Assembly (NCBI GenBank): GCA_025357545.1
Contig: JANXPB010000161.1
Span: 1 to 37,398 of the forward strand
Source of the DNA: Holophagaceae bacterium
Lineage (GTDB): Bacteria > Acidobacteriota > Holophagae > Holophagales > Holophagaceae
DNA: 37,398 nucleotides
Direction of reading: 5' to 3'
The position numbers and the translations under genes were made by a program. Below the pieces are notes generated by a model. That model was not told the DNA's origin, ran no database searches, and was given only the letters and a program-made list of their open reading frames with translations. Positions 1 to 37,398 of the stretch are shown here, piece after piece. The number at the start of each line of letters is the position of its first letter. Positions within the stretch are counted from its first letter, which is position 1.

Positions 1-496
1 CGAGCATTCCGACCATGTCCAGAATGCGGTCCATGAAGATCGCGGCGGCCGCATTCGCGACGGGAATTTTGGCAAGGTACCGAAAGGCGACAATTTTCAA
101 CAATTCCCCCGCACCGAGGGGTAGGACCAGGTTCCCGGCATACCCTAATGAAAACGCCCGCCATCCATGCACGAATCGTCGGGCGGACCCACTCACAACG
201 GCCAGGCGAAGCCCCCTGAGAATGACTGCCAGGCTACTGAAAATAAGCCCCACCACCAGCCAATCTGGTTGAACCATGACCATTGAGGAGAAGACGGGTT
301 TCCAATCCACGCTGAGAGCCGCGGCCAAAAGGAGCAGTAGCATCAATCCGGTGATCAGAAGCCTGACACGTTGGTTCAGTCGTCGCGTTTTCAAGGTTGA
401 GCGCACCTGATGATTTACTGAGACTTTAGCATCCCGTGGCCTGTCGGTTGAGTTATCCCCCGCGCTCTTTTCAGCGTACAGGTCCGACTGGGCCAT
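1..496 (-). CDS. Flippase-like membrane protein, LPG synthase TM family (partial)
   Basis: This is the N-terminal part of an integral membrane protein that runs off the left edge. Reading from ATG at 496, a charged cytoplasmic leader of about 45 residues precedes a hydrophobic helix with a run of leucines. A second helix follows (starting around PDWLVVGLIFSSLAV), then the segment GNLVLPLGAGELLK and, near the edge, FMDRILDMVGML. The GE(L)(L)K and (R/D)RILD patterns are typical of the lysylphosphatidylglycerol-synthase TM / UPF0104 family (PF03706), which includes MprF flippase domains and glycan-associated membrane proteins. The substrate cannot be read from this part. The start is uncertain: no clear Shine-Dalgarno precedes 496, and a GTG at 406 is also in frame. 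It lies 115 bp downstream of the dideoxysugar operon on the same strand, which suggests a role in the same surface-glycan locus. Confidence 0.72.
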   Translation of the reverse strand, partial: MAQSDLYAEKSAGDNSTDRPRDAKVSVNHQVRSTLKTRRLNQRVRLLITGLMLLLLLAAALSVDWKPVFSSMVMVQPDWLVVGLIFSSLAVILRGLRLAVVSGSARRFVHGWRAFSLGYAGNLVLPLGAGELLKIVAFRYLAKIPVANAAAAIFMDRILDMVGML

Positions 497-611
497 CTGA
501 AATGCCAGGGGGGAAATGCGGGCGAGCCCGGTGTCCTAAGCGCTTTCCGTGAGCCATCGTGGGGCAGGGCCGGGGGGCTGGCATCGCTGATCGCGGCCAA
601 GGCTCACCAGC

Positions 612-1640
612 TCATTGAGCCCGATGCCACCTGAGGGTGCGTTCGATGGCTTTGTCCAAGGGCACGCGCACCTCCAGACCCAGTTCCAATTTTGCCCTGG
701 TGATGTCCGGTACGTAGCGAAGGGGTGGAGCGCCGGGCACAGGGTGTTTGGATTGGATGACCTCCAGGCCACCCAGTTGGCCAATACTGCGCGCCAGATC
801 GAGGATGCTCAGTGCCTGATCGGAGCCCAGATTGTAAGCCCGGCCGCCCTGACCTTTGAGTAGCATGGTCCAGAGCCAGGTGGCCAAATCCGAAGCGTAG
901 AGGTAGGACCTGAGCGGGGTGCCATCCCCGCCGATGCGGATCGGGCGGCCGGCGAGCGCGTCGCCCAGGAAATTGCCAATGGCGAAGTGGGCATCCAGAG
1001 GCAGGTGGGGTCCCACAAAGGCGAAGCCGCGGGCGACAGGCGTTTCAATTCCATGGCGTTTTTGGTGGAGGACGCAGAGGTGCTCGGCTAGACGTTTGCC
1101 TTGCGCATAGACTGAACGATCATCGAGTGGATCGGGAGCTCCTCGATAATCTTCTGGGATGCGGCCAAGATCCTGGGGCTGGATACCATAGACACCCCCA
1201 CTGCTGAGGTAGAGCAATCTCTTGGCTCCAGCCCGCACCGAGAAATCGAGCACACGCTGGGTGCCGGCGACGATCGTATCCAGGAGTTCCTCGGGTTGGG
1301 CACCGTTGGGATTGGCTCGGGTCGAAGTGGCACCATGGATAATGTGCGTGAACACTCCCTCGGGGAAGGGGAAATGGCCCACATCCCCTTCCACCCAATG
1401 AAATGGTTCGCCGGACAGGTGAGGCATCTGGGACTGGAAGGCCGTGGCATCGCGGGTCAAAATTGCCGCGCTCAGGCCCAAGTCCAAGACTCGATTCGCA
1501 TGGGCCAGGGATTCCAGCAGCCACGTTCCGAAAAAGCCCGTCCCACCGGTGATGAAAAGACGGGCTCCCCGCAGGGGCTCCCAATCTCCCACGGCCCGGA
1601 CCACTTCATCCAGTTCCGAAACCGGAAGCAGCCTAGACAT
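612..1640 (-). CDS. NAD(P)-dependent sugar epimerase/reductase (extended SDR)
   Basis: This is a 342-residue extended short-chain dehydrogenase. The Rossmann motif TGGTGFFG is at residues 31-38. The catalytic Ser is in YLSSGGVYG (S147), and the YxxxK pair is Y178/K182. It is the last gene of the rfbF-rfbG-rfbH operon and its start overlaps the rfbH stop by 8 bp. Its place after RfbH suggests that it reduces or epimerises the 4-keto group of the CDP-3,6-dideoxy-4-ketohexose to give the final sugar, the position occupied by abequose, paratose or ascarylose synthases in other loci. The product stereochemistry cannot be told from sequence. The family assignment is firm; the exact substrate is inferred from position. 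Confidence 0.85.
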
Positions 1641-2949
1641 ATGTTTGACTCAGGCCGGCCTGGATCTCATGGGCCATGTAATCCAATTGAACACTTTCCA
1701 ATCCTGGATAAATCCCCACCCAGAAGGTGCTGTCCATGACGCGGTCGGCATTGGAGAGACCCCCTACGATGCGGTGAGGCACGTCTTTGAAGGCCGGCTG
1801 CCGCAGTAGGTTGCCGCCGAAGAGCAGGCGTGTGCCGATGCGGCTGGATTCGAGGTGCTGGATGAGTTGGTTGCGGGAAATCGGTGCGGCGGGGCGCAGC
1901 GTGATGGGGAAGCCGAACCAGCTGGGCTCGCTGTGGGCGGTGGCTTCGGGAAGTTCCAGGAACTCCCCGAGAGGTTCCAGCTGCTTCCTCAAATAAGCGT
2001 AGTTTTCATTTCGGCGCTGGATGAAGCCGGGCAGTTTTTTCAGTTGGCTGACCCCCACCGCCGCCTGCATATCCGTGAGCTTCAGGTTGTAGCCGATGTG
2101 GCTGTAGGTGTACTTGTGGTCGTAGCCGCGCGGCAGATCTCCCAGCTGCCAGTCGAAGCGTTTGTGGCAGGTGTTGTCATGGCCGGGTTCGCACCAGCAA
2201 TCGCGGCCCCAGTCCCGGAACGACTCCACGAGCTTTTTCAGCTGAGGGGAGTCGGTCACTACAGCGCCGCCCTCGCCCATGGTGATGTGGTGGGCGGGGT
2301 AGAAGCTCACGGTGGCGAGATCGCCGAAGGTGCCCACTTTCTGGCCCCGGTACTCGGCGCCCACGGCGTCGCAGCAATCTTCGAGCACCCAGAGCTGGTG
2401 CTTCCGAGCCACGCGCAGCACGGCATCCAGGTCGAAGGGGTTGCCCAGCGTGTGGGCCACCATGATGGCCTTGGTGCGGGGCCCGATGGCGGCATCCAGG
2501 TGCGTGACATCCAAATTGTAGGTGGGGATGTGGACATCCAGGAAGACCGGCACCAACTGGTTCTGCAGGATGGGTGCCACGGTGGTGGGAAAACCCGCGG
2601 CGCAGGTGATCACTTCGTCGCCCGGCTTCAACCGGCGGTCCCCTAGCTGCGGCGAGGTGAGGGCCGAGAGCGCCACCAGGTTGGCGGAGGAGCCGGAATT
2701 CACCAGCAGGCAGAATTTCCTTCCCCACCATTCCGCAAAGGAAGCTTCGAAGTCCCGGGCGAAGCGCCCGGTGGTGAGCCAGAAATCCAAGGAGGCATCC
2801 ACCAGGTGCTGCACGTCTTCTCCATCGAAGACCTTCCCGCTTACAGGCACTGCTGACACTCCAGGCTCGAAGCTCCGCGCGGGCCACTGCTCCACGGCAT
2901 ACTCCGACACCAGGGCCAGAATGCGCGAGCGGAGTTCTTCGGCGCTCAT
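1633..2949 (-). CDS. rfbH: CDP-4-keto-6-deoxyglucose 3-dehydrase (E1)
   Basis: This is a 438-residue DegT/DnrJ/EryC1-fold enzyme that removes the C3 hydroxyl of CDP-4-keto-6-deoxy-D-glucose in 3,6-dideoxyhexose synthesis. It uses pyridoxamine phosphate and an iron-sulfur cluster. The PLP lysine of ordinary aminotransferases is replaced by histidine (H220, in [14 protein letters not shown]), the hallmark of this dehydrase. Four cysteines, C193, C251, C253 and C261, form the C-x57-C-x-C-x7-C ligand pattern of the E1 [2Fe-2S] cluster. The ATG at 2949 was chosen because it overlaps the rfbG stop in an ATGA and gives the family length. A longer in-frame extension back to 3027 would lie inside rfbG. 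The reductase partner E3 (AscD/DdhD type) is not in this window. Confidence 0.95.
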
Positions 2950-3938
2950 GGCTGGGTTTCCAGGAAGGCCCGGTACCAGGGGATCGTGCTCTCGAGGCCG
3001 GCGTCGAGATCGTAGGTTGGCACCCACCCCAGGCGCTCATTCGCCTTGGACGCATCCAGAAACTGGTCCTGGATTTCAGATCTTGCGGTGGACTGGATGA
3101 TGGGCTGAAGATCCTCTCGCCCCATCAGGCGCAGGATGGCGCGGGTTATTTCCAGCACGTTGATGCGGCTTTGGGGACTGAAGTTGAAGGCCTCACCCTG
3201 CACCCCTTCCGAACCGCTGAGTTCCGCAAGGCGGAGGTAGGCGTCCACCACATCGGTCACGAAGATGTAGTCGCGGATATTGGTGCCATCGGAGCGCAGC
3301 ACAGGCGCGCGATTTTCCAGCACGGCCTTGATGGTGCCCGGCACGATGCGGCTCCAGTGGAGGTCCCCGCCGCCGTAGATGTTTCCGCACCGGGCGATAG
3401 CAATTGGGAGCCCGTAAGTCTCGGCGTAGGTGAGCGCCAGGAGATCCGCGCAGCTTTTCGACACGTCGTAAGGATGGCGACCATTAAGGGGCATGTCCTC
3501 GGTGTAGGGCAGCAAATCCGAATCACCATAGGCCTTGTCCGAAGATGCCACCACGATCCGCTTCACGAGGTCCCGGTGGACCCGGGTGGCATCCAGGAGG
3601 TTGTAGGTCCCCCGGATGTTCGCTTCAAACGTCGCCAGCGGGCTGCGCAGCGCCACGCCCACTAGGGCCTGGGCGCCCAGATGGATGACGGTATCCACCT
3701 CCTGCTCGCTGATGGCCCTTTCCACAGACGCGTAGTCTTCCAGGGCCCCCTGCACGACCCGGCAGCTCTGGATGGTGCCCGCGCGCACGAATTCGCTTTG
3801 GGGGTCCCAATCGCGCACCAGCACCACCACGTTGGCCCGCTCGGCCACCAGGCGTTGGCAAAGCCAGGAACCTACGATGCCTGTGGCCCCGGTCACCAGG
3901 ACCCGGCGGTCTTTCCAGACACTCGGCTTGGCGTTCAT
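2946..3938 (-). CDS. rfbG: CDP-glucose 4,6-dehydratase
   Basis: This is a 330-residue extended SDR enzyme that converts CDP-D-glucose to CDP-4-keto-6-deoxy-D-glucose, the second step of the CDP-dideoxyhexose pathway. The N-terminal NAD motif is [11 protein letters not shown]. The catalytic tyrosine and lysine lie in [11 protein letters not shown], and the segment [20 protein letters not shown] is typical of RfbG. The ATG at 3938 overlaps the rfbF stop as ATGA and has GGAAGG seven bases upstream, so I prefer it to the GTG at 3944. The 3' end overlaps rfbH by 4 bp. Operon order and coupling support RfbG rather than the dTDP-glucose enzyme RfbB. Confidence 0.95.
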
Positions 3939-4708
3939 GGCCACACCTTCCAGGGCGCCTGGCCCGATTCCCAGAGCTTTTCGAGCAGCTGCTTCTCCCG
4001 GATGGTGTCCATGGGCTGCCAGAAGCCCGGATGCTTGAAGGCCATGAGCTGGCCTTCGGAGGCGAGCTGCTCAAGGGGGCCCACTTCCCACAGGGTGGAA
4101 TCCCCTTCGATGTAGTCCAGCACGCGGCGGTCCAGAGCGAAGAATCCACCATTGATCCAGCCTTCGCCGGTCTGGGGTTTCTCCGCGAAACGGGTGACTC
4201 GGTCTCCTTCCATCGCCAGGCCTCCGAAGCGCGCAGGCGGTCGCACGGCGGTTACCGTGGCCAGTTTCCCGTGGGACTTGTGGAAGGCCACCAGGGCCTT
4301 CAGATCCACATTTCCCACGCCATCGCCATAGGTGAGCAGGAAAGTGTCATCTCCTTCGAGCCAGGCACTCAGCCGCTTCACGCGGCCGCCGGTCTGGGTT
4401 TCCGCGCCGGTGTCCACCAGGTGGACGCGCCAGTCCAAACCCAGGCCTTCGTGGACCTCCACGGCGCCCTTCCGCAAGTCGACGGTGAGGTCTGCATTGC
4501 GGGTCTGGAAGTTCAGGAAGTAGTCCTTGATGACCTCGCCGCGGTAGCCCAGGGCCACCAGGAATTCAGTGAAGCCATGGGCTGCGTAGATGTTCATGAT
4601 GTGCCACAGCATGGGGTGGCCGCCCACTTCCACCATGGGCTTGGGCTTGAGGACCGTTTCCTCCGAAAGCCTCGTCCCCAGGCCGCCTGCGAGGATGATG
4701 GTCTTCAA
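3935..4708 (-). CDS. rfbF: Glucose-1-phosphate cytidylyltransferase
   Basis: This 257-residue nucleotidyltransferase makes CDP-glucose from CTP and glucose-1-phosphate and so commits sugar to the CDP-dideoxyhexose branch. The N-terminus carries the nucleotide-binding signature LAGGLGTRLSEET and the KPKPMVEVGG segment. The later GDGVGN, NGGFF and ALDRRVLDYI segments are typical of RfbF. The length matches the family. The start codon is TTG at 4708: it begins the conserved KTIILAGG and has an AAGGAG ribosome-binding site five bases upstream. This is the first gene of the four-gene minus-strand operon. The 130 bp upstream, before the TPR-protein gene, may hold the operon promoter, but I could not identify one. 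Confidence 0.95.
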   Translation of the reverse strand: MKTIILAGGLGTRLSEETVLKPKPMVEVGGHPMLWHIMNIYAAHGFTEFLVALGYRGEVIKDYFLNFQTRNADLTVDLRKGAVEVHEGLGLDWRVHLVDTGAETQTGGRVKRLSAWLEGDDTFLLTYGDGVGNVDLKALVAFHKSHGKLATVTAVRPPARFGGLAMEGDRVTRFAEKPQTGEGWINGGFFALDRRVLDYIEGDSTLWEVGPLEQLASEGQLMAFKHPGFWQPMDTIREKQLLEKLWESGQAPWKVWP

Positions 4709-4713
4709 GGCAG

Positions 4714-4719
4714 CTCCTT
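4714..4719 (-). promoter_or_regulatory. Ribosome-binding site for the TTG start of rfbF
   Basis: AAGGAG on the minus strand lies five bases before the TTG at 4708. It decides the start, because no in-frame ATG fits the conserved N-terminus of the protein. Confidence 0.75.
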
Positions 4720-4838
4720 GGGGATGGGCGTTGGAGCTACCAAGCTATCACCAACGGGCCTGGACAGAAGGTGGGCGGGCACCCAGGCATAAACCCCGTG
4801 GTAGGCCAAGGTGCCCGCCAAGCCGGCCGACACGTCCG

Positions 4839-5921
4839 TCAACCAAGGTCGTCCAGCAGCCTGCGGGCCCCGGGATGTTTGGGGTCAATGCCAAGGGCGG
4901 CCTGGGCGGCAGCTCTGGCTTCGTCCTTCCGCCCCAGATCCTTGAGGATCTGTCCCCGCCGCCAGTGGATGGAGGGGAGCCCACCGGTGCCGCCCTCAAA
5001 GGGTTCCTTCAAGACCTGGTCCAGGAAGGCGAGTCCATCCTCGCGATGAATGCCAGCGCGGGCGGCGACTTTTCCGAGTTGGGCTCTCATGATGCTGGGC
5101 GAGTCCGCCCGCGCAACCGACTCCTTGGCCACCTTCCAGGCACCTTCGGGGTCTCCCCCATCCAGCAATGCATCGCAAATGGCCTGCAGCCCGCGAGCCC
5201 GCCCCTTCATGGCAGGAAGCAGGCGATAGGCTTCAACCACACACATCCTCCGCTGGCCCTCTTCACCGAGTGACTTCCGGGTGGCCCGGCTCCCGAGGGC
5301 GTCCAGATAGCCGTACACGATTTCGGGGTCGCCTGGAGCCGCGGAGAGGGCCCGGACAAAGAAGGGCAGCGCTTCGGTCCACCGTTCCTCCATGGCGAGA
5401 ACAAGGCCCTGGAGCAGATCGCCACGGGAGGGATTGACCCGGCGCAGACTGTCCGCACATCGGAAAGCCTGCTTCGTAGAGCCGCCGAAGAATCCGGGAA
5501 CCTGCTCGTAAGCGAGTCCCAGACTCATCCATGCGCCGACCAGGCTAGGGTCCGCTTCGGTGGCGGCCCGGAAGTCATCCATGGCGTTGGAGACGCCGCG
5601 AACACTACCCAGGTTGCGCTGTTGCACGGCCTTGCCGGCGCGCGCCAGCCCCCGGGCGAGGAGCCCATCCGCGAGATCATTCTTCAAACCGAGAGACTGG
5701 CCCGCCGCCGCCAGACCTTCACTGAACCGGAGTTGGGCAGTGAGGGCCTGGGATTTCGCGGCCCAGGCCAGGGCGTCGTGGGGATTCTGGCGGATTCGGG
5801 CTTCCGCCTCGGTCATGGCCTTGAGGTATCGCCCCGCATCAAGATCCACACGGGGAGTGTAGGGGCCTTCCGCCGCCATGGAGGGCGAGGCTGACAGGAG
5901 GAGAAGGAGCCAGAGGCGCAT
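4839..5921 (-). CDS. Secreted TPR-repeat protein
   Basis: This is a 360-residue protein with a Sec signal peptide (MRLWLLLLLSASPSMA, likely cleaved after SMA). It is followed by helical repeats of tetratricopeptide type. The repeats are visible as A-rich pairs such as DALAWAAKSQALTAQLRFSE, GAWMSLGLAYEQ and, at the C-terminus, SIHWRRGQILKDLGRKDEARAAA. A segment near residues 105-125 (VRGVSNAMDDFRAATEADPS) fits another repeat. There is no catalytic motif. It is probably a periplasmic or outer-membrane-associated scaffold. It is divergent from fabI, with 96 bp between the starts, and may lie upstream of the sugar operon, but 130 bp separates it from rfbF. No specific function can be assigned. 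Confidence 0.8.
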   Translation of the reverse strand: MRLWLLLLLSASPSMAAEGPYTPRVDLDAGRYLKAMTEAEARIRQNPHDALAWAAKSQALTAQLRFSEGLAAAGQSLGLKNDLADGLLARGLARAGKAVQQRNLGSVRGVSNAMDDFRAATEADPSLVGAWMSLGLAYEQVPGFFGGSTKQAFRCADSLRRVNPSRGDLLQGLVLAMEERWTEALPFFVRALSAAPGDPEIVYGYLDALGSRATRKSLGEEGQRRMCVVEAYRLLPAMKGRARGLQAICDALLDGGDPEGAWKVAKESVARADSPSIMRAQLGKVAARAGIHREDGLAFLDQVLKEPFEGGTGGLPSIHWRRGQILKDLGRKDEARAAAQAALGIDPKHPGARRLLDDLG

Positions 5922-6017
5922 ACGTTACATGAAGTGTACTCGCCCTGGGTTTGGTTCAAGGCGGGTCTCCGCGGTAAGGTGGGTCCTTCGTCCCTCAAGC
6001 ACTGGAGGTCCTTCCCG

Positions 6018-6782
6018 ATGTTGATGAAAGGTATGCGCGGCTTGGTCGTCGGGGTCGCCAACAAGCGGTCCATCGCCTGGGCCATTGCGCGGGTTTGCGC
6101 GGACAATGGCGCCCAATTGGCGCTGACCTACCAGAACGAGCGCCTGGGCGAGAATGTGCGGGACTTGGCCGCGGAATTGGAAAATCCCCTGCTGCTGCCT
6201 ATGGACGTCGCGGATGACAACCAGATCAAGACTGCTTTCGAGGAACTGAGCAAGCAGTGGGGCAAGCTTGATTTCCTGGTGCATGCCGTGGCCTACGCAC
6301 CCCGCCAGGCCCTGGAAGGGGATTTCGTCTCCACCACCCGCGAGGACTTCCGCATCGCCCAGGACATCAGCGCCTACAGCCTGCCGGCCCTGGCCTACGC
6401 GGCCAAGCCGCTCATGGCGGAAGGCGGCAGCATCATCGCCCTCAGCTACCTGGGCAGCCAGCGGGTGATGCCCAACTACAACGTGATGGGTGTGGCCAAG
6501 GCCGCGCTGGAAGCTTCCGTGCGCTACCTGGCTTCGGATCTGGGGCCCCTGGGCATCAGGGTCAATGCTTTGTCCGCCGGCCCCATCAAGACCCTGGCCA
6601 GCAGCGGCATCGGTGGGTTTTCCAGCATCCTGGACCACCACCGCAACCACGCGCCACTGCGCAAGCTGGTGGAGCTGGAGGAAGTGGCCGATGGGGCGCT
6701 ATTCCTGCTGAGCCCCATGGGCCGCGGCGTGACAGGGCAGACCATTTACGTCGATGGGGGCTACTCCATCATGGCGATTTGA
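6018..6782 (+). CDS. fabI: Enoyl-[acyl-carrier-protein] reductase (NADH)
   Basis: This 254-residue divergent SDR enzyme carries out the last step of each fatty-acid elongation cycle, reducing trans-2-enoyl-ACP. Features typical of FabI are the N-terminal GVANKRSIAWAIA nucleotide-binding loop (instead of TGxxxGxG), the Y-x6-K catalytic pair in NYNVMGVAKAALE, and the segments SAGPIKTLASSGI and VTGQTIYVDGGYS. The ATG at 6018 is preceded by GGAGG at 6004-6008 with a nine-base gap. A frame extension upstream to 5934 adds non-homologous residues and was not used. The gene overlaps the next by 29 bp, so the two are probably cotranscribed. Confidence 0.95.
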   Translation: MLMKGMRGLVVGVANKRSIAWAIARVCADNGAQLALTYQNERLGENVRDLAAELENPLLLPMDVADDNQIKTAFEELSKQWGKLDFLVHAVAYAPRQALEGDFVSTTREDFRIAQDISAYSLPALAYAAKPLMAEGGSIIALSYLGSQRVMPNYNVMGVAKAALEASVRYLASDLGPLGIRVNALSAGPIKTLASSGIGGFSSILDHHRNHAPLRKLVELEEVADGALFLLSPMGRGVTGQTIYVDGGYSIMAI

Positions 6783-8895
6783 GCCGCAGGCCTTGTTCGG
6801 CCTAGTCTCCTTCCTGGGGGCCTTCCTCCTCTTCTTCATCGAGCCCTTCATCGGGAAGGTGGTGACCCCCGGGTTCGGCGGCGGCTCCCAGGTCTGGATC
6901 ACCTGTATGCTGTTTTTTCAGGCGGCTTTCCTGGGGGGCTACGGGTATGCCCATCTCAGCATTCGTTTCCTGAAAACGCGCTCCCAAGTGCTGCTCCATG
7001 GCGCACTCCTTCTGTCCACCGTGGGTTTCATGGCCCTTGGACGGTTGGGAGGCCACGCGCCTCTGGTGCTCGGATTTGATGGAGGCCAGGCGGACCCGCG
7101 GATCAGCGTAGTGCCACTATTGGCATTGTTGTCGCGGAGCGTGGGTCTCCCCATGTTGGTCCTCAGTGCCACGGCGCCCCTGTGCCAGGCTTGGTTCAGC
7201 CGCAGTTTTGTAGGCAGGTCACCCTACCATTTATATGCTGCGTCGAATGCAGGTTCCTGGTTGGGTCTGCTCATCTACCCTTTCGCGGCGGAACGTTGGC
7301 TTTCGACGGCTGGCCAGGGAGGGCTGATCCTCGCCTTGACGGTGGTTTTCGGAGCCGGAATCCTCGCCCTTGGGTGGAGGGCTGACAGGGCCTTGGATCC
7401 TCCAGGGCCAATGAACGGGTCCCTGGAAGATATCCCTGGTGGCCGTCCGTGGCTTTGGCTCCTGGCTTCAGCCGTGGGCTCCGCCCTGCTGTTGGCCACC
7501 ACAAATGTACTTACCACCGAGGTAGCTGCGATCCCACTGCTTTGGATCCTACCCCTCATGCTCTACCTGGCCACCTTCGTCCTGATCTTCAACGGTCGGA
7601 GTCCCTGGAATACATCCCTCCGGATGGCCTTGTGGCTCATGCCAATGGCCTTTTCAGTGGTGCTTGTGGCTTACGGCATCGGAACTTCTACCATGAGCCT
7701 GGTCATCGCGGGGTGCGCCTGCGTGGTCTTCTTCGGCTGCATGACCTGTCATGGCTACCTTTACGAATTGCGCCCTGGGATAGGACACCTCACGGCCTAC
7801 TACCTTATGATCGCCGTGGGCGGTCTTGTGGGGGGCGCCTCGGTGGCCCTGGTGGCTCCCCTCGTATTCAACCGCTTTTACGAATTCGGCATTGCATGCC
7901 TCCTCGTGGGGGTCCTGGCGCTCTCATGGTTGAAACTGGAGGGAAGCTCAAGGCTGTCCTGGGGTGTGGCCGTGGTGCTGGTATGCCTCGCGTCTGGTGG
8001 GTGGTCTCTGACGAATCAGGCTTCCCGCCCAGGCCGGTTCTACCGAGATTTCTTCGGGACGATCCAGGTCGCGACGCAAGGGGAATTCATGCTGATGAAG
8101 CACGGACATACCATCCATGGGGCCGCGTGGCTAAAAAACCCTCGCATTCCCATGGCGTACTACGCGCCCCCTTCAGGAATCGGGCGTGCCCTGTTGCTTC
8201 AGATGTCGCGGAAAGCTGCGCTCAAGGTCGGCGTGGTGGGCCTGGGGGTGGGCTCCGTGGCCAATTACGGCCGGCCCGGCGACGCCTACACCTTCTACGA
8301 AATAAGCCCCAAGGTCATCGCCTTATCGGGTCTCCATCCCACCGCGTTCCCGATTTTGCGGGATGCGCGTTGTCGGGTTGATGTCCAGGAGGGGGATGGC
8401 CGAGCTTTGCTCGCCCGGGAGTTGGCAGGGCAGGGCTCGAAGCAATTCGATGTCCTGCTGATCGACGCATTTTCAGGGGACGCCGTGCCCTGGCATCTGC
8501 TCACGCTTGAAGCTTGCCAGACGTACTTGGCCCACCTGGCTCCGGGGGGCATCCTAGCGATCCATGTGAGCAGCCCCTTGGCGGTCGATCGGGTGGCCCT
8601 GACCAATGCGCGAGCCCTGGAACTCTATGGCCTTGCCCTGGTGAACAAGGGCCACGAATCCGCGGCGGGGGCCGTGGATGTGAGCGATCTTGCCTGCAAC
8701 TATATCCTGCTGGCCAAGGCTCCGGAGACCTTGGACCACCCCATGATCTCTGAAACCGCAGTGTTTCAATTCGGCCCAGGCATCCCGGACAAACCTGCGC
8801 ATAGGAAAGGAATTCCCGTCCTGAATAACCAACGCCCCTGGCGCGACGGACGCAACAGCCTTTCGGATCTCCTCTTCGAAAGGCCGGCTTTCTAG
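6754..8895 (+). CDS. Fused membrane domain / spermidine synthase-like protein (copy 1)
   Basis: This is a 713-residue two-part protein. The N-terminal part (about residues 10-440) is made of many hydrophobic helices, beginning near FLGAFLLFFIEPFIGKVV. The C-terminal part (about 490-690) is a Rossmann methyltransferase-like domain of the spermidine synthase superfamily, with VGVVGLGVGSVANYG for nucleotide (SAM/dcSAM) binding and LLIDAFSGDAVPWHLLT at the active-site Asp strand. The family is annotated as fused MFS/spermidine synthase, and its true substrate is not established. A conserved CMTCHGYLYELRP loop lies in the membrane part. The start overlaps fabI by 29 bp; the alignment with the downstream paralogue around RFEP/RFDA supports a start near here. 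The second copy follows after 32 bp. Confidence 0.85.
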   Translation: MGATPSWRFEPQALFGLVSFLGAFLLFFIEPFIGKVVTPGFGGGSQVWITCMLFFQAAFLGGYGYAHLSIRFLKTRSQVLLHGALLLSTVGFMALGRLGGHAPLVLGFDGGQADPRISVVPLLALLSRSVGLPMLVLSATAPLCQAWFSRSFVGRSPYHLYAASNAGSWLGLLIYPFAAERWLSTAGQGGLILALTVVFGAGILALGWRADRALDPPGPMNGSLEDIPGGRPWLWLLASAVGSALLLATTNVLTTEVAAIPLLWILPLMLYLATFVLIFNGRSPWNTSLRMALWLMPMAFSVVLVAYGIGTSTMSLVIAGCACVVFFGCMTCHGYLYELRPGIGHLTAYYLMIAVGGLVGGASVALVAPLVFNRFYEFGIACLLVGVLALSWLKLEGSSRLSWGVAVVLVCLASGGWSLTNQASRPGRFYRDFFGTIQVATQGEFMLMKHGHTIHGAAWLKNPRIPMAYYAPPSGIGRALLLQMSRKAALKVGVVGLGVGSVANYGRPGDAYTFYEISPKVIALSGLHPTAFPILRDARCRVDVQEGDGRALLARELAGQGSKQFDVLLIDAFSGDAVPWHLLTLEACQTYLAHLAPGGILAIHVSSPLAVDRVALTNARALELYGLALVNKGHESAAGAVDVSDLACNYILLAKAPETLDHPMISETAVFQFGPGIPDKPAHRKGIPVLNNQRPWRDGRNSLSDLLFERPAF

Positions 8896-8927
8896 CCCCC
8901 TCCGAGGCTTCGCGCCAAAGCCTTCCT

Positions 8928-11177
8928 GTGTCAGACTCCACACTAATCCCGGAGCGCTTCGACGCGATGATCTATGGACTGCTCTCAGCCATCGGGGCCT
9001 TCGTACTGTTCCTTTTCGAACCCTTCCTTGGCAAGGTTCTAACACCACGCTTTGGAGGCGGGGCCAATGTCTGGATTGTCTGCCTCCTGTTCTTCCAGGT
9101 GGTTCTCCTGGCTGGTTACGCCTATGCCCATCTGCTGGGCTCGAAAGTAACTCAACGGCGCCAGGTCCAATTCCACGCCTTGTTTCTAGCCTTGGTCCTG
9201 GGTTCGCTCACTTGGCGATGGGTGCACCACGGCAATCCCCTGATTCCCGATGCAAGTCTGGTGGCGGGTCAGACGGCCGGCTCTCTGCTCTGGATGCTGA
9301 CGACCACCTCGGCGCTGCCAATGATGGCCCTCGCGGCCACTTCGCCGCTGATGCAGGCTTGGTTCTACCGCACTCCGGCGAGACACTCGCCTTATCGTCT
9401 CTATGCTTGGTCCAATGCGGGGTCGTTGGGAGGGCTCCTGGCATATCCATTTCTGGCGGAGCCTCTGCTGTCGTCATCAAATCAGGGAATCCTGATCTTC
9501 ATTCTGATGCTTCTGTTCACCGCGGGTGTCTGGACCCTCTGGAACCGCAGCGAAGGGGACCCTGGTGGCAACCTGAGGGTCGATGTGGATGTGGGATCTG
9601 ACCCCACCGGGTTGCCCGGAAAGCCCCTCCCCTGGATCCTGGCTTCCGCTGCGGGCTCCATGATCCTGATGGCATCGACCAACAAGATGACTCTCGAAAT
9701 CGCCGCCATCCCCCTGCTCTGGATTCTGCCCCTGGTGGCCTATCTGGCGAGCTTCATCCTAGTGTTCGACGGGAAATGGGCTTTGGGTCGGGGCGTCTGG
9801 CCAGTGATCTGGATGACGCTTTTCGTGGTCTCCATCGCGACATCGCTTGCGGCGCCATGGTCTCCCAACTTTGAAACCCCCCTGTTGATACTCGGGGGCA
9901 CCGCGGCGACTTTCTCAGGCTGCATGGTGTGCCATGGGTACCTGTATGAATGCCGGCCAGGTGTGGCCCAGCTGACGCGGTTCTACCTCTGGGTGGCCAC
10001 CGGCGGGGTGCTGGGCGGCATCTGCGTAGCGATCCTCGCGCCGGTGGTGTTCAACCGCCTCTTCGAATTCGGGTGTGCGGTCCTTGGAGTGGCCTGGATG
10101 GGTTACCTCTTGGCGCGGCGCCAAGTGGGGCGCTCGGTGGCGGGAGCGATCGCCAGCTCGCTGCTCGGATTCGCGGCGGGAGGACTCGCGCTCTGGAGTG
10201 AGGGCCGGAATCCCGGTATCTATCTTAGGAATTTCTACGGGATCATCCGGGTGTCCCGGGTCCAAAACATGTTGATGATGGACAACTTGAAGACGCTCCA
10301 TGGCTTTGTGGATTTGGCGAGGCCTACGGAGCCGCTCTCTTATTACACGGCCGATTCCGGTATTGGTCGCTTGCTGAACCTCCAGATGGCCCGGAAGCCC
10401 AGCCTGAAAGTGGGCGTCGTGGGGTTGGGGGTCGGTTCGGTAGCGGACTACGGGCGCGCGGCCGATGAGTATGTATTTTACGAGATCAACCCAATTGATT
10501 GTGCCTTGGCCGGGCCGCAGTCCAAGGCATTCCGACTACTCAAGGATGCCAAGGCCAAGGTGGAACTCGTCGAAGGGGATGGTCGAGTTTGCCTGGAACA
10601 GGAACTTCGCGCCGGGCGCGCGAGGGGCTTCGACGTGCTGCTGATCGATGCCTTTTCAGGCGACAGCGTGCCCTGGCATCTGTTGACGGTGGAGGCCTAC
10701 GAGAGCTATTTCGCCCACTTGGCACCGGATGGCGTGTTGGCGCTTCATGTGAGCAACCCGCTTCCAGTCGACCGTATCGTGCTGGGCGGAGCCAAGGCCT
10801 TGAACCTGTTCGGCGTCTTTCTAAGGGACCCATTGGAGGCCCAGCGAACCAGGAACCCTTGGCACATGGGTACCCAGTACATCCTGCTGACCCGGGATTC
10901 CAAGGTGCTGAACCACCCTTCCATGTACTCCACGATGGTGGCGGTGTTCGGCCCCACCACCTTCAGACAGGCTGATGCGGGTGTGGGCATTCTGTCCTTT
11001 CTCCAATCCGGCTCGCCGTGGCGGGATCAAAAGAACAGCCTTTCCCACCTGCTGTTCAAGCGGCGGGCCTTGGATGAGATCGCGCTCTGGAATTCGCGGA
11101 ACCATCCTTCTAGCCCGGTCACCCCCGCAGCGCCTTCAATTGCTCCAGCACCGCCTGTACATGCCCCTTCACGCTGA
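8928..11177 (+). CDS. Fused membrane domain / spermidine synthase-like protein (copy 2)
   Basis: This is a 749-residue paralogue of the preceding gene with the same architecture. The polytopic membrane part begins near AIGAFVLFLFEPFLGKVL and includes CMVCHGYLYECRP. The synthase-like part carries VGVVGLGVGSVADYG and LLIDAFSGDSVPWHLLT. The two copies share whole blocks (for example SLKVGVVGLGVGSVA and HLLFKRR/DLLFERPAF near the ends) but have diverged enough to suggest different substrates. The start is GTG at 8928 with no strong ribosome-binding site; an ATG at 8967 is an alternative. The Pro/Ala-rich C-terminal tail runs 59 bp into the end of the convergent bcp gene. Confidence 0.85.
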   Translation: MSDSTLIPERFDAMIYGLLSAIGAFVLFLFEPFLGKVLTPRFGGGANVWIVCLLFFQVVLLAGYAYAHLLGSKVTQRRQVQFHALFLALVLGSLTWRWVHHGNPLIPDASLVAGQTAGSLLWMLTTTSALPMMALAATSPLMQAWFYRTPARHSPYRLYAWSNAGSLGGLLAYPFLAEPLLSSSNQGILIFILMLLFTAGVWTLWNRSEGDPGGNLRVDVDVGSDPTGLPGKPLPWILASAAGSMILMASTNKMTLEIAAIPLLWILPLVAYLASFILVFDGKWALGRGVWPVIWMTLFVVSIATSLAAPWSPNFETPLLILGGTAATFSGCMVCHGYLYECRPGVAQLTRFYLWVATGGVLGGICVAILAPVVFNRLFEFGCAVLGVAWMGYLLARRQVGRSVAGAIASSLLGFAAGGLALWSEGRNPGIYLRNFYGIIRVSRVQNMLMMDNLKTLHGFVDLARPTEPLSYYTADSGIGRLLNLQMARKPSLKVGVVGLGVGSVADYGRAADEYVFYEINPIDCALAGPQSKAFRLLKDAKAKVELVEGDGRVCLEQELRAGRARGFDVLLIDAFSGDSVPWHLLTVEAYESYFAHLAPDGVLALHVSNPLPVDRIVLGGAKALNLFGVFLRDPLEAQRTRNPWHMGTQYILLTRDSKVLNHPSMYSTMVAVFGPTTFRQADAGVGILSFLQSGSPWRDQKNSLSHLLFKRRALDEIALWNSRNHPSSPVTPAAPSIAPAPPVHAPSR

Positions 11178-11589
11178 CTTTGGGCCAGACGTGGCGGATG
11201 GCGCCTTTGGGGTCGATGAGAAAGGTCGAGCGGATGATGCCTTCCACTTCTTTGCCGTACATCAGCTTTTTGCCGAAGGCGCCAAGAGGCGCGAGCAGCG
11301 TTTTCTCCGGATCGCTCAGCAGGCGGAAGGGCAGTTCCTGTTTGGCGATGAAATTCTGATGGCTCTTTTGGCTGTCCCGGGAAAGGCCATAGACCGCAGC
11401 CCCCAGGGCCTTAATGCGCGCCCAATGGTCGCGGAAATCGCAGGCCTCCATGGTGCAGCCGGGAGTGGAATCCTTGGGATAGGCGTAAAGCACCGTCCAC
11501 TGGCCCTCCAGGTCCTTGGCTGTGACGAGTCTCCCCTCGTCGTCCAAGAGGGAAAAGTTGGGGATTTTCGTACCCACCAGATCAGTCAT
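11119..11589 (-). CDS. bcp: Thioredoxin-dependent thiol peroxidase (BCP, peroxiredoxin Q)
   Basis: This 156-residue peroxiredoxin reduces hydrogen peroxide and organic peroxides. The peroxidatic Cys45 and resolving Cys50 lie in STPGCTMEACDFRD, the C-x4-C spacing of the atypical 2-Cys BCP class. FRLLSDPEKTL and RSTFLIDPKG are further family segments, and the length is standard. The ATG at 11589 overlaps the stop of the upstream permease gene as ATGA, so translation is probably coupled. The last 59 bp overlap the end of the convergent spermidine-synthase-like gene. Confidence 0.95.
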   Translation of the reverse strand: MTDLVGTKIPNFSLLDDEGRLVTAKDLEGQWTVLYAYPKDSTPGCTMEACDFRDHWARIKALGAAVYGLSRDSQKSHQNFIAKQELPFRLLSDPEKTLLAPLGAFGKKLMYGKEVEGIIRSTFLIDPKGAIRHVWPKVSVKGHVQAVLEQLKALRG

Positions 11590-12296
11590 ATCCGCTCCGC
11601 CGGCGCTCGCGCCGAACTCCATGCTAGAGCCAATACCAGGAGGAGGGCGCCCAAGCCGAGGGCCGTGGCGTCGGTGGCCAGGCGGGGCAGTTCCTCGTTC
11701 AACAACAGGCCCAGTGAATCATGCTGGGGCCCCGGCCCCAGGCCCAGCAGGCGCAGGGTGGCCTCGGCCCAGACCACCGCCACCCAGGCGGAGGGGAATA
11801 GGGGCATGGCTTCTTCGAAGGCCCAGGGCGCCCAGGTTTTCATTTGATGGGCCCGGGAAGCGCCGAGGACCTGGTGCATGGCCCAGGCGGGACTCCGACG
11901 GAAGGGGTCCAGCCGGGCCCTCAACGCGGGTTCCAATTGGAGCGCCCCGAAACTGGCCAGAAAGATGCCCAAGGGTACCCATCCGAAGCCGCCCAGGACC
12001 GCCGCCATCGGGATGAGGCCCAGCAGCGGAGGGACCGAGCGCAGGGCCGACCGCGCAGCCCGCAGGTGATCGCCCCAGAGCGCCAACAGCAAGCCCAGAG
12101 TCAGGGAGCCCAAGGCCACCGCCGCGGCAAATCCGAAGCTTCTGGCGGAACTGGAGAGCAGGCGCAGAAGCCCGTCCCGGCCCAAGGTGTCCGTGCCCAG
12201 CAGATGGTGCCAACCCATGGGCAGATCGCCGTTGAAGGGATCCAAGGGGAGTTCCGGAAAGAGCAAAGTCAGCAAAAAGGCGCAGCGCCACTTCAT
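11586..12296 (-). CDS. ABC transporter permease, DppC/OppC type, short
   Basis: This is a 236-residue inner-membrane permease of the peptide/nickel ABC family. Near the N-terminus, HHLLGTDTLGRDGLLRLL matches the HPLGTDxLGRD signature of DppC/OppC. Several hydrophobic helices follow. A cytoplasmic coupling region is visible around RSPAWAMHQVLGASRAHQMKTWAPWAFEEAMPLF, a degenerate form of the EAA loop. It is shorter than a typical DppC (about 280-300 residues). The ATG at 12296 overlaps the upstream permease stop as ATGA. The frame is open far upstream of 12296, but that part lies opposite or inside other genes and is not homologous. The cargo is unknown. Confidence 0.8.
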   Translation of the reverse strand: MKWRCAFLLTLLFPELPLDPFNGDLPMGWHHLLGTDTLGRDGLLRLLSSSARSFGFAAAVALGSLTLGLLLALWGDHLRAARSALRSVPPLLGLIPMAAVLGGFGWVPLGIFLASFGALQLEPALRARLDPFRRSPAWAMHQVLGASRAHQMKTWAPWAFEEAMPLFPSAWVAVVWAEATLRLLGLGPGPQHDSLGLLLNEELPRLATDATALGLGALLLVLALAWSSARAPAERI

Positions 12297-12940
12297 GCGG
12301 GCTCCCAGGGCCGGGTCAGCCGCCAGAGCAGGGCGAAGCCGATGACCCAGGCTGCGAGGCCCATCTGGTCCCGGGCCCCGATGCGTTGCATCCAGTCGCT
12401 GCCCAGGCCCTGGATGCCAAAGATGCGCTCCAACACCAGGGCTGCGGTGAGCCAAAGCGGCAGGCGGGCCGCGACCCAGCGCGGCATCAGCTGGAGCAGC
12501 GCCCTCCGCCTGGTCGTTGCAATCGCAGCTGCTCCATAGGCTTCCGGAAAGGGCGATTCCCGGGGCAGGGCCGCGCAGAGCCAGCGCACCTCGGTGGGAA
12601 GGCTCGCCGCCAGGAAGGCCAGGGCGAAGGCCACCCGTCCCGGGGGCCCCCACAGTCCCGGCCATGCGGCCAACAGCAGGCCACCCCAGAGGAAGTCCGG
12701 CGGGGATTCTAGCGCCGCCAGCCAGCCGGTCCGCGCGCCCCTGGGGCCGAGCTTCAGCGCGATGCCTGGAGCCAATGCGCAGAGCACTCCCAGGATGGCA
12801 GCGGTGGCCGGCAGGATGCCGAAGGGGAAGCCCTGTGGCGAGGCCTGGTGCCAGACGGTGCCAGGCAGCAGGAAGGCCATCCCCAGGGCCATCAGCCACA
12901 CCCACCAGCCGGCGGCGTACTTGGGGGTGGGTGCCCTCAC
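12293..12940 (-). CDS. ABC transporter permease, DppB/OppB type, truncated
   Basis: This 215-residue protein matches the C-terminal two-thirds of DppB/OppB permeases. The region EAYGAAAIATTRRRALLQLM corresponds to the EAA coupling loop, and LVLERIFGIQGLGSDWMQRI to the conserved (V)ExIFxxPGLG segment. The usual N-terminal helix and periplasmic domain of the family (about 310-330 residues) are missing. The start is GTG at 12940, directly after the TAG stop of the solute-binding-protein gene with no spacer. With its DppC-type partner it would form the membrane channel. No ATP-binding gene is present beside it, so an ATPase would have to be supplied from elsewhere. Confidence 0.78.
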   Translation of the reverse strand: MRAPTPKYAAGWWVWLMALGMAFLLPGTVWHQASPQGFPFGILPATAAILGVLCALAPGIALKLGPRGARTGWLAALESPPDFLWGGLLLAAWPGLWGPPGRVAFALAFLAASLPTEVRWLCAALPRESPFPEAYGAAAIATTRRRALLQLMPRWVAARLPLWLTAALVLERIFGIQGLGSDWMQRIGARDQMGLAAWVIGFALLWRLTRPWEPA

Positions 12941-14314
12941 CTAGGGGGCCCAGGTCCAGCCGGCGGGGCCGGGCGTCGAGAGGTACAAACCCAGAACGCC
13001 CGGTGCCACAGTCAAGTTCCGGTCCACCCACACCACCGAAGTGAAATCCAGGATGGGAATCGCCGCCGGATGCCGCGACCAGACCTGCTGCAGCTCCCGC
13101 CAGGCGGGACTGGCAGGCGCTTCCAGCCGCTGGGCGAGTCCCGGGTACAGCGTGTCCTGCCACCCACAAAAATTCAGCGGCCCAGCGGGTTCCATCAACT
13201 CCAGCACCGACCAGGGGTGGGGATCGAAAATATTAATGGCGCAGGCCAGCTGAAAATCCCCTTTCTGGAGGCGCTCATAGAGCAGCGCGGCCTCCACGGG
13301 TTTGGGCTCCAGCTCCACGCCATCCTTTAGAGCCCGTTCCCGGAGGGCCAACAGAGTTTTCTGCACCAACTCATCGCCAGAGCTGTAGAGCAGTTCCCAG
13401 TGTTGGCCCCGGGGTGGGGGCGGCGCAGGCGCCTGGATGGCCATGGGGGGGAAGCCTAAGGACTCGGGCCACAAGCCTCGGCTCGGGTGCGCCTTGACGC
13501 CGAACAGGTCGGCGGGGAGGGCTTCATTCCGGTAGCGTTCCAGGGCCTGGAGCGGCGCCACACCCAGGCGGCTCCAGACCAGGAGTTGGGCGTGGGTGGG
13601 CTGCCGCAACTCCACCAGATTCACCGGGGGTCGCAGGTTCCGCCGGGCCGGGGGCACTCCGATGGAGAGCCAACCCTTCTGGAGATTCTGCAACAGGGCC
13701 TGCTCGTCGGCCAGCAGGCGGAAATGGAGAGCTGGGAGCTTGGGGTGCAAGAAATGGGGGCGGGCGGTGAAGGTCCACTCGGTACCCTGGCGTTGGAAGG
13801 AGAAGGGGCCGCTGCCTTCCTCCGGATGCCCACTGCGGGCGATGGGAACCCGCGCCAGTTCCATCAGCAGGCGGAGCGCCGGCTTGGTGGAGGAAACCTC
13901 CACCATCGCCCCAGCTGCCCGGATGCGGACGCCTTCCAAGAGCCCCTTTTTGGTCGGGCTGGCGCCGGTGCCTCTTTGGATCTCATGGAAGGTCCAGGCC
14001 ACGTCCTCGGAGCCCACGGGTGCCCCGGAGCTGAAGCGGAGGCCCTCCCGAAGGTGGAACCGGGTGGTGGTGCCCTTGCTCACCCAGCGATCGGCAAGGC
14101 GCGGCACCACCCGGTTCTGGGCATCCAATCCCACCAGGGCATCGCCCGCAAGAGCCTGCATGATGGCCTGCTCGAAACCTTCGCCCCGGATGAAATCCAA
14201 GGGGCCGGGATCCCGGGCGAAGGATTCCTGGACGATCTGAGCAGCCAGGGGCGCCGCCCCGGGCGCGAACCCAGGGGCCAGAACCACCAGGAGGATGAAA
14301 ATCCCTCGCCGCAT
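12941..14314 (-). CDS. Peptide/nickel-type ABC solute-binding protein
   Basis: This 457-residue protein has a signal peptide (MRRGIFILLVVLAPGFAPGAAPLAAQ). The body resembles family 5 extracellular solute-binding proteins (SBP_bac_5: OppA/DppA/NikA): ALAGDALVGLDAQNRVVPRLADRW, then TTRFHLREGLRFSSGAPVGSEDV and AWTFHEIQRG. It is shorter and more divergent than typical OppA (about 530 residues). It is the first gene of the minus-strand operon with the two short permeases and bcp. Its start at 14314 is 71 bp from the divergent ABC exporter, so that gap probably holds both promoters. The ligand cannot be predicted. Confidence 0.82.
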   Translation of the reverse strand: MRRGIFILLVVLAPGFAPGAAPLAAQIVQESFARDPGPLDFIRGEGFEQAIMQALAGDALVGLDAQNRVVPRLADRWVSKGTTTRFHLREGLRFSSGAPVGSEDVAWTFHEIQRGTGASPTKKGLLEGVRIRAAGAMVEVSSTKPALRLLMELARVPIARSGHPEEGSGPFSFQRQGTEWTFTARPHFLHPKLPALHFRLLADEQALLQNLQKGWLSIGVPPARRNLRPPVNLVELRQPTHAQLLVWSRLGVAPLQALERYRNEALPADLFGVKAHPSRGLWPESLGFPPMAIQAPAPPPPRGQHWELLYSSGDELVQKTLLALRERALKDGVELEPKPVEAALLYERLQKGDFQLACAINIFDPHPWSVLELMEPAGPLNFCGWQDTLYPGLAQRLEAPASPAWRELQQVWSRHPAAIPILDFTSVVWVDRNLTVAPGVLGLYLSTPGPAGWTWAP

Positions 14315-14385
14315 GAAAACCTCTTGGATTGGATGCAGGCATCATGCACCGGAGGGCCATGGCTGCCAAGTGCTAGGCTGGATTC

Positions 14386-16137
14386 GTGGCGAAGGCATCG
14401 AACCGAATCTGGTGGTGGAAACTCCTGGCGGGGCACCGACGGTCCCTGTACCTGGGGCTTGGGTCGACCCTGTTATGCAGCCTTGCGGCGGCCTGGGTCC
14501 CCTTCTGGGCCGGGCGGGCGGTGCACGACCTGGAGATCCAGCACTACGGGGATTCCCGCCGCGCCCTGTTGTGGATGTTGACGTTCACGCTGGCGGCTGG
14601 CATCGGGCGCTACTTCATGCGCAACACACTCATAGGCCTCAGCCGCGAGATCGAAAAGGTCCAGCGCGAGGACATCTACCAGTTCCTGCTGACCCGCTCC
14701 TTTGATTTCTACGAACGGCAGCGCATTGGAGACCTCATGAGCCGCATCGGGGATGACGTCAGCACCGTCCGCATGGCCACGGGCCCCGGCTTCATGAGCC
14801 TCCTCCAGACCTTCAGCATTCTGCCCATGACCCTGGCGCTCATGGCCCACACCCATGGACGGCTCACGGCGGCGGTGATGCTGCCCTTCTCGTTCCTGGC
14901 GCTGGGCTTCTACATCCTGAGCAAGAAAAGCCACGCGTTGCAGCAGAAGATCCAGCTCGTCTCCAGCCAATTAAGCACTTTCAGCCACGAGACCATCCAA
15001 GGCGAGAAGGTGGTCCAGGCCTTCGGACTGGAGGACCTGCGCGTCGGGCGCTTTCGTGCCTTGAGCGAAGACCAGGCGCACTTGAACATCCTCCAGTCCT
15101 CGATCTTCGGCGCCTATGGCCCCATGGCGGCCCTCATTGGGGGCGCCGCGACCTTGGTCTTGGTGGTCTATGGCGGGAGCCTGGTCACCCAGCATGAATT
15201 GGGGCTCGGGGAACTGACCGCCTTCACCGGCTATCTGGTGGCGCTGGCTTGGCCCGTGATGAGCCTGGGTTGGTCCGTGAACCTTTTCCAGCGGGCCCGG
15301 GCCGGCCAGGAGCGTATCGACCAGGTACTGAATTCGCCAGAGCCTCCCATCCCCCAGGAGGCCGCGCCCTTGCTGCCCTCCACCCCTGCGGACCTCGCGC
15401 TCACTGAGGCAGCTTTCCGTTTCGAGACCGGGCGCGGCCTGGGCCCCTTGTCGCTGAAGGTCCCGCCGGGCGGCAGTCTTGCGGTGGTAGGAGGGATCGG
15501 CAGCGGCAAGAGCATTCTGCTGCAAACCCTCGCCGGGCTGCGGACCCCACAGGAAGGCCGATGTCTCGTGGATGGGGAGCCCCTGGATGACGCCACCTTG
15601 CGTCGTCATTGGGCGGGCCTGGGCTGGGTCCCCCAGGAGGCTTTCCTGTTTTCGACGACCCTGCGGGAGAACCTCACCCAGGGCCGACCCGGCGCTACCG
15701 AGGCGGAAATCTGGGAAGTGGTCGGCGTGGTCTGCCTGGACGATCTCGTTAGGCGCCTGCCGGAAAGCCTCGACACCATCGTGGGCGAACGGGGCGTGGT
15801 GCTTTCCGGTGGCGAGCGGCAGCGGACGGCCCTGGCCAGGGCCCTGCTGAAGAAGCCCCGTCTGCTGCTCATGGACGATGCCCTGTCGGCGGTGGATGCT
15901 GAGACCGAATCCCGCATTCTCGAGAACCTGCGCGGCTACCTGGGCCGCACCACCCTGGTGCTGGCCACCCATCGCATCTTCGTGGCGGAACTCTGCGAAC
16001 AGGTGCTCGTCCTGGAGCAGGGCCGCGCCATCCAGCTGGGCACTCCGGTCCAGCTGGTGGAGGAGCCAGGCCTATACGCGCGCCTAAAGCGATTGCAGAG
16101 CCTGGAGCGGGAATTGCTGGGCGGGGCCCCGGGATGA
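14386..16137 (+). CDS. ABC exporter half-transporter (MsbA/MdlB type)
   Basis: This is a 583-residue type IV ABC exporter with a fused membrane domain (about residues 1-320) and nucleotide-binding domain (about 340-575). The ATPase motifs are complete: Walker A GGIGSGKS, the Q-loop in WVPQEAFLFSTTLREN, signature VLSGGERQRTALARALL, Walker B RLLLMDDALSAVDAETES and the H-loop in LVLATHR. It probably works as a homodimer exporting a lipid, peptide or drug; the substrate is unknown. The start is GTG at 14386. The stop codon overlaps an ATG (ATGA, 16134-16137) that probably starts the next gene. Confidence 0.92.
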   Translation: MAKASNRIWWWKLLAGHRRSLYLGLGSTLLCSLAAAWVPFWAGRAVHDLEIQHYGDSRRALLWMLTFTLAAGIGRYFMRNTLIGLSREIEKVQREDIYQFLLTRSFDFYERQRIGDLMSRIGDDVSTVRMATGPGFMSLLQTFSILPMTLALMAHTHGRLTAAVMLPFSFLALGFYILSKKSHALQQKIQLVSSQLSTFSHETIQGEKVVQAFGLEDLRVGRFRALSEDQAHLNILQSSIFGAYGPMAALIGGAATLVLVVYGGSLVTQHELGLGELTAFTGYLVALAWPVMSLGWSVNLFQRARAGQERIDQVLNSPEPPIPQEAAPLLPSTPADLALTEAAFRFETGRGLGPLSLKVPPGGSLAVVGGIGSGKSILLQTLAGLRTPQEGRCLVDGEPLDDATLRRHWAGLGWVPQEAFLFSTTLRENLTQGRPGATEAEIWEVVGVVCLDDLVRRLPESLDTIVGERGVVLSGGERQRTALARALLKKPRLLLMDDALSAVDAETESRILENLRGYLGRTTLVLATHRIFVAELCEQVLVLEQGRAIQLGTPVQLVEEPGLYARLKRLQSLERELLGGAPG

Positions 16138-17489
16138 TCCCGCGGTGGAGGGACTTGGGGCAGTCTTTCCGCCCTGGCCGCCACGGCTGTCCTGCTGGCA
16201 GATCCGCTCCCCACGGGCGTGATCGTTCCAAGGGTCCCGTGCCTGAAAGCTCCAGCCCACAGCTACGCCCTCTACCTGCCCAGCGCCTATCGAGGCGACC
16301 GCCCCTGGCCGGTCCTCTTCGCCTTCGCTCCGAATGCCCGTGGGGTGGATCCTGTGCGGCTCTTCGAGAAGCCCGCGGAGCGGCTGGGTTTCATCGTGGT
16401 GGGGTCCAACGACTCGAAGAATGGCCCGCTCAGGCCCGCCCTCCAGGCCCAGGAGGCCCTTTGGAACGAGGTCCGCGCCCGCTTCAATGTGGACCCGAAG
16501 CGGTGTTACGCCACCGGTTTCTCCGGGGGTTCGCGCATGGCCGTGCGGATGGCGCTGGAACATTCCAGGTCCTTCGCCGGAGTGATCAGCATCGGCGCTT
16601 TCTTCGCTGATAAGCGGGGACTCCTGGGCAGCGGCCCCATGGCCTTCGCCCTGCTTTGCGGCCAGGAGGATTTCAACCACTGGGAGCTGTTGGCAGCCCG
16701 GGAGGAACTGGGACGGCGCGGCAACCCAGTTTGGACGGATCGATTTCCCGGCCCCCACGCCTGGCCTCAGGCGGAGCACTGCGATCAGGCTTTGACTTTT
16801 TTTCAGCTGGTGGCGGATCGGCGCGCTGGAGTCGCCCCCCATCCTCGTTGGAGGACGCCTTCCTGGCGCGGCAGGCCGACGCCGCGCGCATGGCGGAGAG
16901 GGACGGTGAAAAGCTGCTGGCCTGGCGGCGGTGGAAGGAACTGGAGGTTCAGTTCGCGAAGCGCTCAGAAGGCTCGGAGGCCAACAAGAGCGCGACTCGA
17001 CTGGAGCAGGACCCAGGCCTCAAAAGAGAACGTGAGCTGGAGTCCAGATATCGGCGTGTGCACGACGAAACGGCGGGACTGAGGGGCTTACCCGGTTACT
17101 CCGCGCAACTGGTAAAGCTGAAGGGGACAACTCTCGAACCAGGAATGGAAGCTCGTTTCGCGCGGCAGGCGCTCGCCAGCGAAGCAGGCATTTACTGGAA
17201 ATCGGGCCTGCAAGCCATGGAAGCAAAATCCTGGAAGCGGGCGGCGGAGCTCTTCGAAACCTTGCTCCGCTTGGAGGAGTCTGCGGCCGGCCCCTGCTTC
17301 TTCGCGGCCTGCGCGAGGGCCCAATTAGGGGAGACCGGGCGAGCCATGGACCTGCTCAGCATGGCGAAAAGCCGGGGCTTCAAAAATGTTGATGCCTTGA
17401 AAGAGAACCCACTTCTCAAGAGCCTTCAGGGAAACCCGGAATTCATCAAACTCATCCAAACCCTTGAGGCGAAGCCCCCGAGGGAATAA
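16134..17489 (+). pseudogene. Frameshifted secreted alpha/beta hydrolase with TPR-like C-terminus
   Basis: Homology-like sequence runs through two frame changes. From ATG at 16134 (ATGA overlap with the exporter stop), a signal-peptide-like stretch SALAATAVLLADPLP appears only after a shift near GGGG at 16157-16160. Frame 1 then carries the hydrolase: HSYALYLPSAYRG, nucleophile motif GFSGG, acid region CGQEDFNHW and catalytic His in FPGPHAWPQ. This fits the esterase/PHB-depolymerase-like group. Near the six-C run at about 16832-16837 the sense frame changes back. It then encodes LEDAFLARQADAARM and a helical TPR-like tail (SWKRAAELFETLLRLEESAAG; ARAQLGETGRAMDLL) ending at 17489. Without a shift, a GTG at 16219 would give a 287-residue product whose tail after about 16840 is out of frame. 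It could be a true pseudogene, a phase-variable gene or two homopolymer sequencing errors. Confidence 0.7.
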
Positions 17490-17500
17490 GGATTCTTCCG

Positions 17501-17523
17501 ATCCGATACCATGGGAATCGGAT
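17501..17523 (+). other. Short hairpin before the TlpA-like gene
   Basis: ATCCGAT (17501-17507) and ATCGGAT (17517-17523) form a 7-bp stem with a 9-base loop. The stem ends just before the GAGGAGG ribosome-binding site of the next gene. It could affect translation or be a weak terminator for the gene before; there is no T-run. Confidence 0.4.
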
Positions 17524-17536
17524 TTGAGGAGGTCCC

Positions 17537-18082
17537 ATGCGTGCCCTGCTTCCCCTTGCTTGCCTCAGCCTGCTCGCCGCGGGCGGGGGCGCCGTGGACC
17601 GCCTGGCCAGGGAAGGCCACTGGCTGGAGAAGGCCTGGGACGAACACCACGCCTTGCTCAACAAACCCGCGCCGAAACTGGAACTCTCCGGGTGGATCAA
17701 TGGGGAGGTGAAGGGTGACCAGATGAAGGGCAAGATAGTGGTGGTGGACTTCTGGGCCACCTGGTGCGGACCCTGCCGGCGCAGCATTCCCCACAACAAT
17801 GAAATGGCCAAGGCCTACGCCAGCCGGGGCGTCCTGGTGGTGGGCGCGTGCGGTGGGGGCCAGGAGGATCAAATGGGAGCCCTGGCTTCGAGCCTGCGCA
17901 TCGAATACCCCACGGCGAAGGTCAGCGCGGCCACGACGAAGGCCTGGAGCGTCCAGTGGTGGCCGACCTACGCGGTCATCGACCGTCAAGGGAAATTGCG
18001 GGCCCTGGGCCTGCGCCCGGACGCCGTGGAGCCGCTGCTCGAGGAGCTGCTGAAGGAACCGCTCATGAAGGCTGGGACCTGA
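17537..18082 (+). CDS. TlpA/ResA-like thioredoxin-fold protein
   Basis: This 181-residue exported thiol-disulfide protein has a signal peptide ([19 protein letters not shown]). The redox motif WCGPC (residues 76-80) lies in [19 protein letters not shown], and the cis-Pro segment is [16 protein letters not shown]. TlpA/ResA proteins act outside the cytoplasmic membrane, often keeping cytochrome c cysteines reduced or supporting oxidase assembly. The partner here is unknown. A strong GAGGAGG ribosome-binding site precedes the ATG. The gene follows the broken hydrolase by 47 bp and ends in a weak terminator. Confidence 0.9.
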
Positions 18083-18100
18083 TACCTGGCGGTATTTTTT
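18082..18100 (+). terminator. Probable intrinsic terminator after the TlpA-like gene
   Basis: ATACC (18082-18086), loop TGGC and GGTAT (18091-18095) are followed by a run of T to 18100. The stem is short (5 bp) but sits right at the stop codon of the gene. Confidence 0.5.
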
Positions 18101-18177
18101 GACTCTTTTCGGATTTACGGAAAGTGACACATCTTGGCTGATTCATATAAGCTCTGGCGCCGTGGCATCTTAAAAAC

Positions 18178-18360
18178 ACCACGCGGAGGGCAGCGGAGGC
18201 GCGGAGGGAAGCGGAGGAAGTATATTGGTGCTTCCATCCTTGGTGCTTCCCCGCGACTCCCGGGCGCCACGATTCCGGAAATGGCAGTCGAGTCTCAACC
18301 CCTGCCTAACCTGAAGAGAACTACAGGCAGGCTCTTTTCCCCGCTACCCTCCGCGTGGTT
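18178..18360. repeat. Inverted-repeat element with GCGGAGG repeats
   Basis: This lies in the 317-bp stretch without genes between the TlpA-like gene and gspE. The left arm begins ACCACGCGGAGGGCAGCGG at 18178. The right arm ends CCCTCCGCGTGGT at 18359 and is its reverse complement over about 21 bases with two mismatches. The left end holds four GCGGAGG units between 18182 and 18217. The inner part has two copies of GGTGCTTCC and an inner 7-bp inverted repeat (CCTGCCT 18301-18307, AGGCAGG 18325-18331). It resembles interspersed ACCACGGAGG-type intergenic repeats or a small MITE. No coding potential was seen. Confidence 0.6.
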
Positions 18361-18399
18361 GGTTTTCCCTTCAATTCTCGAAAGAACTTTTTTGGGGCG

Positions 18400-20067
<1,668 letters not shown>

Positions 20068-20473
20068 AAACCATGTTATGCGCCCGCACGGAATTTGGGT
20101 TCATCCGGTCCTTATTTTTACGGCGGATTTGGCTTCTCCCGTTCAAAAACAACCTTTTCATCAGAAGGACTGGCAGGGCCGCTGGGCTGGAACCGGAACC
20201 ACCGGAAAAGCAGGGGATAATCCGGAACGGCCGCCGGCGGAGTCGAGATGGTGGAATCTACCGTTGACCCGCGCCGGACCTAGGCCGCAGAATTAGGGGC
20301 CGTTATGAACTGACCATCACTTTTCTGGTTGGTTTCGTCAGGGCCCCTCCAGCTATCAAGCGCAGTGTGCCCTTTTGCCCACTACGTTCGTAAAGCTGGA
20401 GCCTCTCTGCCGGTGCACCCTGGAAATCATAAGGTTGACTTGGTACAACGGCTAATTTGACTCGGGAGATGAC
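20068..20473 (+). promoter_or_regulatory. Divergent gspE/nuoA intergenic region and nuo leader
   Basis: These 406 bp carry no gene. They should hold the promoters of gspE (minus) and the nuo operon (plus), though no confident -35/-10 pair could be picked. A TTGACT at about 20433 lacks a well-spaced -10. Two inverted repeats suggest a structured leader: AGGGGCC (from about 20294) with GGCCCCT (20342-20348), and the nested stem annotated separately. A GGAG lies just upstream of the nuoA ATG. Confidence 0.5.
20347..20401 (+). other. Nested stem-loop in the nuo operon leader
   Basis: CTCCAGCT (20347-20354) pairs with AGCTGGAG (20394-20401). Inside, AGTGTGC (20364-20370) pairs with GCCCACT (20377-20383), with one mismatch and the loop CCTTTT. 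It ends about 70 bases before nuoA and matches no riboswitch class that I recognise. Confidence 0.45.
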
Positions 20474-20827
20474 ATGCGAGGCTATGCCCCGATTCTGCTG
20501 CTTCTGCTCATTTCGATCGGAATGCCCCTGGTGGTCTGGGGTCTGTCCCGCATGCTTCGGCCCAGTGCTCCGAATGCGAACAAGTACATGGTTTATGAAT
20601 GCGGAATCACGCCCAGCACCGAAGCGCGCGAGAAATTTTCGGTACGCTACTACCTCGTCGCGGTGATGTTCCTCGTCTTCGATGTTGAGACGGTCTTCCT
20701 GATGCCCTGGGCCATCCAGATGAAGGAACTGGCCCTCTTCGGCCTGGTCGAAATGCTGTTCTTCCTGTTCTTGCTGTTGTTCGGCTATGGCTACATCTGG
20801 GCCAAAGGAGCTCTCACATGGGAATGA
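20474..20827 (+). CDS. nuoA: NADH-quinone oxidoreductase subunit A
   Basis: This 117-residue membrane subunit of complex I has three predicted helices. The conserved loop [20 protein letters not shown] and [15 protein letters not shown] are the family hallmarks. NuoA helps close the region between the quinone site and the proton channel. It is the first gene of the nuo operon, with ATG at 20474 and GGGAG upstream. The last 10 bp overlap nuoB. Confidence 0.96.
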
Positions 20828-21327
20828 ACGGTCCCGACGTCCTCGAACACATCCTCATCACCACCAAGGTCGAGAAAGTCATCAATTGGGCGCGGGCTTC
20901 CAGCGTCTGGCCCATGACCTTCGGCCTGGCCTGCTGCGCCATCGAGATGATGGCCGCTGGCGCTTCCAAATTCGATTTCGACCGCTTTGGCGCTGGCATC
21001 TTCCGGGCCACTCCCCGGCAGTCGGACCTCATGATCGTGGCGGGCACCGTGACCTACAAGATGGCGCCGGTGATCAAGAAACTCTACGACCAGATGCCCG
21101 AGCCCAAGTGGGTCATTGCTATGGGCAGCTGCGCCACCGCCGGAGGGCCCTTCGACAGCTACCACACCATCCAGGGCGTCGACAAAATCGTGCCCGTGGA
21201 CGTCTACATCCCTGGCTGCCCGCCGCGCCCTGAGAGCCTGATCTACGGATTCCTGAAGCTGCAGGACAAGATCATGACCAGCTCCATGGCGGACAAGTAC
21301 GCCGAGATCTTCGAAGCGGTGGGCTGA
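20818..21327 (+). CDS. nuoB: NADH-quinone oxidoreductase subunit B
   Basis: This 169-residue subunit carries cluster N2, the last [4Fe-4S] centre before quinone. The cysteine ligands are in [10 protein letters not shown] (the tandem Cys pair), [10 protein letters not shown] and [10 protein letters not shown]. All four are present, so the electron path to quinone looks intact. It overlaps nuoA by 10 bp and ends 2 bp before the fused nuoC gene. Confidence 0.97.
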
Positions 21328-21329
21328 CC

Positions 21330-22823
21330 ATGGCGATCACGAAGGTCTGGATCGAAGAGGGTTGCATCGTTTGCAACGCCTGCGAGGCCGAGTGCCCCGA
21401 TGTCTTCCACGTCACCGAAGACAGCTGTCATATCAAGGGCGATTCCCGCCAGGACGGTAGGGAAAGCGAGAACCGGGACGAGAAGGCCGAACTGAAGGCA
21501 GCCCTCCAGGCGAGCCTCGAGGACTCGATCATCGCTGCGGCCGCAGGCTGTCCCGTGGAGGTCATCAAGTACGATCAGGTGGCCAACGTGGCAGCCCCGG
21601 CTCCCGAACCCGCGGCGACTATTGCGGCACACTCAACCGCAATCGCACCGGATGTGGATATCGAAAACGCCGTGGATGCGGCTCTCGGCACTTCCGGCAC
21701 CACCGTCAGTGTGAGCGCCGCAGCCGCGGCCGCTGTGGCGGCGGCCACCGTCGCAGCGGAGCCCCCGGCGCTTGCTCCCACCGTCACAGCGGCCTCCGAA
21801 TCCACTGTTTCCGTGCCCGTGCCCGTGCTTGTGCCCATGGTCCCGGCCGCGACCACCTCCGCGCCTCCGGTCGCAGCGGCCTCGCAGGCCCCGGTGGAAA
21901 CGGTAAAACCTCGCGTCACCAAGGTCTGGATCGAAGAGGGCTGCATCGTGTGCAATGCCTGCGAGGCGGACAGCCCCGAGGTCTTCCACGTCACCGAAAC
22001 CACCTGCATGATCAAGCCCGGCGTGCGGCTGGATGGGCAGGAAACCGAGAACCGCCTCGAGAAGAATGGCCTCAAGCCTGCTGACGGCGAGCGGCTCATC
22101 GAGAGCATCATCGCGGCCGCCAAGGGCTGCCCGGTGGACGTCATCAAGTTTGAGGTCCTTGGCGAAGCGACGCCTGCGTCGCTTCCGGTGGTGGAAGCCA
22201 AACCCCATGCAGAAGGGATCGCCGCGGGCCCCTACGTTTTCGACTACAAGACTGCCCCCAACCGCCAGGTGGCCATGCCCAAGACCGTGCCCCTGCCGAG
22301 CTTCCACACCTACCAGGAAGAGCAGGAGGCCGCCGCTGCCGCCGATGAGGCCAAATGGACCAAGTCCCTGGCGGACTTCGAAACCGCCAAAACCAAAGCT
22401 GCCGCCGAGGGCAAGGAAGCCCCCAAGGCTCCGGTCAAGCCCGTCCCGAAGAAAAACGACACGGACATGGAATTCCCGGTTCCCGGGGAAGCCAAGGATC
22501 CCGACCTGTTGCACCTGGTCGAACTGCTCGACGGGAAGGTGTCCCAGGCCTTCGAACAGGCTGGAGAGCTGACCCTGCAAGTGCATCCCGACGGATTGCA
22601 GGAGGCCCTCATGTTCTGCAAGGGCGATGCGGCCCTTCGCTATGAGATGCTGGCGGACCAGACCGCTACCCACTTCCCGGCGGCGGAAGGCTTCGCCTTC
22701 TCGGTGGTCTACCACCTCACCTCCATCAGCCGCCGCAAACGATTGCGCATCCGCGTTCTTGTGAAGGAGGGCCAGGCCCTCGACAGCGCCGTGCAGATCT
22801 ACCCTTCCGCCAACTGGATGTAG
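21330..22823 (+). CDS. nuoC: Tandem-ferredoxin/NuoC fusion, interrupted by TAG
   Basis: This is 497 codons up to an in-frame TAG; reading through to 23054 would give 574 residues. Residues 1-84 are a mono-cluster ferredoxin domain with C12, C15, C18 and C74 as likely [4Fe-4S] ligands and extra C22 and C33. Residues 84-195 are an Ala/Pro/Val-rich linker. Residues 196-275 repeat the ferredoxin domain (C205, C208, C211, C267; the C22 equivalent is S215). A second charged, Lys/Ala-rich linker leads to the NuoC 30-kDa domain (about 385 on: FSVVYHLTSISRRKRLRIRV). Normal NuoC is about 150-220 residues without ferredoxin. TAG (codon 498) replaces the conserved Glu in [13 protein letters not shown]. 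NuoC normally bridges NuoD and NuoI/NuoB. With nuoEFG absent here, the ferredoxins may be the electron entry (inference). It could be a nonsense mutant, a sequencing error or stop readthrough. Confidence 0.9.
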   Translation: MAITKVWIEEGCIVCNACEAECPDVFHVTEDSCHIKGDSRQDGRESENRDEKAELKAALQASLEDSIIAAAAGCPVEVIKYDQVANVAAPAPEPAATIAAHSTAIAPDVDIENAVDAALGTSGTTVSVSAAAAAAVAAATVAAEPPALAPTVTAASESTVSVPVPVLVPMVPAATTSAPPVAAASQAPVETVKPRVTKVWIEEGCIVCNACEADSPEVFHVTETTCMIKPGVRLDGQETENRLEKNGLKPADGERLIESIIAAAKGCPVDVIKFEVLGEATPASLPVVEAKPHAEGIAAGPYVFDYKTAPNRQVAMPKTVPLPSFHTYQEEQEAAAAADEAKWTKSLADFETAKTKAAAEGKEAPKAPVKPVPKKNDTDMEFPVPGEAKDPDLLHLVELLDGKVSQAFEQAGELTLQVHPDGLQEALMFCKGDAALRYEMLADQTATHFPAAEGFAFSVVYHLTSISRRKRLRIRVLVKEGQALDSAVQIYPSANWM

Positions 22824-23054
22824 CGCGAGATCTTCGACATGTTCGGCATCCAGTTCAACGGCCACCCGGCCCTGACCCGGATCCTCTGCCCCGATGACTG
22901 GGAGGGCTTCCCGTTGCGCAAGGAGTACCCGACCTTGGGCCTGGGCCAGCGGGACATCGACTTCCGGGAGGACCGCTCGGGGGTGCTCATGCGGCTGGCC
23001 ATGGAAAAGGCCGGCAACGCGGGCATCAATTTGAAAGTCCCGAAAGCTGATTGA
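22824..23054 (+). pseudogene. nuoC: NuoC C-terminal segment after the amber codon
   Basis: This is in the same frame as the fusion and begins directly after TAG. It encodes [20 protein letters not shown] and then [13 protein letters not shown], the most conserved end of NuoC, which contacts NuoD. The first internal ATG is at 22839 (71 residues, MFGIQF...). No good ribosome-binding site precedes it, so separate translation seems unlikely, although termination-reinitiation 15 bases downstream of the stop is possible. The sequence shows no further decay, which argues for a recent change, an error or readthrough. Confidence 0.85.
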
Positions 23055-23079
23055 TTCAAACGCGGATTAGGAGTTCCTG

Positions 23080-24180
23080 GTGTTCAAAACCGAGGAAATG
23101 GAAATCAACCTGGGCCCGCAGCACCCGTCCACCCACGGCGTGCTCAGGGTGAAGCTGCATTTGGACGGCGAGACCGTCACCCGCTGCGTCCCGATGATCG
23201 GCTACCTGCACCGGGGGGTCGAGAAGATCTGCGAGGACAAGACCTTCTTCCAGGGCCAGGTCTGGACGGACCGCACGGACTACGTGGCCGCCATCAGCAA
23301 CAACCTGGGCTGGGTCGAAGGGGTGGAGAAACTCTTCGGCATCACGACCCCACGCCGGGCCCACTACATCCGCACCATGCTCACGGAATTGAACCGCATC
23401 ACTTCGCATCTGCTGTGGCTGGGCACCCATGCCCTGGACATCGGCGCCATGACGGTCTTCCTCTACGCCTTCCGCGAACGCGAGGAAGTGCTCTCGATCT
23501 TCGAAGCCTTCTGCGGCGCCCGGCTGACCACCACCGCTTTCCGCATCGGCGGCCTGCGGGAGGACATCCCGCCAGGCTTCGAGAAGCAGGTCCGCGCCTT
23601 CCAGGCCCGCTTCCTCGACTGCATCGAGGAATACGAGACGCTCCTCACCGAGAACCGCATCTGGAAGAAGCGCACCATCGGTGTAGCTCCCCTCAACGCC
23701 GAGGACGCCATCGCTCTGGGTGTCACGGGCCCCGTGCTCCGGGCCGCGGGCTCCAGCTATGACATCCGCAAAGCATTCCCCTACGCCGCCTACGCGGAAA
23801 TGGACTTCGACGTGCCGACCCAGACCGCCGGGGACACCTACGCCCGGTACCTGGTCCGCCTCGCCGAGATGCGCCAGAGCCACCGTATCGTCAACCAATG
23901 CCTGGACGGGCTGCCCGAAGGCCCGGTGATGGCCAAGCTGCCCAAGGTGCTGAAGTCCGAAGTGAACGAGGTCTACCACGCCATCGAAGCTCCCAAAGGT
24001 GAGCTCGGTTACTACTTTATCGGTGAGAAGGGCAGCCAGAGCCCTTACCGCATGCACATCCGCGCACCATCCTTCATCAACCTCCAGGCCCTGCCCAAAA
24101 TGACCGAAGGCCGCCTGCTGGCGGACGTCATCGCCGCCATCGGCACGTTGGATGTGGTGCTCGGCGAGGTGGATCGATGA
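23080..24180 (+). CDS. nuoD: NADH-quinone oxidoreductase subunit D
   Basis: This 366-residue 49-kDa-type subunit, related to NiFe-hydrogenase large subunits, forms the quinone-binding cavity with NuoB and NuoH. Conserved parts are [47 protein letters not shown] and the C-terminal DVVLGEVDR ending. The start is GTG at 23080 with AGGAG upstream. It is full length and separate from NuoC (not a NuoCD fusion). Its last five codons lie inside the first copy of a 39-bp tandem repeat. Confidence 0.97.
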
Positions 24181-24258
24181 TCCCCGAGCTGTTTAACAAC
24201 GGCCGAGGTGGATCGATGATCCCCGAGCTGTTTAACAATGGCCGAGGTGGATCGATGA
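24166..24258 (+). repeat. 39-bp tandem repeat, 2.4 copies, between nuoD and nuoH
   Basis: Unit 1 is 24166-24204, unit 2 is 24205-24243, and a 15-base partial copy is 24244-24258. Units begin GAGGTGGATCGATGA and the two full copies differ at one base (AACAAC/AACAAT). Each unit repeats the nuoD end, an SD-like GAGGTGG and an ATG. Confidence 0.95.
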
Positions 24259-24272
24259 GGGCCCAACCATGA
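24177..24272 (+). CDS. Small ORF with a repeated 13-residue unit, coupled to nuoD and nuoH
   Basis: This 31-codon open frame made by the 39-bp repeat reads [13 protein letters not shown] twice, then MRAQP. Its ATG overlaps the nuoD stop (ATGA at 24177-24180) and its TGA overlaps the nuoH start (ATGA at 24269-24272). Each unit carries GAGGTGG four bases before its ATG. Whether it is translated is unknown. It may only relay ribosomes between nuoD and nuoH. It resembles no family I know. Confidence 0.4.
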
Positions 24273-25465
24273 TGCCGACTCTGACTCAATACCTGGTCAT
24301 CTCCCTGCTCCAGATCGTCGTGGTCCTGGGCTTCGTGATGACCCTGGTCCCCCTCCTCACCTTTGCCGAGCGCAAGGTCATCGCCTACGTGCAGGTGCGC
24401 CTGGGCGCCACCCGGGTGGCGGGCGGCCTGTGGGGGGCCCAGCAGGGCCGGCTCCATCAATCCCGCACCGTCACCGGCGGGTTGAACGGCCTCATGTGGT
24501 TCCTGGGCCGGGTGCCCGTGTTCTCCATCCTCCGCGGCCTGCCCATGTTCATCGCGGACGCCCTCAAGCTCCTCACCAAGGAAGACATCGTCCCGGCGAG
24601 CGCGGACAAGGCCGTTTTCGTGCTGTCCCCGGCCCTGGCTTTGGTGGCGGCCTTCACGGTGTTCGCTGCCATCAGCTTCGCGCCAGGCGCTCTGTTCGTG
24701 TTCCCCAAGGCGGTCCCCTTCCTGGGCGGGTTGCCTTTCAATGGGTTCCTCACGGATTTGAACGTCGGGCTGTTGTTCATTCTGGGCATCGCCAGTGTCG
24801 GGGTGTATGGCATCGTCCTGGGCGCCTGGGCCTCCAACTCCAAATACCCGCTCCTGGGCGGCCTCCGCAGCGCGGCCCAGATCGTCAGCTATGAAGTGCC
24901 GCTGACCCTCAGCCTCCTCGTGCCGGTGGTGCTGACGGGCTCGCTAAACTTCAACGAGATGAGCACGCGCATGGCCACGGATGTCCCCGCCAACGGGATG
25001 GTGGCAATCGGCCGGACCCTGATCATGTTCGTGGGCTTCTTCGTCTACACCACCTGCGGTTTCGCGGAGACCAACCGCACGCCTTTCGATCTGGCCGAAG
25101 CCGAAACCGAATTGGTGGCGGGCTTCCACACGGAATACACCGGCATGAAGTTCAGCTTCTTCTTCCTGGCGGAATATTCCTCGATGATCACGGTATCGGC
25201 CCTGGCCAGCGCCTTCTTCCTGGGGGGGCACCACCTGCTGCCCTTCGGTATCCAGGGGTTTGTGCACCTCAGCGGCTGGTGGGGCGGGCCGCATATCATC
25301 TTCTTCCTCTTCAAGATCTTCACATTGCTGTTCGTATTCCTGTGGGTGCGGGCCACGTTGCCGCGCTACCGCTACGACCAGCTCATGAACGTCGGCTGGA
25401 AGTTCCTGATCCCCTACACCCTGATCATGTTCGTCATCGCAGCCCTGCTGCGCTACGCGGCCTAA
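24269..25465 (+). CDS. nuoH: NADH-quinone oxidoreductase subunit H
   Basis: This 398-residue membrane subunit joins the quinone cavity to the proton pumps. Landmarks are LTFAERKVIAYVQVRLG, ADALKLLTKEDI and GFAETNRTPFDLAEAETELV (the acidic quinone-funnel loop), followed by GFHTEYTGMKF. It is longer than usual because about 34 extra residues lie between R49-V50 and I95, where most homologues have only about ten (RVGPxGLLQPxAD). The insert is basic and hydrophobic (for example VTGGLNGLMWFLGRVPVF). The start at 24269 overlaps the small repeat ORF. Confidence 0.96.
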   Translation: MMPTLTQYLVISLLQIVVVLGFVMTLVPLLTFAERKVIAYVQVRLGATRVAGGLWGAQQGRLHQSRTVTGGLNGLMWFLGRVPVFSILRGLPMFIADALKLLTKEDIVPASADKAVFVLSPALALVAAFTVFAAISFAPGALFVFPKAVPFLGGLPFNGFLTDLNVGLLFILGIASVGVYGIVLGAWASNSKYPLLGGLRSAAQIVSYEVPLTLSLLVPVVLTGSLNFNEMSTRMATDVPANGMVAIGRTLIMFVGFFVYTTCGFAETNRTPFDLAEAETELVAGFHTEYTGMKFSFFFLAEYSSMITVSALASAFFLGGHHLLPFGIQGFVHLSGWWGGPHIIFFLFKIFTLLFVFLWVRATLPRYRYDQLMNVGWKFLIPYTLIMFVIAALLRYAA

Positions 25466-25481
25466 CCACCTGAGGTCGACC

Positions 25482-25991
25482 ATGGCATCTTCACTGCTCC
25501 GCACCCTGATCCCCTTCGACATCTACGGAGGGATGAAGCTCACCGGAAAATATTTCGGCAAGGTGCTCCTACAGAGCAACCGCGGTACGAAGCGCACCCA
25601 TATCGTCGTGGAGTACCCCGAGACTCCCGTGACCCTGATGCCCCGCTACCGGGGCCGGCTCCAAATGATCAAGGACGAGCAGGGGGAGATCAAATGCGTG
25701 TGCTGCCTGGCCTGCGAAAAGATCTGCCCCACCCAGGTCATCACCATCGAGAAGGGCAAGAAGGAAGGGCGCAAGACGCCCTACCCGACCCGCTACGACT
25801 TCGAGATGGAGCGCTGCATCTTCTGTGAATTCTGCGTGGAGAGCTGTGGCTTCGATTCCATCATCCTGAACCACCAGTTCGAGCTGGCGGCCTACAACCG
25901 CGAGGACTTCTCCCATGGCACCGAAGGTGTGTTCCAGAACATGTACGACCTCACCCCCGTGGGTCACTATTCCGTCGCCAGCGAGGAATAG
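25482..25991 (+). CDS. nuoI: NADH-quinone oxidoreductase subunit I
   Basis: This 169-residue subunit carries clusters N6a and N6b, which pass electrons to N2 on NuoB. There are two [4Fe-4S] motifs: CVCCLACEKICP and CIFCEFCVESCGF. The second has Gly in place of the usual Pro after the fourth Cys. All eight ligands are present. In a complex without NuoEFG these are the nearest conventional clusters to which the NuoC-linked ferredoxins could donate (inference). Confidence 0.96.
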   Translation: MASSLLRTLIPFDIYGGMKLTGKYFGKVLLQSNRGTKRTHIVVEYPETPVTLMPRYRGRLQMIKDEQGEIKCVCCLACEKICPTQVITIEKGKKEGRKTPYPTRYDFEMERCIFCEFCVESCGFDSIILNHQFELAAYNREDFSHGTEGVFQNMYDLTPVGHYSVASEE

Positions 25992-26042
25992 CCCTCGAGC
26001 TTTGAGCCTTCCACCTCCGCCCTTCTTCTCTTAAGGTCCGCC

Positions 26043-26591
26043 ATGGAACAACTCCTCGCCAGTCTGGGCCAGAACCTCTTCGTGCTCTTCGGCCTCCTGG
26101 CCGTGGGGGCCGCCGGGGTCATGATCTTCACCAAGAGCGCGGTGCACAGCGTCATCGGCTTCCTGTTCTCGATGCTTTGCGTGGCGGGCTGCTTCCTGGC
26201 CCTCCAGGCTGAGTTCCTGGGCGTGGCGCAACTCCTAGTCTACGCGGGCGGCATCGTGGTGCTCTTCCTCTTCGTCGTGATGCTCGTGGAGCTCACCAAG
26301 TACCAGGAAAAGGGCATCTTCCAAACCCAAGCCAAGTTCGCAGTGCCCCTTGTCGGTGCCGGCGTGCTCGCCTTCGCGGGCGTCTTCCGGGGCATCCTGT
26401 TCGGCCCCAACGCCGGCCAGGCCCTGGTCCTGAAGCTGGGGCTCGAAGGCGCCACCGAGCACCTGGGCAACGCGCAGGCGGTGAGCCGCGGGCTTTTCGC
26501 GGACTTCCTCCTGCCCTTCGAAATTCTCTCCGTGATCCTGCTCGTGGCCCTCATCGGAGCCATCGTGCTGGCGAAATCGGAACGGGTCTAG
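26043..26591 (+). CDS. nuoJ: NADH-quinone oxidoreductase subunit J
   Basis: This 182-residue membrane subunit has about five helices. The conserved third helix is seen in EFLGVAQLLVYAGGIVVLFLFV, whose pi-bulge region takes part in coupling. ATG at 26043 and a TAG stop. It is part of the continuous nuo operon. Confidence 0.95.
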   Translation: MEQLLASLGQNLFVLFGLLAVGAAGVMIFTKSAVHSVIGFLFSMLCVAGCFLALQAEFLGVAQLLVYAGGIVVLFLFVVMLVELTKYQEKGIFQTQAKFAVPLVGAGVLAFAGVFRGILFGPNAGQALVLKLGLEGATEHLGNAQAVSRGLFADFLLPFEILSVILLVALIGAIVLAKSERV

Positions 26592-26600
26592 GGAGTTGCC

Positions 26601-26903
26601 ATGGTCTCGATGAACGCCGTCCTCCTCATCTCCTTCCTGCTCTGGTCTGTGGGTGTGGCCGGCGTGCTGATCCGCCGGAACGCGCTGGTAATCCTCATGT
26701 GCGTGGAGCTGATGCTCAATGCCGCCAACCTCAACCTCATCGCCTTCGCCCGGCAGGCGGGCACGGTCAACGGCCAGGCCTTCGCCCTGCTGGTGATGGG
26801 CTTCGCCGCGGCGGAAGTGGCGGTGGGCTTGGCGCTGGTGGTGGCCCTCTACCGCAAGAAGGGCAACATCCAGGTGGATGAAATCAACCTGTTGAAGGGT
26901 TGA
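26601..26903 (+). CDS. nuoK: NADH-quinone oxidoreductase subunit K
   Basis: This 100-residue three-helix subunit resembles MrpC. CVELMLNAANLNLIAFAR holds the conserved membrane Glu of helix 2, and GFAAAEVAVGLALVVALYR holds the helix 3 Glu. Both proton-path glutamates are present. It starts 10 bp after nuoJ. Confidence 0.96.
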   Translation: MVSMNAVLLISFLLWSVGVAGVLIRRNALVILMCVELMLNAANLNLIAFARQAGTVNGQAFALLVMGFAAAEVAVGLALVVALYRKKGNIQVDEINLLKG

Positions 26904-26943
26904 TACCGATGATCCGGACTAGCCAAATGTATTTGGGGAACGC

Positions 26944-29271
26944 ATGAGCATGGAACACGTCGCAAGTCACGCCCTGGAGGCCGTCGGCGCCGCGAGCACG
27001 GCCAGCGGGATCCTGTGGCTCATCCCCTTCCTGCCCCTTTTCGGCTTCCTCATCAACGGCCTGAGCGGACGCCGCCTCAAGAGCAACAAGGTCGTCGATG
27101 CCATCGCCCTGGGCTCCGTGGGCATCTCCTTCCTGCTGGCGGTCTACTGCTTCTTCCAGCTGGTGGGTTTGCCGGAGAACTCCCGCTCCCTCCACCAGGA
27201 CCTATGGACCTGGTTCAGCCTGGGTGGCGCGCGGGTCTTCGGGGGCCTCAGCACCGCGACGGTGAAGTGGGCCTACAAGTTCGACGTGCTCAGCGGCGCC
27301 ATGACCCTGTTGGTGACCGGCGCGGGCTTCCTGATCCACCTGTTCAGCACCGGCTACATGGCCGAGGAGCGCAACGACGGTCGCTACTACCGGTTCATGG
27401 CCTATCTCAACCTCTTCGTGTTCTCCATGCTGAACCTGGTGCTGGGCGCCAACATCCTGATGATGTTCCTGGGCTGGGAGGGTGTGGGCCTATGCTCTTA
27501 CCTGCTCGTCGGCTTCTACTTCGACAAGGAATACGCCGCGGTCGCCGCCAAGAAGGCCTTCGTCACCAACCGCGTGGGTGACTTCGGATTCATGATCGGC
27601 TTCTTCCTGTTGATCATGCTGTTCGGCACCTTGGATTACGACACCATGATGGGCATGGTCCGCGGTGTCAGCGGAATGCAGGCCATCACGCTCTTTGGCC
27701 ACACCGCTACCCCTACTTTCTGGTTCAACCTAATCGGCTGCTGCCTCTTCGTCGGCGCCGCCGGCAAATCCGCGCAGCTCCCGCTCTACGTCTGGCTGCC
27801 GGATGCCATGGCGGGCCCCACGCCGGTCAGCGCGCTGATCCACGCGGCCACCATGGTGACCTCCGGCCTCTACATGATCACCCGGCTCAACTTCATCTAC
27901 GTGCAAGCGCCGGTGGCGCTGTCCTTGGTGCTGCTGGTGGGCTCCCTTACCGCGCTCTTCGCCGCCACCATGGGCCTGGCCCAGTACGACATCAAGAAGG
28001 TGCTGGCCTATTCCACCGTGTCCCAGTTGGGCTTCATGTTCATGGGCCTTGGGGCGGGAGCCTTCACCGCGGGCATGTTCCATGTCTTCACCCACGCGGC
28101 CTTCAAAGCCTGCCTGTTTCTTGGTTCCGGCTCGGTCATCGCCGCCTGCCACCACGAGCAGGATATGCGGAACATGGGCGGACTGCGGAAGTACATGCCC
28201 TGGACCTTCGCGAGCATGGCCATCGCCACCGTCGCCATCGCGGGCGTGCCTCCCTTCTCGGGCTTTTTCTCGAAGGACGAAATCCTTTGGAAGGTCTTCG
28301 AGCATGGTTGGAAGGGAGAGGGTTCCTTCTACTACTTCTGCTGGGGCATGGGCATGCTGGCGGCCTTCTGCACGGCCTTCTACATGGTCCGGCTCATGGC
28401 CATGACCTTCTTCGGTGAATACCGCGGGGACGGGAACGATCCATTCGGCCTGACCGTGCCCAGCGAAGCCCATCACGGCGCCGATGATCATGGCCACGAC
28501 GACCACCTCGATCACAGCGACCTCGCTCACGCCGATGCCCATCTCGACGCGCACACCGACCACGGCCAGCTGGCCCCCAGTCATGACGATCTCACCCACG
28601 GTGGCCATGACGCGCACGGAGACCATGGCCACGGCCCGGCTGAGGTGCCCTGGAACATGTGGGTGCCCGTGTTCATTTTCGCGGCGCTGGCGGCGGTCTT
28701 CGGCTTTGTGAATCTGCCTCCGAGCTTGGGGGGCGGCGAGCTGTTCACCAAGTGGCTGGAGCCCATCCTGTATCAGGTGGCTCCTTCGGGCCATCATGCG
28801 GCTGAATCCATCGAGTACAAACTCATGGGCTTCGCGATCCTCTGGGCGCTCAGCGCCATGGGGCTGGCCTGGTGGATGTACGGCGCCGATGAGAGCTGGA
28901 GCCGCGCCAAGGCCTTCGTGGTCCGCTTTCCCCAAGTGTTCGAGTGGGTGAACGCCAAGTACTACGTGGATGAGTTCTACGACGCGATGGTCATCAACCC
29001 CATCAAGCAGCTCTCGGCGCAGCTCTGGAGCTTCGATGTATGGGTGCTGGATGGCGCGGTCAACGGCGCGGCGCGATTCACGGTGATCCTGGCCGAGGCC
29101 AGCAACTGGTTCGACGCCAAGGTAGTGGACGGCCTCGTGAACCTGGTGGCCTGGACGCTGCAGCAGGGAGCGATGGGCTTCAAGACGCTGCAAAGCGGCA
29201 AGGTGCAGAACTACGCCTTCGTGATGATTCTCGGTTTCCTGGTCTTCGCCTTTTGGAAATTCCTCGCCTGA
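26944..29271 (+). CDS. nuoL: NADH-quinone oxidoreductase subunit L with His-rich insert
   Basis: This 775-residue distal antiporter-like proton pump is longer than the usual 610-660. The core is well conserved: FLGWEGVGLCSYLLVGFY, SAQLPLYVWLPDAMAGPTPV, HAATMVTSGLYMI and THAAFKACLFLGSG. An extra loop of about 55 residues (around 28465-28645) is rich in His and Asp, with about 16 His (for example DDHGHDDHLDHSDLAH). The C-terminal lateral helix and anchor are present (KYYVDEFYDAMVINPIKQL onward). ATG at 26944. Confidence 0.96.
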   Translation: MSMEHVASHALEAVGAASTASGILWLIPFLPLFGFLINGLSGRRLKSNKVVDAIALGSVGISFLLAVYCFFQLVGLPENSRSLHQDLWTWFSLGGARVFGGLSTATVKWAYKFDVLSGAMTLLVTGAGFLIHLFSTGYMAEERNDGRYYRFMAYLNLFVFSMLNLVLGANILMMFLGWEGVGLCSYLLVGFYFDKEYAAVAAKKAFVTNRVGDFGFMIGFFLLIMLFGTLDYDTMMGMVRGVSGMQAITLFGHTATPTFWFNLIGCCLFVGAAGKSAQLPLYVWLPDAMAGPTPVSALIHAATMVTSGLYMITRLNFIYVQAPVALSLVLLVGSLTALFAATMGLAQYDIKKVLAYSTVSQLGFMFMGLGAGAFTAGMFHVFTHAAFKACLFLGSGSVIAACHHEQDMRNMGGLRKYMPWTFASMAIATVAIAGVPPFSGFFSKDEILWKVFEHGWKGEGSFYYFCWGMGMLAAFCTAFYMVRLMAMTFFGEYRGDGNDPFGLTVPSEAHHGADDHGHDDHLDHSDLAHADAHLDAHTDHGQLAPSHDDLTHGGHDAHGDHGHGPAEVPWNMWVPVFIFAALAAVFGFVNLPPSLGGGELFTKWLEPILYQVAPSGHHAAESIEYKLMGFAILWALSAMGLAWWMYGADESWSRAKAFVVRFPQVFEWVNAKYYVDEFYDAMVINPIKQLSAQLWSFDVWVLDGAVNGAARFTVILAEASNWFDAKVVDGLVNLVAWTLQQGAMGFKTLQSGKVQNYAFVMILGFLVFAFWKFLA

Positions 29272-29295
29272 TTTCGATTTGAGTTTGGAGTTCGT

Positions 29296-30969
29296 ATGAG
29301 CGGTTCAACCCAACTGATGCTTTTGGCCACCTTCCTGCCTCTGCTGGGGGGCCTGGGCCTGCTCTTCGTCCCCAACGAAAAGCGGGAGGTTTTCCAGAAG
29401 GCCTCCGTGGCCATCATGGTCGCCAGCTTCCTCTTGAGTGTGCCGCTCTGGTTCCAATACGACCGCGGCAGCGACGCCGTCCAGTTCGCCTATCAATGCG
29501 CCTGGATGCCGAGCCTCGGCGTGAAGTTCAGTGTGGGCATGGACGGCATCAGCCTGCTGCTCTGGCTCCTCACCACCTTCATCGGACCCATCGGTGCGCT
29601 CTGCTCGTGGGGCAACATCGATGAACGCTGGAAGGAGTACTACGTTTGGCTACTGGTACTCCAGACCGCCATGCTCGCGGTCTTCATCGCCCAGGATATG
29701 TTCCTGTTCTACATTGTCTGGGAAGTGATGCTGGTGCCCATGTACTTCCTCATCGGCATCTGGGGCGGCCCGCAAAAGCTCTACGCCGCCATCAAGCTTT
29801 TCCTCTATACCCTGGCGGGCTCGGTGCTGATGCTCGTGGCGATCTTCGCCATCTACTTCCTGCAACACAAGACCAGCGGCGTTTACGATTTCTCCCTGGC
29901 GGGTTTCCAGGCCATGGCGCCGGTGATCGCGCAGCAGACGAAGACCTTCCAGATTCTTCTGGCCCTGGCCTTCTTCCTGGCCTTCGCGATCAAGGTCCCG
30001 ATGTTCCCCTTCCACACCTGGCTGCCGGACGCCCACGTGCAGGCGCCCACGGCGGGTTCCGTGATCCTGGCGGGCATCCTGCTGAAGATGGGCACATACG
30101 GTTTTGTGCGCTTCCTGCTGCCCATCGTCCCCGAGGGAACCAAGGAACTGATGCCCTGGTTCCTGGCCCTGGCTCTTATCGGTGTCATTTACGGCGCTCT
30201 GGTGGCCATGATCCAAAAGGACATGAAGAAACTCGTGGCCTATTCCTCCGTGAGCCACTTGGGGCTCTGCATGTTGGGCATCTTTGCCCTTAACCCCTGG
30301 GGCATGAAGGGCGCGCTGTTTCAGATGTTGAACCACGGCATCTCAACGCCGGGACTATTCCTCGCGGTGGGCATCGTGTACGAGCGCCGCCACACCCGGC
30401 AGATCGCGGACTACGGCGGACTTTCGAAGACCATGCCGATCTACGCGACCATTTTTATGCTGATGACCATGAGCAGCATCGGATTGCCCCTGCTCAACGG
30501 TTTCATCGGAGAAGCCACCATCCTTATGGGCACCTTCCAGACCTGGCCCTGGGTGGCGGTGGCGGCCACGTCCGGCATCATCCTGGGCGCGGCCTACATG
30601 CTCTGGATGTACCAGCGCGTGATGTTCGGACCCATCTCCGAGGTGAACACCAAGATGGAGGATTTGAACTTGCGGGAGATCACCTACTTTGCGCCGTTGC
30701 TGATCACGGCGGTCTGGATCGGCCTCTACCCCAAGCCCTTCATGGACATCATGGACAAGCCCGTGGCCAAGCTCATCCAGCAGGTGCGGCCGGACTTCTA
30801 CCGGGCCGAATCCCTGGCCATGAAGCAGGCCGAAGCCGCGAAGGTGGGCATGCACGCCATGGAAGCGCCCGAAGGGGAAGGTCATCAGGCCAAGCCTGAG
30901 GGGCATGAGGCCAAGCCCGAAGGTCATGGGGCTGAAACCGGCGCCGCGACTCCTGGGGGAGGTCACTGA
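29296..30969 (+). CDS. nuoM: NADH-quinone oxidoreductase subunit M
   Basis: This 557-residue antiporter-like proton pump is longer than usual by its tail. Landmarks are YIVWEVMLVPMYFLIG (membrane Glu), IKVPMFPFHTWLPDAHVQAP and AYSSVSHLGLC. The last 40 residues are hydrophilic and His-rich, with an imperfect repeat GHQAKPE/GHEAKPE/GHGAETG. The stop TGA shares its last base with the nuoN start. Confidence 0.96.
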   Translation: MSGSTQLMLLATFLPLLGGLGLLFVPNEKREVFQKASVAIMVASFLLSVPLWFQYDRGSDAVQFAYQCAWMPSLGVKFSVGMDGISLLLWLLTTFIGPIGALCSWGNIDERWKEYYVWLLVLQTAMLAVFIAQDMFLFYIVWEVMLVPMYFLIGIWGGPQKLYAAIKLFLYTLAGSVLMLVAIFAIYFLQHKTSGVYDFSLAGFQAMAPVIAQQTKTFQILLALAFFLAFAIKVPMFPFHTWLPDAHVQAPTAGSVILAGILLKMGTYGFVRFLLPIVPEGTKELMPWFLALALIGVIYGALVAMIQKDMKKLVAYSSVSHLGLCMLGIFALNPWGMKGALFQMLNHGISTPGLFLAVGIVYERRHTRQIADYGGLSKTMPIYATIFMLMTMSSIGLPLLNGFIGEATILMGTFQTWPWVAVAATSGIILGAAYMLWMYQRVMFGPISEVNTKMEDLNLREITYFAPLLITAVWIGLYPKPFMDIMDKPVAKLIQQVRPDFYRAESLAMKQAEAAKVGMHAMEAPEGEGHQAKPEGHEAKPEGHGAETGAATPGGGH

Positions 30970-32498
30970 TGCCCTCCTTTTCCGCGGGGCTGTGGGAGAA
31001 CCTCAGCCACGATATCCATTATATCTGGCCCCACATCCTGTTGATGGTCGCGGCCACCCTGATGCTGTGGCCCCTGGACAGCTGGCTGATGCCCTGGACC
31101 AAGGCCGAGAAACACAAATGGGCGCTGCCCACTTTGGCGATCCTGGTGGCCACCCTGGGGCTCACCCTCGCCACGCCCAATGGCTTGGGCTTCTCCGCCA
31201 TGTACAAGGTGGACGGTCTCACCAAGGGCTTCCAGGTGCTCTGCATCTTGGGCTCCATCTTCGCGGTGATGCTGAGCCAGAATGTTCTGGGCGCGCTGCA
31301 AGAACACACCGTCGAGTACTACGTCCTGATCCTGTTGGGCACCAGCGGCATGCTTTTCATGTGCGGGGCGGTGGATTTGGTGACCGTTTATTTCTCCATT
31401 GAATTGATGGCGCTCTGCATCTACATCCTGGTGGCCTACCTTCGCCACCAGGGCCGCTCCATCGAAGCGGGCATGAAGTACTTCCTGCTGGGAGCCTTCT
31501 CCAGCGGCATCCTGCTCTACGGCATTTCGCTGCTCTTCGCCGCGACGGGAGGCGTCACCACCAACCTGACGGAGCTGAACCAGAAGCTCGCCTTGGTGTC
31601 CGCGGACAAGAACCTGCTGGTCTATTCCGGCGTGCTGATGGTCCTGGTGGGCCTCTGCTTCAAAGTGGCGGCGGTGCCCTTCCATATGTGGGCGCCGGAC
31701 GCCTACGATGGCGCGCCCACGCCCATCACCGCCTGGATGGCCACGGCGCCTAAGGCCGCATCCCTGGCGGTTTTCCTAAGGGTCTTCGACACAGGCTTTC
31801 ATAATCTTTCCTACGACTGGACCGCGCCGCTGATGGTTATTTCCGCCGCCAGCATGATCCTGGGCAACGTGGCGGCCATCCGGCAGCAGAGCATAAAACG
31901 CCTGCTGGCCTACTCCTCCATCGCCCACGTGGGCTACATGCTTCTGGGGGTGCTGAGCAAGGATGCCCAAGCCGGCGCCCAAGCCGTGTGGCTCTACATG
32001 CTGTCCTACCTGGTGATGAATACCGGCGCCTTCGCGGTCGTCATCTACCTCCAGGGCAAGGGTGAAGGCGAGCGCATCGACGATTTCCGCGGCATGGGGA
32101 AGCGTCATCCGCTGTTGGCCTTCGCCATGCTGATCTTCCTGCTGAGCTTGGCGGGCATCCCGCCCCTCATCGGGTTCTTCGGGAAGTTCTACCTCTTCCT
32201 ACTGGCGGTGCAACAGGGTTTCACCACCCTGGTGGTCATCGCGCTGCTGACCTCCGCCGTGAGTGCTTACTACTACCTGGAAGTCGTCAAACAAATGTAC
32301 TTCAAGGAGCCCGCCACTGAGGATGGGGCTGAATGCGAGCCCATGGATCCCTACGCGAAATGGCTCATCACCGCGGCCTGCACCCTGGTGATCATCGGCA
32401 CGGCCTTCGGTCCTCAGTTGCTGAAATGGACCGATGACATCCGCTGGTTCGAAAAGGAGGCCCCCAAGGCCGCCGTGTTTGAGCTTCCGGGCAAGTAG
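30969..32498 (+). CDS. nuoN: NADH-quinone oxidoreductase subunit N
   Basis: This 509-residue third antiporter-like subunit shows FKVAAVPFHMWAPDAYDGAP, AYSSIAHVGYMLLG and SLAGIPPLIGFFGKFYLF, all typical of NuoN. It starts at the last base of the nuoM stop (TGATG). It is the last gene of the operon and is followed by a strong terminator. No nuoE, nuoF or nuoG follows. Confidence 0.96.
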   Translation: MPSFSAGLWENLSHDIHYIWPHILLMVAATLMLWPLDSWLMPWTKAEKHKWALPTLAILVATLGLTLATPNGLGFSAMYKVDGLTKGFQVLCILGSIFAVMLSQNVLGALQEHTVEYYVLILLGTSGMLFMCGAVDLVTVYFSIELMALCIYILVAYLRHQGRSIEAGMKYFLLGAFSSGILLYGISLLFAATGGVTTNLTELNQKLALVSADKNLLVYSGVLMVLVGLCFKVAAVPFHMWAPDAYDGAPTPITAWMATAPKAASLAVFLRVFDTGFHNLSYDWTAPLMVISAASMILGNVAAIRQQSIKRLLAYSSIAHVGYMLLGVLSKDAQAGAQAVWLYMLSYLVMNTGAFAVVIYLQGKGEGERIDDFRGMGKRHPLLAFAMLIFLLSLAGIPPLIGFFGKFYLFLLAVQQGFTTLVVIALLTSAVSAYYYLEVVKQMYFKEPATEDGAECEPMDPYAKWLITAACTLVIIGTAFGPQLLKWTDDIRWFEKEAPKAAVFELPGK

Positions 32499-32520
32499 CC
32501 CAGCTCAAAACTATTTTGGA

Positions 32521-32547
32521 AGCGCGGGGCAGCCCCGCGCTTTTTTT
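32521..32547 (+). terminator. Intrinsic terminator of the nuo operon
   Basis: AGCGCGGGG (32521-32529) and CCCCGCGCT (32533-32541) form a perfect 9-bp stem with a CAG loop, followed by seven T. Confidence 0.92.
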
Positions 32548-32565
32548 CGGAAGGCGAGACTCACG

Positions 32566-32844
32566 ATGCTGCGTCCCAAGCCATCCGGCGATCCCGGAGA
32601 GCGAGCCCTTTGGGGGGATTTGATTTCCATGGGGATGGTCTTTCCCATCGCCATCGTGCTGGGCTATTTCATCGGCCGCTACGTGGGCGGCAAGTTCGGC
32701 CATGCCGAAGGCGGGGGCCTTTGGGGCATGGGCTGGGGCATCGCCACGGGCTTCTACGAGCTTTACAAAGTGACCCTCAAGATGTCCAAGCCGAAGCCCG
32801 GTAGCCCGCCAAAGGATCAGCCCAAGGATGGCGATGAGCCATGA
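32566..32844 (+). CDS. AtpZ/AtpI-type ATP synthase accessory membrane protein
   Basis: This is a 92-residue protein with two hydrophobic helices: VFPIAIVLGYFIGRYVGG, then GLWGMGWGIATGFYELYKV. The length, helix pair and GxxxGxxxDxx/GG-type spacing fit the small AtpZ/AtpI (AtpQ/Mg-transport-related) family often found upstream of atpB. The ATG at 32566 was chosen because it follows the nuo terminator; the open frame upstream to 32434 overlaps nuoN. Its TGA overlaps the next ATG as ATGA. Confidence 0.75.
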   Translation: MLRPKPSGDPGERALWGDLISMGMVFPIAIVLGYFIGRYVGGKFGHAEGGGLWGMGWGIATGFYELYKVTLKMSKPKPGSPPKDQPKDGDEP

Positions 32845-33266
32845 GCAACCGGAGCCCTGAAGGCCCCGGGAAGGGGTCTGATCCTGGAAGCAGCACCTTG
32901 CGGGCCGTGATGTGGCTCCAGTGGGCTCTGTTGGGCGCTGGGGCCCTTGCCTGGGCCTTTCGAGGCCGGAATGCCGTCTTCGCCTTCGTGGCGGGGGGCC
33001 TAGTCTCCATCGCCTTCTGGAGTCTGCACCGGATCCTAGTGACGAAAATGCTCACCCCCAAAGTGCGGCTGCGCTGGTTCTACGGCTTCCTTACCCTGGT
33101 GAAACTCGCGTTGATCGTGCTCACCTTGCGTGGGATGATGGTGATCGTGCCTCAGGAAGGGTTTCCTCTGGCGACGGGCATCCTGCTCTTCGTCGCGGCG
33201 ATTCTACTGGTGGCCGGATGGCAGGCGGTGGCCGCGTTCCGCACCCCTGCACCCCCGAACGATTGA
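32841..33266 (+). CDS. atpI: ATP synthase protein I-like subunit
   Basis: This 141-residue protein has a charged N-terminus and four predicted helices: TLRAVMWLQWALLGAGALAW, AVFAFVAGGLVSIAFWSL, FYGFLTLVKLALIVL and GILLFVAAILLVAGW. This fits the ATP-synt_I family (AtpI), a c-ring assembly factor. Position directly before atpB supports the call; the sequence itself is weakly conserved. ATGA overlap with the gene before. Confidence 0.75.
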   Translation: MSNRSPEGPGKGSDPGSSTLRAVMWLQWALLGAGALAWAFRGRNAVFAFVAGGLVSIAFWSLHRILVTKMLTPKVRLRWFYGFLTLVKLALIVLTLRGMMVIVPQEGFPLATGILLFVAAILLVAGWQAVAAFRTPAPPND

Positions 33267-33299
33267 AACGATTGTGCAGTCTTCTTCCCGGGAAACACG

Positions 33300-34025
33300 A
33301 TGGAACACCACGCATCCGAGCTCGCCAAACTGCTGACGAAAATCCTGGGTCTGTCCCGCCATGCGTGGGGCACCTTCGCGGATGGCACGCCGTTCTCGTT
33401 CATCGAGCGCTACGACTATTTGTTGAACGCAATCCTGGCGGCTATCGCCACGGTGATCATCACCTCGCTGGTGAAGAAGGAGCGCATCCCCGGCCCCCTC
33501 CAACAGGTGCTCGAATTCGTCACAAGCGGAATCCGGAACCTGGTTTCGGACAACATTCATCATCACCCTGACAAGTTCCTGCCCTTCATCGGGACCCTGG
33601 CGCTCTTCGTGTTCCTGAACAATTTCTTTGGCCTGATTCCTGGCCTCAATCCCGGCACCGCCAACTGGAACGTGACCCTGGCCCTGGCCCTGATGGTCTT
33701 CGCCTATTACAACTTCCACGGCATGAAGGAGAAGGGATTCCTGAGCTATTGGGCCCATTTCGCGGGGCCTATCTGGTGGCTGGCGCCGTTGATGTTTCCC
33801 TTGGAAATCCTGGGCCTGCTCTCCCGCAACTTGAGCCATTCGCTGCGTCTCTTCGGCAACATCGCCGGCGAGCACATCGTGGCGGGAATTTTCTTTGGTC
33901 TGCTGCCCCTCGCCTTGCCGGTGCCCCTCATGCTGATGGGCCTCTTCTTTGGCCTCATCCAGACCTTCGTGTTCGTCATGCTGGCGACGATCTACTTGTC
34001 CGGCGCCGTCGCCCACGACCACTAA
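33300..34025 (+). CDS. atpB: ATP synthase F0 subunit a
   Basis: This 241-residue membrane subunit provides the proton half-channels. The essential Arg helix is LLSRNLSHSLRLFGNIAGEH. FLNNFFGLIPGLNPGTANWN is the usual helix 3 entry, and the protein ends in a His-containing tail. The length is typical. It lies 33 bp after atpI and 66 bp before atpE. Confidence 0.96.
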   Translation: MEHHASELAKLLTKILGLSRHAWGTFADGTPFSFIERYDYLLNAILAAIATVIITSLVKKERIPGPLQQVLEFVTSGIRNLVSDNIHHHPDKFLPFIGTLALFVFLNNFFGLIPGLNPGTANWNVTLALALMVFAYYNFHGMKEKGFLSYWAHFAGPIWWLAPLMFPLEILGLLSRNLSHSLRLFGNIAGEHIVAGIFFGLLPLALPVPLMLMGLFFGLIQTFVFVMLATIYLSGAVAHDH

Positions 34026-34091
34026 TTTTTTTCACGCCTCACACCTGGGAAAGGGATTCCGAACCCCGCTCCCCCTTTTTTGGAGACTTCC

Positions 34092-34388
34092 ATGAAGAAG
34101 TTCCTCGTCACCGCTTTCCTGTTCACCGTGGCCACCATGGCCTTCGCCCAGGCTCCCGCTGCTGGCGCTGAGGTCTGGACCTCGGGCCGCTTCCTGGCCC
34201 ACCTCTCCCTCGCCATCGCGGCCGCAGGCTGTGGTCTGGGCCAGGGCAAGGCCGTTTCCGCCGCTTGCGAAGGCATCGCGCGCAATCCCCAGGCTGCGGG
34301 CGATATCCGCACCACGATGATCATCGGTCTGGCCCTCATCGAGGCCCTGGTGATCTACGCCCTGGTGGCCGCTTTCGCCATCAGGTAG
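34092..34388 (+). CDS. atpE: ATP synthase F0 subunit c
   Basis: This 98-residue c-ring subunit is longer than the usual 70-90 because of a signal-peptide-like N-terminus ([19 protein letters not shown], then [10 protein letters not shown]). The hairpin loop is [14 protein letters not shown]. The ion-binding Glu is in [13 protein letters not shown]. The Gln of the first helix (GLGQGKA) is kept, but the Ser/Thr that follows the Glu in Na+ rings is Ala/Leu, which favours H+ (inference). The ATG at 34092 has GGAG six bases upstream. Confidence 0.95.
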
Positions 34389-34405
34389 TCCGACTCATGG
34401 TTTCT

Positions 34406-34435
34406 GAACGGGGCGCTTTTGCGCCCCGTTCTTTT
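34406..34435 (+). terminator. Intrinsic terminator after atpE
   Basis: GAACGGGGCGC (34406-34416) and GCGCCCCGTTC (34421-34431) form a perfect 11-bp stem with a TTTT loop and TTTT after it. It isolates the F0 genes from those downstream. Confidence 0.92.
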
Positions 34436-34459
34436 GCACGGGATTACACTAAGTCGCTC

Positions 34460-35623
34460 ATGCTCCGCGCTTCGCTCTTTCCACTTCCGCCTGAAGCCAC
34501 CCGCGTCATCCTCGGGGGCGAGTCTTCCATTGATCTTGGCGGCCTCAACATCCAGGATCACCGTTCGGCCCGGGCCTTCGCGAAAAACTACGGATACAAC
34601 CTGGCCATCCCCGCCCAGAAAGCCCATGTGGTGCGGGTCTTCGGGGATGCCATGGAGTTCCTTTGCACCGCCATCTTGGAAGGCCGCGCGGAGGACATCC
34701 CCCTGGAGATCCGAGAGCTAAGGGACCCGGAGGATCTGGTGGTCTGGGCCTCCCTGCGGCCCCAAGAGGCGCTGTCCCGTTGGTCCTGCGTGGTGCTGCG
34801 GGTGATGCACACGCTCTTCCACATCGACCACAACGTGAACCTGCGCTACTTGAAGGACATCCAAGCGCAGGTGTTCGAGCCCTATGACCGTTTCCTGGTG
34901 GCCCTGGCCGATGGGACCTGGGTCCTGCGGGGCGACTACGACGTGCCCCTGGCGGCGATCGAGCGCAAGCAGAACAAGGACCGGACCTCCATGCTCCTAA
35001 AGATGCTGCATAAGCCCGAGAACGTGGCGGAAACCATCTACGACCAGATTGGAATCCGCTTCGTCGCCGAAGATCGTCTTGGCGTATTGCTGGTCATCCG
35101 CTTCCTCCTAGACCACCATGTACTCATGCCCACCCACATCAAGCCATCCCGCAGCCGAAACCTGCTGCTGAATATGGAGGCGCTGCAAGCGTGGATGGAG
35201 GAATTGCCGCCGGGCTTCAAGGTCCCGTCCATGGGAAGTCCCGAGCGGGAGGCCATCTGCGCCCGCCTGGTGCCCAAAACTCGAGTTGACGGTGGCAACC
35301 CTTTTATGAGCCAGGATTATGCGGCGGTGCAATTCACCGTCCGAACCCTCATCCGCCTGCCAAACCCAGCGGTGGCGGCCCTTAAGCGGATTTCCGAGGG
35401 GCTTTCCCCGGGGGAGGCGGGGCGCGCCAGGATTCCGGAGTTGATCCAGGAGCAGGAAGAGTTTACGTTTTTCTTCGCACACGAAGTCCAAGTCATGGAA
35501 CCATCCGGGTTTCAGAGCGCACGATCAGGACCTGCCTCCCACGGCGAATACAAACAGCGCCAAAGGGACGCAGCCCGAAAAAGAGTTTTACGAGGAATCA
35601 GATCGGAGGAGGCGCCATGTTGA
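34460..35623 (+). CDS. Conserved protein with RelA/SpoT-like motif pattern
   Basis: This is a 387-residue soluble protein. It begins VILGGESSIDLGGLN, which resembles the TIGR04552-type conserved hypothetical proteins of myxobacteria and relatives (from memory; not searched). A central block has ERKxxxxxxSMLLKML (R169, K170, S177, K181) followed by YDQIGIRFVAED (194-205). This is the order of basic loop, then D-x-(I/L)-(G/A)-(V/I)-R, found in RelA/SpoT nucleotide synthetases. The catalytic details are not certain. The ATG at 34460 lies after the atpE terminator; no clear ribosome-binding site is seen. Its end overlaps the STAS gene by 7 bp. Confidence 0.7.
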   Translation: MLRASLFPLPPEATRVILGGESSIDLGGLNIQDHRSARAFAKNYGYNLAIPAQKAHVVRVFGDAMEFLCTAILEGRAEDIPLEIRELRDPEDLVVWASLRPQEALSRWSCVVLRVMHTLFHIDHNVNLRYLKDIQAQVFEPYDRFLVALADGTWVLRGDYDVPLAAIERKQNKDRTSMLLKMLHKPENVAETIYDQIGIRFVAEDRLGVLLVIRFLLDHHVLMPTHIKPSRSRNLLLNMEALQAWMEELPPGFKVPSMGSPEREAICARLVPKTRVDGGNPFMSQDYAAVQFTVRTLIRLPNPAVAALKRISEGLSPGEAGRARIPELIQEQEEFTFFFAHEVQVMEPSGFQSARSGPASHGEYKQRQRDAARKRVLRGIRSEEAPC

Positions 35624-35955
35624 ACATCCAAGCCCGTCAGGAGGGGAACGCCGCGGTCGTGACCATCCAGGGCAAGGTGAACTTCGAGGTCACGGCCCAA
35701 TTGCGGGACGTCATCCGAGACACCGTGGCGCAGCAGCAGCCCAAGCTCCTGGTCATCAACCTGGAAGGCGTGAGCTTCATTGACTCCTCGGGCCTTGGCC
35801 TGCTGGTGGCCGCGCGCAATAGCGTGGACAAGAGCAGCGGCAAGTTGCACCTCTGCGGGCTTCCGCCCCAGGTGAAGAAGACCTTCGATCAGACGAACCT
35901 CACCAACTACTTCTCCATCTTCACGACGGAGCAGGACGCCCTTCGCGGCTCGTGA
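35617..35955 (+). CDS. STAS-domain anti-anti-sigma factor
   Basis: This 112-residue single-STAS protein is of the SpoIIAA/RsbV type. The phosphorylation site is in VSFIDSSGLGLL (S57/S58), equivalent to the serine phosphorylated by the partner kinase in partner-switching systems. A strong GGAGGAGG precedes the ATG. It lies between the RelA-like-motif protein and a PP2C phosphatase that would dephosphorylate it. No switch kinase (RsbW/SpoIIAB) is in the window. Confidence 0.93.
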   Translation: MLNIQARQEGNAAVVTIQGKVNFEVTAQLRDVIRDTVAQQQPKLLVINLEGVSFIDSSGLGLLVAARNSVDKSSGKLHLCGLPPQVKKTFDQTNLTNYFSIFTTEQDALRGS

Positions 35956-35975
35956 TTCCTCGGAGCATTCCAAGC

Positions 35976-37142
35976 ATGAGCAAGGGCGTAGTCCTGGTGG
36001 TGGATGATGAACCTCCCATCAGGGACATCCTGAGCTTCTATCTCAAGCGCGCTGAGTACCAGGTGCTTGTGGCGGAGAATGGGGTTCGGGGTCTTGAAGA
36101 AATGGCGAAGCTCGCGCCGGATCTGATCATCTCGGATCTGCGGATGCCTGAGATGTCCGGCGACGAATTCTGCCGTCGGGTTAAGGGTGAGCCCGCCACC
36201 CGCGATATCTACTTCATGCTGGTGTCCGCTCTCGACGGAAGCATGAGCAAGATCGGCGGGCTCAACATCGGCGCCGATGACATGATCTCCAAGCCCTTCC
36301 ATGCCCAGGAAGTGATGGCGAAGGTGGACAGCGCTTTCCGCCTCATCGCCATGCAGAAGGAGATCAAGCGCCAGAATACCGAACTGACTTTTTTCCAGGA
36401 GCGGGTGAACGGCGAGATGGAGCTGGCCGCGCGGCTGCAAATGGGCCTCCTGCCCGCTCTACCCGGGGCGGCCCCGGGCATCCGATACACCCATCGCTAT
36501 CTGCCCGCCGATGGAATTGGTGGCGACATCTACGCCATCACCCCCCTGCCGGACGGAAGCACTGCTCTGATGATTGCCGATGTGAGCGGACATGGTGTCA
36601 CCGCGGCGCTTATCAGCGCCATGGTGAAGACATCCTTTGAAAGCCACGTGCGCGTGAGCCTGGATCCCCTCGCATGGGCCGTGGGCATGAATCAGGATCT
36701 TGCCCGCAATACCTTAGCCGAGCAGTTCGCGACGGCCTTTCTGGCACACCTCAAGCCCGCATCGGGGAAGATGGAGTATGTGGTAGCGGGCCATCCCGCG
36801 CCCTTCCGAATCCAGGGCGGATCGGCGGGAGGCGCCCGCAGACCTGAACAGCTGGAGGGTAAGGGCTTCATGCTCGGAATCGATGCGGATCTGCCCTTTT
36901 CGGCCCAGGTTTCTCCCTTGAATGCGGGGGATCGCCTGGTGCTCTTCACCGATGGTTTGGTGGAAGTGGAGCGTGAGGACCGCACCTACCTCGGCGAAGA
37001 AGGACTCATGGATTTCTGCTCCAATCTTCCAGGTGATGCGGAAGCGGCCGCTCAGCAGCTCATTGATCAGGTCCGTGCTTTCAACGGCCCCTCGTCCTTT
37101 GGGGACGATGTGACCATGGTGGTAGTGGACCGGGTGGATTGA
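35976..37142 (+). CDS. Response regulator with PP2C (RsbU/SpoIIE) phosphatase output
   Basis: This 388-residue protein has a receiver domain at residues 1-125 (acidic pocket D10/D11, phospho-acceptor D54 in ISDLRMPEMSG, K106 in SKPF), a coiled-coil linker (about 126-160) and a SpoIIE/RsbU-type PP2C domain. Metal-site segments are GIGGDIYAI, MIADVSGHG, LFTDGLVEV and FGDDVTMVV. The common second Asp of the GGDxxD motif is Ala here. It probably dephosphorylates the STAS protein when D54 is phosphorylated. The ATG at 35976 was chosen for its GGAG; a GTG at 35952 overlapping the STAS stop is possible. The stop lies in a 14-bp tandem duplication. Confidence 0.93.
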   Translation: MSKGVVLVVDDEPPIRDILSFYLKRAEYQVLVAENGVRGLEEMAKLAPDLIISDLRMPEMSGDEFCRRVKGEPATRDIYFMLVSALDGSMSKIGGLNIGADDMISKPFHAQEVMAKVDSAFRLIAMQKEIKRQNTELTFFQERVNGEMELAARLQMGLLPALPGAAPGIRYTHRYLPADGIGGDIYAITPLPDGSTALMIADVSGHGVTAALISAMVKTSFESHVRVSLDPLAWAVGMNQDLARNTLAEQFATAFLAHLKPASGKMEYVVAGHPAPFRIQGGSAGGARRPEQLEGKGFMLGIDADLPFSAQVSPLNAGDRLVLFTDGLVEVEREDRTYLGEEGLMDFCSNLPGDAEAAAQQLIDQVRAFNGPSSFGDDVTMVVVDRVD

Positions 37143-37158
37143 GGCGGGTGGATTGAGG
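37131..37158 (+). repeat. 14-bp perfect tandem duplication at a stop codon
   Basis: CGGGTGGATTGAGG occurs at 37131-37144 and again at 37145-37158. The first copy contains the stop of the receiver-PP2C gene. Confidence 0.9.
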
Positions 37159-37172
37159 ATTGGCGGTTGGCC

Positions 37173-37398
37173 TTAGCCGATGGCCGCTTCCTTGTTCATG
37201 GCCCGCGTCTTCCATAGCCTTGGCCCCAGTTCTGCGAGCAGGGTGGCGCTGACGATGAGGGCGGCGCCAATCCATTGCCGGGGGGCCAGATGTTCCTGGA
37301 TTCCGGGCACCCACCCTGCGACCGCGATGAAGGTATTACGACATGCCGACGATAACAGCTATGCGTGTTTCATACCCGGTGATGGAGGTGGCATCGAC
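37173..37398 (-). pseudogene. EamA/DMT-type transporter C-terminus, frameshifted, partial
   Basis: From the TAA at 37175-37173 backwards, the minus strand encodes a helix and tail: NTFIAVAGWV, then EHLAPRQWIGAALIVSATLLAEL and a short basic end. EHLxPRQWxGAALI is typical of the last helices of EamA/DMT permeases. Upstream of about 37336 this frame hits a stop, and the plausible sequence (ATSITGYETRIAVIVGMS) continues in another frame. One extra base near 37336 would explain this. The rest lies beyond the right edge. It could be a real pseudogene or a contig-end error. Confidence 0.5.

Follow-up and report, generated by a model that had tools for sequence, protein, structure and literature searches.

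A lone in-frame TAG in nuoC of a Holophagaceae draft genome is probably a consensus error or a very recent nonsense mutation

Complex I-like enzymes that lack NuoEFG have been described in Desulfitobacterium hafniense, whose enzyme has 11 subunits and for which separate ferredoxins are the proposed donors (PMC11238625). The operon that we analyzed here is similar in having nuoA-D and nuoH-N type genes with no adjacent NADH module. It differs in that ferredoxin-like domains are fused to NuoC itself. The nuoC gene of this operon also carries an in-frame TAG. In-frame UAG codons in conserved genes are known from UAG reassignment and amber suppression, which involve a tRNA-CUA or the pyrrolysine system, and lone nonsense codons are known from draft and metagenome-assembled genomes (MAGs).

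The window, that is, the whole 37,398-nucleotide stretch of DNA analyzed, is contig C83 of a 239-contig, 3.27-Mb draft genome of Holophagaceae (Acidobacteriota). This metagenome-type draft (G000) is 96% complete and 2% contaminated. The operon order is nuoA, B, C, D, H, I, J, K, L, M, N, with nuoK named from its position and size. Its features are as follows:

20474..20827, + strand: nuoA (Oxidored_q4), intact
20818..21327, + strand: nuoB (Oxidored_q6), intact
21330..22823, + strand: nuoC as it would be annotated, comprising two N-terminal ferredoxin-like domains fused to the initial two thirds of NuoC and truncated by the TAG
22821..22823, + strand: in-frame TAG in place of the Glu codon of relatives (the ERE signature's first Glu)
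22824..23054, + strand: distal NuoC coding sequence cut off by the TAG (76 codons plus TGA), with persisting purifying selection
23080..24180, + strand: nuoD (Complex1_49kDa), intact
24269..25465, + strand: nuoH (NADHdh), intact
25482..25991, + strand: nuoI-like 4Fe-4S protein, intact, with TAG as its own terminator
26043..26591, + strand: nuoJ (Oxidored_q3), intact, with TAG as its own terminator
26944..29271, + strand: nuoL-like antiporter subunit, intact
29296..32498, + strand: two further Proton_antipo_M subunits (nuoM- and nuoN-like), intact

The two ferredoxin-like domains, CIVCNACEAECP and CIVCNACEADSP, make up the N-terminus of NuoC (window positions 21330-22400). This fusion, in an operon without NuoEFG, is common to several Holophagaceae, and the Ser in the second ferredoxin-like motif, CIVCNACEADSP, is conserved in genus relatives. 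The fused domains may give an 11-subunit complex I an integral ferredoxin input. Between nuoD and nuoH lies a tandem repeat of 39 bases (2.4 copies; window positions 24165-24258), which starts within the end of nuoD. We considered this repeat as a possible sign of misassembly and rejected that reading because relatives have related spacers: those of three of the four sister species resemble the window repeat while differing from it.

The nuoC frame runs from ATG 21330 to the TAG at 22821-22823 (codon 498) and then stays open to the TGA at 23052. No second stop or frameshift occurs before that TGA; the original prediction correctly described a single-base nonsense change and a gene with no other damage. 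The TAG splits the PF00329 (Complex1_30kDa) domain, with model positions 2-82 before it and 84-120 after it. When the stop is read as X, the protein passes TIGR01961 (129.2 bits; cut-off 122.45) and scores 132.8 bits against PF00329. The gene product thus has the Complex1_30kDa domain of NuoC, and its open reading frame is broken at the ERE signature.

The interrupted position is highly conserved. A whole-genome profile search returned one TAG inside the window NuoC match and no internal stop in any other NuoC among the matches listed from 60 relatives. The original prediction had placed the TAG at a conserved Glu and proposed comparing close relatives at this codon. That comparison bears it out, with Glu in all relatives compared: the codon is GAG in 16 and GAA in 3 of 19 family relatives with whole genomes, and a separate scan of Genome Taxonomy Database (GTDB) contigs found Glu at 19/19 loci. 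Note that these two sets of 19 overlap and come partly from the same genomes. The GTDB scan, which leaves out the window's own genome, contained no same-species copy of nuoC. The Glu is also kept in solved complex I structures, both bacterial and mitochondrial (NDUFS3). The observation thus holds and is not due to chance.

The sequence beyond the TAG has remained constrained. Compared with G001 and G002, dN/dS in nuoC is ~0.05 upstream of the TAG and ~0.06 downstream. This similarity means that any loss must be recent and excludes a long decay; selection acted on the distal segment over almost the whole branch. NuoC also departs from the family at two conserved sites (columns 120 and 126) no more than 16 codons beyond the TAG, a proximity with a chance probability of 0.047. 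These changes fit a consensus of poor local quality or a gene whose constraint was relaxed very recently.

These observations bear on whether nuoC is an established pseudogene in a complex I operon undergoing loss. The genome does have a second complex I set (NuoB, NuoC, NuoD, and NuoF on contig C226), so loss of the window NuoC need not be lethal, and the premise of the original prediction that such a loss would be intolerable is weak. Genuinely decayed genes also exist elsewhere in the genome. An old yellow enzyme (OYE)-type flavin reductase (L099:16500-17700; G000:C139) has a TAG and a frameshift, and an ABC ATPase/permease pair (L145:4700-6500; G000:C126) is interrupted, with a frameshift or eroded motifs; all of these look like true pseudogenes. 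However, nuoC has neither a frameshift nor a second stop, its dN/dS after the TAG shows no relaxed selection, and the other complex I genes examined match their families well. We therefore regard an established pseudogene as very improbable.

Alternatively, translation might end at 22821 and resume at ATG 22839, so that NuoC is made in two pieces that still assemble. The ATG is there, in frame and 15 bases 3' of the TAG, as the original prediction had pointed out. However, it encodes the conserved Met of 'DM(F/L)G' found in every relative, no Shine-Dalgarno sequence is evident in GCGCGAGATCTTCGAC directly before it, and the cut falls inside a conserved domain. A restart here would yield a fragment of only 71 residues. 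Reinitiation is accordingly the explanation in which we place almost no confidence.

Readthrough of UAG, whether by a suppressor tRNA that the assembly lacks or by leaky near-cognate reading, would produce a full-length NuoC along with other TAG-interrupted proteins. The nuoC UAG is followed by C, and C after UAG is a weak termination context. The translation apparatus argues against this reading. Release factor 1 (RF1; L104) is present with its GGQ and PxT motifs, as is RF2 (L103) with GGQ. TAG is the terminator of 239 of the 967 predicted genes in the sample (~25%), among them nuoI and nuoJ of the nuoC operon. A covariance search of the whole assembly, which is incomplete, found no tRNA-CUA among 38 tRNAs, and the genome has no match to PylS (TIGR02367). 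Since some essential tRNAs are also absent from the assembly (there is no His and no Ile-GAU, for example), this absence of a suppressor is not proof. We read an ARAGORN match whose loop is unusual (L102) and a surplus Ala-CGC match (L235) as likely false positives arising in GC-rich sequence. Nothing in the genome indicates UAG reassignment: we found neither a tRNA-CUA, nor RF1 loss or TAG avoidance, nor replacement of a single amino acid. Dedicated recoding, including by a pyrrolysine system, is not supported.

We asked how often such stops occur by codon-likelihood scans of 1.375 Mb (42% of the genome), reviewing the candidates by eye and setting aside gene boundaries and antisense frames. 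Four more conserved genes, otherwise open, have a single in-frame TAG:

G000:C60:14904-15740: ArsM-like methyltransferase, Tyr in genus relatives
G000:C37:505-1893: BBP2 porin, Trp in four relatives
G000:C89:872-1621: LytTR response regulator, Leu in all relatives and paralogues compared
G000:C193:11487-12176: hypothetical membrane protein, Trp, Phe, or Tyr in relatives

The relatives compared lack TAG at these sites, and a further short TAG candidate (L179:171) stands outside the four counted. No lone TAA or TGA was accepted in the 1.375-Mb census. Shadow frames dominated a tblastn census run on unfiltered frames; when restricted to codon-score-selected genes, the census left two real interruptions, in NuoC and in the decayed ABC gene, within the sampled overlap. 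The ABC-domain family has one TAG among its 46 matches in this genome and no stop among the matches listed from four sister genomes. A homology control on 0.4 Mb of the sister species G002 found one real lone TAG, at a Trp site (L189:7533; G002:C133). The gene concerned encodes a Ser/Thr kinase with a beta-propeller domain.

Including nuoC, all five lone stops are TAG, a point against random change, which predicts a TAG share of 57%. The probability of this outcome (P ~ 0.06) is only indicative, given classification by eye and an incomplete sample, and the TAG excess is weak. The clearly decayed genes also carry TAG, again a point against random change. The five TAGs and the lone TAG in G002 speak for readthrough. 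However, the sites correspond to Glu, Tyr, Trp, Leu, and an aromatic residue, so no single suppressor amino acid could restore them all, and TAG is absent from the relatives at these positions. We consider readthrough unlikely. We find quite improbable a related reading, in which in-frame UAG is tolerated in this genus because termination is leaky or a suppressor escaped assembly, and UAG nonsense alleles accumulate in real genes while UAG stays an ordinary terminator.

The options set out in the original prediction (sequencing error, fresh nonsense mutation, suppression or readthrough, and reinitiation) were sound. As no suppressor tRNA was found in the assembled genome and TAG is a normal terminator, suppression and reinitiation are unsupported, leaving error or fresh nonsense mutation. 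We infer that the TAG is one of these two and not something decoded. Different residues replaced through different base changes are the pattern expected of random errors or mutations. The nuoC TAG is thus most probably an isolated single-base nonsense change in the draft consensus. A consensus or assembly error, or a base from a minority strain, is about an even call on its own, and a real, very recent mutation in the strain is a tentative but credible reading. Ribosomes would treat the TAG as a stop and make a NuoC without the last third of its domain.

If all five lone TAGs were consensus errors, the implied substitution rate would be ~1.6 × 10−4 per base. Error rates above 10−4 are high for well-covered short-read contigs, and we judge a rate of 1.6 × 10−4 possible in thinly covered draft contigs. 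We found no usable nonsense rates for MAGs in the literature. If the TAG is an error or a fresh mutation, its message is only a caution on inferring function from a draft genome. Should a complete genome from the lineage confirm the excess of TAG among lone stops, natural leakiness of UAG alongside a functional RF1 would be indicated and would merit study.

Like the described cases of UAG reassignment and amber suppression, this genome has in-frame UAG codons in conserved genes. It differs from them in its regular use of UAG for termination and its intact RF1; our searches found neither a tRNA-CUA nor PylS, and UAG replaces several kinds of residue. Compared with lone nonsense codons in draft genomes and MAGs, the one difference is that the five cases here are all TAG, slightly above the codon-usage prediction and not statistically firm. 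The likenesses are a single base change, an intact and constrained frame, absence in relatives, and several unrelated cases per genome.
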